From Agathobaculum sp. (GTDB lineage Bacteria; Bacillota; Clostridia; Oscillospirales; Butyricicoccaceae): a stretch of 53,045 bases of DNA. The stretch spans positions 1 to 53,045 of the forward strand of contig NZ_JALFLA010000004.1 in assembly GCF_022775115.1 (NCBI RefSeq), read 5' to 3'. The notes under the pieces are model-generated. The model was not told the DNA's origin. It saw nothing but the letters and a program-made list of their open reading frames with translations, and did not search any database. Shown piece by piece: positions 1 to 53,045 of the stretch (position 1 is the first letter of the stretch; every line of letters begins with the position of its first letter). The position numbers and the translations under genes were made by a program.

Positions 1-107
1 TGGCCGATGCGCTGACAACCTTTGCATATGCGCAGTATAGCTATAATGCGGCGCTGCGTGTTGGCAACAGCATTTTGTCCCAGTCTTTCCTTGATTATAT
101 GAAATAA
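1..107 (+). CDS. flgL: Flagellar hook-associated protein FlgL (HAP3), C-terminal fragment
   Basis: The last 35 codons of a gene that begins before the window, read in frame from base 3 to a TAA at 105-107. The visible tail (…TTFAYAQYSYNAALRVGNS… ending LDYMK) is the C-terminal helix typical of FlgL and flagellin, which forms the D0 domain and packs into the filament core. FlgL joins the hook to the filament. The next genes (yviE-like, fliW, csrA) follow flgL in the same order in Bacillus and many Clostridia, which supports the call. Only the tail is visible, so flagellin-type alternatives cannot be excluded by sequence alone, but the neighbourhood favours FlgL. Confidence 0.8.
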   Translation, partial: ADALTTFAYAQYSYNAALRVGNSILSQSFLDYMK

Positions 108-132
108 AATATAGTAAAGGAGTTGAATCAAC

Positions 133-735
133 GTGAAGCCATTGATTGAGATCAAAAGCGTACCAATCGAACTGGAAATGAAGGTGAATCATGCGCGGCT
201 CGAATACTCCCGCGCCAATGTGGATCTGGAAATTTCGCGCAGCGACGGGGGACTGCGTATCAAGAGCAGTCCGATCAGGGTACAGCTGGATACTTTTGAG
301 GCACGTAATTCGATCACGCCGACAGCTATGCGCAGCGTCGAGCAGGCGGCGCAGAAAGGGCGGCAGCAGGTGTACAATGCGACCGCTACCTACGCAAGGC
401 ATGGAAAACTGTTACTGGAGGCCAAGATTGGACAGCAGATGATTACACAATTTGCAATGGAATCGCAGCAGGTAAACACGGATTTTGCGATGGAGTTTCT
501 GCCGTCTACCGGGCCGGAGATCTCATGGGACGGCGGAGAGATCAATATTCGTTATGAGATGGATAAGCTCAACTTCGACTGGCGTATGCAAAATGCAAAT
601 GTGGAATTTGTGCCGGGTAACATAGAGTTTACCGTGGCGCAGCAGCCGGATGTGGTGATTAAGTATATCGGCGGGCCGATGTATGTGCCGCCCTCGGCCG
701 ATCCGGAGTATGAGCCGGTCGATGTCAAAGCCTGA
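133..735 (+). CDS. YviE-like DUF6470 family protein of the flgL-fliW locus
   Basis: A 200-residue soluble protein with no signal peptide or membrane segment. It starts at a GTG (133) about 10 bases after an AAAGGAG ribosome site. The opening (PLIEIKSVPIELEMKVNHA) and the central SWDGGEINIRYEMDKLNFDW block, with an IEFTVAQQPDVVIKYIGGP C-terminal segment, are what I recognise from the YviE/DUF6470 family. These genes lie between flgL and fliW in Bacillus subtilis and relatives. The molecular function of the family is not established. Position and co-orientation imply a role linked to late flagellar assembly. Only 12 bases separate it from fliW. Confidence 0.75.
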   Translation: MKPLIEIKSVPIELEMKVNHARLEYSRANVDLEISRSDGGLRIKSSPIRVQLDTFEARNSITPTAMRSVEQAAQKGRQQVYNATATYARHGKLLLEAKIGQQMITQFAMESQQVNTDFAMEFLPSTGPEISWDGGEINIRYEMDKLNFDWRMQNANVEFVPGNIEFTVAQQPDVVIKYIGGPMYVPPSADPEYEPVDVKA

Positions 736-747
736 TAGGAGCAGAAT

Positions 748-1194
748 ATGAAAATACAAACCAAATATTTTGGCGAGCTCAACATTGATGAGCGTACCAC
801 ACTGCATTTCCCGGACGGAATATTTGGCTTTGAACAGGAAAAAGAATTCGTCCTCCTCTCTTTTGCGAAAGAGGAGGATTTCCTGTTATGCCTGCAAAGC
901 GTGGCAACGCCGTATCTGGCGTTTACGCTGCTCAATCCGTTCATGGTGATGCCGGACTACCGGCCGCAGGTTCCGCCGGAAGAGCTGGCGCGGCTGGAGG
1001 TGTCGTGCAGCGAGGATCTGTGCTTTTATGTATTGTGCCGCGTGGGTAAGCCGGTGTCAGAGAGCACGGTCAACCTGCGCTGCCCAATCGTGCTCAACGA
1101 TCAGACCCGCAAGGCGCGGCAGGTCATTCTGGATGAGTACGAGATGCGCTGCCCGCTTTCGTCCTTGGGAAAGAAGGCGGATGAAGTATGCTGA
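748..1194 (+). CDS. fliW: Flagellar assembly factor FliW
   Basis: A 148-residue cytosolic protein. FliW binds both flagellin and CsrA: when flagellin is exported, freed FliW sequesters CsrA allosterically and relieves repression of flagellin mRNA. The sequence shows the family hallmarks: an N-terminal TKYFGELNIDERTTLHFPDG with FGFEQEKEFVLL, followed by FLLCLQSVATPYLAFTLLNP and a C-terminal PIVLNDQTRKARQVIL strand (usually …N.…..GqQ.i..). Length matches the family. Its stop overlaps the csrA start by 7 bases (1188-1194), so the two partner proteins are probably translated together at a set ratio. Confidence 0.95.
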   Translation: MKIQTKYFGELNIDERTTLHFPDGIFGFEQEKEFVLLSFAKEEDFLLCLQSVATPYLAFTLLNPFMVMPDYRPQVPPEELARLEVSCSEDLCFYVLCRVGKPVSESTVNLRCPIVLNDQTRKARQVILDEYEMRCPLSSLGKKADEVC

Positions 1195-1514
1195 TTTTGC
1201 AACGCAAGCAAGGGCAATCCTTTACGATTGGTGAGAATATTGTCATAACGGTGCGGGAGATCGGCATGGGGCGCGTGCGGCTGTCGGTGGACGCGCCGCG
1301 TGATATCCCCATCCTGCGTACCGAGCTGATCGAGGCGCGGCAGGAGAATGTCGCTGCGGCAGCCGGACAGGACGCGCCGCTGGAGCTGCTTGAGCTGCTG
1401 TGGAGCCATGCCGCTCCGCAAGCCGGCCAGCACGAGTATACGCCCGAGACCGTACAGCCGAAGACCGCGCATGAGCTGCTGACCGAGACGAAAGACCGCC
1501 CCGGTACGCCGTGA
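1188..1514 (+). CDS. csrA: Carbon storage regulator CsrA with a long C-terminal tail
   Basis: An RNA-binding translational repressor. It forms an interdigitated dimer that binds GGA motifs in hairpins near ribosome sites; in Firmicutes the main target is the flagellin leader. Residues 1-50 carry the fold: MLILQRKQGQSFTIGENIVI, then VREIGMGRVRLSVDAPRD and IPILRTELIEA, including the conserved RNA-contacting Arg of the usual VHREE-type segment (here ILRTE). The total of 108 residues is well above the usual 60-80. About residues 55-108 form an Ala/Gln/Glu/Thr-rich tail with no recognised fold. The gene overlaps fliW by 7 bases and the next gene by 4 (1511-1514). The repressor call is firm; the role of the tail is unknown. 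Confidence 0.93.
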   Translation: MLILQRKQGQSFTIGENIVITVREIGMGRVRLSVDAPRDIPILRTELIEARQENVAAAAGQDAPLELLELLWSHAAPQAGQHEYTPETVQPKTAHELLTETKDRPGTP

Positions 1515-2728
1515 AGGAAAAACGGCAGGGCGGCTGGGAGCATATTTGGCTGCGGGAGCAGCGGCGGGAGAGTGTGTATTCGGGGCTGATTTCGGCGATT
1601 GCGGGCATCATGCTGCTGCTGGTGGTGATCGTGCCGGTCGCGCTGGTGTGGCTGACCGCGCATGACTATGTCATCACGGATGGCAGCCGTTACGAGGTCG
1701 TGCGGATGCATCCCGGTTCGGTGAGCGAGGCGTGTGAAAAGGCGGGCTTTCAAGGGCTGACCATTGCCGGTCTGCGCGAGGAAAGCCGAACGACGTATAT
1801 CACGCTCGATCACCAGATGAGTGCGCAAATCGTCACCGCCGACCAGTCCTTTCTGGTTTGGTTCACCGCCTGCACGGTGGGTGAGCTGCTGGAGAAGAAC
1901 GGCGTGGACTATGGCGCGGATGACATCATTACGCCGGACTTGGATGAATGGCTGACCGAGGATACCGAGGTGAAGGTCGTTCGGGTGACCTATGAGACTG
2001 ACAGCGTGGTGGAAGCCATCCCGTTTGAGATTGAGACAATAGAGACGGACACGCTGCCCAAAGGGGAGCAGCGCATCGTGCAGTACGGCGCAAGCGGTGA
2101 AAAGGAAACGGTATTTAACGTTACCCTGCACGATGGCGTGGAGGCCTCGCGCGAGGTCATGCGCGAGCGTGTGCGTACTGTGCCGCGCAGCTGCCGCATC
2201 CAGCAGGGTACGGCCGAGCCGGAGGTCAGGGAGATTGCTACGCCGGACGATGTGCAGCAGCCGGTAAATGCCACCTCGGCCTCCGCGTATGCTGCCGGGC
2301 AGGCGGGGGACACCACAGCGCTGTCAACCGCGGGACGTTCGCAGGTCTGGTCGGTGCCTGCGGGTATCCGGGACGATACCGTAAACAAGGTCATCACCGC
2401 GGGAGACGGTTCATCCTTTTCTTATTCCTCGGTCATCAACGTCAAGGCGACCGCCTACCACCGGGTGGAGGAAGGCGGGCTGACCACCGCGACCGGCACG
2501 ACCACGCGTTATGGCACAGTTGCGGTCGACCCGCGTGTTATCCCGCTGGGCAGTCGGGTCTATGTTGTTTCTGAGGGTGGGGACAGATCATGGTCCTATG
2601 GGCCGGGGCTGGCCGAGGACACCGGCGGCCTGATAAAAGGCAGCCGGGTCGACCTGTTCTTCATGACCGGAGAAGAGGCGGAGGATTTTGGTGTACGTGC
2701 GGCAAAGGTGTATATTTTGGAGGATTGA
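1511..2728 (+). CDS. Membrane-anchored G5 and 3D domain cell-wall protein (YabE/YocH-like)
   Basis: 405 residues from a GTG (1511) that overlaps the csrA stop. Residues about 25-48 form one membrane segment (LISAIAGIMLLLVVIVPVAL), then two DUF348-type repeats (about 50-165). A G5-type domain follows (about 170-235, with TDTLPKGEQRIVQYG and ending RERVRTVPRS), then a linker, then a C-terminal 3D domain (about 310-405). The 3D domain shows VKATAY, TATGTTTRYGTVAVDP, and AEDTGG…IKGSRVDLFF with the conserved aspartates. This layout matches YabE-type cell-wall enzymes. 3D domains resemble the MltA lytic transglycosylase core, so peptidoglycan cleavage is plausible but inferred. Its place right behind csrA, in translational coupling, is unusual for this family and suggests wall remodelling tied to flagellar growth. 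Confidence 0.85.
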   Translation: MKEKRQGGWEHIWLREQRRESVYSGLISAIAGIMLLLVVIVPVALVWLTAHDYVITDGSRYEVVRMHPGSVSEACEKAGFQGLTIAGLREESRTTYITLDHQMSAQIVTADQSFLVWFTACTVGELLEKNGVDYGADDIITPDLDEWLTEDTEVKVVRVTYETDSVVEAIPFEIETIETDTLPKGEQRIVQYGASGEKETVFNVTLHDGVEASREVMRERVRTVPRSCRIQQGTAEPEVREIATPDDVQQPVNATSASAYAAGQAGDTTALSTAGRSQVWSVPAGIRDDTVNKVITAGDGSSFSYSSVINVKATAYHRVEEGGLTTATGTTTRYGTVAVDPRVIPLGSRVYVVSEGGDRSWSYGPGLAEDTGGLIKGSRVDLFFMTGEEAEDFGVRAAKVYILED

Positions 2729-2773
2729 CCACGCCCACGCGAGGAGAACAGGAGAAAATTTCCGGTTTATCCT

Positions 2774-2799
2774 TACATAAGGCAGCAGATAGCCGATAT
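2774..2799 (+). promoter_or_regulatory. Sigma-28 (SigD/FliA)-type promoter for the YjfB-like gene
   Basis: The -10 element GCCGATAT (2792-2799) matches the SigD consensus. It is preceded after 14 bases by TACA (2774-2777), 3 of 4 with the TAAA -35 core. The start of transcription would fall near 2806, giving a leader of about 85 bases before the motility gene at 2890. The cognate sigma factor gene lies in this window at 31055. Confidence 0.65.
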
Positions 2800-2889
2800 A
2801 CTGAGTATACGCCAAAGCAAGGAGATTCGGAGTGCGTTATATGCCGTGTATCTGCGCGGTAAAGAGGATGACAGAAGGAGGTTTACAGA

Positions 2890-3072
2890 ATGGATATGAT
2901 GTCGAGCATTGCCGGTATGGCGATGGGGATGCAGGCTGCGCAGCTACAGCAGAATGTCTCGCTTTCAGTCACCAAAAAGTCGATGGACTCGGTTGAGTTG
3001 GCGGCGCAGGAGCTGCTGAAAATGCTGCCGAGCGAACCTGGACTGGGCGGTCAGATCGACACCTACGCCTGA
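2890..3072 (+). CDS. YjfB-like putative motility protein
   Basis: A 60-residue protein starting at ATG 2890, seven bases after a perfect AAGGAGGT ribosome site (2875-2882). The pattern MSSIAGMAMGMQAAQLQQNV followed by SLSVTKKSMDSVELAAQELL is that of the small YjfB family: an N-terminal amphipathic Met/Ala/Gln helix, a V-S-V-x-K-K-x-M-D turn, and a second helix. Family members are often controlled by sigma-D and annotated as putative motility proteins, but their biochemical role is unknown. The sigma-28-type promoter upstream agrees with that. It is the last gene of the first flagellar block. Confidence 0.8.
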   Translation: MDMMSSIAGMAMGMQAAQLQQNVSLSVTKKSMDSVELAAQELLKMLPSEPGLGGQIDTYA

Positions 3073-3110
3073 AAACCGCGTAGGGGTGCGCCGCAAATTT
3101 CATAACTGAA

Positions 3111-3152
3111 AAGCTGCGAGGTCGGAAAAGAGATTTTCCGGCCTCGCAGCTT
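3111..3152 (+). terminator. Strong hairpin terminator after the YjfB-like gene
   Basis: Two 19-base arms (3111-3129 and 3134-3152, AAGCTGCGAGG… / …CCTCGCAGCTT) pair with a single G-U and a four-base GAGA loop. The stem ends in AAAA/TTTT next to the loop. The bases after it (GCTTTGCC) are only moderately T-rich, but the stem is very stable and lies just after the last flagellar gene. Confidence 0.75.
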
Positions 3153-3293
3153 GCTTTGCCGAGCGGCCTGAAGGCGTCAAGCAATATCGGAACAAAGCAG
3201 CACAGGAGAGAATAGGTCGACCCAGCGGCGCGCCGATGGGCTGCAAGCTGGGGAGCAGGAAGCGATGAAAAAGTAAACCGCGCGGTTTCTCTC
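3153..3293. other. Gap between the flagellar terminator and the nrd promoter
   Basis: About 140 bases with no credible reading frame. The one visible structure is a small perfect palindrome, AAACCGCGCGGTTT, at 3276-3289, just upstream of the nrdA promoter, which could be an operator half-site pair. I looked for a cobalamin-type riboswitch and saw no B12-box-like segment. Confidence 0.4.
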
Positions 3294-3322
3294 TTGAATC
3301 CACATATATATTGTGCTATAAT
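3294..3322 (+). promoter_or_regulatory. Sigma-A promoter of nrdAB
   Basis: TTGAAT (3294-3299), a 17-base spacer, and TATAAT (3317-3322) make a near-consensus vegetative promoter. A second TATAAT lies at 3337-3342 without a good -35. The start of transcription should be near 3329, about 40 bases before the nrdA start codon. Confidence 0.8.
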
Positions 3323-3348
3323 ACTAACGCTTATGCTATAATTTGTAC
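3301..3348 (+). promoter_or_regulatory. Tandem NrdR-box-like sites over the nrdAB promoter
   Basis: The NrdR box consensus is roughly acaCwAtATaTwGtgt. The 16-mer at 3301-3316 (CACATATATATTGTGC) matches most of the core, and a second, weaker site lies at 3333-3348 (ATGCTATAATTTGTAC). Their centres are 32 bases apart, three helical turns, the spacing typical of NrdR box pairs. Site 1 fills the -35/-10 spacer and site 2 covers the start of transcription, as expected for repression. Both are AT-rich and overlap -10-like sequence, so chance similarity is possible. Confidence 0.55.
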
Positions 3349-3369
3349 TTGAAGGAGTTATGCATACAT

Positions 3370-5904
3370 ATGAGGATTATCAAGAGAAACGGCTTGTTCC
3401 AGACATATTGCGGCGATAAAATCAAGCAGGCGGTGGCCTTGGCCTTTTCCAGCGTAGGCGAGGAAGCCGATCAGGATACCTTGGAGCAGATCCTGCGGGA
3501 TGTAGAGGCAAAGTTCCCTGTCAGCCGAGGCGGCGAATTATCGCTCTCCGTGGAGGAAATCCAAGATATGGTTGAGCTGACGCTGATGGAGGAAAACCGC
3601 TACAAGGTGCTCAAAAGCTATATCCTGTATCGTCAGCAGCGCTCCCAGATGCGTCATGCCCGGCAGGCTCTGCTGCATTATTTCCCGGATTTTCCCGCGC
3701 TGGAGCAGGTGCTGTGGCAGACGCAAAAGGAATATGCCGAGATGGAATACTCCATCGAGCATCTGACCCACAAATTCCTTGGCATGAGCAAGGAGGGAAG
3801 CTCCCAAAGCGAGAGAATGGCGCTGCTCATCAAATCCGCAGTGGAATTGACCACACGGGAAGCGCCGGGTTGGGAGATGATCGCCTCCCGCCTGCTCTAT
3901 CTTGATTTTCAGCACAAGCTGGCAAAGCATTTGGACGAGCTTGGCATCAAGGATTTTTACAGCAAGCTGGTGTATTTTACGCAAGAAAAGCTGTATGGCA
4001 GCTATATTCTGGAAAATTACAGCCGGGAGGAGATCGACGAGTTTGCCGGCTGGATCTGCGAGGAGCGCAGCAATCTGATGAACTATTCCGGGCTTGAGCT
4101 GCTGCTGAGCCGCTATGTCATCCGCACGCGGAGAAACATTCCGCTGGAAACACCACAGGAGATGTTCATGGGTGTGGCGATGCATCTGGCTATGAAGGAG
4201 GAGAAAAAGGAGCGCGCCCAGTGGGTCAAGCGGTTCTATGATATGCTCAGTAAGCTGCAGGTGACCGTAGCCACACCGACCCTGTCCAACGCGAGAAAGC
4301 CCTATCATCAGCTGTCCTCTTGTTTTATTGATACAGTCCCGGACAGCTTGGACGGTATCTACCGCTCGCTGGACAATTTCGCTAAGGTCAGCAAGTTCGG
4401 TGGCGGCATGGGTATGTACTTTGGCAAGGTGCGTGCCAGCGGCAGCAGCATACGCGGGTTTGAGGGCGTCGCCGGCGGCGTCATCCGTTGGATCCGTCTT
4501 GCCAACGATACTGCGATCGCGGTCGATCAATTGGGCATGCGCCAAGGCTCGGTGGCCGTTTATCTGGATATATGGCACCGGGATGTGCCGGAGTTTTTGA
4601 ACCTGCGCACCAATAACGGCGACGACCGCATGAAGGCGCATGATGTATTCCCCGCGCTTTGCTATCCGGACTATTTCTGGAAGCAGGTGCGGGACAATCT
4701 GGAAGGCGATTGGTATTTGATGTGCCCGCATGAGATCAGCACGATCAAGGGTTACCATCTGGAGGACTGCTACGGCGAGGAATGGGAGAGAAAATATCTG
4801 GACTGCGTGCGTGATTCCCGCATATCCAAGCGTGTTATCCCGCTCAAGTCGCTGGTTCGCCTTATCATCAAGAGCATGGTGGAGACCGGTACGCCGTTTA
4901 CCTTCAACCGCGATCACGTCAATCGCGCCAACCCGAACGGGCATAAGGGTATGATCTATTGCAGCAACCTGTGCACGGAGATCGCGCAGAATATGGCCGA
5001 GATTGAATTTGTCGAGGAGCAGATCAAGACCAAGGATGGGGACGAGGTCGTCGTCACTGTGACCAAACCCGGCGAATTTGTGGTCTGCAATCTGGCCAGC
5101 TTGTCCCTTGGCAGGATCGACGTGAAAGATCCCGAGGAGATCGCCGAAATCACCCGCAGCGCGATGCGTGCACTCGACAATGTAATCGACCTGAACTTTT
5201 TCCCTGTTTCCTATGCCAAGATCAATAACGAAAATTACCGTCCCGTGGGGCTGGGGATCAGCGGCTATCATCATATGCTCGCCAAGGCGGGTATTCCCTG
5301 GGAAAGTGAAGCGCATCTGGCCTTTGCCGAGGATGTCTTCGACCGCATCCACTACGCAGCCATTGAAGCCAGCTGCGAAAATGCCCGGGAAAAGGGCAGC
5401 TACCATTATTTTGCCGGAAGCGACTGGCAGACCGGCGCATATTTCACCAAGCGCGGGCTGACCGACGAGCGCTGGCAGGCGTTGGCCCGTAAGGTGGCGG
5501 AAAACGGAATACGCAACGGGTATCTGATGGCGGTCGCGCCCACGGGCAGCACCAGCATCGTGGCGGGAACGACAGCGGGGATAGACCCCATCATGAGCCG
5601 CTATTTTCTGGAGGAGAAGAAAAACGGCTTAATGCCGCGCGTTGCCCCCGAGCTTTCCATGGAGACCTTCTGGTATTATAAAAATGCGCACCAGATCGAC
5701 CAGACATGGTCGGTCAGAGCCTGTGGCGTCCGCCAGCGCCATATTGATCAGGCGCAGAGTATGAATTTGTATATCACCAACGAATATACCTTCCGCAAGG
5801 TGCTCAACCTCTATTTGCTGGCATGGGAAAAGGGCGTGAAAACCATCTATTATATACGCTCCAAGAGCCTTGAGGTGGAAGAGTGTGAAGTGTGTTCGTC
5901 GTAA
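3370..5904 (+). CDS. nrdA: Ribonucleoside-diphosphate reductase, class Ia alpha subunit
   Basis: 844 residues from ATG 3370 (MRIIKRNG, the usual ATP-cone start) behind AAGGAG at 3352-3357. An earlier in-frame ATG at 3343 lies upstream of that ribosome site and is rejected. The enzyme reduces ribonucleoside diphosphates to deoxy forms. Residues 1-90 are an ATP-cone, the allosteric on/off site. Catalytic residues are visible: Cys318 in LSSCF, Asn533/Cys535/Glu537 in SNLCTE, Cys573 in VVCNLASLS, the Tyr827-Tyr828 radical-transfer pair, and a C-terminal Cys839-x-x-Cys842 redox pair. The partner nrdB starts 15 bases downstream. Regulation by NrdR is suggested by the sites upstream. Confidence 0.96.
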   Translation: MRIIKRNGLFQTYCGDKIKQAVALAFSSVGEEADQDTLEQILRDVEAKFPVSRGGELSLSVEEIQDMVELTLMEENRYKVLKSYILYRQQRSQMRHARQALLHYFPDFPALEQVLWQTQKEYAEMEYSIEHLTHKFLGMSKEGSSQSERMALLIKSAVELTTREAPGWEMIASRLLYLDFQHKLAKHLDELGIKDFYSKLVYFTQEKLYGSYILENYSREEIDEFAGWICEERSNLMNYSGLELLLSRYVIRTRRNIPLETPQEMFMGVAMHLAMKEEKKERAQWVKRFYDMLSKLQVTVATPTLSNARKPYHQLSSCFIDTVPDSLDGIYRSLDNFAKVSKFGGGMGMYFGKVRASGSSIRGFEGVAGGVIRWIRLANDTAIAVDQLGMRQGSVAVYLDIWHRDVPEFLNLRTNNGDDRMKAHDVFPALCYPDYFWKQVRDNLEGDWYLMCPHEISTIKGYHLEDCYGEEWERKYLDCVRDSRISKRVIPLKSLVRLIIKSMVETGTPFTFNRDHVNRANPNGHKGMIYCSNLCTEIAQNMAEIEFVEEQIKTKDGDEVVVTVTKPGEFVVCNLASLSLGRIDVKDPEEIAEITRSAMRALDNVIDLNFFPVSYAKINNENYRPVGLGISGYHHMLAKAGIPWESEAHLAFAEDVFDRIHYAAIEASCENAREKGSYHYFAGSDWQTGAYFTKRGLTDERWQALARKVAENGIRNGYLMAVAPTGSTSIVAGTTAGIDPIMSRYFLEEKKNGLMPRVAPELSMETFWYYKNAHQIDQTWSVRACGVRQRHIDQAQSMNLYITNEYTFRKVLNLYLLAWEKGVKTIYYIRSKSLEVEECEVCSS

Positions 5905-5919
5905 AGAGGATAAGAGCTT

Positions 5920-6963
5920 ATGTTAAAATTGATTAGAAAGCCCCTGTTCAACCCGGCGGGGGATATTGATGTGCAAAACCGCAGGCTGGTTGGCGGCAAC
6001 ACCACCAACCTGAATGATTTTAACAATGTGAAATATGGTTGGACAAGCGATTGGTACCGCCAAGCCATGAATAATTTCTGGATACCTGAGGAGATCAATC
6101 TGGCGATTGACATAAAGGATTACCGTTTGCTGCCGGAGGCTGAGCGGCGGGCGTACGATAAGATACTCTCCTTCCTGATCTTTCTGGACAGCATCCAGAC
6201 GGCCAATCTGCCTAACATCAGCCAGTATATCACCGCCAACGAGGTAAACCTCTGCCTTTCTATCCAGACCTTTCAGGAGGCGGTGCACAGCCAGAGCTAC
6301 AGCTATATGCTGGACACGATTTGCGAGCCGCAGGAGCGCAATCAGGTGCTTTACCAGTGGAAAGAGGACGAGCATTTGCTGGCCAGAAACGAGTTCATCG
6401 GCACGCTGTACAATGACTTTCAGCGGGAGAACAGCATGGAGATGCTGGTGAGAACGCTTATCGCCAACTATATTTTAGAGGGTGTATATTTTTACAGCGG
6501 CTTTATGTTTTTCTATAACCTCGCGCGCCATAACCGTATGCCCGGCTCGGTGCAGGAAATCCGGTATATCAACCGTGATGAGAACACGCATCTTTGGCTG
6601 TTTTCCAACATACTGCTGGAGATGACCAAAGAGTATCCCGCGCTGTTCACGCCGGACAAGCTGGATATCTATCGCGGCATGATTCGAGAAGGCTGTGAGC
6701 AGGAAATAAAGTGGGGGCACTATGTGATCGGCAATGAGGTCGAGGGGCTGAACATGGATATGGTGACCGACTATATCCGCTATCTCGGCAATTTGCGCTG
6801 CCGCGCTATCGGTCTCGCGCCGATCTATGAGGGGTATGATACTGAGCCGGCCAATATGTCATGGGTATCGCAATACGCCAATGCAAACACCATCAAAACC
6901 GACTTTTTCGAGGCCAGAAGCACGGCCTACGCCAAGAGCAGCGCTTTGGTGGATGACCTGTAA
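5920..6963 (+). CDS. nrdB: Ribonucleoside-diphosphate reductase, class I beta subunit
   Basis: 347 residues. This subunit houses the oxygen-activated di-metal centre and tyrosyl radical used by NrdA. All expected ligands can be placed: Asp90 (IFLDSIQ), Glu120 and His123 (QEAVHSQSY), Glu187 (ILEGVYFY), and Glu221 and His224 (RDENTHLW). The radical Tyr127 lies four residues after His123. The protein is therefore a conventional tyrosyl-radical type, not a Mn/Fe (Phe) or radical-less variant. A 15-base gap from nrdA indicates one transcript, which ends at the hairpin at 7023-7055. Forming the radical needs oxygen, notable for a presumed anaerobe. No nrdI gene lies alongside, which favours class Ia over Ib. 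Confidence 0.95.
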   Translation: MLKLIRKPLFNPAGDIDVQNRRLVGGNTTNLNDFNNVKYGWTSDWYRQAMNNFWIPEEINLAIDIKDYRLLPEAERRAYDKILSFLIFLDSIQTANLPNISQYITANEVNLCLSIQTFQEAVHSQSYSYMLDTICEPQERNQVLYQWKEDEHLLARNEFIGTLYNDFQRENSMEMLVRTLIANYILEGVYFYSGFMFFYNLARHNRMPGSVQEIRYINRDENTHLWLFSNILLEMTKEYPALFTPDKLDIYRGMIREGCEQEIKWGHYVIGNEVEGLNMDMVTDYIRYLGNLRCRAIGLAPIYEGYDTEPANMSWVSQYANANTIKTDFFEARSTAYAKSSALVDDL

Positions 6964-7022
6964 AACGCACTTGCGCGCCGCTTTACGCATACATGCGCTG
7001 CCTTTACAGAAAAATCAAAAAA

Positions 7023-7055
7023 CCGCCGCAGAACCAAAGTTCAGCGGCGGCTTTT
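7023..7055. terminator. Bidirectional terminator between nrdB and the convergent lipoprotein gene
   Basis: Arms CCGCCGCAGAAC (7023-7034) and GTTCAGCGGCGG (7039-7050) pair with one A-A mismatch around a CAAA loop. A-runs precede and a T-run follows (CTTTTTG), so the hairpin can end transcription from both sides. Confidence 0.85.
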
Positions 7056-7059
7056 TGCG

Positions 7060-8004
7060 TTATTCCACAATAGTATAGGAGGGAAGTTTGGGGTTTTCCT
7101 GAAGAACGATCTGCTTGACCTCGCCCGGGGCGGTTTCCTGAAAAAGCTCAGCGCCGTCGGCCGAGATGAAGTAAGTGCCCAAGCGTGAGTTTGTGTTGGT
7201 GTTGTTTTTGCCGAAGACATACACCACCAAGCAGGGGATATCCTCAACCAGTACGAAGCCCGGGCCGGGCTTGAGGCTGTACTCGGCCATTGTCGCGCCG
7301 GGCAGGCCAATCTCAGCAGGGGAAAGCGACAGCATCAAATCCTTTGCAGAGGAAAAGGAGAGGGCGATATTTTCACCCAGCAGGGAATTGGCGGTCAAGG
7401 CCTGATGCGGTACGCGGGAGAGCGTGACCAGACAGCTGCTTGGCGTCCAGTCGATGCGCACCTGAAAACGCGTTTCGCTATCCTTTTCATAATCGGCATA
7501 GGGAGTGAGCGCTGCCTGCGCCTCCTCGTCCTCCGTCTGCTCCCCATCGGTGCCGCCTGCGGCTGCGGTCTTGATCGGGCTGCCGGTTTCATCCAGCGCG
7601 ACGGCCTGCCGATACAGCAGCACCGAACCGACCGCGCCCGTATAAGAGGGCACTTCCTTGTCATCCATCTCAAGCGCGTTTTCCTCGTTTGTCAGCAATG
7701 TGACGTAGCTTTCAGCCAGTGCGCCGGTCGTGCCTTCGGCAAACTGTTGGTAGTCATAGGTCATGGAGGGATAAACAACGGTGTCGCCGTTGGTCTCCTC
7801 GGCTGCCGCGCCATCTCCGCCGATACCTTGGGAGAAGGTATATGCAAGCACACCGCCGGTCTCCTCGGTCAAAAGCTGATCAAAAGCGGGGATGGAGTCT
7901 CCCTCCAGCGTGTAGATCGCAGGTGCGGCATCTGTATCGCCCTTGCCGCAGGCTGTGACCACGCACAGCGCGGCGAGCGGCAGCAATATGCGTAGTCGCC
8001 TCAT
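7060..8004 (-). CDS. Putative surface lipoprotein of unknown function
   Basis: 314 residues. The N-terminus (MRRLRILLPLAALCVVTACG) is a lipoprotein signal with lipobox VTAC and the lipidated Cys at residue 19. The mature part is acidic, with Asp/Glu/Gly/Ala-rich low-complexity stretches (for example around TDGEQTEDEEAQAAL), then a beta-rich C-terminal half including VRIDWTPSSCLVTLSRVP and PGPGFVLVEDIPCLVVYVFG. I recognise no named family. The start codon is supported by AAGGAGA (8015-8021 on the minus strand). It converges on nrdB, sharing a terminator, and diverges from the SLH protein. A surface or envelope role is inferred from the signal only. Confidence 0.7.
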   Translation of the reverse strand: MRRLRILLPLAALCVVTACGKGDTDAAPAIYTLEGDSIPAFDQLLTEETGGVLAYTFSQGIGGDGAAAEETNGDTVVYPSMTYDYQQFAEGTTGALAESYVTLLTNEENALEMDDKEVPSYTGAVGSVLLYRQAVALDETGSPIKTAAAGGTDGEQTEDEEAQAALTPYADYEKDSETRFQVRIDWTPSSCLVTLSRVPHQALTANSLLGENIALSFSSAKDLMLSLSPAEIGLPGATMAEYSLKPGPGFVLVEDIPCLVVYVFGKNNTNTNSRLGTYFISADGAELFQETAPGEVKQIVLQENPKLPSYTIVE

Positions 8005-8271
8005 AGATGTTGCGTCTCCTTTGACAAAAGTATCATTCTATATTATGGTACAATTTTTTTGTTGGAAAAGCAAGATAATTTGTGTTAAAATTTCGTATTA
8101 AGATAATAGCAGGAAAAAGCGGGACAGATGGCAAAAAAAATTATGCTAAACAGGTTATTACTGCTTGCAGAGGAAGACCAAATCATGTTAAAATAGAAAC
8201 CATAATTCTTTCGCGTATGACTATTATAGCGGAGTAGAAGGCATGGCTTTTGGGGAGGGCGATTTGAAACA
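8005..8271. other. Divergent AT-rich promoter region between the lipoprotein and SLH genes
   Basis: 267 bases, clearly more AT-rich than the flanking genes, without a credible gene. Several plausible -10 elements occur. On the + strand TTGCAG followed after 18 bases by TAAAAT (about 8165-8195) could drive the SLH gene, and GATAAT near 8101 is another candidate. On the minus strand a TATAGAAT-like element lies near 8040. None is strong enough to choose with confidence. Confidence 0.4.
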
Positions 8272-10491
8272 ATGAGACAGCGATGGACAAAACGATTGGC
8301 GCTGCTTTTGTCAGCGCTGCTGTGGATGCCGGCGGCACTGGCCGCCAATGATGTTACGGTGATCGCTCCACCCGAAGCTGCAGTGACGGTTGGCGGCTAT
8401 CATATGACATTGGATAAACAGGATGCTGCCCTGCAAAGTGGGCAGTCGCACACCTTTTCCTTTACCATGGATACCGGCTACCGGCCTACCGGCGTGCAGG
8501 TCTCAGTTGGCGATTCGGTGGATACGCAGATGATGACGGTCAACAGCGTGAGCAAAACCGCCACCGTGAAGGATGTGACTGCCACGATCGTCACATGGCC
8601 GGAGCGCACGAGAAACGGCAGCTTTTCGATCCAGACCGGCGCGCTGACCGAGGGCAAGACGGTTAAGGTCACCATCCAGACCGAGCAGATGCCGCCCTAC
8701 ATAGCCGACATCACAGCGGCCAACGCGGCCGTGGATGGCGGAAAATCCTACGAGTACGGTGAAACGGCAACTCTATCGGTCATCCCGAATCGGGGCTACC
8801 GGCTAACTAAGCTCAGCCTGACCTACGGCACGGTGAGTACGACAGTGACATCCTCCACCACGTGGAACGGGTTGAAAATCACCTGGAGCGAGACCAATCA
8901 GACCGCTGTTACGGGCGAGCTGTATGATAATCTGACTGTTGCGGCCACGGTGGAGCAGATACCGGTCACCCATAAGGTGACTATCCAGATGGACAACGGC
9001 CTCAAGCTGATCAATCCGGGCAGCACCACGACGACCGTCAATGACGGAGACTCGCTGTACATTCGGGTCAATCAGGAAAGCGGTTATCTGCTGGGCGATC
9101 TGACCTGCCAGTATGGCAAGTCCTACGCCAGTTGGGCGGCTGGACAGACCTATCTGACGATGGGTAATACGCGGATACCGATCAAGGAATCGAACGGCTC
9201 GGTCACGTTCACGCTGCCGGAGATTCACAGCGACTATACGCTGTATTTCACCGCGACCTATGATGAGAACAATATCCCCATTACGATAGACGAGGGCACG
9301 CGCATTAATATCGACTCCGACAGCGGAGACACGGTCGCGCGCGGCGACGATGTGGAGTTCACTATCAGCACGACCTCCACCCGTTACGCGGTGCAGAAGA
9401 TCACGTTGAAGATCGGCTCTAACTCGGCGACTGTTAGCCCGGACAACGGGGAGATCCGTGTGGGTGGGCGCACCTACGCGATCGAGGATAAGGGAAACGG
9501 CAAATATGTTTTATATGTGGATAACATCCGGGAGCCGGTTACCGTGTCGGCAATTTCCAACGCCTCCGGCTCGGTATCCCGTCCAACGCTGACCATTCAG
9601 TCCTCAAGCAACATGACCATCACTAAAAGCGTGAGCAGCAGTCAAATCTACGCGGGCGACGCGGTGACGTTTTATTTCACGCCGTCGACCAACTATCAAA
9701 TCGACGAGATCACGGTCAAAATCGGAACCAACAGCAAGACAGTTGGTGCAGATAATACCTCGGTCAGCGTCAGCGGTACGACATACGAAATGCGCCGCAA
9801 CACAAGCGGCGTAGTCTCGCTGTACCTGACCGATATCCGGCAGAACGTCACAGTTTCCGGCAGGGCATATTACGCGGGAAGCAGCACCACGCCGGGTACT
9901 ACACCGGGCGGCGTCACCGGACTGGTACAGCTTAATGAGGCCAGCCGGGGTGCTTTTATGACCGGTTACCCGGATGGCACGTTCCGGCCGGAGAGCAATA
10001 TCACCCGCGCCGAAGCGGTCGTGATGCTGTACCGTATGTCCAACGTCACCGGCACGACCACGACGAGCGGCAATTTCTATGATGTGCCGTCTAATATGTG
10101 GTGTGCAACCGAGGTCAATACCTTTGCCAAGGCGGGCATTGTGGATAGCGGCAGCTATTTTTATCCCAACCAGAATATTACCCGTGGTGAGTTGGTCGAG
10201 ATGCTGTACCGCCTGTCGGGCAAGCCGTCGTATACGGGCAGCCTGACGCGCTTTGGCGACGTTACGGGCAGCAACCGGACGGCCATCGCTTATGCGGCTT
10301 CGCGGGGTTGGGTCAACGGCTATCCGGATGGTACGTTCCGGCCATATGACTATATCACGCGCAGTGAGGTCGCGACACTGATGACCGGCGTGCTTGGTCG
10401 CGTGTCGGGTGGCAGCCAGATCAGCTATACCGATGTGCCGCGCACATACTGGGCATACCGGTACATTCAATTGGCATCTTCTGACATTTAA
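8272..10491 (+). CDS. Secreted S-layer-homology (SLH) domain protein
   Basis: 739 residues. A signal peptide (KRLALLLSALLWMPAALA, cleavage after Ala24) leads into about 580 residues of Thr/Ser/Val-rich repeats. These hold recurring units such as KVTIQ…, YEYGETATLSVIPNRGYRL and VTFYFTPSTNYQIDEITVKI, likely Ig-like or beta-sandwich modules. The C-terminus carries SLH motifs, with GYPDGTFRPESNITRAE, YFYPNQNITRGELVEMLYRL and GYPDGTFRPYDYITRSE visible. It ends on a fourth partial motif (DVPRTYWAYRYIQLAS), a common natural end for such proteins. SLH domains hold proteins to pyruvylated secondary wall polymer. The repeat region could act in adhesion or as a wall scaffold; the substrate is unknown. 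No clear terminator follows. Confidence 0.88.
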   Translation: MRQRWTKRLALLLSALLWMPAALAANDVTVIAPPEAAVTVGGYHMTLDKQDAALQSGQSHTFSFTMDTGYRPTGVQVSVGDSVDTQMMTVNSVSKTATVKDVTATIVTWPERTRNGSFSIQTGALTEGKTVKVTIQTEQMPPYIADITAANAAVDGGKSYEYGETATLSVIPNRGYRLTKLSLTYGTVSTTVTSSTTWNGLKITWSETNQTAVTGELYDNLTVAATVEQIPVTHKVTIQMDNGLKLINPGSTTTTVNDGDSLYIRVNQESGYLLGDLTCQYGKSYASWAAGQTYLTMGNTRIPIKESNGSVTFTLPEIHSDYTLYFTATYDENNIPITIDEGTRINIDSDSGDTVARGDDVEFTISTTSTRYAVQKITLKIGSNSATVSPDNGEIRVGGRTYAIEDKGNGKYVLYVDNIREPVTVSAISNASGSVSRPTLTIQSSSNMTITKSVSSSQIYAGDAVTFYFTPSTNYQIDEITVKIGTNSKTVGADNTSVSVSGTTYEMRRNTSGVVSLYLTDIRQNVTVSGRAYYAGSSTTPGTTPGGVTGLVQLNEASRGAFMTGYPDGTFRPESNITRAEAVVMLYRMSNVTGTTTTSGNFYDVPSNMWCATEVNTFAKAGIVDSGSYFYPNQNITRGELVEMLYRLSGKPSYTGSLTRFGDVTGSNRTAIAYAASRGWVNGYPDGTFRPYDYITRSEVATLMTGVLGRVSGGSQISYTDVPRTYWAYRYIQLASSDI

Positions 10492-10530
10492 AAGCAACGA
10501 AAAGCGACGAAAAGCGACGAAAAGCGACAA
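10491..10530 (+). repeat. Ten-base tandem repeat at the end of the SLH gene
   Basis: Four head-to-tail copies of a decamer: AAAGCAACGA, AAAGCGACGA, AAAGCGACGA, AAAGCGACAA. The array begins at the last base of the SLH stop codon. The two middle copies are identical and the outer ones differ by one base each. It may be a slippage-prone array or a binding site series. Confidence 0.85.
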
Positions 10531-10642
10531 ATTTGTTTGTATTCTGCTAGTGTATTTTTCAAAAGTGAAAGCAAAAAATGAAAAGCTTTTTCAGCGGATA
10601 CAGACAAATTCTGCTTTTTTACAAGGGAATAGCAACTTGATA

Positions 10643-10671
10643 TTGCACTCTTTTGTCAGATATGCTATAAT
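10643..10671 (+). promoter_or_regulatory. Sigma-A promoter of the large flagellar/chemotaxis operon
   Basis: TTGCAC (10643-10648), a 17-base spacer, then TATAAT (10666-10671). The start of transcription should be near 10678, which leaves a leader of about 270 bases before flgB. No sigma-28 element was seen here, consistent with an early (class II) flagellar operon driven by vegetative sigma. Confidence 0.8.
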
Positions 10672-10677
10672 AATGTA

Positions 10678-10949
10678 GAGCAATAAGCAGCAAAATTCAC
10701 CATAAATCTATTGGCAGCGCATGTATCGCAAGAATGTGTATTTGCTTGCCGCATCACTGCATAGGATGGAAAAGACAGGGAATTTGCATAGTTTACGGTT
10801 GTCTGATACGAAAAGATGACATGCCGTGCAGATGGCCTGCATCTTGTTCACACAGCCGCCTTCGGGATACGCACACAGCGCACATTAAGGCGTGGATGAG
10901 CGTTTCGGGGTGCGCGGCGGGTGGAGCGATTTGAGTGGAGGGAAGTCAA
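10678..10949 (+). other. Long untranslated leader of the flagellar operon
   Basis: About 270 bases with no credible coding frame. Local hairpins include AGATG/CATCT (10830-10834 with 10840-10844) and CGCCTT/AAGGCG (10857-10862 with 10887-10892). Leaders of this kind upstream of flgB carry a c-di-GMP riboswitch in Clostridioides difficile. I searched for the GEMM core and did not find a convincing match, so any regulatory role here is open. Confidence 0.4.
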
Positions 10950-11327
10950 ATGGAGTTCATTACCAACAACGCGCTGCTGATGATGGAACGTTCGCTGAAT
11001 TTTCAGTGGACGAAGCAGACTGCCATTCTTGACAATCTGGCCAATGTCGAGACTCCGGGCTATAAGACGAAATATGTCACTTTTGAGGAGACTTTGCGCG
11101 CGCGCCTGCGAGCAGCTTCCTCGAGTGCGAACCGTATGAGTGAGGCGCTGAAAAGCGCCTCACCGACCGTTCATGTTGCGGAAGGTGAAAGCGCCCGCAT
11201 GGATGGGAACGGTGTGGATGCGACTGAGCAGAGCATTGAGCTGGCTCGCAACGCGCTGCAAATGCAGCATGTGATGAATGCGATCTCAAACGATCTGACG
11301 CTTATACGCACGGCGATCACCGGATAA
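10950..11327 (+). CDS. flgB: Flagellar basal-body rod protein FlgB
   Basis: 125 residues from ATG 10950, seven bases after GGAGGG (10937-10942). An in-frame GTG at 10935 lies upstream of that ribosome site and is unlikely to be the start. FlgB is a proximal rod subunit. It shows the rod/hook family signature LDNLANVETPGYK near the N-terminus and the C-terminal helix SIELARNALQMQHVMNAISN that forms the D0 coiled coil. There is no cleavable signal, as expected for a substrate of the flagellar export gate. It is the first gene of a 26-kb operon, and flgC follows after 15 bases. Confidence 0.95.
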   Translation: MEFITNNALLMMERSLNFQWTKQTAILDNLANVETPGYKTKYVTFEETLRARLRAASSSANRMSEALKSASPTVHVAEGESARMDGNGVDATEQSIELARNALQMQHVMNAISNDLTLIRTAITG

Positions 11328-11342
11328 TCGGGGGAAACAAAA

Positions 11343-11810
11343 ATGGCATTTTTAAGTTCGATGAATATCACCGGATCGGGTCTGACCGCGCAGCAGCTGC
11401 GGCTGGACGTTATCGCAGAAAACATCTCCAATATCAATACGACGCGCGTAGAGGGCGGCGAAGGGTCGTACCGGCGCAAGCTGGTAGTGATGGAAGCTGA
11501 AGCTGGACGAGATTCCTTCCGCAGCGTGCTTGCGCGCGCGGCTGGGCAGGTTCCGCAGGCGGCAGGAACGCTGTCAGAGCGGGGCGGCGTGCGCGTCACC
11601 CAGATCGTAGAGGATCAAAGCCCGCTCAAGCTGCAATACGATCCGACGCATCCCGATGCGGACGAGCAGGGTTATGTTGAGTTGCCTAACGTCGATCTGG
11701 TCAAGGAGATCACCGACGCGATGGCGGCAACGCAGGCCTATTCCGCAAACGTGACCGCGTTCAATACGCTCAAGACCGTTGCAACAAGAGCGCTTGACAT
11801 CGGCAAGTAA
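11343..11810 (+). CDS. flgC: Flagellar basal-body rod protein FlgC
   Basis: 155 residues, the usual length. The N-terminal helix and signature (GLTAQQLRLDVIAENISNIN) and the C-terminal block (YVELPNVDLVKEITDAMAAT, then AYSANVTAFNTLKTVATRAL) are diagnostic of FlgC, a proximal rod subunit exported by the flagellar secretion gate. A GGGGGAAACAAAA stretch supplies the ribosome site before ATG 11343. It sits between flgB and fliE, the order conserved across Firmicutes. Confidence 0.96.
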   Translation: MAFLSSMNITGSGLTAQQLRLDVIAENISNINTTRVEGGEGSYRRKLVVMEAEAGRDSFRSVLARAAGQVPQAAGTLSERGGVRVTQIVEDQSPLKLQYDPTHPDADEQGYVELPNVDLVKEITDAMAATQAYSANVTAFNTLKTVATRALDIGK

Positions 11811-11843
11811 ATTTCTTCGGACAGCAGAGAGGGGTTAAAGAGA

Positions 11844-12155
11844 GTGGCAGTTATCGGACAGATCAATCCCTTGTGGGATACACTTTCGCTGCAGTCGTCG
11901 CAGGGGGTAAAAAGCAGCGAGTGGCAGGGTGGCCTGCCGGTTTTTGAGGATATCTTTCGCAGTGCGATCGACAACGTAAAGCAGACTGACGCGGAGAAAA
12001 ACAAAGCCGAATATCTGATGGCAACCGGCCAGCTGGATAATCCGTCTACACTGACAATCGCAAGCAGCAAGGCGGTTTTGTCGGTGCAGTTGTTGGTGCA
12101 GCTGCGCAATAAGGCGCTGGATGCTTACAATGAAGTGTCGCGCATGAGTATCTGA
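11844..12155 (+). CDS. fliE: Flagellar hook-basal body adaptor FliE
   Basis: 103 residues from a GTG start. FliE joins the MS ring and export gate to the rod. The C-terminal half (LDNPSTLTIASSKAVLSVQL followed by LVQLRNKALDAYNEVSRMSI) is the classic FliE helix pair, including the R-N-K-x-x-x-A-Y-x-E/D motif. The N-terminal half is variable. Placement between flgC and fliF is the standard order. Confidence 0.95.
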   Translation: MAVIGQINPLWDTLSLQSSQGVKSSEWQGGLPVFEDIFRSAIDNVKQTDAEKNKAEYLMATGQLDNPSTLTIASSKAVLSVQLLVQLRNKALDAYNEVSRMSI

Positions 12156-12212
12156 CGCCGTCGGTAAGCGTTACGGATCAGAGAAAAATCGGAAGGCAAG
12201 GCGGAGGCAACG

Positions 12213-13817
12213 GTGAAAGAAAAACTGCAGGGCAGTCTGGGAAAAGTGAAAGATTTCTTTGCGGGTGAGGAACGGAAAAAACGCAGAATAGCGGCCGTAC
12301 TGATCCTGACGGGAATCATCATTGCGGCCATTATCGTTGCGGTGGTTTTGAACAATCAGCCCTATGAAACGCTGGTTACCGGACTGTCGACGAATGAAAT
12401 GTCCGCAATCGTGGGCAAGCTGGAGGAATATGGCGCCACCGATTATCAAATCGTGGGTGATTCCATCAAAGTGCCCTCCTCACAGGAACCCAACTTAAAG
12501 GCGAAGTTGCTGCTGGACGGATACCCGAAGCAAGGCTTCAGCTATGATACATATTTCAACAATGTCGGAATGATGGCAAGCGAGTCCGACCGGGCGACGG
12601 TTCGCAACTTTGAGCTGCAGGACCGCATGGCCGCGGTCATCCGCTGCTTTGACGGCGTCAAAAGCGCGGTCGTTACCATTTCGGAGGGATCCGATCAGCG
12701 TTATGTGCTTGAAAACGACAATGTAGTACCAGCTACCGCGTCAGTCGTGGTGACGATGGCCGATGGTGGTCCGCTGCCCGAAAAATATGTTGACGCGATC
12801 GCCAACCTTATCACACGCAGCGTCAAGGGCATGGAGTTTGGCAGTGTGTCGATCTCAGATTCGCTGGGCAACAGCTATTCGCCCGGCTCAGAGACGAGCA
12901 ACACCTCCTCCGCCACCGACCTCAAGTTGCGGCTGGAGACGCAGGTCAACAACCGCATCCGTAATGAGGTCATGCAGGCGCTTACACCTATCTACGGGCC
13001 GGACAATGTGCGCGTCAGCGTAACCAGTACGGTAGATGTTAGCCGGCGGGTGACTGAAAGCACGATCTATACCACGCCCGAGGGCGCGCCTGACGGACAG
13101 GGCATTATCGGCCGCCGCGAGTACGACCAGGAGCTGACGCGCGGCACGGCGGACGCCGCGGGTGGTGTTGTCGGCGCTGAGGTGAATACGGACATCCAAA
13201 CCTATATGGAGAACGAGGCCGTGGTCAACGGCAACGAAACATGGATTAAAAACGCCGGAACCGAGGATCACAAGGTCAACACCACCATTGAGCAGAGCGA
13301 TCAGAATTACGGTGTGGTGACCGATGTGATGATCGCAGTCACGATCAATCAGGCCGCGGCGGGAGGCGTTGGCGCGGCACAGTTGACCAGCCATATCGCG
13401 CGCGCTGCAGGCATCAACGCCGCGGATCAGGCCGATAAAATTAATGTTTTGGTCGCGCCGTTCTATACCGAGCAGATTCCGGGCGAGACGCCGGGCATCG
13501 CAGGCATTCAATTGCCCAAGTGGGCGATTTACGCTGCCGCGGGTGCGGGTGGTTTGCTGCTCCTGCTGTTGATATTGCTGGTGCTGCTGCACAAGCGCCG
13601 CAAGCGTGCGCGCTTGGCACTGCTGCAAATGGAGCAGGAGCAGGCCGCGTTGGCATCGCCTGAGATGGGCGTACCGGTGCAGGAAGAGATACTCAACATC
13701 AACAACGACAGAAGCATGGAGCTGAAGCAGGATATCCGGAAGTTCACCGAAGAGAATCCCGAGATAGCCGCACAGATGATTCGGACTTGGCTGAAAGGAG
13801 CGGATTCCAATGGCTGA
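12213..13817 (+). CDS. fliF: Flagellar MS-ring protein FliF
   Basis: 534 residues from GTG 12213. It builds the membrane ring on which the motor and export gate assemble. It shows an N-terminal membrane helix (about residues 28-46, ending IIAAIIVAVVLNN) and ring-building motifs typical of YscJ/FliF proteins (ALVTGLSTNEMSAI-like segment, SQEPNLKAKLLLDGYPKQGF). A second membrane helix (about 433-455, GGLLLLLLILLVLL) is followed by a cytoplasmic tail that binds FliG. The tail ends in KFTEENPEIAAQMIRTWL, the FliG-binding signature. Its stop overlaps the fliG start by 8 bases. Confidence 0.97.
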   Translation: MKEKLQGSLGKVKDFFAGEERKKRRIAAVLILTGIIIAAIIVAVVLNNQPYETLVTGLSTNEMSAIVGKLEEYGATDYQIVGDSIKVPSSQEPNLKAKLLLDGYPKQGFSYDTYFNNVGMMASESDRATVRNFELQDRMAAVIRCFDGVKSAVVTISEGSDQRYVLENDNVVPATASVVVTMADGGPLPEKYVDAIANLITRSVKGMEFGSVSISDSLGNSYSPGSETSNTSSATDLKLRLETQVNNRIRNEVMQALTPIYGPDNVRVSVTSTVDVSRRVTESTIYTTPEGAPDGQGIIGRREYDQELTRGTADAAGGVVGAEVNTDIQTYMENEAVVNGNETWIKNAGTEDHKVNTTIEQSDQNYGVVTDVMIAVTINQAAAGGVGAAQLTSHIARAAGINAADQADKINVLVAPFYTEQIPGETPGIAGIQLPKWAIYAAAGAGGLLLLLLILLVLLHKRRKRARLALLQMEQEQAALASPEMGVPVQEEILNINNDRSMELKQDIRKFTEENPEIAAQMIRTWLKGADSNG

Positions 13818-14817
13818 TCAGGTGTTGACGACAAAACAAAAGGCGGCAACTGTGATCGTTGCCTTAGGCACGGAAAAAGCTTCCAAAATCTATCAGTTCA
13901 TGGATCCCGAGGAACTGGAGCAGCTGACAATCGAGGTCGCAAAGCTTGGACATATTCCTCCAGAGCTGACCGAGCAAACGCTGGAAGAATTTTACCAGAT
14001 GTGTCTGACCAACAAGGTCATCACCGAGGGCGGCATGGAATACGCCCGCTCCGTTCTGCAAAAGGCGTTTGGCGATCAGGTGGCCGATCAGCTGCTGAAC
14101 AAGGTGACCAAGGTGCTCAGCAACCGCTCCTTCGCCTTCCTCAATAAAACCGATGCTAAGACGCTGCTTTCGACACTGCAGCATGAACGCTCGCAGACGA
14201 TCGCGCTGGTTCTGTCCTACATCGACCCTGATAAGGCGGCAGCGGTGCTCGAGGAACTGCCGACAGAGAAGAAGCTGCGTGTTGTGGAAAGCGTCGCACG
14301 GATGGAGAGCGCCTCACCGAACGCAGTCAAGATGATTGAAGACGAGCTGCAAAAGAAATTCTCCAGCATCATTGTTACCGAGAACGTACGCGTTGGCGGT
14401 CTGGATCACATCGCAGCTATCATGAACAACCTCGAGCGCTCGAGCGAAAAGGCAGTGTTCGATGGCCTGTCCATGCGCGACGCCAATCTCGCCGACGAGA
14501 TTCGCAAGCGTATGTTCGTGTTCGAGGATATCGTCAGCATGGACGACCGCTCGGTACAGCGCTTTATACGCGATTGCGACCTGCGCGATGTTGTACTTGC
14601 ACTCAAGGGCGCAAACAAGGACGTGGCCGACAAGCTGTTTGCCAATATGTCCACCCGCATGCGTCAGAATATCGAGGAGGATTTGGAGATCACGACCAAC
14701 GTCCGCATTCGCGATGTAGAAGAGGCGCAGCAGCGCATCGTCAGCATTATTCGCGAACTGGAAGAGCGCAATGAGATTATCATCTTGAAGGGCGGAAAGG
14801 ACGAGATCATTGCCTAG
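13810..14817 (+). CDS. fliG: Flagellar motor switch protein FliG
   Basis: 335 residues, normal length. FliG is the rotor component that meets the MotA stator and sets torque direction with FliM and FliY. Visible hallmarks are the N-terminal TKQKAATVIVALGTEKASKI, the middle EHPQ-like segment (here LQHERSQTIALVLSYI), the MFVFEDIVSMDDRSVQRFIR block and the C-terminal charged helix with LRDVVLALKGA. These correspond to the FliF-, FliM- and MotA-binding domains. It overlaps fliF by 8 bases and fliH by 8, suggesting tight translational coupling. Confidence 0.97.
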   Translation: MADQVLTTKQKAATVIVALGTEKASKIYQFMDPEELEQLTIEVAKLGHIPPELTEQTLEEFYQMCLTNKVITEGGMEYARSVLQKAFGDQVADQLLNKVTKVLSNRSFAFLNKTDAKTLLSTLQHERSQTIALVLSYIDPDKAAAVLEELPTEKKLRVVESVARMESASPNAVKMIEDELQKKFSSIIVTENVRVGGLDHIAAIMNNLERSSEKAVFDGLSMRDANLADEIRKRMFVFEDIVSMDDRSVQRFIRDCDLRDVVLALKGANKDVADKLFANMSTRMRQNIEEDLEITTNVRIRDVEEAQQRIVSIIRELEERNEIIILKGGKDEIIA

Positions 14818-15658
14818 TATTCTGAAATACTTCATGAAGCCGCGCGCGGAGGAGTATCAGCTGCCCAATACGGAGGATTTTGCCAGCCAGCTTGAGGAGA
14901 TGGTGCGGCTCAAGGAGAGTGTGCCGCATGAGGAAAGCCCCCCGTCGACAGCTGAGGAGCGAACGCCGCCGCCCGGTGCCGCGCCGCGCGCAGCACCGGA
15001 ATCGGAGGCGGACCGTGCGACCGGTTCGCTCATCTTCGCCCGCGATCAGGCCAATGAGCTGCTGCGTAATGCGCAGGAGCAGGCGGAGCGCATTGTCGAG
15101 CAGGCCAAAATGGCCGCGGAGGCCGAAGTCGTCCGCATCCATCAGCAGGCTGCCGAGGAAGGCTATGCCAAGGGCTACGCAGATGGACAGGAGCGCGGGC
15201 GCAAAGAGGCCGCGGAGTCGATAAACGCCGTCGCGCAGCAAACCATCAGTGAGACGCAGGATTTTTTGGAGCGCGCGGCGCAAAAACGCGATGCGGCGAT
15301 TGACAGTCTGCGCGATGAGTTGCTGGATGTTGCAGTGGCGGTGGCTGAAAAGGTCATCCACGTCAGCCTGAAAAGCAGCGAGGAGATCATCAAGCGCATG
15401 ATTTCTTCTGCGACTGAAAAGCTCAAGCGGCGTGAATGGGTGCAGATCTATGTGGCCGACGCTGATATCAAGGGCAGGTCGCTGGCCGATCCTGCGCTGG
15501 CCGCGACACTTTCGAGCCTTTCCAATCATGTCAAGATCGTGCCGATGCGTGATGCCGAAACCGGCACCTGCATTGTTGAGATGCCGGATGAAATTATTGA
15601 TGCAAGTGCTTCCACGCAGCTCGAAAATATCCGTCAGGTGATACGCAGCCGCACCTGA
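14810..15658 (+). CDS. fliH: Flagellar assembly protein FliH
   Basis: 282 residues from a TTG start (14810) inside the end of fliG. FliH is the peripheral stalk that binds and restrains the FliI ATPase at the export gate. The sequence has a Pro/Glu-rich N-terminus, a long Ala/Glu/Gln coiled coil (RNAQEQAERIVEQAKMAAEA) with glycine-spaced helices (EEGYAKGYADGQERGRKEA), and the conserved C-terminal domain (LDVAVAVAEKVIHVSLKSS). The low-complexity middle is typical. The next gene, fliI, encodes its partner. Confidence 0.93.
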   Translation: MPSILKYFMKPRAEEYQLPNTEDFASQLEEMVRLKESVPHEESPPSTAEERTPPPGAAPRAAPESEADRATGSLIFARDQANELLRNAQEQAERIVEQAKMAAEAEVVRIHQQAAEEGYAKGYADGQERGRKEAAESINAVAQQTISETQDFLERAAQKRDAAIDSLRDELLDVAVAVAEKVIHVSLKSSEEIIKRMISSATEKLKRREWVQIYVADADIKGRSLADPALAATLSSLSNHVKIVPMRDAETGTCIVEMPDEIIDASASTQLENIRQVIRSRT

Positions 15659-15682
15659 TATGCCAACATGAAGGAGATACCG

Positions 15683-16984
15683 ATGTTTGAGCAAGTAATT
15701 GAGCAGATAAAAGACGGCGATATGCTCAGCCGCATTGGTAAGATCGAAAACATCGTTGGTATGTCGATAGAGGCCTCCGGTGGACATGGGGCGATCGGCG
15801 ATATCTGTCAGATATACTCCTCGGAGTCCAACAGTCAGGTCTTGGCTGAAGTGGTAGGCTTTAAGAATGAGCACATGCTGCTGATGCCGTATGAAAATAT
15901 GAACGGCTTAGCGCCGGGCAGCTTTGTGCGTAATACCGGCCGTCGGCTGCGGCTTCAGGTGGGCGATTTCCTGCGGGGACGCATTATCAACGCCTTAGGC
16001 AAGCCGATCGACGGACTTGCGTCCTTTCCCGAGGGAGACAGCTACTATGTTGATAGCCCGTACATCAATCCTCTGACGCGTCCGCCTATCCGTGAGCGCA
16101 TGGAGTTTGGCGTCCGCGCGATAGATTCTACTTTGACCATCGGCAAGGGACAGCGAATTGGTATTTTTGCTGGTTCAGGTGTCGGTAAGTCGACGCTGAT
16201 GGGTATGATTGCCCGCAACGTAAAAACTGATATCAACGTGCTCGCACTGGTGGGTGAACGTGGCCGAGAAGTACTGGAATTTGTGCAGAAGGATTTGGGC
16301 GAGGAAGGTATGCGGCGCTCGATTTTGGTGGTTGCGACCTCGGATCAGCCGGCCATGCTGCGGATGAAGTGTCCATCGGTTGCCACAGCCATTGCGGAGT
16401 ATTTCCGAGATCAGGGGCTGGATGTGCTGCTGATGATGGACTCGCTGACACGCTTTGCAATGGCGCAGCGCGAGATCGGCCTTGCAGTCGGAGAGCCGCC
16501 TGTGGCGCGTGGCTACACGCCGTCGATTTATGCTGAGCTGCCCAAGCTGCTCGAGCGCAGCGGCAATTTTGAGACCGGCTCGATCACCGCGGTATACACT
16601 GTGCTGGTCGAGGGCGACGACACAAACGAGCCGATTGCCGATACTGTACGCGGTATCTTGGATGGGCATATCGTGCTTTCCCGTAAGCTGGCCAATGCCA
16701 ACCACTTCCCAGCAATCGACGTTTCAGCGAGCATCTCCCGACTGATGACCGAAATCGTCACGCCGCAGCATCAGCAGCTGGCGGGCAAGCTGCGCGATAT
16801 TTTGAGTGTATACGAAAAGAACGAGGATCTGCTGGCGATCGGTGCTTATAAGCCCGGCAGCAATCCGCGCTTGGATAATGCGATCGCAAAGATCGACCAA
16901 ATCAATCATTTTCTGATGCAGGGCATCAAGGAATCGTTTACCTATGATGATAGTCTGCGCCAGCTTGAGAATATTTTGCGGTAA
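15683..16984 (+). CDS. fliI: Flagellum-specific ATPase FliI
   Basis: 433 residues if started at ATG 15683, six bases after AAGGAG (15671-15676). An in-frame ATG at 15668 precedes that site and is less likely. FliI is the hexameric F1-like ATPase that feeds substrates to the export gate. Walker A GSGVGKST lies around residues 163-171, Walker B is in DVLLMMDSLTRFAMAQRE, and the GEPPVARGYTPSIYAELPKL block is diagnostic. The C-terminal domain (AYKPGSNPRLDNAIAKI) matches the family. Confidence 0.96.
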   Translation: MFEQVIEQIKDGDMLSRIGKIENIVGMSIEASGGHGAIGDICQIYSSESNSQVLAEVVGFKNEHMLLMPYENMNGLAPGSFVRNTGRRLRLQVGDFLRGRIINALGKPIDGLASFPEGDSYYVDSPYINPLTRPPIRERMEFGVRAIDSTLTIGKGQRIGIFAGSGVGKSTLMGMIARNVKTDINVLALVGERGREVLEFVQKDLGEEGMRRSILVVATSDQPAMLRMKCPSVATAIAEYFRDQGLDVLLMMDSLTRFAMAQREIGLAVGEPPVARGYTPSIYAELPKLLERSGNFETGSITAVYTVLVEGDDTNEPIADTVRGILDGHIVLSRKLANANHFPAIDVSASISRLMTEIVTPQHQQLAGKLRDILSVYEKNEDLLAIGAYKPGSNPRLDNAIAKIDQINHFLMQGIKESFTYDDSLRQLENILR

Positions 16985-17016
16985 AGGTCCGTATCTAAAA
17001 GAGAGGAAGGATTGTC

Positions 17017-17472
17017 ATGAAGAAGTTCCGATTTTCGATGGAAACGGTCCTGCATTATCGGGAGCAGATGCTGGATGCGCTGCGCGCCGAACATGCAGCT
17101 ACAATCACTCGTGTGCGTGAGCAGGAGCGGGAAGTCGAGGCGCTGAACCAGAAGTTTGACGAGATCAACGCGGAATACCGCCAGAAAAAGATGGAGGGTA
17201 TGACCATTGCGGACGCGGTCATTTTTGATGGCGTGCTGCGTGTGCAGGAAAACGAGATACAGAAGGCCCTGCGGGTGCTGGAGGAGTGCCGCCGGGCGGA
17301 GGAGGTCAAGCGCAGTGAGGTGATCGCGGCGCGAACCGACAAAGCGACGGTCGAAAAGCTCCGCGAAAAGAAGCTGGACAGCTACCGCAAGGCGATGGAA
17401 AAAAGCGAAGAGCAATTCATTGACGAGTTCGTATCAACCACCCGCGTTTTGACCGCAAGGTCGGCGCAGTAA
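17017..17472 (+). CDS. fliJ: Flagellar export chaperone FliJ
   Basis: 151 residues, almost entirely alpha-helical with heptad-like charged repeats, as in the coiled-coil chaperone FliJ that sits in the FliI ring. The N-terminus (KKFRFSMETVLHYREQMLDA) is the family pattern, and the middle carries EVEALNQKFDEINAEYRQKK. It follows fliI by 32 bases and precedes fliK, the normal place for FliJ. Family sequences diverge strongly, so context contributes much to the call. Confidence 0.88.
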   Translation: MKKFRFSMETVLHYREQMLDALRAEHAATITRVREQEREVEALNQKFDEINAEYRQKKMEGMTIADAVIFDGVLRVQENEIQKALRVLEECRRAEEVKRSEVIAARTDKATVEKLREKKLDSYRKAMEKSEEQFIDEFVSTTRVLTARSAQ

Positions 17473-17530
17473 GGCGTTTGCGTCGGTGGTTTTCCGTTAG
17501 ACAGTACACACGGGAAAGGAGGTGAGAGAG

Positions 17531-18631
17531 ATGAACATGGAGCAAATGTTGGTGCAGTTGCAGATGAACGCCATGCGTTCACTGCAGGGTGTCAGCACCA
17601 AGGATTCGGCGGACGCCGACAAATTCAGCGACCTGCTGAAGACTAAGTCGGACGCATCTGCGCAGAAGCAGCAGACCACGGGCGCATCGGACGAAGGCGG
17701 TGCGCAGCAGACCTCGGAAGTACCGCAGAAGGGCGAAGTGCCGCAGCAGGACGAGATGAGCGAGGTGCAGCAGCAACTGGCCGCCGCTGCGATGATGCAG
17801 TATGCCGTGCTGAATGTGCAGGTGCAGCAACCGGAGATGCAGGTCGAGCAGACCGTACCGCTGACGCAGGAGGTGCAGCCGGTCGCTTTGCAGCAGACCG
17901 CTCTACCACAGCAGCCGCAGGCTGAAAGCATGGTGCAGACTGAGCTAGTGCGTCAAACGCAGCCCTTTGAGCAAGCTGCGCAGGCGGCGCAGCCGGAGCA
18001 GATCGTTCCGGCGGAGCAGAAGAGCGATGTGCCGGTGGCACAGGTGCAAACCGACGACGGCGCGCAGATGCAGCAGTCTGAGGCTGATGTGTCGGCGGCG
18101 CAGCGGCAGACCGCCCCGGCCGCCAAAAAGCAGGACACGGTGGAGGTCGAGGTGCTCGAGCAGCCGGTATTCCAGAAGGTGGAGACCGTACCTGTCAAGG
18201 TGGGTGAGGCTGTGGCCACAGTGGACACCAGTGTCCCGGATATGGAGTCCCAGCTGGCAGACCAGATCCAAGCGACGCTGAAGCTGGTGGGCGATAAGGT
18301 GGAGATCCAGCTCAAGCCTGAAAATCTTGGCTTGATTACCATCGAGCTGATCCAGACAGGCGGCAAGATGGGGTTGGTTCTGCATGCGGAGAGCGCCAAG
18401 ACCACTTCGCTGCTCGCACAGCACGCAGGCGGACTGAGCGCAGTTCTGGAGGATCGCACAGGTCAGGTCGTGCAGGTGCAGGTACAGAGGCAGGATGGCC
18501 AGCAGCCGCAGTATGACGGCCGTGGCCAGCAGCAGCAACAGCAGCCGCGTCGGCAGCAGCAGAGCAAGGAGGAGCAGGACAGCTTCCTCGGACAGCTCAG
18601 ACTGGGTTTGTACCAGATGGAGGCAATTTGA
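17531..18631 (+). CDS. fliK: Flagellar hook-length control protein FliK
   Basis: 366 residues from ATG 17531, seven bases after the strong AAAGGAGGT site (17516-17523). FliK is the molecular ruler that switches export from hook to filament substrates through FlhB. Residues about 1-225 are extremely Gln/Ala/Val/Glu-rich and low in complexity, as expected for the ruler part. The C-terminal switch domain is clear: QIQATLKLVGDKVEIQLKPE then NLGLITIELIQTGGKMGLVL (the LxPExLGxxxV core). A Gln/Arg-rich tail follows. It lies between fliJ and flgD, the standard order. Confidence 0.92.
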   Translation: MNMEQMLVQLQMNAMRSLQGVSTKDSADADKFSDLLKTKSDASAQKQQTTGASDEGGAQQTSEVPQKGEVPQQDEMSEVQQQLAAAAMMQYAVLNVQVQQPEMQVEQTVPLTQEVQPVALQQTALPQQPQAESMVQTELVRQTQPFEQAAQAAQPEQIVPAEQKSDVPVAQVQTDDGAQMQQSEADVSAAQRQTAPAAKKQDTVEVEVLEQPVFQKVETVPVKVGEAVATVDTSVPDMESQLADQIQATLKLVGDKVEIQLKPENLGLITIELIQTGGKMGLVLHAESAKTTSLLAQHAGGLSAVLEDRTGQVVQVQVQRQDGQQPQYDGRGQQQQQQPRRQQQSKEEQDSFLGQLRLGLYQMEAI

Positions 18632-18651
18632 GCGAAAGGATGTGACATGAG

Positions 18652-19161
18652 TTGAGTGATCTTTGGACAGAGACCATAGCGCGTACAAACAGTACTTTGA
18701 ATACTGCTGCGACGAAAACGACCCAGTCGAACAACGCTGCCTATCTGCAAAGCAGTAAGACGGATAACTATGCGCTGAGCATGGAGGACTTTCTGCAGCT
18801 GATGATCGTACAGTTCCAGAATCAGGATATTGAGAATCCGGCTTCGACGAGCGAAATGATGAACCAGTTGATGCAGATGTCGACCATCCAAGCTATGACG
18901 ACGATGACTGACGCAGCGACGATGAGCTATGCGGCGTCTCTGGTGGGTAAAACCGTGACCATTGGCGAGTACACCAAGGACGGCCTAAAGGAAATCGTCG
19001 GTCAAGTGACGGGAACAGGTACTTATGATGGTGAGCGTGTCATTTTTGTGGACGGTAAGAGCTATGCGCTGACTTCGATCATGGCTGTTGGTGAGCTGCC
19101 GCCCAAGGAGGAGAACGCAGGCGATACAGACGCGGTGCAAAAGGTTGTTGATGGCACATGA
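18652..19161 (+). CDS. flgD: Flagellar hook-capping protein FlgD
   Basis: 169 residues from a TTG start; the nearby ATG at 18647 runs straight into a stop. FlgD is the scaffold cap on which hook subunits polymerise. The signature region is clear: MEDFLQLMIVQFQNQDIENP then STSEMMNQLMQMSTIQAMTT, followed by AASLVGKTVTIGEY. The protein is short compared with the proteobacterial form, as is common in Firmicutes, and seems to lack the large C-terminal Ig-like domain. The next gene overlaps its stop by 4 bases. Confidence 0.94.
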   Translation: MSDLWTETIARTNSTLNTAATKTTQSNNAAYLQSSKTDNYALSMEDFLQLMIVQFQNQDIENPASTSEMMNQLMQMSTIQAMTTMTDAATMSYAASLVGKTVTIGEYTKDGLKEIVGQVTGTGTYDGERVIFVDGKSYALTSIMAVGELPPKEENAGDTDAVQKVVDGT

Positions 19162-19556
19162 TTGAGCGCTTAGATAGCCTGCACCGGGTTCGATCGGGCG
19201 CACCGGTCAATCAAAGAGCGGCAGCACCGGCGGGTACGTTCGGCGATCTGCTTCGGCAGCGTTTCGAGACCGTCGGCACAGAGCCGCAGTCGGCCCCGGG
19301 GGCGATTGAAATGACCAAGCACGCGCAGCTGCGGGCAGCGGAACGTGGGATTGAGCTGACGGCCGACTTGATGGCGCGCTTGTCCGATTCAGCCCACCGC
19401 GCACAGGCGAAGGGCGCGAAAAATATACTGGTGTTTGATGCCACACGCGCATTTATCGTCAACGTGCCGCAGAACCGCGTAATCACCGCGATCTCGCAGG
19501 ATGAGATGCAAGACAACGTGTTTACCAATATTGACGGCGCCGTTCTTCTGCGATAG
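19158..19556 (+). CDS. TIGR02530-type flagellar operon protein
   Basis: 132 residues. The core FGDLLRQRF, then HAQLRAAERGIELTADLMAR, GAKNILVFDATRAFIVNVPQ and NRVITAISQDEMQDNVFTNI match the small family I know as TIGR02530 (flg_new), found only between flgD and flgE in Firmicutes and some other phyla. Function is not established; a role in hook assembly or as an export-related factor is suggested by location only. It overlaps the end of flgD by 4 bases (ATGA). Confidence 0.82.
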   Translation: MIERLDSLHRVRSGAPVNQRAAAPAGTFGDLLRQRFETVGTEPQSAPGAIEMTKHAQLRAAERGIELTADLMARLSDSAHRAQAKGAKNILVFDATRAFIVNVPQNRVITAISQDEMQDNVFTNIDGAVLLR

Positions 19557-19650
19557 GAGAAGACAGCAGGTCCCTTTAGGGATGCTTTGAAGGCTTGTCC
19601 GTATGACGGCCTTCGACGGCGCCTTTGCTTGGAAGGAGCAACCGAAAGAT
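19557..19650 (+). promoter_or_regulatory. Structured leader just before flgE
   Basis: Ninety-four bases between the TIGR02530-type gene and flgE. GAAGGC (about 19589-19594) can pair with GCCTTC (about 19611-19616), with an inner GTC/GAC pairing. The flgE ribosome site AAGGAG (19633-19638) lies 12 bases before ATG, further than usual. The hairpin may tune hook protein output or mRNA stability. Confidence 0.35.
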
Positions 19651-20778
19651 ATGACAGGATCAATGTACGCTGCGATTGCGGGTCTGCAAACGCATATGCA
19701 GAAGATGAACGTAATCGGCAATAACATCGCAAACGCAAATACTTATGGCTTTAAGCCGGGCGTTACCACGTTTACTGAGTCTATGTACACCTCGGTCAAC
19801 GCGAGCGCGGCGGGCGGCACACAGTTTGGCGGCACCAACGCTTCCCAGATCGGCTATGGTTCTAAGGTCAGCTCGATCGACCTGAATATGTCGGGCGGTA
19901 CCTATGCGCCCACCGGCACAAACTCCAACCTTTACCTTGACGGCAACGGTTTCTTTCTGGTCGGCCAGAAGCCGGACGCCGCACAGGGTGACCCGAGCGA
20001 CGGTTATATCGGCGACCCCAATGATCTGACACTGACCCGTGTGGGTAACTTCCGTCTAGACGGTGACGGTTATCTGGTCGATGCCAATGGCTATTGTGTT
20101 TATGGCTTTATGCCGCTTGGCGAGGATAACGGTGCGCTGCAAACGGATGCGGACGGCAACTTGACTTGGGACACCTGCCTGCGGCCGATCCGTCTGCCGG
20201 TCGAGGCGCCGGCATCGGCTGATGCCAATGCACTGGCACAGGGCAAGCCTGTGTATGCCAAGCTGACAGGCGCTACCGGTACGGCGGCGGACAATGTGTG
20301 GACCTATCCGCAGACTATCACCGATACCTCCAAGCGTATCTCGGTCGATGCGGTCAACCTGAGCGTGGGCAGCAACGGCGTTATCACGGTTGTCACGCAG
20401 GACGGCACGCCGACCACGATCGGCGTAGTTGCGGTAGGCAGCGTGGTCAACCCCAACGGTCTGACCAAGCAGAGCAATGGCTACTACCTGGGCGGCAACA
20501 ACGCGGGCAACCTGCGCGTTGGTACCTGTGGCGAGGTCATCACCGGCAAGTACCTGAGCAACGAGACCGCGCAGGGCAACAATGCGATCGATCCCTCCCG
20601 GGCTGTCAGCGGCGCGGGCACGACCAAGATCATTTCCGGCGGTCTGGAATCCTCCAAGACCGATATCGCGACTGAGTTTGCCGATATGATCACCACCCAG
20701 CGTGGCTTTCAGGCGAATACCAAGATCATCACTGTAACCGATGAGATGCTTTCCGACTTGGTCGCCATGAAGAGATAA
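19651..20778 (+). CDS. flgE: Flagellar hook protein FlgE
   Basis: 375 residues from ATG 19651 (MTGSMYAAIAGLQTHMQKMN, the canonical hook/rod N-terminus). An upstream in-frame ATG at 19603 would add 16 atypical residues before the ribosome site. FlgE polymerises into the hook. It shows NVIGNNIANANTYGFK near the start, the FLVGQ…LTRVGNFRLDGDGYLVDANG body, and the C-terminal FADMITTQRGFQANTKIITV with TDEMLSDLVAMKR. A strong hairpin follows (20796-20830), so flgE message may be processed or stabilised separately from downstream genes. Confidence 0.96.
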   Translation: MTGSMYAAIAGLQTHMQKMNVIGNNIANANTYGFKPGVTTFTESMYTSVNASAAGGTQFGGTNASQIGYGSKVSSIDLNMSGGTYAPTGTNSNLYLDGNGFFLVGQKPDAAQGDPSDGYIGDPNDLTLTRVGNFRLDGDGYLVDANGYCVYGFMPLGEDNGALQTDADGNLTWDTCLRPIRLPVEAPASADANALAQGKPVYAKLTGATGTAADNVWTYPQTITDTSKRISVDAVNLSVGSNGVITVVTQDGTPTTIGVVAVGSVVNPNGLTKQSNGYYLGGNNAGNLRVGTCGEVITGKYLSNETAQGNNAIDPSRAVSGAGTTKIISGGLESSKTDIATEFADMITTQRGFQANTKIITVTDEMLSDLVAMKR

Positions 20779-20795
20779 TGAATTGACTGTGATAG

Positions 20796-20830
20796 GTGGG
20801 GCGGGACGCGGCTCCTGCGTCTCGCCCCGC
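20796..20830 (+). other. GC-rich hairpin between flgE and swrD
   Basis: GTGGGGCGGGACGC (20796-20809) pairs with GCGTCTCGCCCCGC (20817-20830) with two G-U pairs and a seven-base GGCTCCT loop. No T-run follows, so it looks more like an mRNA 3'-end stabiliser or partial attenuator than a full terminator. It separates the highly needed hook gene from regulatory and stator genes. Confidence 0.6.
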
Positions 20831-20866
20831 AGGTCAAGCCTTTGAACGGAAGAAGGGAATTATACT

Positions 20867-21088
20867 ATGATTCGATTGACAAAACTGAACCGGGAGCCCT
20901 TCCTGCTAAATCACACGCAGATTGAAACCATTGAGATGATTCCAGAAACCAAGATCATTATGATGAACCATGACTATTATATTGTGCGCGAATCGCCCGA
21001 GGAGGTTGTCAATTTAATTGAACTCTATACGGCTAAGGTTCGAGATATTTACCGTGAAATCACGATCTCCGATAAACGCGGAGACTGA
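20867..21088 (+). CDS. swrD: Flagellar FlbD-family protein SwrD
   Basis: 73 residues. MIRLTKLNREPFLLNHTQIE, followed by TIEMIPETKIIMMNHDYYIV and a C-terminal VVNLIELYTAKV helix, is the FlbD/YlzI (SwrD) family pattern. In Bacillus subtilis SwrD raises flagellar power and supports swarming, probably by affecting stator function. Here the next two genes encode the stator itself (motA, motB), which fits that role well. Confidence 0.9.
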   Translation: MIRLTKLNREPFLLNHTQIETIEMIPETKIIMMNHDYYIVRESPEEVVNLIELYTAKVRDIYREITISDKRGD

Positions 21089-21150
21089 ACATATAAACCA
21101 TTTTGATTTAAGCGCCTCAAGAAGCTTGGATTGGGGGAAGTAAAACACTT

Positions 21151-21990
21151 ATGAATTTGACATTTATCCTCGGCATTGTCGGTGGCTTCATCTTGATACT
21201 TTACGGCATGGCGATCGGTGAATCCTTGATTTCGCTGAATTTCGGCCAGCTGAAAAATTTTGTGGATGCCTCCAGTATTCTGATCGTTATAGGCGGTACA
21301 CTGGCGGCTGTTGTTGCAAGCTTTCCGGCAAAGAGCCTTGCTAGATTCCCCAAGCATATCGGTATCATTTTGAATCAAAAAAAGTTTGATCCGGTCGCAA
21401 TCATTGATGAAGTGGTTGAGTTTGCGCAGATCGCGCGTAAAAATGGTCTGCTGGCGCTTGAAGAGCGCGCCAATCAGTTGGAGGATCCCTTCTTTAAGAA
21501 GAGTATCATGCTGATCGTTGACGGTAACGACTCGGATAAGGTGCGGGCGATGCTGATGAGTGATATCGAGCAGCTGGCAGTACGCCACGACGATGTTGCC
21601 TCGATGTATGAACGTGCTTCCTCGTGTGCACCGGCATTTGGTATGGCAGGTACGCTGATCGGCTTGATCAACATGCTGCAAAACATGGACCCGACATCGG
21701 GCGGCTCGTCGATCGGTAAGGACATGGGCGTTGCGCTGGTCACGACTTTTTACGGCGTTCTTTTGGCGAACTTGATATTTAACCCCATTGCTAATAATCT
21801 GCGCACCCGAGATGAAGAGGAGTGTCTGTGCCATCAGCTGGTCGTGGAGGGTGTTATGGCGATTCAAGCCGGTGAAAACCCCAAGTTCATCCGGGAAAAG
21901 CTGGAGGGCTATTTGGAGCAGGGTGCTACCGGCGGTGAAGGCGGAGGAAAGAAAGGCAAAAAAGGCAAAAAGGGCGGCGACAATGAGTGA
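21151..21990 (+). CDS. motA: Flagellar stator protein MotA
   Basis: 279 residues with four membrane segments (about 4-22, 38-56, 160-180 and 190-212). MotA forms the pentameric ring of the ion-driven stator and contacts FliG through its cytoplasmic loop. Diagnostic parts are ASSILIVIGGTLAAVVASFP, the SCAPAFGMAGTLIGLINML segment after the loop, and GVALVTTFYGVLLANLIFNP. The C-terminus is a short Gly/Lys-rich tail (GGGKKGKKGKKGGDNE), more basic than usual. The gene lies inside the operon next to motB instead of standing alone as in Bacillus. Confidence 0.96.
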   Translation: MNLTFILGIVGGFILILYGMAIGESLISLNFGQLKNFVDASSILIVIGGTLAAVVASFPAKSLARFPKHIGIILNQKKFDPVAIIDEVVEFAQIARKNGLLALEERANQLEDPFFKKSIMLIVDGNDSDKVRAMLMSDIEQLAVRHDDVASMYERASSCAPAFGMAGTLIGLINMLQNMDPTSGGSSIGKDMGVALVTTFYGVLLANLIFNPIANNLRTRDEEECLCHQLVVEGVMAIQAGENPKFIREKLEGYLEQGATGGEGGGKKGKKGKKGGDNE

Positions 21991-22025
21991 TCTGACTTGC
22001 CGGCAAGACGAAGGAGTGAGGACGA

Positions 22026-22811
22026 ATGAAACGAAAGAAAGGCGGCGGTGGCGGCGCAAACTGGATGGATACCTATGGCGATATGGTCACGCTGCTTCTC
22101 TGCTTCTTTGTTCTGCTGTACAGTATGTCAAGCATCGAAGAGTCGAAGTGGGCCGCTATTGTACAGAGCTTTAAGCGCGAATCGACGGCACAAACGGCGG
22201 GCACGCCCGGACAGGGCATGGGCATCAGCGATAATACCGGCGCCATCCAGCAGGATAAACCGATCACGCAGCAGGAGGTCAAGGAAGCTTTGAACCAGAT
22301 CGCGGCCTCGCTGAACAGTTACAGTGCCAGTAATAACCTACAGCAGATGATGATGGTTACACAGGGCGCAGACTATGTATTTATTACCTTTCAGAATGCG
22401 GTGTTTTTTGAAGGTGACAGCTATGTGCTGCTCGACAGCGGCAAGGTGCTGCTGGATGAAGTCGTGGCGGCTATCTCACCGCAAAGCGATTTGATCGACG
22501 AGATCCGCGTGATGGGGCATACTTCGCAGGGCGACCCTACACGGCCGAACAATCCCACATCAGATCGGTTTTTGGCCTCTAACCGTGCGTCGATCGTGAC
22601 GGTCTACTTGCAGGAAAAGGGTATTATCGACCCGGATAAGCTGGTAAGCGTGGGTTATGGACAGTGGCGGCCGGTCGACGGTTTTGATACCTCAGTCGAG
22701 CGTTCGCACAACCGCCGCGTTGAGCTGATGATAACCGGATTGGATCCGACCAAGCCGGGCGGCAGCATTGATCAATACTATACCATGCGTGAAGGCAAGG
22801 GATCCGTGTAA
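22026..22811 (+). CDS. motB: Flagellar stator protein MotB
   Basis: 261 residues. A short basic N-terminus (MKRKKGGGGG) precedes one membrane helix with the essential ion-binding Asp19 (YGDMVTLLLCFFVLLYSMSS). The periplasm-side C-terminal half is an OmpA/MotB peptidoglycan-binding domain (GDSYVLLDSGKVLLDEV, then IRVMGHTSQGD, DRFLASNRAS and RSHNRRVELMITG). It anchors the stator to the wall. The plug/linker is short. It is followed after 29 bases by fliM with no fliL between. Confidence 0.96.
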   Translation: MKRKKGGGGGANWMDTYGDMVTLLLCFFVLLYSMSSIEESKWAAIVQSFKRESTAQTAGTPGQGMGISDNTGAIQQDKPITQQEVKEALNQIAASLNSYSASNNLQQMMMVTQGADYVFITFQNAVFFEGDSYVLLDSGKVLLDEVVAAISPQSDLIDEIRVMGHTSQGDPTRPNNPTSDRFLASNRASIVTVYLQEKGIIDPDKLVSVGYGQWRPVDGFDTSVERSHNRRVELMITGLDPTKPGGSIDQYYTMREGKGSV

Positions 22812-22840
22812 CAATGAGCAAATAGAAGGATTTGTTGTAG

Positions 22841-23875
22841 ATGTCTGAAGTTTTATCACAAAGCCAGATCGACGCGCTGCTCAACGCTGCCAGAAGCGGC
22901 GATATGGATATCGGAGCGGCCAGTGAGAGAAAAAAAACTGAAGAAAAAGTATATCCAAAGTATGACTTCTACAGTCCGAAGAAGTTTACGCGCGACCGTT
23001 TGAAGATGATCAGCGTAATATTTGAAGGATATGTGCGTATTTTATCGTCGCGTTTGAATACCATGCTGCATATGTCGTGTGACTTAGCGGTGGATTCAGT
23101 CGAGGAGCAGCGATATTACGAATTCTCAAACGCGCTGACCGAGCACGATGTTCTGGCGCTGGTAAATGATACGATGGAGGATACAGTGGAGAAGGAGCCG
23201 ATCCTGTTCCACATCACGACGGGTGTCATGATTAGTATGCTGGACCGGCAGCTGGGGGGAAGCGGTAAGATAGAAGGTGAGGTCGGCTCGGATTATGAGT
23301 ATACCGATATCGAGCTGCGGCTGTACACCGACTTTATGATGAGCCTGATTGGCAGTCTGTCGGATGCTTGGAAAAGCTATTTGGATATCGGCTTCGAGTA
23401 TAACCGAACGGAAACCAATCCCACATTGGTGCAGTTGATTGGACTGGATGAGGCGGTCGTGATCGTCGGCATCACCATCAAAACATCTGTGAGCGAAGGG
23501 CGTTTTACTATCTGCTTGCCTGCAACGATGTTAAGTGATGTTTTCAGTCAGATGAATCGGGAAACGGCCAGTATGCGTCAGCCCAATCAGCACGACAGTG
23601 ACGAGATCATGGAATACCTGCGCAGTTCCGAGCTGGAGATCATCGCAGAGCTGCAGCATACTACACTGCGGATGGAGGATATCTATCATCTGCATGTGGG
23701 TGATGTCATAGATCTCGATCAGCCGAAGGACTCTAAGGTGTTCTTGAACATTGGGGGAAAGCGCTGGTTTGATGGTAAAATGGGCATTTTCCAAAAAAAC
23801 AAAGCGGTTCGGATCGAGCAGACCTATGTGCTGTCAGACTGGGAAAAAATACAGGATAAAGGAGAGAAACCGTAA
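22841..23875 (+). CDS. fliM: Flagellar motor switch protein FliM
   Basis: 344 residues. The first residues carry the CheY-P-binding motif (VLSQSQIDALLNA, residues about 4-16). A CheC-like middle domain follows, with SPKKFTRDRLKMISVIFEGY and RYYEFSNALTEHDVLALVND. The C-terminal SpoA-type domain ends in DVIDLDQPKDSKVFLNIGGK. FliM transmits the CheY-P signal to the rotor. All expected parts are present. fliY begins two bases after its stop. Confidence 0.96.
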   Translation: MSEVLSQSQIDALLNAARSGDMDIGAASERKKTEEKVYPKYDFYSPKKFTRDRLKMISVIFEGYVRILSSRLNTMLHMSCDLAVDSVEEQRYYEFSNALTEHDVLALVNDTMEDTVEKEPILFHITTGVMISMLDRQLGGSGKIEGEVGSDYEYTDIELRLYTDFMMSLIGSLSDAWKSYLDIGFEYNRTETNPTLVQLIGLDEAVVIVGITIKTSVSEGRFTICLPATMLSDVFSQMNRETASMRQPNQHDSDEIMEYLRSSELEIIAELQHTTLRMEDIYHLHVGDVIDLDQPKDSKVFLNIGGKRWFDGKMGIFQKNKAVRIEQTYVLSDWEKIQDKGEKP

Positions 23876-23877
23876 GA

Positions 23878-25278
23878 ATGGGGTCGAATTTATTCAGTCC
23901 AATGGCGATTGACGCGATTGGAGAGGTATACAATATTAGCTTGGGCTCTTCGGCGACCGCGGTTTCCAATATGCTCGCAAGGCGTGTGGATATCACAACA
24001 CCGACAGTGAGCGTGGTCTCTGCGGAGGATTTTACACTGGGCGATCTACAGCCTGCAATCGGCGTAAAGATCGACTATGTCGCCGGTCTGACGGGCAGCA
24101 ACATTATGCTGCTCAAGCGCAGCGATGTACGCGCCATTGTGGATATCCTGATGGGTTCGCAAACTGCCGACGAGGACTTTGAGATCAACGATTTGAATCT
24201 CAGCGCGATCTGCGAAGTCATGAACCAGATGATGGGTGCCGCGTCTACCGCTTTGTCGGACTTCCTTGGCCGAATGGTCAACATTTCCACACCGCAGGCG
24301 TTTGAGATCCAGAGCCTTGAGCAGTTTGTGGGAGAATACTTCCCGGTGGATGGCACACTGGTCGTTGTGCGCTTTAAGCTGAACATCGAAGACGCGGTGG
24401 AAAGCGAATTTATGAGCGCGCTGAGCGTTGATCTTGCGCGTGAGCTGCTGAAGGGCTTTGGTATCTCCGGTGCGGATGTTGGCCTGCCGGAAGAAGGTGC
24501 GGCAGCGCCCGCAGCGTCGGAGGAGGCCGCCCCTCTGAGTGGGCCACCTAAGAATGACGGCGCGGTATTGAGTCAGGAGGAGATCGAAAAACTGCTTTCC
24601 GCTTCGGCGCCTGCGCCTGCTCCGGCGCCGCAGCCTACGCCGGCAGCATCGGCCGCTCCGCCTCCTCCGCCCCCGGTACCGCAGCCTGCAGCGGCGTCTC
24701 AGCCGGCAGCAGTGTCTCAGCCTGCACCGCAGCAGCAACCTGCACCACAAGCCGCGCCAGCTCCTCAGCCAGCAGCACAGCAGCCGGTAGCACAGCAGTC
24801 TGCGGCAATGCCGCAGATGCCGATGATGCCGCCGATGATGACACCCGAGGCAATGCAGCAGATGTACGCGCAAATGTATCCGCAGATGCCGTACCCGCCG
24901 ATGTATTACATGCCGCCCCAGCAAGCGCCTGCGCCTGAGCCGAAGACGGTAAAAACCAGCAAGCCCCATATGCCACAGCTTGAGGGCAGAGAAAACGCAC
25001 TCAATGAGGAGCAGGAGGGCAATCTTGACTTGCTGATGTCCGTGCCGGTGGATGTTGCGGTCGAGATCGGTCGGACGCGCCGCCGGGTGAAGGATATCCT
25101 GAACTATACGAAAGGCTCGCTGGTCGTGCTGGATCGTCTGGCTGGTGACCGGGCGGATCTGTATGTCAATGGTAAATGTATCGCCAAGGGCGATATTGTT
25201 GTGGTGGACGATAATTTTGGTCTGCGCATCGCGGAGATTGTCGCGCCGCTGGAACTTGAGGATATCAGCCAATCATAA
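23878..25278 (+). CDS. fliY: FliY: CheY-P phosphatase and FliN-type switch protein with internal CheY-binding motif
   Basis: 466 residues. Residues 1-205 form a CheC-type phosphatase domain with both active sites intact: Asp12/Glu16/Asn19 (DAIGEVYN) and Ser109/Glu113/Asn116 (SAICEVMN). Residues about 205-365 are a Pro/Ala/Gln/Met-rich linker, and residues 380-462 are the FliN/SpoA switch domain (NLDLLMSVPVDVAVEIGRTR). In Bacillus FliY an EIDALL-type CheY-P-binding motif sits at the very N-terminus. Here the N-terminus lacks it, and a matching LSQEEIEKLL lies at 231-240, just after the phosphatase domain. It would remove phosphate from CheY-P at the switch. cheY is the next gene. Confidence 0.95.
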   Translation: MGSNLFSPMAIDAIGEVYNISLGSSATAVSNMLARRVDITTPTVSVVSAEDFTLGDLQPAIGVKIDYVAGLTGSNIMLLKRSDVRAIVDILMGSQTADEDFEINDLNLSAICEVMNQMMGAASTALSDFLGRMVNISTPQAFEIQSLEQFVGEYFPVDGTLVVVRFKLNIEDAVESEFMSALSVDLARELLKGFGISGADVGLPEEGAAAPAASEEAAPLSGPPKNDGAVLSQEEIEKLLSASAPAPAPAPQPTPAASAAPPPPPPVPQPAAASQPAAVSQPAPQQQPAPQAAPAPQPAAQQPVAQQSAAMPQMPMMPPMMTPEAMQQMYAQMYPQMPYPPMYYMPPQQAPAPEPKTVKTSKPHMPQLEGRENALNEEQEGNLDLLMSVPVDVAVEIGRTRRRVKDILNYTKGSLVVLDRLAGDRADLYVNGKCIAKGDIVVVDDNFGLRIAEIVAPLELEDISQS

Positions 25279-25308
25279 CGAATAATGAGAAAAGGATGGT
25301 TTTGAACA

Positions 25309-25674
25309 ATGGCAAAGATTTTGTTGGTGGATGATGCGGCTTTCATGCGAATGATGGTCAAGAATGTGCTGACTGAAAACGGATATACCGATTTGCAGGA
25401 GGCAAGCGACGGCGCGGAAGCAGTTGCAAAATACAATGAAATCCGCCCCGATCTGGTCATCATGGATATCACCATGCCCAACAAGGATGGTCTGGAGGCG
25501 CTCAAGGAGATCCGCGCTGCCGATCCCAACGCATCTGTTGTAATGTGCTCTGCGATGGGACAGGAGGCTATGGTTATTGAGGCGATCAAATCGGGCGCGA
25601 AGGACTTTATCGTAAAGCCCTTTAAGCCGGATCGTATCATCAAAACGGTCACGTCGATCGTCGGACAGCCGTAA
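25309..25674 (+). CDS. cheY: Chemotaxis response regulator CheY
   Basis: 121 residues, a single receiver domain. The acid pocket Asp8-Asp9, phosphorylated Asp53 (LVIMDITMPNKDG), Ser81 in the conserved Thr/Ser position (VVMCSAMGQ) and Lys103 (IVKPFKPDRI) are all present. Phosphorylated CheY would bind FliM and the FliY motif to change rotor behaviour. Its place between fliY and fliO is the standard Firmicute order. The kinase CheA is not in this window. Confidence 0.96.
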   Translation: MAKILLVDDAAFMRMMVKNVLTENGYTDLQEASDGAEAVAKYNEIRPDLVIMDITMPNKDGLEALKEIRAADPNASVVMCSAMGQEAMVIEAIKSGAKDFIVKPFKPDRIIKTVTSIVGQP

Positions 25675-25676
25675 GG

Positions 25677-26039
25677 ATGATGGGAGAAGGCTGGCTTTCT
25701 TTTGTATGGATGCTGTTGTGCGTGGCGGCGGTTCTGTTTCTGGCCTATTGGTTCACCAAGCGGGTCGGTATGAGCGGCCGCACATGGGGTGCACCGGGCA
25801 GTCATATGCTGGTGTGGGACAAGATGTTGCTCGGACAGGATAAGGCTGTTGTCGTCGCGCAGGTGGGTGAAAGATGGCTGGTGCTGGGTGTGACCGGCTC
25901 TCAGATTCAGCTTTTGACCGAGCTGAGCGCCGAACAGGCGCAGCTTTGGCAGCAAAGCAAGCAGCAAGACGGTCAGAACAGCGCGCCCGGCTTTGCAGAA
26001 CTGCTCGGCAGTCTGCGCAAAAAAAACGATGGGCGATAG
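25677..26039 (+). CDS. fliO: Flagellar biosynthetic protein FliO (FliZ-like)
   Basis: 120 residues with one N-terminal membrane segment (WLSFVWMLLCVAAVLFLAYW) and a small cytoplasmic domain. That domain has the FliO pattern: a basic turn, then VWDKMLLGQDKAVVVAQVGE and RWLVLGVTGSQIQLLTEL. FliO assists assembly of the FliP ring. The family is poorly conserved, but position between cheY and fliP and the membrane-plus-SH3-like layout agree. It begins two bases after the cheY stop. Confidence 0.85.
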   Translation: MMGEGWLSFVWMLLCVAAVLFLAYWFTKRVGMSGRTWGAPGSHMLVWDKMLLGQDKAVVVAQVGERWLVLGVTGSQIQLLTELSAEQAQLWQQSKQQDGQNSAPGFAELLGSLRKKNDGR

Positions 26040-26057
26040 GAAGGGGGAGAAACCGGA

Positions 26058-26723
26058 ATGCCGGAAGGCTTGATCAATGTAAACGGCAACAATGTGCAGA
26101 CACTGGAAATCCTGTTTCTGACGACGATCATCGCGCTTCTGCCGTCGATCCTCGTGATGATGACCTCGTTTACACGCATCATCATCTCGCTTTCCTTTCT
26201 GCGCACGGCGATGGGAACGCAGCAAAACCCGCCTAATATGGTGCTGGTCGGCATCGCACTATTCTTGACGCTGTTTATCATGAATCCGGTTTTGACTGAG
26301 ATACAGCAAAATGCCTATGAGCCTTATAAACAGCAGGAAATCACACAAGAGGAAGCGCTTGACCGCGCGGGGCAGCCGCTCAAAAGCTTTATGCTGCGGC
26401 AGACTGAACGATCTTCGCTCGGCATGTTCTGCGATCTGGCACAGGTGCAGCGGCCGAATACCGATGAGGAGGCGATGGCGCTTTCCTTGCGGGTCGTGAT
26501 ACCGTCTTATATCACAAGCGAACTTAAACGCGCGTTTCAGATCGGCTTTTTCCTGTACATCCCGTTTATGCTGATCGACATCATCGTTTCAACGACACTG
26601 ATGAGCATGGGCATGATCATGCTGCCTCCTGCAATGATTTCAGCGCCGTTTAAGCTGCTGCTGTTTATCACGGTGGACGGATGGCAGCTGCTGTTTTCCA
26701 CATTGGCGCAGAGCTTCCAATAG
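26058..26723 (+). CDS. fliP: Flagellar export gate protein FliP
   Basis: 221 residues with about four membrane segments. FliP forms the core pentamer of the export gate with FliQ and FliR. Signature segments are LEILFLTTIIALLPSILVMM, TSFTRIIISLSFLRTAMGTQ, QNPPNMVLVGIALFLTLFIM, and the C-terminal GFFLYIPFMLIDIIVSTTLM then SMGMIMLPPAMISAPFKLLL. The cleaved N-terminal signal found in proteobacterial FliP is absent, as in shorter Firmicute forms. Confidence 0.97.
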   Translation: MPEGLINVNGNNVQTLEILFLTTIIALLPSILVMMTSFTRIIISLSFLRTAMGTQQNPPNMVLVGIALFLTLFIMNPVLTEIQQNAYEPYKQQEITQEEALDRAGQPLKSFMLRQTERSSLGMFCDLAQVQRPNTDEEAMALSLRVVIPSYITSELKRAFQIGFFLYIPFMLIDIIVSTTLMSMGMIMLPPAMISAPFKLLLFITVDGWQLLFSTLAQSFQ

Positions 26724-26744
26724 CCTGAAGGGAGGCGGTCTGAT

Positions 26745-27005
26745 TTGGATCAAAATCAAATCATTGATATCCTGCGGCAGGGGCTTATGGTGGCCTTGCG
26801 GATTGGCGGGCCGATGCTGATCGGCGGCATGGCGATTGGCGTAATGGTAGCTATTTTTCAAGCGGCCACGCAGATCCATGAGCAGACCTTGGCATTTGTG
26901 CCGAAGCTGCTGCTGGTGATAGCTTTCTGCTTGCTGGGCGGGCAATGGATGCTGCAAACACTGCAGGAATTTACCAGAATGCTCTTTACGCAGATGCTGG
27001 TGTAA
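26745..27005 (+). CDS. fliQ: Flagellar export gate protein FliQ
   Basis: 86 residues from a TTG start (26745) after GGGAGGCGG. Two membrane helices (GLMVALRIGGPMLIGGMAIG and FVPKLLLVIAFCLLGGQWML) with the intervening AIFQAATQIHEQTL loop are the FliQ pattern. It wraps the FliP-FliR core of the export gate. It lies directly between fliP and fliR. Confidence 0.95.
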   Translation: MDQNQIIDILRQGLMVALRIGGPMLIGGMAIGVMVAIFQAATQIHEQTLAFVPKLLLVIAFCLLGGQWMLQTLQEFTRMLFTQMLV

Positions 27006-27027
27006 GCAGGAGGGAAGGGGCGTACCC

Positions 27028-27798
27028 ATGATCGACCAGGCGCAGCTGACGCTGTTCCTTTACATATTGATACGGATGACAGGCTTTGTTGTCTTTAATC
27101 CGCTGTGGGGCAGAACGGGTATCCCAACCATGATTAAGTCCGGCTTGAGCTTGGTGTTCGCCGTAACGGTCTATTCTCTCACAAGCAATCAAGCGCCTGC
27201 GCCGCCGCTGACGGTCGTCGAGCTTGCGGTGAAGATGCTGGCTGAGTTTGCGATTGGATATCTGATTGCGTTTGTCATGCAGTGTTTTTTTTATGTTGTT
27301 CTGCAAGCGGGTCAGTTGATTGATGCGCAGATGGGCATGAATATGTCGGAGACATACGATCCCGCGATGGGAACGAACAGCTCGCTGACAGCTACTCTCA
27401 TGAATATAATGCTGGTGCTGCTCTTCTTTGCGGCGAATGGGCATATCACGTTGCTGCGCATTTTGCTTGGCAGCGGGCGTGTTATTCCGTATGGCACAGT
27501 GATGCTGGGCACGGAGGCGGCGACCTATGCGCTGGAGATATTTGTTAGCTGCGTCATCATGGCGATAAAGCTGGCCATGCCGATCTTGGCGGCCGAGCTG
27601 CTGGGTCAGTTGGGCATGGGCATTTTGATGAAGGTCATTCCGCAAATCAATGTGTTTGCGATCAATTTTGAGTTAAAAATATTTCTGGGTCTGTTGTTGG
27701 TCTTGCTTCTGCTGCCGCTGATCGGAGAATACCTGCTCGGTATGGAAAAGCAGATGCTGGTTGCGGTAGAGCAAGCGCTGCGGGTCGCGGCGGCTTGA
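27028..27798 (+). CDS. fliR: Flagellar export gate protein FliR
   Basis: 256 residues, about six membrane segments. Family motifs include FLYILIRMTGFVVFNPLWGR, AEFAIGYLIAFVMQCFFYVV, QAGQLIDAQMGMNMSETYDP and the C-terminal LLLVLLLLPLIGEYLLGMEK. FliR completes the FliP5-Q4-R1 gate. The flhB start lies 31 bases downstream, and in some clostridia the two genes are fused; here they are separate. Confidence 0.95.
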   Translation: MIDQAQLTLFLYILIRMTGFVVFNPLWGRTGIPTMIKSGLSLVFAVTVYSLTSNQAPAPPLTVVELAVKMLAEFAIGYLIAFVMQCFFYVVLQAGQLIDAQMGMNMSETYDPAMGTNSSLTATLMNIMLVLLFFAANGHITLLRILLGSGRVIPYGTVMLGTEAATYALEIFVSCVIMAIKLAMPILAAELLGQLGMGILMKVIPQINVFAINFELKIFLGLLLVLLLLPLIGEYLLGMEKQMLVAVEQALRVAAA

Positions 27799-27829
27799 CG
27801 CAAATCGGACGAAAAAAGGGGGGACGGAA

Positions 27830-28906
27830 GTGCCGGCGGGCGAAAAAACAGAAAAAGCCACACCAAAAAGACGGCGTGACGAGAGAAAAAAAGGTAATGT
27901 TATGATGAGCCGCGACGTGGTTGCTGTGGTAACGCTGTTTGCCAGCTATGCCGCGCTTCGGTTTGGGTTGCCTTTGATCGCGGGCGCGATGAGCGGGCTG
28001 CTGCGTTTTTGTATCGACTTGATAGGCAGCGTGCCGACCGGCGGCGCGAGCGCCATAGGGGCTGAGTTATCCAGTCATATGGTTATGGCGCTCGCGCAGT
28101 CGGTTGCATTACCGCTATCGGCGAGCATTTTGGCTGCGATCATTGCAACCTTTGCACAAACGCGGCTGCTGGTATCCTTTGAAGCGCTGAAACCGAAATT
28201 CAGCCGTATGAACCCTCTGGAGGGCATCAAAAAGCTGTTTTCGCTCAAAAGCATCATAGAGGTGTTCAAGGGGATACTCAAGATCACCATCCTGCTGGTG
28301 CTGATTTACCGTTTTGTGTCGGGCTCTCTGCTGCTGTTTTCCCGCTATATGGATTCTGATATTGCGGCTGCGCTGGCGTCCATGCGCGACTTGGGGTTGG
28401 GTTTGATCTTGCAGGTCGGCGCGGCATTTTTGGTGCTTTCTTTCTTTGATTACCTTTATCAGTGGTGGGAGTTTGAGCGTCAGCTCAAAATGTCCAAGGA
28501 GGAAATCAAGGAGGAATACAAGCAGACCGAAGGCAATCCGCAAATCAAGGGCAAGATCAAGGAAATACAGCGCCGTATGGCACAGTCCCGCATGATGCAG
28601 GCCGTGCCGGGCGCGGACGTTGTCGTGCGCAACCCGACGCATTTTGCCGTGGCGCTCCGGTATAAGCCGGGCAAAGACAAGGCGCCGGTCGTGGTGGCCA
28701 AAGGGCAGGATGAGCTGGCGCTGCGTATCGTGGCCGTAGCCGAGCAAAGCAGGGTCGCAGTGGTGGAAAACAAGCCGCTTGCGCGCAGCCTTTACGCTGC
28801 GGCGGAAATCGGTCAGGCGATCCCGCCGGAGCAATACGGCCCGGTGGCCGAGCTGCTGGTCTACATCTATAAGCTGAACAAAAAAAATCCGCTGGAACCC
28901 TCATAG
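27830..28906 (+). CDS. flhB: Flagellar export switch protein FlhB
   Basis: 358 residues from GTG 27830. The N-terminus (GEKTEKATPKRRRDERKKGN) and four membrane segments are followed by a cytoplasmic domain with the autocleavage motif Asn268-Pro-Thr-His271 (VVVRNPTHFAVAL). FlhB switches substrate specificity from rod/hook to filament proteins together with FliK. The charged linker KMSKEEIKEEYKQTEGNPQI before the cleavage site is also diagnostic. Normal length. Confidence 0.96.
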   Translation: MPAGEKTEKATPKRRRDERKKGNVMMSRDVVAVVTLFASYAALRFGLPLIAGAMSGLLRFCIDLIGSVPTGGASAIGAELSSHMVMALAQSVALPLSASILAAIIATFAQTRLLVSFEALKPKFSRMNPLEGIKKLFSLKSIIEVFKGILKITILLVLIYRFVSGSLLLFSRYMDSDIAAALASMRDLGLGLILQVGAAFLVLSFFDYLYQWWEFERQLKMSKEEIKEEYKQTEGNPQIKGKIKEIQRRMAQSRMMQAVPGADVVVRNPTHFAVALRYKPGKDKAPVVVAKGQDELALRIVAVAEQSRVAVVENKPLARSLYAAAEIGQAIPPEQYGPVAELLVYIYKLNKKNPLEPS

Positions 28907-28948
28907 ACGTTCCTTCGCATAGAAATCTGAGTTAGAAACGGTGGAACA

Positions 28949-31024
28949 ATGAAACGACTTTTTGACAACATCATATCGGTGTTTGTGGTGGTCATCGTAC
29001 TGTTCCTGTTGGTTCCGCTGCCGCCGTTCCTGTTGGATGTTCTTTTTATCTTCAATATATCTCTGTCAATCATTATTTTGTTGATTACGACCAATATCCA
29101 TGAGGCATTGGAGTTTTCGATATTCCCCTCGCTGTTGCTGGTTACCACGCTGTTCCGCTTGGGACTCAACGTGTTATCGACGCGCTTGATCCTGTCGGAG
29201 GGCGGATCGGCCGGTCAGGTTATCAAGGTGTTCGGTGAATTTGTTATCCAAGGCAATGTGGTCATCGGCGTTATCATCTTCTTGATCATTGTCTTGATGC
29301 AGTTCATCGTTATTACCAAGGGCGCCGAGCGCGTATCCGAGGTTGCAGCGCGTTTTACGCTCGATGCGATGCCTGGCAAGCAGATGGCGATCGACGCTGA
29401 CCTTTCCTCCGGCATCATCAATGAGCAGGAGGCGAAGGTTCGGCGCTCCAAAATCCAGCGCGAGGCCGACTTCTATGGCGCGATGGACGGCGCGACCAAG
29501 ATCGTCAAGGGCGATGCGATCATGTCGATCATCATTACCTCGATCAACTTTATCGCCGGCTGTATCATCGGTATCGTACAATCGGGCATGGCGTTTAACG
29601 AGGTTTTGAACGTCTACGCGATCGCTACCATTGGCGACGGTCTGGTCTCCCAGTTGCCCTCGCTGATGATTTCGACCGCGACCGGTATGATCGTCACCCG
29701 TTCAGTGTCTGAGGGCAGCCTGAACGAGGATGTGATCAAGCAGTTCCTTGCGCAGCCGCGGGCACTGCTTATCACAGCTGTCATCGTGGGGCTGTTCGGC
29801 GTGATGCCCGGTATGCCGCATGTGCAGCTGCTGCTTATTGCGGGCGCACTGGGTGCTGTCGGCTGGCGTGTTTCGCGGCAGATGGAAGCGCTGGAGCGCG
29901 AGAAGGAGGCCGCGCCGGCCATACAGGAGGCGGCTAAGCGCGAAGCAGAAGCACAGCAAAGCGAAATGGACTATTATAAGGACATCAACAATGTCTATTC
30001 GCTTATCAATGTGGAACCGATTGAAATGGAATTTGGTTACAGCCTGATTCCTCTTGTGGACGAATCAAGCGGCGGCAAGCTCATCAGCCGCATTGTTATT
30101 TTCCGTCGGCAGTACGCGCAGGAGATGGGCTTTGTCATTCCCTCCATCCGCTTGCGTGATGCGGCCATGCTGGGTACCAATCAATATGTCATCAAACTCA
30201 AGGGGGAGGAGATCGCACGCGGCGAGATACTGATCGACTATTTCTTAGCGCTTGAGCCGCCTAATCCGGCCGGTGAGATCGAAGGCATTGAAACAATCGA
30301 GCCGTCCTACGGCATCCCCTCCAAATGGATTCTGCCGGAGAACAAGGAGATGGCCGAAATATACGGGTACACCGTGATCGACCCGCTGTCGGTCATGCTG
30401 ACCCATTTGTCGGAGACCGTCAAAAAGCACACCTACGAGCTGCTCAACCGCGCAGAAACGATCCAGCTGGTGGAGAATATGAAGCGCGTCGCGCCGCAGC
30501 TGGTCGAGGAAGCCTTCCCCAATGTGATTTCTTACGCCATGCTGGAAAAGATCCTGTGCAATCTGCTCAAGGAAAATATCCCGATCAAAGATATGGTGAC
30601 GATCGTCGAGACGACTGTGGACGCACTTTCCATCACGCGCGATACCGATCTGATCACCGAGAGTGTACGCGCGCAGCTCAAGCGAACGATCACCCACCGC
30701 TTCTGCGAGGATGGAAGGCTGAGTGTCATCACGCTGGACGCCGAGGTGGAAAAGAAGATCATCGCCAGCCTGACCAAGAACGATCAGGGCGTTTATCTGG
30801 CACTGGGTTCGGATCTGATGCAGAAGCTGCTCACGCAGCTCGGGGAATATATCAAAAAATTCGCCGACCTTTCGCAGCAGCCGGTGCTGCTCACCAGCCA
30901 CATCATCCGCATCTACCTGAGCCGCCTGCTGGAGCAGTTCTATCCAGACATCATTGTGCTTTCATTTAATGAGATCATCACAAATGTGCAGATTCAATCA
31001 CTGGGGAACATCACATTTTCCTGA
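28949..31024 (+). CDS. flhA: Flagellar export gate protein FlhA
   Basis: 691 residues. The N-terminal half has about eight membrane segments, with the FHIPEP-type loop rich in conserved sequence (VSEVAARFTLDAMPGKQMAI, DADLSSGIINEQEAKVRRSK, READFYGAMDGATKIVKGDA). The C-terminal half is the cytoplasmic docking platform, with PYGIPSKWI-like (here SYGIPSKWILPE) and DLITESVRAQLKRTI. It forms the nonameric ring that receives export substrates. Unusually, flhF and flhG do not follow; sigma-28 comes next. Confidence 0.97.
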   Translation: MKRLFDNIISVFVVVIVLFLLVPLPPFLLDVLFIFNISLSIIILLITTNIHEALEFSIFPSLLLVTTLFRLGLNVLSTRLILSEGGSAGQVIKVFGEFVIQGNVVIGVIIFLIIVLMQFIVITKGAERVSEVAARFTLDAMPGKQMAIDADLSSGIINEQEAKVRRSKIQREADFYGAMDGATKIVKGDAIMSIIITSINFIAGCIIGIVQSGMAFNEVLNVYAIATIGDGLVSQLPSLMISTATGMIVTRSVSEGSLNEDVIKQFLAQPRALLITAVIVGLFGVMPGMPHVQLLLIAGALGAVGWRVSRQMEALEREKEAAPAIQEAAKREAEAQQSEMDYYKDINNVYSLINVEPIEMEFGYSLIPLVDESSGGKLISRIVIFRRQYAQEMGFVIPSIRLRDAAMLGTNQYVIKLKGEEIARGEILIDYFLALEPPNPAGEIEGIETIEPSYGIPSKWILPENKEMAEIYGYTVIDPLSVMLTHLSETVKKHTYELLNRAETIQLVENMKRVAPQLVEEAFPNVISYAMLEKILCNLLKENIPIKDMVTIVETTVDALSITRDTDLITESVRAQLKRTITHRFCEDGRLSVITLDAEVEKKIIASLTKNDQGVYLALGSDLMQKLLTQLGEYIKKFADLSQQPVLLTSHIIRIYLSRLLEQFYPDIIVLSFNEIITNVQIQSLGNITFS

Positions 31025-31054
31025 TAATGTCAAAAAAGAACGGGGAGATACGCC

Positions 31055-31837
31055 TTGACAGAGCAAAAAAAATGGGAAGATATGTCCAATGAGATGCTTC
31101 TCAAGGAGTATAAGGAAACCAACGATCAGGAATTGAAAAAAGTGCTGGTGATGCGGTATGTGTATCTTGTGAAAAATATCGCATTAAAGCTCCGGGGGGT
31201 TTATTTGAGCTTTGCACAGGTCGATGATATTATAAATGAGGGTGTGCTCCTACTGATGAGCGCGCTGGATAAATTCGACCCCGGTCAAAATGTGAAATTC
31301 GAAACTTTTGTCTGTAAGCGCTTGCGTGGTATGATTATTGACTTGGCACGCAAGCAGGATTGGGTGCCGCGCTCGGTGCGCCGACGGATGCATGAGATAG
31401 ACGAGGCGTACAACGAGCTGTTTGCCCAGTTGGGGCGTACGCCAACGGATAGCGAGGTCGCCAAGCGGATGGGCATGAGTGAGGCGCGTTATCAGGAGGC
31501 CATTTCCAAGACGGCCTTGTGCAACGTCATCTCGCTGGATATGATGCTGGATGAGCGCGAATCCGAAACGCTGGGGCATAGATTGCCGCAGACCGACCCG
31601 GAAGCACAGCCTGAGGAGTTCTTTCAGCGCAAGGAGATGGGCGAGGTACTGCGCAGCAGCATCCGTGAGCTGCGTGAAAATGAGCAGCTGGTGCTGTCAC
31701 TTTATTATCAGAAATCCTTGCAAATGAAGGAGATCGCCAAGGTATTGGGTGTCAGCGAACCACGGGTTTCTCAGATACATTCCAACGCGATCCGCAAGCT
31801 GCGGATCCGCATGACAGCATATATGAATGGTGCATAG
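31055..31837 (+). CDS. fliA: Flagellar sigma factor sigma-28 (FliA/SigD)
   Basis: 260 residues from TTG 31055 after GGGGAG. Region 2 is clear (VMRYVYLVKNIALKLRG, VDDIINEGVLLLMSALDKFD, FETFVCKRLRGMIIDLARKQ) and is followed by DWVPRSVRRRMHEIDEAYNE, diagnostic of the FliA/WhiG group. Regions 3 and 4 follow, ending with MKEIAKVLGVSEPRVSQIHS. It directs late flagellar genes through TAAA-N15-GCCGATAA-type promoters; one candidate is at 2774-2799 in this window. No FlgM gene is seen here. Confidence 0.95.
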   Translation: MTEQKKWEDMSNEMLLKEYKETNDQELKKVLVMRYVYLVKNIALKLRGVYLSFAQVDDIINEGVLLLMSALDKFDPGQNVKFETFVCKRLRGMIIDLARKQDWVPRSVRRRMHEIDEAYNELFAQLGRTPTDSEVAKRMGMSEARYQEAISKTALCNVISLDMMLDERESETLGHRLPQTDPEAQPEEFFQRKEMGEVLRSSIRELRENEQLVLSLYYQKSLQMKEIAKVLGVSEPRVSQIHSNAIRKLRIRMTAYMNGA

Positions 31838-31854
31838 ACGGGAGGGCTTATTTC

Positions 31855-32616
31855 GTGTTCAAAGGATTTTATGACGCAAGCTCAGCCATGCTCACGCAGA
31901 CTCGTAATCTGGATGTGGTGGGCAACAATATGAGCAATATCGCAACGGCCGGCTATAAGATCGACCGGTATGCGAACTCGACCTTTGACGAGGTCATGCG
32001 CAGCCGCATCGGCAATAAGCAAAAGGCCCCGCAGGAGCTTGGTACGACGACCAGCTACATTACGGCGCTTACCGAGGTGCGTACCGTACATACGCAGGGC
32101 GTGATGCAGCCGACCGGGCTGCCGCTGAACTTTGCGCTTGAGGGTTCGGGTTTTTTTGCAGTACAGACTGCCGATGGCCTGCGCTACTCCCGCAACGGCG
32201 CTTTCATGCTCGATGATCAGGGATATCTCTACCTGCCCGGGCAGGGTCGCGTGATGGGCAGCAACAACCAGCCGATTTATTTGGGAACGGACTCCTTTAA
32301 TGCGCAGGCCGACGGCACGATCACCACCGAAAATGGGCAGGTGCTTGGTCAGCTTGGTGTATTTGATTTTGAAGATCCCGCGCAGACGCTTGAAAAAGTC
32401 GGAGAAGGCATGTTTGTGCCGATCGGGGCAGCCCAGCCGCAGGCGGCAAACAACGTGATCGTGCGTCATAAGCACCTTGAGCGCTCCAATATTGATATGG
32501 TGCAGCAGATGGTTGATATGATTACCTGCCAGCGCGCGCTGCAAAGCGCATCGCAGATCAGCAAGATGTACGACCAGTTGATGACCAAGTCGACGACCGA
32601 GATTGGCCGTGTATAA
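31855..32616 (+). CDS. flgF: Flagellar rod/hook-basal body protein (FlgF/FlgG type, FlhO-like)
   Basis: 253 residues from GTG 31855. The N-terminal SAMLTQTRNLDVVGNNMSNI with ATAGYKIDR and the C-terminal KHLERSNIDMVQQMVDMITC then QRALQSASQISKMYDQLM are the shared rod protein signatures. The middle has the FALEGSGFFAVQTADGLRYS motif of FlgF/FlgG. Firmicutes often carry two such genes in tandem (flhO and flhP in Bacillus). This is the first of the pair, so FlgF-like or proximal distal-rod role is inferred from order. Confidence 0.85.
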   Translation: MFKGFYDASSAMLTQTRNLDVVGNNMSNIATAGYKIDRYANSTFDEVMRSRIGNKQKAPQELGTTTSYITALTEVRTVHTQGVMQPTGLPLNFALEGSGFFAVQTADGLRYSRNGAFMLDDQGYLYLPGQGRVMGSNNQPIYLGTDSFNAQADGTITTENGQVLGQLGVFDFEDPAQTLEKVGEGMFVPIGAAQPQAANNVIVRHKHLERSNIDMVQQMVDMITCQRALQSASQISKMYDQLMTKSTTEIGRV

Positions 32617-32640
32617 GCCTGGAGAAAGGAAGAGGAGCAG

Positions 32641-33357
32641 ATGAATCAATCCTTTTATGCGGCCGCGGTGGCGGCTTCGCAGCAGCAGCAGCGGCTGACG
32701 GTAACGGCAAACAACCTTGCTAATATCAACACGATCGGCTTTAAGGCCAGTCAAGCGAATTTCTCCGATCTGCTGTATAACAACTGGGTTGGCCCGGACG
32801 GTGTCAACCTACCGCGCGGCACGGGCAGCCGTATCATCCAGACTTCGACCAACTTTGAGTCCGGGTCGATGCAATATAGAAACGATGGGCAAAATTACGC
32901 GATCAGCGGACGCGGCTTCTTCGCGCTGCGCAATCCGCAGACCAATGAGGTGTTTTACAGCCGCGCAGGCTCGTTCCACTGGGGCAGCATGGATGTGGAC
33001 GGTGCGCTGGAATATTATCTGCTCGATTCCGACAGCTTTTTTGTGCTCGACCAAAACCAGCAGCCGATCCGCATGACTGCGGACGATGATGCGGAATATC
33101 CGGTAGGTGTGTTTGACTTTGCCAATACCGACGGTATGCTGCATTTTGGCACAAACAAGCTGCAGCCGCTGCCCAAGAACGGCGGGGCGTTGCCGGCGGA
33201 GGGTCAGGCGGTGCATGGCATGGTAGAGGAATCCAACGCCGATGTGGCCGAGGAGTTTTCGTATATCGTTGAAATACAGCGCTCCTTCAGCTACGCGCTC
33301 AAGGTCGTGCAGACGCAGGACGAGATCGAAACGACCATAAACGGTTTGCGGAATTGA
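32641..33357 (+). CDS. flgG: Flagellar distal rod protein (FlgG type, FlhP-like)
   Basis: 238 residues. N-terminal RLTVTANNLANINTIGFKAS and GSMQYRNDGQNYAISGRGFF are rod-protein signatures; the C-terminal VHGMVEESNADVAEEFSYIV and EIQRSFSYALKVVQTQDEIE complete the family pattern. It probably forms the distal rod together with the preceding gene. The assignment of F versus G between the two paralogues is uncertain. cheC begins 15 bases later. Confidence 0.85.
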   Translation: MNQSFYAAAVAASQQQQRLTVTANNLANINTIGFKASQANFSDLLYNNWVGPDGVNLPRGTGSRIIQTSTNFESGSMQYRNDGQNYAISGRGFFALRNPQTNEVFYSRAGSFHWGSMDVDGALEYYLLDSDSFFVLDQNQQPIRMTADDDAEYPVGVFDFANTDGMLHFGTNKLQPLPKNGGALPAEGQAVHGMVEESNADVAEEFSYIVEIQRSFSYALKVVQTQDEIETTINGLRN

Positions 33358-33372
33358 TAAGGAGATGCGCTG

Positions 33373-33999
33373 GTGGTTTTACGGAAATATGAAGAGATCA
33401 ACTCGATGCAGATCGACGCGCTGCGAGAGATCGGCAGTATCGGCACGGGTAACGCCGCAACTGCGCTATCCGCGCTGCTGGGTTGCGAGGTGCGTATTCC
33501 GCTGCCTGAGGTTCAGATTTTGGAGTTTAACGCGGCGGTCGAAAAGCTTGGCGGTTTTGAGACCGTGTCAGCCGGCATTATCTCCAGCCTGAGCGGAGAG
33601 ATTAATGGTTTGATGCTGGCGCTTTTGCAGCTCGATGCGGTCAACCTGTTTTTAGGGCGTATGATGGGCAAAAGCATCAGCGATTATAGCGAAATGGGCG
33701 AGCTTGAAGGCTCTGCTGTGATTGAGGTCGGCAATATCCTGATCTCGTCCTTCATCAATGCGCTGTCCGGCCTGTCCGGTGTGCGGATATCGCCGTCCGT
33801 GCCGCAGATATCTATTGATATGCAGGGCGCGATCATCACCGTGCCGATGGCGGCCTACGGCAGTCAGTCTGACTATATCATGCTGATCGGCGGCAGCTTC
33901 ATTGTAGAGGGCAAGCAGGTGCCTTGCCGGCTTTTGCTGGCGCCGGATATGCGCTCGCTGAATTATCTCTTGCATAGGTTGGGAATTGACCATGAATAA
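33373..33999 (+). CDS. cheC: CheY-P phosphatase CheC with an altered first active site
   Basis: 208 residues from GTG 33373, eight bases after GGAGA. CheC removes phosphate from CheY-P and partners with CheD in adaptation. The two D/S-x3-E-x2-N sites are recognisable. The second is intact (Ser114, Glu118, Asn121 in SAVIEVGN). The first reads Asp15, Glu19 and Ser22 in DALREIGS, with Ser where the catalytic Asn is expected. The typical GTGNAATALSALLG segment follows. The start codon of cheD overlaps its end. Confidence 0.93.
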   Translation: MVLRKYEEINSMQIDALREIGSIGTGNAATALSALLGCEVRIPLPEVQILEFNAAVEKLGGFETVSAGIISSLSGEINGLMLALLQLDAVNLFLGRMMGKSISDYSEMGELEGSAVIEVGNILISSFINALSGLSGVRISPSVPQISIDMQGAIITVPMAAYGSQSDYIMLIGGSFIVEGKQVPCRLLLAPDMRSLNYLLHRLGIDHE

Positions 34000-34468
34000 A
34001 ATTACAATTGGAATCGCGGATATGAAGATGGCAAAGAAGGAAGGGACGCTGATCACCTATGCGCTTGGCTCCTGCATCGGTATTTGCCTGTATGATCCCG
34101 TGATCCACTTGGGCGCGTTGGTACATATCATGCTGCCGATCAATATGGAAACCAACCGTACATCGCCGCTGAAATACGCAGATACCGGTATCCGGCTGAC
34201 CTTGACCCGGATGGAGCAGATGGGCGCGCTGCGGACAAGGATCGTGGCTAAAATCGCGGGTGGCGCGAAAATGTTCGAGGTGGCTACCGGCAGTTTAGGA
34301 AATATCGGGCAACGTAATATTGAAAGTGTGCATCAAGTGCTGCAGCGGGAGCACATCCGCCTGTTGCGGGAGGATGTGGGCGGCAACGCGGCTCGCACGC
34401 TGTCATTTGATGTAGCCACGGGGGAGGCTTACATTCAAGCATACGGAAAACAGGTGACAAAACTGTAA
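33992..34468 (+). CDS. cheD: Chemoreceptor glutamine deamidase CheD
   Basis: 158 residues from ATG 33992, overlapping the cheC stop by eight bases. CheD deamidates receptor glutamines and, bound to CheC, stimulates CheY-P dephosphorylation. The catalytic residues Thr22, Cys28 and His45 are in place (ITYALGSCIGICLYDP and LGALVHIMLP). The C-terminal part (AKIAGGAKMF, GNIGQRNIESV) is typical. The overlap implies a coupled CheC-CheD ratio. Confidence 0.95.
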   Translation: MNKITIGIADMKMAKKEGTLITYALGSCIGICLYDPVIHLGALVHIMLPINMETNRTSPLKYADTGIRLTLTRMEQMGALRTRIVAKIAGGAKMFEVATGSLGNIGQRNIESVHQVLQREHIRLLREDVGGNAARTLSFDVATGEAYIQAYGKQVTKL

Positions 34469-34500
34469 TCATTAAGTTGCAAATAAAGGAGTGACAGTGA

Positions 34501-35436
34501 ATGCTGGACAATGAACGCGGTAAAATATTGCTGGAATCAGGCACGAATGAAATTGAGATCATGCAGTTTACCATTGATAACAACCTGTATGGCATCAATG
34601 TAGCCAAGGTGCGTGAGATCATGATGAGCGCACCGGTCAAGCCGATGCCGCATGCGCACCCTGCGGTGGAGGGCATCTTCAAGCCGCGAGACGTCGTGCT
34701 GACGGTGGTCGACCTGCCATATTACCTGAACGGAAAGCGCTCACAGCCCGATCCGAGGCATCTGTTCATCGTGACCAACTTTAACAAAATGTACATAGCA
34801 TTCCGGGTGCATACGGTGGTCGGCATCAGCCGCATCTCGTGGACCGATATCCAGAAGCCGGACAAGACCATTTCTGGTGGCGAGGAAGGCGTGGCGACCG
34901 GTATTGCGCAGTGTGAGAATCAGCTGGTAACGGTGCTCGATTTTGAAAAGATTGTCGCTGAGATCGCGCCTGAGACCACCATTCAGATGAATGAGATCGA
35001 CCAGAAGGGACACCGCGACCGCCGCGACAGCCCAGTGCTGATTGCCGAGGATTCTATTCTGCTCTCGCGTATGATCCAGCAGGCGCTCCACAAGGCGGGA
35101 TACGTCAACCTGAGGGTGTTCTCCAACGGCAAGGAGCTGTGGGACTATGTCAAGCCGCTGGCCGGCGAGCCGGAGACTCTGCTGCAGAAAGTGGCTTTGA
35201 TTATCACGGATATCGAAATGCCGAGCATGGACGGACACCGCCTGACCAAGCTGGTCAAATCCGATCCGGTACTCAAGCAGATCCCGCTCATCATTTTCTC
35301 GTCGCTTGTGACCGAGGAAATGCGCGCAAAGGGCAAACAATTGGGGGCGGATGAGCAGTTGTCCAAGCCCGAGATCGGTCATTTGGTGGACATTATGGAT
35401 GCGCTGCTGGATAGGCAGATGGCTGATAAAAAATAA
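34501..35436 (+). CDS. cheV: Chemotaxis coupling protein CheV (CheW-REC fusion)
   Basis: 311 residues. Residues about 15-155 are a CheW-like coupling domain (EIMQFTIDNNLYGINVAKVR, then PRDVVLTVVDLPYYL). Residues about 177-305 are a receiver domain with acidic Glu183-Asp184, phosphorylated Asp237 (ALIITDIEMPSMDG) and a Lys in LSKPEIG. CheV links receptors to CheA and takes part in adaptation. No separate cheW is in the window, so CheV may be the operon's only coupling protein, with others elsewhere. Confidence 0.94.
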   Translation: MLDNERGKILLESGTNEIEIMQFTIDNNLYGINVAKVREIMMSAPVKPMPHAHPAVEGIFKPRDVVLTVVDLPYYLNGKRSQPDPRHLFIVTNFNKMYIAFRVHTVVGISRISWTDIQKPDKTISGGEEGVATGIAQCENQLVTVLDFEKIVAEIAPETTIQMNEIDQKGHRDRRDSPVLIAEDSILLSRMIQQALHKAGYVNLRVFSNGKELWDYVKPLAGEPETLLQKVALIITDIEMPSMDGHRLTKLVKSDPVLKQIPLIIFSSLVTEEMRAKGKQLGADEQLSKPEIGHLVDIMDALLDRQMADKK

Positions 35437-35463
35437 TCTCCGCGAAGAAGGGAAGAATGGTCT

Positions 35464-36798
35464 GTGGAAAATAACAAGTATATTGTCAGGCAGGCGATCA
35501 AGGACGTAGACAGCCATGTGCTGGGCTACGAGATCATGTACTCGGACGGCAACGAGGCGTATAGCGGAGATGGCGGTAACGAGGTCACGGCGGCTGAAGC
35601 GATCTACGATTTTCTAATGCAGAATAGTGAGAAGGCACTCAAGGATTCCTGCACGTTCATGACGTTTACCAGTTCTCTTCTGGCAAGACGCACGCCGCAT
35701 TTGTTCAAAAGCAAAAATCTGGTCATCCAGATCGACGACAGCGTTATCATCCATCCGTTTGCCATGCATCTGGTGCGGCAGTATGCGCAGGAAGGATATC
35801 AAATCGCGGTCAATGATTTTCAGTTCATGCCGCGCTATCTGGCGCTTATGGAATATCTGTCGTACATCAAGATTAACATGAAGTCCATGACTGCCAGCGC
35901 GGCTGATAATATCATGCGCGTGGCGCAGAGTATGAATAAGCGGGTCATTGCGACCGGCATCAGCGATAAAGAGACCTTTGACTGGGCATCCAGCATGGGG
36001 GTCTACGGTATGCAAGGCTCGTTTGTGGCTGACAAGCTGGCCAATAAGGTACACCAAAGCGGTTATCTGCGCAGCAACTTTTTCCGCTTGGTGGTCGCGG
36101 TCACCAAGGAGGAGCCGGATCTTCAGGAGATCGAGCAGATCGTATCGACCGATGTCACGCTCACTTACAGCTTGCTGAAGATCGCAAATTCTGCGTACTT
36201 CGCCCGCCGCACAAAAACCACATCCATCCAGCAGGCGATCATGACGATGGGCCTGAATCAGCTCAAACGCTGGGTATATCTGCTCAGCGCGGGCGATCAG
36301 GGCGGCAATGATTTGGAAAACTCCGAGGAGTTCATCCGTATTTCCTTTATGCGCGCGAGCTTTGCGAGCGCATTGCAGGGCTATCTCAAAGAGCCGGTGC
36401 TCACCCGGTCGGAGGCCTATCTGTTGGGTATGTTCTCAACGCTGGGCTATCTGATTGATGCGCCGCTTGAGGACATATTGTCCGATATCCCGATGGTCGA
36501 TGAAATGCGCAGCGCGCTGCTCGAGCATACCGGCGTCGGCGGCAAGCTGCTTGACTTGATTATTGACTACGAACGGGCGGACTGGAAACGCATCACCGAG
36601 GAAGCGGAGGAGCTGGGTATTCCTTCTAACCAGCTGACAACGATCTACTTTAACTGCATGGAAGAGGTCAATACCATCTGGAAGCAGATGGTGAATCCTG
36701 AAGCGCTCAAGAATATGGAAAAAAGCGCAGCGGAGGCGTCTCTCGCAGAAGAAATTTCTGTTTCCGCGGCAGAAGCAGCGGAGACACAGAAACAATAA
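35464..36798 (+). CDS. Degenerate EAL plus HDOD signalling protein (YuxH-like)
   Basis: 444 residues from GTG 35464. Residues about 5-200 resemble an EAL c-di-GMP phosphodiesterase fold, but the catalytic EAL/EVL motif is replaced (LGYEIMYSD) and other metal ligands are not recognisable. It is probably catalytically dead, perhaps a ligand or protein sensor. Residues about 205-400 are an HDOD domain (LTYSLLKIANSAYFARRTKT then TSIQQAIMTMGLNQLKRWVY). A Glu/Ala-rich tail closes the protein. YuxH-type proteins have been linked to motility control in some bacteria. Here it is the last gene of the flagellar/chemotaxis operon, which supports such a role by inference. A terminator follows. Confidence 0.85.
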   Translation: MENNKYIVRQAIKDVDSHVLGYEIMYSDGNEAYSGDGGNEVTAAEAIYDFLMQNSEKALKDSCTFMTFTSSLLARRTPHLFKSKNLVIQIDDSVIIHPFAMHLVRQYAQEGYQIAVNDFQFMPRYLALMEYLSYIKINMKSMTASAADNIMRVAQSMNKRVIATGISDKETFDWASSMGVYGMQGSFVADKLANKVHQSGYLRSNFFRLVVAVTKEEPDLQEIEQIVSTDVTLTYSLLKIANSAYFARRTKTTSIQQAIMTMGLNQLKRWVYLLSAGDQGGNDLENSEEFIRISFMRASFASALQGYLKEPVLTRSEAYLLGMFSTLGYLIDAPLEDILSDIPMVDEMRSALLEHTGVGGKLLDLIIDYERADWKRITEEAEELGIPSNQLTTIYFNCMEEVNTIWKQMVNPEALKNMEKSAAEASLAEEISVSAAEAAETQKQ

Positions 36799-36860
36799 TA
36801 CAGGAGAATTTGGAAAGCACCTGCGAAAGCGGTATTTTTCTAAATAGATGCGCAGATCAA

Positions 36861-36903
36861 ACAAGGGAGCGCTTACCTTCTGGTTTCGCTCTCTTGTTTT
36901 ATA
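36861..36903 (+). terminator. Terminator of the flagellar/chemotaxis operon
   Basis: ACAAGGGAGCG (36861-36871) pairs with CGCTCTCTTGT (36887-36897) with one G-U, followed by TTTTAT. It lies 63 bases after the EAL-HDOD stop codon and before the ato promoter. Confidence 0.8.
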
Positions 36904-36908
36904 CTCTT

Positions 36909-36938
36909 TTGAAATCATACATTTTTAGCGTGTATTTT
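36909..36938 (+). promoter_or_regulatory. Candidate promoter of the ato operon
   Basis: TTGAAA (36909-36914), an 18-base spacer, TATTTT (36933-36938). An imperfect inverted repeat, TGTAT at 36931 and GTATACA near 36949, overlaps the region just downstream and could be an operator. Confidence is moderate because the -10 is only 4 of 6. Confidence 0.5.
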
Positions 36939-36963
36939 GCAAAAAAAAGTATACATACTGCCC

Positions 36964-37063
36964 GAAGGAGGTGACGCTTAAAAATACAAGCCTTTTATTT
37001 ACACAGTTCTCGGGTGGATTGTTGCAGCCGAGGCAGATTCCAGACAGAGAAAAGGAGAAAACT
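36964..37063 (+). other. ato leader with a strong Shine-Dalgarno that has no clear start codon
   Basis: GAAGGAGGTGA (36964-36974) is a near-perfect ribosome site, but no start codon lies at the right distance. A GTG at 36971 is in frame with atoD and would add 31 residues, but it overlaps the ribosome site itself. The true atoD start has its own AAAGGAGA (37051-37058). The upstream site may be a regulatory ribosome stand-by or chance. Confidence 0.4.
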
Positions 37064-37714
37064 ATGGCAAAGTTAGTGACGATTGACGATGCGGCCAATA
37101 TGGTCAAGGATGGGATGACCATCATGGTGGGCGGCTTCATGGGCTGCGGCTCGCCGCACCGTATCATTGATAAGCTGGTGGAGAGAGGGGTCAAGGATTT
37201 GACGCTGATCTGCAATGACGCTGGCTTTCCGGACTATGGCGTGGGCAAAATGGTCATGCAGAAGCAGTTCAAGAAGATCTATGCCTCCCATATCGGCCTG
37301 AACCCGAATGCCGGCAAGCAGATGAACGAAGGCGAAACTGAGATCATCCTTGTGCCTCAAGGGACGCTGGCAGAGCGGATTCGCTGCGCGGGAGCAGGTC
37401 TGGGCGGCGTGCTGACGCCGACCGGCGTCGGGACGATCGTGCAGGAGGGTAAGAAGGTGATCAATGTCGACGGCAAGGATTATCTTCTGGAGCTTCCGCT
37501 GCGCGCGGATATTGCAATCATCGAGGCTTACCGCTCGGATCGAATGGGCAACCTGCAATATCGCGGCTCCACCCGAAATTTCGGAGAGATCATGGCCACT
37601 GCGGCAGATACTGTCATAGCAGAGGTGCGTGAGGTAGTGGATGTGGGAGAAATCAGCCCGGATCATGTGCATACGCCCGGCATTTTCATTGACTATATCA
37701 CAGGAGGGAATTGA
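37064..37714 (+). CDS. atoD: Acetate/acetoacetate (butyrate) CoA-transferase, alpha subunit
   Basis: 216 residues from ATG 37064. Signature parts are GMTIMVGGFMGCGSPHRIID, KQMNEGETEIILVPQGTLAE, RIRCAGAGLGGVLTPTGVGT and ICNDAGFPDYGVGK near the middle. The alpha subunit binds the CoA part. With the beta subunit the enzyme moves CoA between acyl-CoA and acetate or another short-chain acid, for example in acetoacetate degradation or butyryl-CoA to butyrate conversion. Substrate preference cannot be settled from sequence alone. It is followed after three bases by the beta gene. Confidence 0.93.
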   Translation: MAKLVTIDDAANMVKDGMTIMVGGFMGCGSPHRIIDKLVERGVKDLTLICNDAGFPDYGVGKMVMQKQFKKIYASHIGLNPNAGKQMNEGETEIILVPQGTLAERIRCAGAGLGGVLTPTGVGTIVQEGKKVINVDGKDYLLELPLRADIAIIEAYRSDRMGNLQYRGSTRNFGEIMATAADTVIAEVREVVDVGEISPDHVHTPGIFIDYITGGN

Positions 37715-37717
37715 CTT

Positions 37718-38371
37718 ATGGAAGATCTGAAGAGCTTTATCGCCGCGCGCGTGGCGAAGGAGTTGAAGGATGGAGATGTTGTCAATCTCGGCATCGGACT
37801 TCCGACTCTGGTGCCCAATCACATCGGGCCGGATGTAAACCTGATTCTCCATTCGGAGAATGGTTTTGTCGGCCTTGGCAACGCCCCGGCGGAGGGTGAG
37901 GAGGATATGGACATCACCAACGCGGGCGGAAAGCCGGCAAGTATTGTGCCGGGCGGCGCATTCTTTGACAGCGCAACCTCATTCTTGATCATCCGCGGCG
38001 GCCATGTGGATGCGACGATCCTAGGCGCGCTGCAGGTGGACGAAAAGGGCAATATTGCAAACTGGATCGTTCCCGGAAAAATGGTTCCCGGCATGGGCGG
38101 CGCGATGGATCTTGTGGTCGGCGCAAAGAAAGTAATCGTTGCGATGGAGCACACCAACAAGGGCAAGCACAAGATCCTGAAGGATTGCGAGCTTCCGCTC
38201 ACGGCAAAGGGTGTGGTCGATATGATCGTGACAGAGATGGGCGTGATGGATGTGACGGACGAAGGCTTGGTACTGACTGAGTATAACCCGGAATTTACCA
38301 TTGAGGAAATCCAAGAAGCAACCGGATGCCCGCTCATCATCAGCGAGAATTTGAAGAAGATGGAAGTGTAA
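37718..38371 (+). CDS. atoA: Acetate/acetoacetate (butyrate) CoA-transferase, beta subunit
   Basis: 217 residues. The catalytic glutamate, which forms the CoA thioester intermediate, is Glu47 in the SENG motif ([13 protein letters not shown]). Family blocks [34 protein letters not shown] and [20 protein letters not shown] follow. It pairs with the alpha subunit three bases upstream. The enzyme is cytosolic. The adjacent AtoE permease points to uptake or release of a short-chain acid substrate. Confidence 0.94.
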
Positions 38372-38399
38372 GGTTTTAAGAGAGATATAGGAGAGGTAT

Positions 38400-39761
38400 A
38401 TGCTAAATAAGGTTTCAAAGTTTTTCGTAAATATCGTACAGCGGTATCTGCCCGATCCGTTTATTTTCTGCATTTTGCTGACGCTGTTCGTATTCATCGT
38501 AGCCATGCCGCTGACCGGACAGGGCCTGCTTCAGATGGTACAGCACTGGGGCAACGGCGTGTGGGGTCTGCTGCTGTTCTCCATGCAGATGGCGCTTGTG
38601 CTGGTACTTGGCTCGGCGATGGCGAGCGCGCCGGCCGTTAAAAAGGTGCTTACAAAGCTGGCATCCATTCCGAAGACGCCGTTTCAGGCGATCTTTATGG
38701 TCACTTTTGTTGCGGTCATCGTTTGCTGGCTGAACTGGGGCTTTGGTCTGATCGTCAGCGCGATTTTCGCCAAGGAAATTGCCAAGCAGCTCAAGAACGT
38801 TGACTATCGTCTGCTGATTGCCTCAGCGTACTCGGGCTTTGCCGTATGGCACGCGGGTATCTCTGGCTCGATCCCGCTGACAGTCGGCTACGTGACCGAG
38901 ACTGTCACCAAGCAGACAAACGGCGTGCTCACGGCGAGCGTGCCGACCTCGGAGACCGTGTTCTCCATCTGGAATCTGGTGGCCTGCCTGCTGATCCTCA
39001 TCATCCTTCCGATCGTTAACGCGAAGATGCATCCGTCCGCTAAGGACACCTTTGTGGTTGACCCGAAGATTCTTGAGGACGAGGTTCCGGTCATCAAAAA
39101 GCCGGAGACCCCGGCGGAGAAGCTCGAGAACAGCGTTATTCTCTCCGCCTGCGTGATCCTGCTGGGCACTGCGTATATCGTGTATGAGATCGTAAACGGC
39201 ACCTTTACCCTGAGCTTGAATTCGGTAAACCTTATTTTCCTGATCCTTGGTATCGCGTTCCACAAAACTCCGATCAGCTATATCAGAGCGATCATGGATT
39301 CGGCTAAGAGCGCGGGCGGCATCATCCTGCAGTTCCCGTTCTATGCCGGTATTCAGGGTCTGATGGTCGGCATGAACCCGGTAACGGGTGCGTCCTTCGC
39401 GGGCGTTATCAGCGAGGCGTTCGTATCCATTTCGAATGCGACCACCTTCCCGCTGCTCAGCTTCCTCAGCGCTGGTATTGTTAACTTCTTCGTTCCCTCC
39501 GGCGGCGGACAGTGGGCTGTGCAGGCGCCGATCATGCTGCCGGCGGCAGAGAGCCTTGGTGTTTCTCACGGTTTGGCCGCGATGTCCATTGCATGGGGCG
39601 ATGCATGGACCAACCTGCTGCAGCCGTTCTGGGCGCTGCCGGCGCTGGGTCTGGCAAAGCTCGGTGCGCGCGATATCATGGGCTATTGCGTCATTGGTCT
39701 AGTCGTGGTTGGCGTTATCGTCAGCGGCTGCTTGCTGGTGGCGGGTGCGCTCGGCATGTAA
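38400..39761 (+). CDS. atoE: Short-chain fatty acid transporter, AtoE family
   Basis: 453 residues with about 11-12 membrane segments. Typical AtoE blocks include RYLPDPFIFCILLTLFVFIV near the start, WLNWGFGLIVSAIFAKEIAK, WHAGISGSIPLTVG and the C-terminal NFFVPSGGGQWAVQAPIMLP. AtoE-type permeases carry short-chain fatty acids. In enteric bacteria atoE lies with atoD and atoA, as here. It could import a carboxylic acid for CoA activation or export a fermentation product; direction is not visible. Confidence 0.93.
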   Translation: MLNKVSKFFVNIVQRYLPDPFIFCILLTLFVFIVAMPLTGQGLLQMVQHWGNGVWGLLLFSMQMALVLVLGSAMASAPAVKKVLTKLASIPKTPFQAIFMVTFVAVIVCWLNWGFGLIVSAIFAKEIAKQLKNVDYRLLIASAYSGFAVWHAGISGSIPLTVGYVTETVTKQTNGVLTASVPTSETVFSIWNLVACLLILIILPIVNAKMHPSAKDTFVVDPKILEDEVPVIKKPETPAEKLENSVILSACVILLGTAYIVYEIVNGTFTLSLNSVNLIFLILGIAFHKTPISYIRAIMDSAKSAGGIILQFPFYAGIQGLMVGMNPVTGASFAGVISEAFVSISNATTFPLLSFLSAGIVNFFVPSGGGQWAVQAPIMLPAAESLGVSHGLAAMSIAWGDAWTNLLQPFWALPALGLAKLGARDIMGYCVIGLVVVGVIVSGCLLVAGALGM

Positions 39762-39870
39762 ATACATACGGGGAGACGAAACAATGCAAATAGCCCGTTC
39801 GGACAACAGTGAGCACGGTGAAAGCAATGAAAAAAGCAGCTTGACGTTTGCGAACGCCAAATAAGGAAAT

Positions 39871-39912
39871 AAGCGGTGATCCCAATCGGGAGCACCGCTT
39901 TGCTTTGTTTTG
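39871..39912 (+). terminator. Terminator between the ato operon and tcdA
   Basis: AAGCGGTGATCCC (39871-39883) pairs with GGGAGCACCGCTT (39888-39900), one mismatch, AATC loop, followed by TGCTTTGTTTTG. It ends the ato operon. The convergent tcdA gene may also use its reverse arm. Confidence 0.8.
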
Positions 39913-39965
39913 CTGCTACAGCGCGGGCGCTGTCAATTCATGCGATATATGCCAAGCGCGGGCGT

Positions 39966-40676
39966 TTACCGCACACCGGTCAGATCTTTGATGCACTCGC
40001 CCGCAAGGATCATGCCCGCCACCGGCGGCACGAACGACACGCTTCCCGGCACGGGGTGTCCCGCTGTGCCCTTTTGCTCGTCTGAGGGCAGGGGCGTGCG
40101 CGCCTCTTCCTTGGAATATACTACCTTGAGACGGCGAATGCGCCGTTTTTTGCATTCGAGCCGGATGACGCGCGCCAGCGGGCAAACCGAGGTTTTATAG
40201 ATGTCGGAAACCTCAAAGCGTGTTGGATCGAGCTTATTGCCCGTACCCATTGAGCAGATGAGCGGCACCTGCAAACGGTCGCACTGCGTGATTAGGTGCA
40301 GCTTGGCAGTCACAGTGTCGATTGCGTCGATCACATAGTCAAACTGGGTCAGGTCGAGCGCGCTGTCAGGGGTATAAAAGGCTTGCAACGCAGTCACGCA
40401 GCAATGGGGATTGATGTCCGCGATACGCGCACGCATGACTTCAACCTTGGGGCGGCCTGTAGTGGAGGCGAGTGCAACCAGTTGGCGGTTACGGTTGGTG
40501 AGCGAAACCGTGTCGTTGTCAATGAGTGTCAACGCGCCGACACCTGCGCGCGCGAGCGCCTCACAGGCGAACGAGCCGACACCGCCAACGCCGAAGACTG
40601 CGACATGCGCGTGGGCGAGCTTGTCTAGAGTCTCTGCGCCGAGCAGCAGCTCCGCGCGGGAAAATTCATGCAGCAT
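39966..40676 (-). CDS. tcdA: tRNA threonylcarbamoyladenosine dehydratase (TcdA/CsdL/YgdL)
   Basis: 236 residues, an E1/ThiF-fold protein. It uses ATP to cyclise threonylcarbamoyladenosine at position 37 of ANN-decoding tRNAs. The dinucleotide-binding motif is GVGGVGSFACEALARAGVG, followed by LTLIDNDTVSLTNRNRQLVA. The DYVIDAIDTVTAKLHLI segment and the C-terminal SVSFVPPVAGMILAGECIKD block are family hallmarks. No catalytic Cys of true E1 type is needed. It is divergent from addB across a region with several strong -10 elements. Confidence 0.92.
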   Translation of the reverse strand: MLHEFSRAELLLGAETLDKLAHAHVAVFGVGGVGSFACEALARAGVGALTLIDNDTVSLTNRNRQLVALASTTGRPKVEVMRARIADINPHCCVTALQAFYTPDSALDLTQFDYVIDAIDTVTAKLHLITQCDRLQVPLICSMGTGNKLDPTRFEVSDIYKTSVCPLARVIRLECKKRRIRRLKVVYSKEEARTPLPSDEQKGTAGHPVPGSVSFVPPVAGMILAGECIKDLTGVR

Positions 40677-40702
40677 AAGAACCTACCTCGTCTGTGTGAT
40701 GT

Positions 40703-40824
40703 GGCTATTATACCACAGCGGCGAGCAGTCTGTTTAGCCAAAGCATCTGCCTATGCGCCGCTGGTGGTATAATGATAAAATACTTGGTATAATGGCCGTC
40801 TTGCGGCTATTATACCACAGCGGC
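40703..40824. repeat. Two 20-base direct repeats and an inverted copy between tcdA and addB
   Basis: GGCTATTATACCACAGCGGC occurs exactly at 40703-40722 and 40805-40824. A near-inverse copy, GCCGCTGGTGGTATAAT, lies between them at 40757-40773. The segment 40785-40817 is itself a hairpin: 14-base arms (40785-40798 and 40804-40817) around TCTTG with one G-U. Each unit carries a TGGTATAAT core in one or other orientation. Confidence 0.85.
40707..40817. promoter_or_regulatory. Cluster of four extended -10 promoter elements
   Basis: TGGTATAAT, a perfect extended -10 (TGnTATAAT), occurs twice on the + strand (40765-40773, 40785-40793) and twice on the minus strand (40707-40715, 40809-40817). None has a good -35, in line with extended -10 promoters. 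The minus-strand pair points to tcdA and the + pair to addB. Confidence 0.7.
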
Positions 40825-40855
40825 AGGCGGGTTGCCAGTTTTCTTTTTCGGTGGT

Positions 40856-40884
40856 TTGCATCGCGGGCACAAACATGATAAGAT
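40856..40884 (+). promoter_or_regulatory. Candidate sigma-A promoter of addBA
   Basis: TTGCAT (40856-40861), 17 bases, TAAGAT (40879-40884). It sits 33 bases before the addB start codon and is independent of the extended -10 cluster upstream. The ribosome site GGGGGAGGG begins near 40900. Confidence 0.55.
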
Positions 40885-40916
40885 AAAACAAGCAAAGAAG
40901 GGGGAGGGCCATCTTT

Positions 40917-43900
40917 ATGCGTATCTGGACGGGCCGCGCGGGCAGCGGCAAATCAACGGCTATCCTCAGCGAGATCGCGGCGGCCAGCCGCGCGGGTGAG
41001 GGGCGGCAGATATTGCTCGTGCCCGAGTTAGGCTCGCACCGGATGGAGCGCAGATTGGCGGCTTTTACCGCTAACCAAGGCGCGCGCACGGCCGAGGTGT
41101 TGACCTTTTCCCGCCTTGCTGACCGCGTGTTTGCCGAGGTCGGCGGGCTGGCGCAGCAAATGCTCACACCCGCGGGACGGCTGCTGACCTTGCAGGAGGC
41201 CGCGCGGCGTGTGCAGGCTGGTCTGTCCGCATGGAGCGGATTGGCGGACAAGCCTGAGCTGTTGGGAGAAGCGCTTCGGCTGATCGACGAGTGCAAGACC
41301 TGCGCAACGCCGCCTGAAAAGCTGTTCGAGGCAGCGCAGGCGTGTGCGGATGAAACGCTGTGCGCCAAGCTGTCCGATCTGGCGCAGCTGTTGACTGCGT
41401 ATGACCGCCTGTGTGAGCAGTCTGTCCCCGATCCGCGCGACAGGCTGACTCATCTGTGCGACAGCTTGCCGCACAGCCGGGTGCTGGAGGGAGCAACCGT
41501 CTATCTGGATGGTTTTTTGAGCTATACACCGCAGGAGCTTGCAGTGGTCGACCAGATGCTGGCCATGCGAACACCGCTTGCCGCGGCCGTGACCTGTGAC
41601 CCCGCCTATCCGGACGTGTTCGTGACCGGCTGCCGGACGGTGCGCACACTCAGCCGCATGGCCGCACGCCATGGGATGCGCGCCACGCGCATCGACCTCG
41701 GCGCAAGCCGTGTCACCCGCCCACCCGATCTGGCGGCGGTCGAGCGTGAGAGCCTGTTGCCGGTGCGTACACCGCAGCCGGCACAGGGGCAAGGCGTGAC
41801 CATCTATGCCGCCGCCTCGCCGTTTGACGAATGCGAGCACGCTGCGGCCTTTATCCGCCGTATGGTGCGCGATGCGGGCGCACGTTACCGTGATTTTATC
41901 ATCGCCGCACGTGATATAGAACCATATACAGGCTTTCTGGCCATGGCGATGGCACGATATGACGTGCCGGTGTTTCTGGCGGAAAAGCCCGATCTGCTCT
42001 CCCGGCCGCCGATGGCGCTGGTCATAGGCGCGCTGGATGCGGTGCAGTCGTATTTCCGCTATGAGGATATTTTTGCCTGCTTTAAGACCGGGCTGACCCA
42101 CTTGACCCGCGATGAGAGCGACACACTGGAAAACTACGTGTTGCTTTGGAGCATACGCGGCAGTGCGTGGGAGCGCCCGTGGACTGCGCATCCGGATGGC
42201 TATGGCCAACCGTTTGACCGGGTGGCGCGCGCGCGGCTGGACGTACTGAACGCGCTTCGGCAAAAGGCGATCGAGCCGTTTTCCGCGCTGCGCACACGCT
42301 TGTCCGGCGAAAATCCGGCAGCAGACTGTGTACGCGCGCTGTATGACTTCCTGTGTATGGTCGATACGCCGCAGCGCCTGTCCGACCGCGCGGCTGCGCA
42401 TGAGGCGGCGGGGCGGCTGCAGCTTGCGGATGAATATCGCCAGCTGTGGGAGATATTGGTGTCCGCCATGGAGCAGTTTGCATGGGTCTGCGGCGAAACA
42501 CCGCTCTCCGCGCAACGGTTTGCGCAGCTGTTCCGACTGGTGCTGGGCGAATATGACGTGGGTACGATTCCGGTCTCACTCGACCGTGTGACCTGCGGCA
42601 GCATTGACCGCGCATGCGGTGAGAACGCAAAATATCTGATCCTGCTGGGTGTCAATGATGGACTGATACCCAAAGCACCGGCCTTGACCTCGCTGCTGAG
42701 CGATATGGACAGGGACAAGCTGGATGCATTGGGCGTTGAACTGAAGGCAGCGGGTGCAGAGCGCCTGCTGATGGAGCAGGAAACGCTGTACAAGGCGCTG
42801 GCCTGCTCGACCGATGCGCTGCTGCTCAGCTATCACACGAGTGACGCAGCGGGCGGCGAGGCACGACCAAGCTATTTCATTGGCACAGTAACCAGCCTGC
42901 TGCCCGGCGTGCCCTTTTCCGACCATCTGACCGAGAGCGGACATGACCGCTTGCAGGCCGAGCGCCCGGCGGTCGAGGCCGCGTGCGCTTGGCTCTCGGG
43001 CGACCGCTCGCCCGCCGTGCGCGCGGCGTATGCGTATTACAAGGACGATACGCGTGTGCTCGAAGCGGCGGCGCAAAGGCGAGGGCGCGGCCCGCTGACC
43101 AGTCCGCACACGATCGACGGCTTGTACGGCAAAAGCCTGAACCTGACGGCGTCGCGCGTCGATACCTTCTATTCCTGCCGGTTTGCTTTTTTCATGCAGT
43201 ATGGACTGAAAGCCAAGCCGCGCCGTGTGGCCAAGTTTGACGCGCTGGAGACCGGCACATTTTTGCACTATGTGCTTGAGCACGCGCTGGACGCACTGGG
43301 CAAGCAGGAGGGCGGTGCGGCTGCGGCGGACAAGGCTGCGGCAGGGCGCGCGTGCCGTGCGGCTGTGCGGCAGTATGTGGATGAGGAACTGGGCGGATTG
43401 GAGGATAAGTCCGCGCGCTTTCGGTATCTGTTCGGACGGCTGACGCGCATGGCAGCACAGGTGCTGGAAAATGTGTTGGACGAGCTGCGCGTTTCCGATT
43501 TCGCACCCATTGACTATGAGGTCGATTTTTCGCGCGGCGGTGATCTGCCGCCCGTCTGCTGTGAGGAGGGCGCGCTCTCGGTGTCGCTTTCCGGCAAGGT
43601 CGACCGTGTGGACGGCTACATCAAAAACGGGCGGTTATATCTGCGCGTGATGGATTATAAGAGCGGGAAAAAGTCATTTTCACTGTCGGATATCTGGCAT
43701 GGGCTGAATATGCAGCTTATCATCTATCTGTACGCTCTGCAACGCGAGGGATTGGAGCGCTACCGCGCCCGGCTGACTGCTGAGCTGAACGAGATCGTAC
43801 CGGCGGGTGTGTTGTATGTGCCTGTGCGCGACGAGTTGCCCGAGGCGGCGCGCGATGTGGACGAGGACACCCTGCGCGCGCTGCGCGACAAGGCGCTGCG

Positions 43901-44288
43901 GCGAAGCGGCCTGCTGTCGGATGATATGGCGCTGCTCGAAGCAATGGAGCATGGCCTTTCGGGCGACGGGCGGTTTATCCCAGTCACGATCAAGACAAAA
44001 AAGGGTGAGGACGCGCCCTCTATAGCCGCAAAATCGGCGGTAGCCGGATTGGAGCAGTTTGGCCGGTTGGCGCGGTATACGCACGAAAAGCTGCTCGAAA
44101 TGGGCCGTTTGCTGCGGGAGGGCAGCGTGGTGGCCGACCCCTGTAAGAAGGATAAAAAGTCCAGCTTTTGTGATTGGTGCGATTTCCGGGCAGCCTGCCG
44201 GTTTGATGAGACGGCGGGTGACCGGGCGCGCTGGCTCCGGCATTTGTCGGATGAGGAATTTTGGCAGCAGGTGGGAGGTGAGCGGTAA
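40917..44288 (+). CDS. addB: ATP-dependent helicase/nuclease subunit B (AddB)
   Basis: 1123 residues. With AddA it resects double-strand breaks up to a Chi-like site for recombination. Walker A is at residues 6-14 (GRAGSGKST). The C-terminal RecB-type nuclease domain has SGKVDRVDGYIKNG and the DYKSGKKSF motif. An iron-sulfur cluster is indicated by Cys754 (TFYSCRFAFF) with the C-terminal trio Cys1085, Cys1088 and Cys1094 (CDWCDFRAAC), the AddB hallmark. It overlaps the addA start by one base. Its coding sequence is among the most GC-rich in the window. Confidence 0.95.
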   Translation: MRIWTGRAGSGKSTAILSEIAAASRAGEGRQILLVPELGSHRMERRLAAFTANQGARTAEVLTFSRLADRVFAEVGGLAQQMLTPAGRLLTLQEAARRVQAGLSAWSGLADKPELLGEALRLIDECKTCATPPEKLFEAAQACADETLCAKLSDLAQLLTAYDRLCEQSVPDPRDRLTHLCDSLPHSRVLEGATVYLDGFLSYTPQELAVVDQMLAMRTPLAAAVTCDPAYPDVFVTGCRTVRTLSRMAARHGMRATRIDLGASRVTRPPDLAAVERESLLPVRTPQPAQGQGVTIYAAASPFDECEHAAAFIRRMVRDAGARYRDFIIAARDIEPYTGFLAMAMARYDVPVFLAEKPDLLSRPPMALVIGALDAVQSYFRYEDIFACFKTGLTHLTRDESDTLENYVLLWSIRGSAWERPWTAHPDGYGQPFDRVARARLDVLNALRQKAIEPFSALRTRLSGENPAADCVRALYDFLCMVDTPQRLSDRAAAHEAAGRLQLADEYRQLWEILVSAMEQFAWVCGETPLSAQRFAQLFRLVLGEYDVGTIPVSLDRVTCGSIDRACGENAKYLILLGVNDGLIPKAPALTSLLSDMDRDKLDALGVELKAAGAERLLMEQETLYKALACSTDALLLSYHTSDAAGGEARPSYFIGTVTSLLPGVPFSDHLTESGHDRLQAERPAVEAACAWLSGDRSPAVRAAYAYYKDDTRVLEAAAQRRGRGPLTSPHTIDGLYGKSLNLTASRVDTFYSCRFAFFMQYGLKAKPRRVAKFDALETGTFLHYVLEHALDALGKQEGGAAAADKAAAGRACRAAVRQYVDEELGGLEDKSARFRYLFGRLTRMAAQVLENVLDELRVSDFAPIDYEVDFSRGGDLPPVCCEEGALSVSLSGKVDRVDGYIKNGRLYLRVMDYKSGKKSFSLSDIWHGLNMQLIIYLYALQREGLERYRARLTAELNEIVPAGVLYVPVRDELPEAARDVDEDTLRALRDKALRRSGLLSDDMALLEAMEHGLSGDGRFIPVTIKTKKGEDAPSIAAKSAVAGLEQFGRLARYTHEKLLEMGRLLREGSVVADPCKKDKKSSFCDWCDFRAACRFDETAGDRARWLRHLSDEEFWQQVGGER

Positions 44289-47200
44289 TGCCGCGGTGGA
44301 CAAAGGATCAGCAAACTGCGATCGAGGACCGGGGCGGTGCGCTGCTCGTCTCGGCGGCGGCAGGCTCGGGCAAAACAGCCGTGCTGGTCGAGCGGGTGCT
44401 GCGCCGCCTGACCGACCCTGCTGAGCCGGTCGATATCGACCGGCTGCTGCTCGTCACCTTTACTAACGCGGCGGCGGCCGAAATGCGCGCGCGCATCGGC
44501 GCGGCGCTTGGAGAGGCTGTGGCGCGCGACCCACAAAATACACGCTTGCGCCGCCAGCTTTTTCTGGTGCATCGCGCCAAAATAACAACGGTGCACGCCA
44601 TGTGCTTGTCGCTGGCGCGGGAGCAGGCGGCGGCGCTTGGCATCGCGCCCGACTTTCGCCTGATGGATGAGCAGGAGGGTAAACTGCTTCGTGCCGAGGT
44701 GCTGGAGGAGGCGCTGGACGCGGCGTATGCGCGCGCGGAGGAGGGCTTTTTCGCGCTGTGCGACCTGCTGACTGCCGGACGGGACGATAAAAAGCTTGGT
44801 GAGGTCATCCTCAGCACCTATGAGAAAATACAGGCGCATCCCGACCCGCGCGCGTTTCTGGAAACCGTGCGGCAGGGCTTGCACGCCGCAGGCATGGACA
44901 CACCGCACGGACAGGTGCTGCGCACACAGGCGTGCACGGCGGCGGAATACGGTGCGTCCTTTCTGCGCACAGGCATCGCGGCGATTGAGGGCATTGACGA
45001 ACTGCGTGACACCTATCTGCCTACGCTGACAAGCGATTTGCAGCAGGCCATGCGGTTGCTGGACGTGCTGCGCGGCGGCACATGGGACGAATGCGTCGAG
45101 GCCGCGCGGTCGATCTCGTTTGACCGGCTCAAGGCGGCGCGCGGCTTTGAAGACAAGGCGCTGCTTGAGGAGATCAAAGCGCTGCGCGAGGAGTGGAAAA
45201 CGGTCGCCAAGGAGATCAGGGGAAAGTGGCTGACGGTCACCGCCTGCGAAGCCGAGCACGACCGCGCGCTGACCGCGCCCGCGCTCGGTGCGCTGACTGA
45301 CATGGTGTGCGCCTTTGACGATGCGTTTTCCGCGGCCAAGCGCGCGCGCAATGCGGCGGATTTTAACGATTTGGAGCACTTTGCCGTGCGACTGTTGTAT
45401 GACGGGCAACGGCCGTCCGCGCTCGCCCGCTCGCTGGCTGAGGGCTATGCCGAGATCGCGGTGGACGAGTATCAGGATACCAACGCCGTGCAGGATGCGA
45501 TTTTCCGCGCGCTGTCGCGGGAGGAGAGCAACCTGTTCATGGTAGGTGACGTTAAGCAGAGCATCTATGGTTTTCGCTTAGCCGACCCCTCCATTTTTCT
45601 GGATAAATACCGTGCGTTCGCAGATGCGGAGGAGGCGGCGGCAGGTACGCCGCGCCGTGTCATCCTTGGGCAGAATTTTCGCTCACGCGCGGCGGTGCTG
45701 GACGCTTGCAACTACCTGTTTTCCGCCGTGATGGGCGAGACGGTGGGCGACCTTGCGTACACCGACCGCGAAGCGCTGCACCTCGGCGCGGCGTATCCCG
45801 ATGCGGGGCATACACGCTACCGAACCGAGGTACTGCTGGTCGACGCAGCCGAGCTGGGCGATGATGATGACGCGCCCGATAAGACCGCGCTGGAGGCCCG
45901 CTTGGCCGCGGCACGCATCCGGCGGCTGCTGGACGAGGGCTTCCCGGTGACTGATCAGGCGACCGGCAGGCTGCGCCCGGTCACAGCGGGGGATATCGTC
46001 ATTTTGCTGCGCTCGCCGAGAACCAAGGCGCGTATATTCGCTGCTGCGCTTGAGCAGGTCGGCATTGCCGCGCTTGCTGAGGAGCGGAGTGGTCTGCTCG
46101 AAACAGCCGAGGTGGGCACCATGGTCTCGCTGCTCAGCGTGATCGACAATCCGCGGCAGGACGTTGACCTGATCGGCGTACTACGCTCGCCGCTGTTTGG
46201 CTTTACCGAGCAGGAGCTGGCCGATATCCGGCTGACCGACCGCGCGGTCAGCTTTTACGATGCGCTGCTGCGCGCCCGCGCGGATTTTCCCAAGGTCGAG
46301 CTGTTTTTGCAGCGGCTTACCTTCTTGCGGGATTTTGCTTGCGATCAGCCGGTTTACCGGCTGCTGTGGGAGATATACGACCAGACCGGCGCGCTCGGCC
46401 TGTATGGCGCGCTGCCAAACGGCGCGCGGCGGCAGGCCAATCTGCTGGCGTTTTTCGAGCGGGCACGCGTCTTTGAGGGACAGGGTTTTCGCGGCCTGTT
46501 TGCCTTTGTGCGCTTACTGAGCGGGATGCGGCAGACGGGTGAGGATTTCCAAACGACCGGCGCGGAGACAGGCGGGGGTGCGGTGCGCATTATGAGCATC
46601 CATAAGTCCAAGGGGTTGGAATTTCCGGTCGTGTTGGTGGCTGATTGCGCCAAGCAGTTCAACGAAGCCGATCTGCGCGAGCCGGTTTTGGTGCACAGTG
46701 CGCTGGGCTTTGGCGCAAAGTGTCGTGACCGTGCGCGCGGACTGCAATACAACACAGCCGAGCGCGCGGCGGTCGCCGCCTGCAAGCGGCGGGAAATGGT
46801 TAGCGAGGAGCTGCGTGTATTGTATGTTGCGCTGACGCGCGCCAGAGAAAAGCTGATCGTCACCTGCGCAAGTGGTACACTTACGGCCAACCTTCAGCGC
46901 TGGGCGCGTCTGGCTGCGCTCGATACCTTGCCGCAATATGCAATGGGCGCGGTGCGCGCGCCGCTGGCATGGCTGGTTGCGCCGCTGCTGCGGCATCCAT
47001 GCACGCGGACATTGCGGGAGCGGTATGTGCTGGACGTACCTGAGCACGGCACGGACTGCGATGCGTTCACCGTGCGTGTTGTTACGCCGGACGAGCTGGG
47101 CGAGCCTACGCCGGAGCAGGTGGTGGCGTTTGCCGAGCCTGCGGACGAAGCATATCAAGTCATCCCCTATCTGGACTATCCGAACGCCTATCTGGCCGAA

Positions 47201-47848
47201 CTGCCCAGCAAGCTGACAGCCACAGGCATCGGCCGGGGGTACCGCGCCGACGAGGCCGCCGAGCAGACGCCGCCGCCGCGCCGTGAGACCACGCTGCGCG
47301 TGCCGCTGTTTGAGCAGCAGGCGTGCCGGCTTAGCCCGGCGGAGATCGGTACGGCGCATCACTTGTTCATGCAGTTTTGCGATTTTGACGCGGCAAGCGC
47401 GCCGGGCGGCGTGCAGCGGGAGCTGGCTCGGCTGGCGGATAAGAATATCCTGTCGCCCGCACAGGCAGCGGCGGTCAATACCGAACGGATCGAAATGTTC
47501 TTCACCTCTGCGCTGTACCGCACGCTGATAGCCGAGCACCCGGTGCGGCGGGAGTTTAAGTTTTCCGTGCTTGTGCCCGCGATGCGGTATTATGAGATAG
47601 CCGCAAACGCACCAGAAGAAAAGGTGCTGCTGCAGGGCGTGATCGACTGTTTGATCGACACGCCGGAGGGATTTATTATTCTGGACTTTAAGACCGACCG
47701 CGTCGGCGAGGCAGGACTTGCCGCGCGCGCCGCGCGCTATCGCACGCAGATGGATGCGTATGCCTATGCAGTGCGCGAGGTGTTTGATCGACCGGTCGTG
47801 CGGCAGCTCCTATACTTCTTTTATTCTGGGATAATATGTGAATTATAG
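44288..47848 (+). CDS. addA: ATP-dependent helicase/nuclease subunit A (AddA)
   Basis: 1186 residues, a UvrD-type superfamily 1 helicase with a C-terminal nuclease. Visible: Walker A at residues 23-30 (AAAGSGKT), motif Ia (LLLVTFTNAAAAEMRARI), motif II (IAVDEYQDTN), motif III (MVGDVKQSIYGFRLADP), motif V-VI (IMSIHKSKGLEFPVVLVADC and LYVALTRAREKLIV). The nuclease core reads GVIDCLIDTPEGFIILDFKT followed by D. It starts at the TAATG overlap with addB, so the two subunits are made together. The transcript has no strong terminator directly after it. Confidence 0.96.
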   Translation: MPRWTKDQQTAIEDRGGALLVSAAAGSGKTAVLVERVLRRLTDPAEPVDIDRLLLVTFTNAAAAEMRARIGAALGEAVARDPQNTRLRRQLFLVHRAKITTVHAMCLSLAREQAAALGIAPDFRLMDEQEGKLLRAEVLEEALDAAYARAEEGFFALCDLLTAGRDDKKLGEVILSTYEKIQAHPDPRAFLETVRQGLHAAGMDTPHGQVLRTQACTAAEYGASFLRTGIAAIEGIDELRDTYLPTLTSDLQQAMRLLDVLRGGTWDECVEAARSISFDRLKAARGFEDKALLEEIKALREEWKTVAKEIRGKWLTVTACEAEHDRALTAPALGALTDMVCAFDDAFSAAKRARNAADFNDLEHFAVRLLYDGQRPSALARSLAEGYAEIAVDEYQDTNAVQDAIFRALSREESNLFMVGDVKQSIYGFRLADPSIFLDKYRAFADAEEAAAGTPRRVILGQNFRSRAAVLDACNYLFSAVMGETVGDLAYTDREALHLGAAYPDAGHTRYRTEVLLVDAAELGDDDDAPDKTALEARLAAARIRRLLDEGFPVTDQATGRLRPVTAGDIVILLRSPRTKARIFAAALEQVGIAALAEERSGLLETAEVGTMVSLLSVIDNPRQDVDLIGVLRSPLFGFTEQELADIRLTDRAVSFYDALLRARADFPKVELFLQRLTFLRDFACDQPVYRLLWEIYDQTGALGLYGALPNGARRQANLLAFFERARVFEGQGFRGLFAFVRLLSGMRQTGEDFQTTGAETGGGAVRIMSIHKSKGLEFPVVLVADCAKQFNEADLREPVLVHSALGFGAKCRDRARGLQYNTAERAAVAACKRREMVSEELRVLYVALTRAREKLIVTCASGTLTANLQRWARLAALDTLPQYAMGAVRAPLAWLVAPLLRHPCTRTLRERYVLDVPEHGTDCDAFTVRVVTPDELGEPTPEQVVAFAEPADEAYQVIPYLDYPNAYLAELPSKLTATGIGRGYRADEAAEQTPPPRRETTLRVPLFEQQACRLSPAEIGTAHHLFMQFCDFDAASAPGGVQRELARLADKNILSPAQAAAVNTERIEMFFTSALYRTLIAEHPVRREFKFSVLVPAMRYYEIAANAPEEKVLLQGVIDCLIDTPEGFIILDFKTDRVGEAGLAARAARYRTQMDAYAYAVREVFDRPVVRQLLYFFYSGIICEL

Positions 47849-47886
47849 AGAGGGAGTTAAGAATTCGTTAAGAACAATATTAAAGA

Positions 47887-47915
47887 TTGACAAAACTGAC
47901 ACAAACTGATAAACT
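47887..47915 (+). promoter_or_regulatory. Sigma-A promoter upstream of a structured RNA
   Basis: A consensus TTGACA (47887-47892), 17 bases, TAAACT (47910-47915). The start of transcription should be near 47922. The next gene, guaB, has a separate promoter at 48134-48162. Confidence 0.75.
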
Positions 47916-47921
47916 ATAAAC

Positions 47922-48051
47922 AATCCAAGCGAAAGGCGGCATACCGCATGCCGACGGATGCTTGGAGAACCCATCTTTTGACCGCAACCTTCATTCCTCA
48001 TTTCCAAATAGAAAGGGCTGCAGCTGTATGCTGTGGCTCTTTCTATATTTT
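47922..48051 (+). ncRNA. Candidate small RNA or leader RNA before guaB
   Basis: About 130 bases between a consensus promoter and a terminator hairpin, with no credible reading frame. The 5' part folds as a closed unit: TCCAAGC (47924-47930) pairs with GCTTGGA (47960-47966), enclosing CGGCAT/ATGCCG (47937-47942 with 47948-47953) and an ACCGC loop. An A/C/T-rich single-strand segment follows, then a 17-base-pair terminator. TTGGA of the first stem could also pair with TCCAA at about 48003-48007, which would give an alternative fold. I could not match it to purine, 6S, SRP or other RNA families I know. Confidence 0.5.
48008..48051 (+). terminator. Terminator of the RNA upstream of guaB
   Basis: ATAGAAAGGGCTGCAGC (48008-48024) pairs with GCTGTGGCTCTTTCTAT (48030-48046) with three G-U pairs, TGTAT loop, followed by ATTTTGGG. 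Confidence 0.75.
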
Positions 48052-48126
48052 GGGAAAAGATGCGAAAAAGCGTGCCGGTGTGCGCGGTTTCTGCGGCGTC
48101 GGCAAAAAAACGTAGAATCTGTCAGA

Positions 48127-48162
48127 TGTCCGCTTTACTTTGGCGGACAAACAGGCTATAAT
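48127..48162 (+). promoter_or_regulatory. guaB promoter with an inverted repeat around its -35
   Basis: TTTACT (48134-48139), 17 bases, TATAAT (48157-48162). TGTCCGC (48127-48133) and GCGGACA (48143-48149) form a 7-base inverted repeat that encloses the -35, so a repressor or a small hairpin could act there. Expected start of transcription is near 48169. Confidence 0.65.
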
Positions 48163-48208
48163 GATAGCAATATTGCATTTTGGACAGATAGGAAGGAGAA
48201 AAATCAGT

Positions 48209-49714
48209 ATGGCCTATTATTTCAGTGAGCCCTCGCACACGTTCAACGAATATCTGCTGGTGCCCGGTTACTCGTCGGCAGATTGCATCCCGGCGAATGT
48301 CAGCCTGCGCACCCCGATCGTCAAGTATAAAAAGGGGGAGACAGCAGCGCTGTATGCCAATATCCCGATGGTGTCAGCTATCATGCAAGCTGTTTCAGAC
48401 GACCGTATGGCAATCGCGCTGGCGCAGGAGGGTGGCATTTCCTTTATCTACGGCTCGCAGACGATCGAGAGCGAGGCTGCGATGGTCGCCCGTGTCAAGA
48501 GCTACAAGGCGGGCTTTATCGTGTCCGACTCCAATCTGCGGCCTGACCAAACACTGGCCGATGTGCTTGCTCTCAAGCAGCGCACCGGGCATTCGACTAT
48601 GGCGGTCACCAATGACGGCACGGCGACCGGCAAGCTGCTCGGCATTGTGACCAGCCGCGATTACCGGGTCTCCCGCATGTCGCCCGATACCAAGGTGTCC
48701 GCGTTTATGACGCCGTTTGAAAAGCTCATCACCGCGCCGGAGGATACCACCCTGAAAACCGCAAACGACATCATTTGGGACAACAAGCTCAACGCTTTGC
48801 CGCTGGTCGATGATAAGCAGCGTCTTGTCTATCTGGTATTCCGCAAGGACTATGATTCCCACAAGGCCAACTCGCTGGAAATGCTGGACAGCCACAAGCG
48901 CTATGTGGTCGGCGCGGGCATCAATACGCGCGACTATGCGGAGCGTGTGCCCGCGCTGGTAGAGGCCGGTGCGGACGTGCTGTGCATCGACTCGTCCGAG
49001 GGCTTTTCCGAGTGGCAGAGCCGCACACTGGCATGGGTGCGCGAGCGTTACGGTGATTCGGTCAAGATAGGTGCGGGTAACGTGGTCGACCGCGAGGGGT
49101 TCCGCTTTTTGGCAGACGCGGGCGCGGACTTTATCAAGGTCGGCATCGGCGGCGGCTCGATCTGCATTACCCGAGAGCAGAAAGGCATCGGCCGTGGGCA
49201 GGCGACTGCGCTGATAGAGGTTGCCGCGGCGCGCGACAAGTATTTTCTGGAAACCGGCATCTATGTGCCGATCTGCTCGGATGGCGGCATCGTGCACGAT
49301 TACCACTGCACGCTGGCGCTCGCCATGGGTGCGGATTTCCTGATGCTTGGCCGCTACTTCTCGCGCTTTGACGAGTCCCCGACCAACAAGGTCAACATCA
49401 ACGGCAGCTATATGAAGGAATATTGGGGCGAGGGCTCGGCGCGCGCGCGCAACTGGCAGCGCTATGATATGGGCGGCGACAAGAAGCTCTCTTTCGAGGA
49501 GGGCGTCGACTCCTATGTACCATATGCCGGCTCGCTCAAGGACAACCTTGGCCTGACGCTGAGCAAGGTGCGCTCGACTATGTGCAACTGCGGCGCGCTC
49601 TCGATTCCAGAGTTCCAGAAGAAGGCCAAGCTGACGCTGGTTTCGGCGACCTCGATCGTCGAGGGCGGCGCGCACGACGTTGTCCTCAAGGAAACGGCGA
49701 CAACCTCTAAGTAA
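48209..49714 (+). CDS. guaB: IMP dehydrogenase, Tritrichomonas-like type
   Basis: 501 residues from ATG 48209 after GGAAGGAGAA; an earlier in-frame ATG (48140) lies inside the promoter. It oxidises IMP to XMP with NAD, the first committed step of GMP synthesis. Catalytic Cys319 lies in [20 protein letters not shown], Asp261 in CIDSSEG, and the mobile flap carries Arg418-Tyr419 ([11 protein letters not shown]). Residues about 95-220 are a CBS-pair domain. These residue numbers and motifs match those I know for the Tritrichomonas foetus enzyme and differ from the usual bacterial form (about 485-490 residues, YRGMGS flap). A strong terminator follows. Confidence 0.96.
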
Positions 49715-49733
49715 TGCTCGCAAAACCGTATGC

Positions 49734-49765
49734 TTGCCCCGCAGACCGCTGCGGGGCAATTTTTA
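49734..49765 (+). terminator. guaB terminator
   Basis: Perfect 11-base arms TTGCCCCGCAG (49734-49744) and CTGCGGGGCAA (49749-49759), ACCG loop, then TTTTTAT. Confidence 0.95.
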
Positions 49766-49819
49766 TCAGAGCGCAAAAGGCAGACGGTAGGCGGAAATAT
49801 GGATGGGAAGGAGCACAAC

Positions 49820-50479
49820 ATGCATCATTTTAAGGGCGCGATCTTTGATATGGACGGTACGCTGCTGGACTCCATGCCGGTATGGGATCGGCTGAGCGAA
49901 CGGTATTTGAGCCGGTTTGGCATACGGGTGGCCGAGCGGGACTATGTAGCAATCGAGGGCATGACGCAGATGCAGGCGGCACAATATTTTATTGATGCCT
50001 ATCCGGCACTGCCGATGGATGCGCAGACGCTCGCACAGGGGCTGGACGAGCTGATCGACGCGCGGTATGAGGCGCTCGCGCGGCCAAGAGATGGTGTGCT
50101 GCACCTGCTGGATGCGCTGCGAGAGAGAGGGATCGGTATGGCAGTTGCCACGCTGACCGCGCGCAGACACGCGGAAAAGGCACTGCGCGCGCATGGAATG
50201 CTCGATTATTTTCGCTTTCTGCTGACCATCGAGGACGTGGGCGTGTCCAAACGGCAGCCGGATATCTATCTGCACGCGGCAGGGCGGCTTGGGCTGACGC
50301 CGACAGAATGCATCGTGTTCGAGGATGCTCCCTATGCTTGCACGACCGCGCAGCGCGCGGGCTTTACTGTGTGCGGCATGGCCGAGCCGGCGTATGCGGC
50401 GGGTGTATGTGAAACGCGCAGAGCCAGTACGTTTTTTGTGGAGCACTCGTTTGACGAGCTTTGGGGAAAAATGTTGTAA
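49820..50479 (+). CDS. HAD-superfamily phosphatase (phosphoglycolate phosphatase / beta-phosphoglucomutase-like)
   Basis: 219 residues from ATG 49820, six bases after GGGAAGGAG (49805-49813); earlier in-frame starts lie within or before the guaB terminator. Motif I is FDMDGTLLDS with nucleophile Asp10 and acid-base Asp12. Motif II is VATLTAR, motif III uses Lys in SKRQPDIYLHAA, and motif IV is CIVFEDAPYA. A helical cap lies between motifs I and II (about residues 18-85). The substrate is not visible from sequence; small sugar or glycolate phosphates are usual for the subgroup. It has no clear functional tie to its neighbours. Confidence 0.88.
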   Translation: MHHFKGAIFDMDGTLLDSMPVWDRLSERYLSRFGIRVAERDYVAIEGMTQMQAAQYFIDAYPALPMDAQTLAQGLDELIDARYEALARPRDGVLHLLDALRERGIGMAVATLTARRHAEKALRAHGMLDYFRFLLTIEDVGVSKRQPDIYLHAAGRLGLTPTECIVFEDAPYACTTAQRAGFTVCGMAEPAYAAGVCETRRASTFFVEHSFDELWGKML

Positions 50480-50536
50480 AGGGACTTGCATTATCCCAGT
50501 GGATGGATTACACTATACCACATAGAGAAAATCGGA

Positions 50537-50570
50537 CGGCTGCGGCGAGAATTTGCCGTAGCCGCCTTTT
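50537..50570 (+). terminator. Hairpin between the HAD gene and the MATE gene
   Basis: CGGCTGCGGC (50537-50546) pairs with GCCGTAGCCG (50555-50564) with one G-U and an eight-base loop, followed by CCTTTTG. It could end the HAD transcript or act as an attenuator in the leader of the MATE-luxS transcript, since it ends only 20 bases before the next start codon. Confidence 0.55.
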
Positions 50571-50584
50571 GTCGGGAGGAATGT

Positions 50585-51976
50585 ATGATGGAAGCACAAA
50601 ATAAGATGGGTACCGCGCGCATGGGGCCGCTGATTTTTTCGATGGCTCTGCCCGCGATGATCTCCATGGTCATCAACGCGTTGTACAATATTGTGGACAG
50701 TATTTTTGTGGCCCAATATTCGCAGAGTGCGCTGGCGGCGGTTTCGCTGGTCTTTCCGTTGCAAACGCTGGTTATCGCAGTCGCTGTGGGCACAGGTGTG
50801 GGCGTGAACTCGCTGATCGCGCGCCGTTTGGGAGAGAAGCGGCAGCTGCACGCGGATTCAGCCGCTGAGCACGGTCTGATGCTGGGCATTATCGGCGGCG
50901 CGACGTTTCTGATTGTTGGCTTTGTGCTGTCGGGGCCGTTTTTGGCCGCCTTTCGACCGGAAGCGGATACGTTGGAGCAGGCGATCCAATACGCGCATAT
51001 CGCGGTCGGCTTGAGCTTTTTCCTTATGGTTTCCATCATGTGTGAAAAGATCCAGCAGTCGACCGGCAACATGATCGTGCCCATGCTGCAAGGGCTGATC
51101 GGCGCTATTATCAATATCGTGTTCGACCCGCTGCTGATCTTCGGCATCGGCCCGTTTCCGCGGATGGGTGTGCGCGGTGCGGCGCTGGCAACCATCCTCG
51201 GTCAAGTCGTGGGTATGCTGATTGGCTTTTGGGGTGTATTCGCGCACCAGAAAACGCTGCGCATGGATATGCGCCGCTTTCGTTGGCGCGCGCAGACGGT
51301 CAAGGATATTTACCGCATCGGCTTGCCGAGTATCGTGATGCAGAGTGTTGTTTCGGTGATGACCGCCGGCATGAACGCGATTTTGATCGGCTTTTCGCAG
51401 ACGGCGGTCAATGTGCTCGGTGTGTATTTCAAGCTGCAAACCTTTGTATTTATGCCAGTGTTCGGACTAAATCAAGGCGCGCTGCCTGTTATGGGTTATA
51501 ACTACGGCGCGCGCAACAGAAAACGGCTGATGAGCGCGTACCGCATCGCGCTTTTCACGGCGGTCGTTATTATGCTGATCGGTCTGGCGGTTTTCCAGAT
51601 TATGCCGCAAAAGATGCTGCTGCTGTTCGTCTCGCGGGATGATGCCGCGGCCGCGCAGGAGATGATGCGCGTGGGCGTGCCCGCACTCAAAACGATTAGC
51701 CTGTCGTTTATCGGCGCGGCGTTCGGTATCATCAACTCGACCTTTTTTCAGGCGGTCGGCCGTGGGATGGACAGCTTGATCGTATCGGTTTGCCGTCAGC
51801 TGGTCGTCATTCTGCCGGCGGCATGGGTGCTTGGGCGCGTGGCTGGACTAAACGCCGTGTGGTATGCATTCCCGATTGCCGAGATTGCGGCGTTCGTCAT
51901 TTCTTTTATATTGGTCGTTCGCGTCTGCAAGAACGAGTTAAGCCATTTTGACGACAAAAAGGAGGCTGCTGTATGA
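50585..51976 (+). CDS. MATE-family multidrug/efflux transporter
   Basis: 463-464 residues with 12 membrane segments. Two adjacent ATG codons (50585 and 50588) follow GGAGGA at 50575-50580; an earlier in-frame ATG (50486) would add an unlikely cytosolic extension. Family patterns include GPLIFSMALPAMISMVINAL, YNIVDSIFVAQYSQSALAAV and the second-half GLPSIVMQSVVSVMTAGMNA with FGLNQGALPVMGYNYGARN. MATE proteins export cations, drugs or metabolites by Na+ or H+ antiport. The substrate is unknown. Its last four bases overlap luxS, so the two are almost certainly co-transcribed. Confidence 0.92.
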   Translation: MMEAQNKMGTARMGPLIFSMALPAMISMVINALYNIVDSIFVAQYSQSALAAVSLVFPLQTLVIAVAVGTGVGVNSLIARRLGEKRQLHADSAAEHGLMLGIIGGATFLIVGFVLSGPFLAAFRPEADTLEQAIQYAHIAVGLSFFLMVSIMCEKIQQSTGNMIVPMLQGLIGAIINIVFDPLLIFGIGPFPRMGVRGAALATILGQVVGMLIGFWGVFAHQKTLRMDMRRFRWRAQTVKDIYRIGLPSIVMQSVVSVMTAGMNAILIGFSQTAVNVLGVYFKLQTFVFMPVFGLNQGALPVMGYNYGARNRKRLMSAYRIALFTAVVIMLIGLAVFQIMPQKMLLLFVSRDDAAAAQEMMRVGVPALKTISLSFIGAAFGIINSTFFQAVGRGMDSLIVSVCRQLVVILPAAWVLGRVAGLNAVWYAFPIAEIAAFVISFILVVRVCKNELSHFDDKKEAAV

Positions 51977-52431
51977 AACGCATTGCAAGCTTTGCAGTAA
52001 ACCACGACAAACTTAAGCCGGGTATGTACACGTCCCGCATTGACGGAGATGTGACCACCTATGATATCCGCATGGTCTATCCCAACGCCGGTACCTATAT
52101 CGATCCGGCGGCCGGGCACACCTTTGAGCACCTGTTTGCGACCTACGCGCGCAATTCGCGCTTTGAGGATAAGATCATCTACTGCGGGCCGATGGGCTGC
52201 CAGACCGGTTTTTATTTCCTTGTGCGCGATTTTGCACCGCGGGACGCGATCGAATTGGTGCGCGAGACGATGGACTTCGTGGCGGCGTTTGAGGGGGAGA
52301 TCCCCGGCGCGAGCCGCGTTGAGTGCGGTAACTATAAGCTGCACGATTTGGCGGGCGCAAAACGGCTTGCCGCGTCCATGCAGCCAGTGCTGCGGGACTG
52401 GACGGAAGAAAAGCTGGTATACGAAAAATAA
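51973..52431 (+). CDS. luxS: S-ribosylhomocysteine lyase LuxS
   Basis: 152 residues. LuxS splits S-ribosylhomocysteine into homocysteine and DPD, the precursor of the AI-2 signal, and is part of the activated methyl cycle. Metal ligands His49 and His53 (GHTFEHLFATY) and Cys118 (VECGNYKLHD) are present, with catalytic Glu52 and Cys76 (GPMGCQTGFY). Length is standard. Its ATG overlaps the MATE stop (ATGA). Pfs/MTAN, the previous step, is not in this window. Confidence 0.95.
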   Translation: MKRIASFAVNHDKLKPGMYTSRIDGDVTTYDIRMVYPNAGTYIDPAAGHTFEHLFATYARNSRFEDKIIYCGPMGCQTGFYFLVRDFAPRDAIELVRETMDFVAAFEGEIPGASRVECGNYKLHDLAGAKRLAASMQPVLRDWTEEKLVYEK

Positions 52432-52434
52432 TAC

Positions 52435-52463
52435 TTGCATTTTTATGTGGGACGTGTTATCAT
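52435..52463 (+). promoter_or_regulatory. rpmE promoter
   Basis: TTGCAT (52435-52440), 17 bases, TATCAT (52458-52463). The start of transcription would be near 52470, about 50 bases before rpmE. Confidence 0.7.
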
Positions 52464-52519
52464 ATTCTTACGACTGTTAGAGATATTTTGTCAGTTCCCG
52501 TGGAAAGAGGTGAAACAAC

Positions 52520-52723
52520 ATGAAACAGGGCATCCATCCTGAGTACAAGCAGACCACGATCCGCTGTGCCTGCGGCAATGTCATTGAGACCGGCTCCACC
52601 AAGGAGAATATCGTCGTTGACGTTTGCTCCAAGTGCCACCCCTTCTTCACGGGTAAGCAGAAGCTGGTAGACACCGGCGGACGTGTTGATCGCTTCAAGA
52701 AGCGTTTCAATCTGGATAAGTAA
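52520..52723 (+). CDS. rpmE: 50S ribosomal protein L31, zinc-binding (C+) type
   Basis: 67 residues after [27 protein letters not shown] with [20 protein letters not shown] and [20 protein letters not shown] is unmistakable L31. Four cysteines (16, 18, 36, 39) make it the zinc-binding form, which in many bacteria is replaced under zinc limitation by a cysteine-free paralogue. It is a single-gene unit with its own promoter and terminator. Confidence 0.97.
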
Positions 52724-52727
52724 GATC

Positions 52728-52760
52728 AAAGCCATCGAAACGTGTTTCGATGGCTTTTCT
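52728..52760 (+). terminator. rpmE terminator
   Basis: AAAGCCATCGAAA (52728-52740) pairs with TTTCGATGGCTTT (52745-52757), loop CGTG, followed by TCTTAT. Thirteen perfect pairs. Confidence 0.92.
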
Positions 52761-52779
52761 TATCGTTCTCCAGCGGAGG

Positions 52780-52915
52780 AGATAGTAAGAAAGACTAACT
52801 ATTAAAAGTCAAGTCTAAAAAGTGTGGTGAGGCAAAAACCGTAGACAGTTCAAAAAGGGTATAGCAAAGCTGACGTCCGTTTGGACATCTGGCTGAGCTT
52901 ATGAGAGCGAGAAGA
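52780..52915 (-). other. Noncoding flank after the IS110-type transposase gene
   Basis: About 135 bases between the rpmE terminator and the transposase stop codon, with no reading frame. It probably includes the right end of the insertion element. No clear terminal inverted repeat is visible, as expected for IS110. GACGTCCGTTTGGACATC (near 52871-52888) is a small GTCC/GGAC hairpin. The exact element boundary cannot be set from this end alone. Confidence 0.4.
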
Positions 52916-53045
52916 TTATGCGGCGCTGTTATAAGGCCGGTTTGATTTCTCCATGGCGTAGATCAGCCGTACAAGTTTCTTAGCAGCATGAGATATGGCG
53001 ATATTGTAATGCTTTCCCTCCGCCCGCTTCTTGGCAAGATAGGCA
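52916..53045 (-). mobile_element. IS110-family transposase, C-terminal fragment cut by the window edge
   Basis: Forty-two codons ending at TAA (52916-52918, minus strand). The reading AYLAKKRAEGKHYNIAISHA, then AKKLVRLIYAMEKSNRPY, matches the end of the Transposase_20 domain of IS110/IS116/IS902 transposases, where a K-R-x-x-G-K-x-x-x-x-A-x-x-x-x-A-x-K-L-x-x-x-I-Y-A pattern is usual. The catalytic Ser of this domain lies upstream, outside the window. IS110 elements use a bridge RNA from their noncoding end to choose target and donor. The rest of the element is not visible, so intactness is unknown. Confidence 0.85.

Follow-up and report, generated by a model that had tools for sequence, protein, structure and literature searches.

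A probable small RNA gene between addA and guaB in Agathobaculum, with a predicted anti-ribosome-site strand and a putative response regulator repeat

The closest described systems are the csRNAs of streptococci, which depend on CiaR. They combine the response-regulator repeat TTTAAG-N5-TTTAAG with a pair of stem-loops and an anti-ribosome-site strand that is left unpaired (PMC3091779, PMC8186281). They are about 50–200 nt long, and their unpaired strand is anti-Shine-Dalgarno and anti-AUG (PMC3091779). We analyzed a stretch of 53,045 nucleotides from Agathobaculum sp. (contig NZ_JALFLA010000004.1), hereafter called the window. At positions 47887-48051 it contains an extended -10 promoter, a 5′ stem, a single strand of about 28 nt, and a terminator hairpin. 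The unit is located between addA and guaB, and all three are on the + strand. It is very probably a free-standing sRNA gene. The features of the locus are as follows.

44288-47848, + strand: addA, the upstream neighbor (TIGR02785, E = 3.8e-291)
47856-47872, + strand: direct repeat GTTAAG-AATTC-GTTAAG, putative site of an OmpR-family response regulator
47887-47915, + strand: sRNA promoter, TTGACA, 17-bp spacer, and TG-n-TAAACT (extended -10)
47922-48051, + strand: body of the sRNA gene, about 125-130 nt, with the start inferred from the -10 box
47924-47966, + strand: 5′ stem-loop, predicted fold
47981-48008, + strand: conserved unpaired strand ACCGCAACCTTCATTCCTCATTTCCAAA, the predicted seed, with its core at 47990-48007
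48008-48051, + strand: intrinsic terminator hairpin (17 pairs) with T-rich tail, predicted fold
48134-48162, + strand: guaB promoter TTTACT-17-TATAAT, downstream of the sRNA terminator
48180-48199, + strand: stretch of the guaB leader able to pair with the seed, a candidate target that is weak in the window species
48209-49714, + strand: guaB (IMP dehydrogenase), the downstream neighbor (NF005493, E = 6e-297)

The initial annotation had described a consensus promoter, a compact nested stem, and a strong terminator, and all three were recovered. The promoter elements TTGACA (47887-47892), TG (47907-47908), and TAAACT (47910-47915) matched the consensus at 10 of 12 positions. The sRNA promoters of the relatives contained TTGACA and a TGCTAACCT-like -10 box. 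In the nested stem, 47924-47931 pairs with 47959-47966 and 47937-47942 with 47948-47953. The fold of the window copy was more stable than shuffled sequences (z = -4.1), none of 200 shuffles being as good. In the terminator, 48008-48024 pairs with 48030-48046, and the tail is TATATTTT in the window and CTTTCTTTTT in relatives. A simple terminator scanner did not flag this hairpin on the + strand because the T run is short and lies partly within the stem. The 5′ stem presumably shields the RNA end, and the terminator hairpin would stop the transcript. The conserved strand at 47981-48008 and the direct repeat at 47856-47872 had both been overlooked in the initial annotation. In one subclade (e.g., L003, L004, L005, and L007), an extra outer stem GGAAAA.../...TTTTCC runs from the sRNA 5′ end to the linker before the seed.

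A covariance model was built without the window copy and searched against 25 Agathobaculum genomes. Full-length matches (E ≤ 4.4e-11) were found in 21 of them, with one strong copy per genome; the window copy scored E = 4.4e-11. The sRNA was missing from the other four (G002, G011, G024, and G018). Covariation in guaB upstream regions had been proposed as a check, and it was found in an alignment of 18 relatives. In their consensus structure, two 5-bp helices are stacked, and a terminator of 17 bp follows. Compensatory double changes occurred in 17 of the 27 pairs, and 93.8% of cells were paired. This level was reached by 0 of 500 shuffles, and structures slid along the alignment paired 41-58% of cells. 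The 5′ helices contributed 10 pairs, five with compensatory changes and 96.6% of cells paired; the terminator hairpin had such changes in 12 of its 17 pairs. The 5′ stem of the window copy is built differently from the helices of the relatives and is of equal strength. Because a covarying unit is conserved this widely in the genus, sequence comparison indicated that it is more than chance.

The distribution was followed with several searches. A DNA search matched 22 genomes within the genus and no genome from other genera, although some matches spanned only the guaB promoter. At most of the matched loci, the unit was upstream of guaB. When 62 other genomes of the family were searched with the covariance model, no convincing copy was found. 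Weak model matches beyond the genus were rejected, as those fetched had no seed and were probably chance matches to terminators. An exact 18-mer seed scan of 84,980 species genomes gave no convincing copy outside Agathobaculum and its MAGs; the 18-mer matches elsewhere lacked the following hairpin and looked like chance. The initial annotation could not assign the RNA to a known family, and the Rfam search agreed: neither the window nor any of five relatives matched a family at the gathering score, and relaxing the threshold to E ≤ 10 brought up chance-level matches only. A literature search on sRNAs in Agathobaculum, in its near relatives, or upstream of guaB found nothing relevant. By these searches, the sRNA represents a new, genus-specific family of a familiar kind.

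The open strand TTCATTCCTCATTTCC was the most conserved part of the sRNA, more so than the stem. It contains TCATTCCTCATTTC, identical in 21 of 21 sequences, and is invariant whereas its flanks vary. In predicted ensembles, its unpaired probability was mostly 0.85-1.0 in the window copy and averaged 0.79 across members, with low values in two. The complement of the strand, GGAAATGAGGAATGAATG, reads as a Shine-Dalgarno sequence with a start codon after it.

Genome-wide target tests were run on 2.4 Mb of one relative (G013). Against 1524 gene starts, the seed beat 40 of 40 dinucleotide shuffles in both mean energy and number of strong sites, a result to be read with caution, as any UUCCUC-bearing strand has some such character toward Shine-Dalgarno sites. 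The best sites clustered at -15 to 0 from the start codon. Sites with up to two mismatches from the seed complement were then counted, leaving out the sRNA gene itself in the carriers. The sRNA-bearing genomes had 148 sites versus 67 for reversed-pattern controls, and the sRNA-less genomes had 24 versus 22. The enrichment differed between carriers and non-carriers (Fisher p = 0.025), with the genomes being related and not independent samples.

The repeat GTTAAG-N5-GTTAAR was present upstream of the sRNA promoter in 20 of 21 members, its first half being degenerate in one; L002 is the member without it. Counting by eye placed the start of the repeat 32 bp before the -35 box TTGACA in the members examined; in the window the distance was 31 bp. 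None of the four genus genomes lacking the sRNA contained the exact pattern. With one mismatch allowed, the window's own genome showed no excess of the repeat over the reversed control. An 11-bp half-site period is typical of OmpR-family response regulators. The repeat and its fixed distance from the -35 box point to a regulator of this type, of which the genomes encode 12-23 each.

A second GTTAAGATTTCGTTAA box was observed once per genome in at least seven Agathobaculum genomes (G013 C2:2434737, G019 C17:120337, G005 C34:7179, G003 C23:920, G006 C21:25062, G007 C98:17404, and G020 C164:1874). These boxes probably mark a second promoter, orthologous among the genomes, that belongs to the same regulon. 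An OmpR-type regulator was sought in its neighborhood, and none was adjacent. G013 also carries the GTTAAG repeat at C2:1111153-1111168 (- strand), again 32 bp from TTGACA and before a YtvI/AI-2E-type transporter gene. The leader of this gene also holds the seed-complementary CCAGGAATGAC.

The separate guaB promoter noted in the initial annotation was confirmed downstream of the sRNA terminator. It is kept across the family, including genera and species without the sRNA. The promoter region (48098-48162 in the window and the same place in other genera) carries a family-wide block, TTTGCATA ... GTTTACTTTG or GCTTTACTTTG ... TATAAT. In the window, an inverted repeat TGTCCGC/GCGGACA surrounds the -35 box. 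The conserved block suggests a putative regulator site for guaB.

Candidate targets were assessed by predicted pairing with the seed. Only 12 of about 2430 G013 genes reached -20 kcal/mol. The best candidate is a ClC-type channel gene behind guaB, whose start region was predicted to pair at -18 to -26.9 kcal/mol in 10 of 12 sRNA-bearing species; the values in three sRNA-less species were -14.8 to -15.5 kcal/mol. Three registers are used in different lineages, each by a different sequence. In one subclade it is GGAAAGGGGAATGAATATG at the Shine-Dalgarno site; in G020 and G023 it is ATGAGGAATGAA, which lies across the first codons and gives 18 contiguous pairs in G023; and in G010 it is GGAAATGAGGGAGTG, again at the Shine-Dalgarno site. 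Which gene follows guaB depends on the species: it encodes a ClC channel, a nucleotidyltransferase-like protein, or, in the window, a HAD hydrolase. It is usually preceded by a terminator-like hairpin TTGCCCCG...CGGGGCAATT (relatives, e.g., L129:3007-3090; window, 49715-49840). The seed pairing of the HAD hydrolase gene in the window was unremarkable.

In the window's genome, a degV/fakB-like gene (degV) is a candidate target. It carries GAAATGAGGAATGA at its ribosome site, which is a perfect 14-nt complement of the seed, and it is unlinked to the sRNA gene. The gene was picked from G013 and then checked in orthologues. It was present in six of 25 genomes; pairing was strong in two of the three sRNA-bearing ones, and the copies in the three sRNA-less genomes had no perfect complement.

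The guaB leader is a weaker candidate. Its duplex with the seed was predicted at -14.7 kcal/mol in the window species, where 8% of shuffles were as good, at about -12 to -17.6 kcal/mol in most carriers, and at -16 to -17.6 kcal/mol in about a dozen relatives. Non-carriers gave -7 to -10.5 kcal/mol (four genus genomes) and -5 to -9.4 kcal/mol (other genera). The match AGGAATGAA plus GGAAA was found in most carriers and in neither sRNA-less genomes nor other genera. By energy, guaB was not an outstanding target, ranking 251st of 2434 in one relative, and its pairing was weak or missing in several carriers (G004, G010, and G014). A FabF-like gene that came out as a top candidate had high energy in one species only and failed as a conserved target. 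It is plausible from these predictions that targets vary among species.

Two general marks of trans-acting sRNAs, an own promoter and an own intrinsic terminator, were recognized from the sequence alone. A third, a conserved accessible seed complementary to mRNAs, was found by predicted pairing. We consider that the locus probably encodes a trans-acting sRNA that is controlled by a response regulator and blocks translation initiation. An OmpR-family response regulator would bind GTTAAG-N5-GTTAAG upstream of the -35 box and switch sRNA transcription. The open strand CAUUCAUUCCUCAUUUCC, which is anti-Shine-Dalgarno and anti-AUG, would then base-pair at the sites where translation of several mRNAs starts, keeping ribosomes from binding. 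The targets may include the ClC-type channel gene behind guaB, the degV/fakB-like gene in the window's genome, and, more weakly, the guaB leader. As hfq is encoded in 19 of 25 genus genomes, Hfq could help the sRNA.

The initial annotation had offered either a free-standing RNA of about 130 nt or an attenuator. The free-standing RNA was supported by its own promoter, its own terminator, the covariation, and the distance of about 5 kb between the sRNA gene and guaB in one genome (G012). A cis-acting leader, in which an attenuator or riboswitch controls guaB via a terminator switch, would fit the shared strand and the location before guaB, seen in nearly all carriers, and also the terminator at the end of the unit. 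It would also use the alternative TTGGA/TCCAA pairing noted earlier. That pairing is present in the window copy but nearly unique to it, since just two of the 21 members carry TTGGA within the 5′ half, and a terminator/antiterminator switch is not conserved. Furthermore, guaB has its family-wide promoter downstream of the terminator, no Rfam riboswitch matched, the sRNA gene lies away from guaB in G012, and the invariant part is the open strand. Control of guaB in cis is improbable on this evidence. An sRNA acting mainly on its neighbors, the guaB mRNA and the gene behind it, instead of on scattered mRNAs has more in its favor. The synteny is kept, guaB leader duplexes are stronger in most carriers than in non-carriers or other genera, and the ClC gene start pairs strongly by three registers. 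However, guaB is no top target by energy, and its leader pairs weakly in the three carriers named above. In the window species and others, a different gene follows guaB, unremarkable in its pairing in the window species, and the perfect degV site in the window's genome is unlinked. We regard action mainly on the neighbors as doubtful.

Two further explanations are very unlikely. One is that the unit does no more than terminate transcription downstream of addAB, with a promoter that arose by chance and without a functional RNA. One would expect a terminator between addA and guaB in any case, but the promoter is conserved with fixed box spacing, the 5′ stem covaries, the open strand stays invariant while its neighbors vary, and four genus genomes manage without the unit. 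The other is a small-peptide gene or a dual-function RNA, as a short open frame crosses the seed in some members (e.g., L013). Against it, start codons were not conserved among 21 members, two of which had no ATG, GTG, or TTG, and the helix changes preserve pairing. Judged by these sequences, the sRNA is non-coding.

For the trans-acting sRNA proposed here, the gene is defined, a seed has been predicted, a candidate site for a regulator is at hand, and the targets can be tested. In the literature searched, no sRNA has been described for Agathobaculum or near relatives, and the alignment and covariance model could found a new Rfam family. We take DegV-type proteins to be fatty-acid-binding, guaB to serve purine synthesis, and Agathobaculum to be gut butyrate producers. 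The promoter-stem-terminator layout is common to many riboswitches and sRNAs known in Rfam, although none of them matched. Compared with the csRNAs, the Agathobaculum sRNA differs in its unrelated host, its single copy versus several, and a repeat that precedes a full -35 box by 32 bp. It also shows no sequence homology to csRNAs and no Rfam family match, and it was filed as a new sRNA family and not as a csRNA because no homology was detectable. The likeness lies in the layout. Two stem-loops are predicted to flank an unpaired anti-Shine-Dalgarno/anti-AUG strand. GTTAAG-N5-GTTAAR, with the same half-site length and spacing as TTTAAG-N5-TTTAAG and nearly the same half-site, may be the counterpart of that repeat. 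By analogy, the new family may work like a csRNA. Tentatively, a csRNA-like module might have originated independently, in which an OmpR-type regulator drives an anti-ribosome-site sRNA and passes an envelope or ion signal to ClC, guaB, and DegV; we hold this to be possible and rather unlikely. Should the csRNA-like layout be confirmed, one and the same scheme of control would have arisen twice in Firmicutes.
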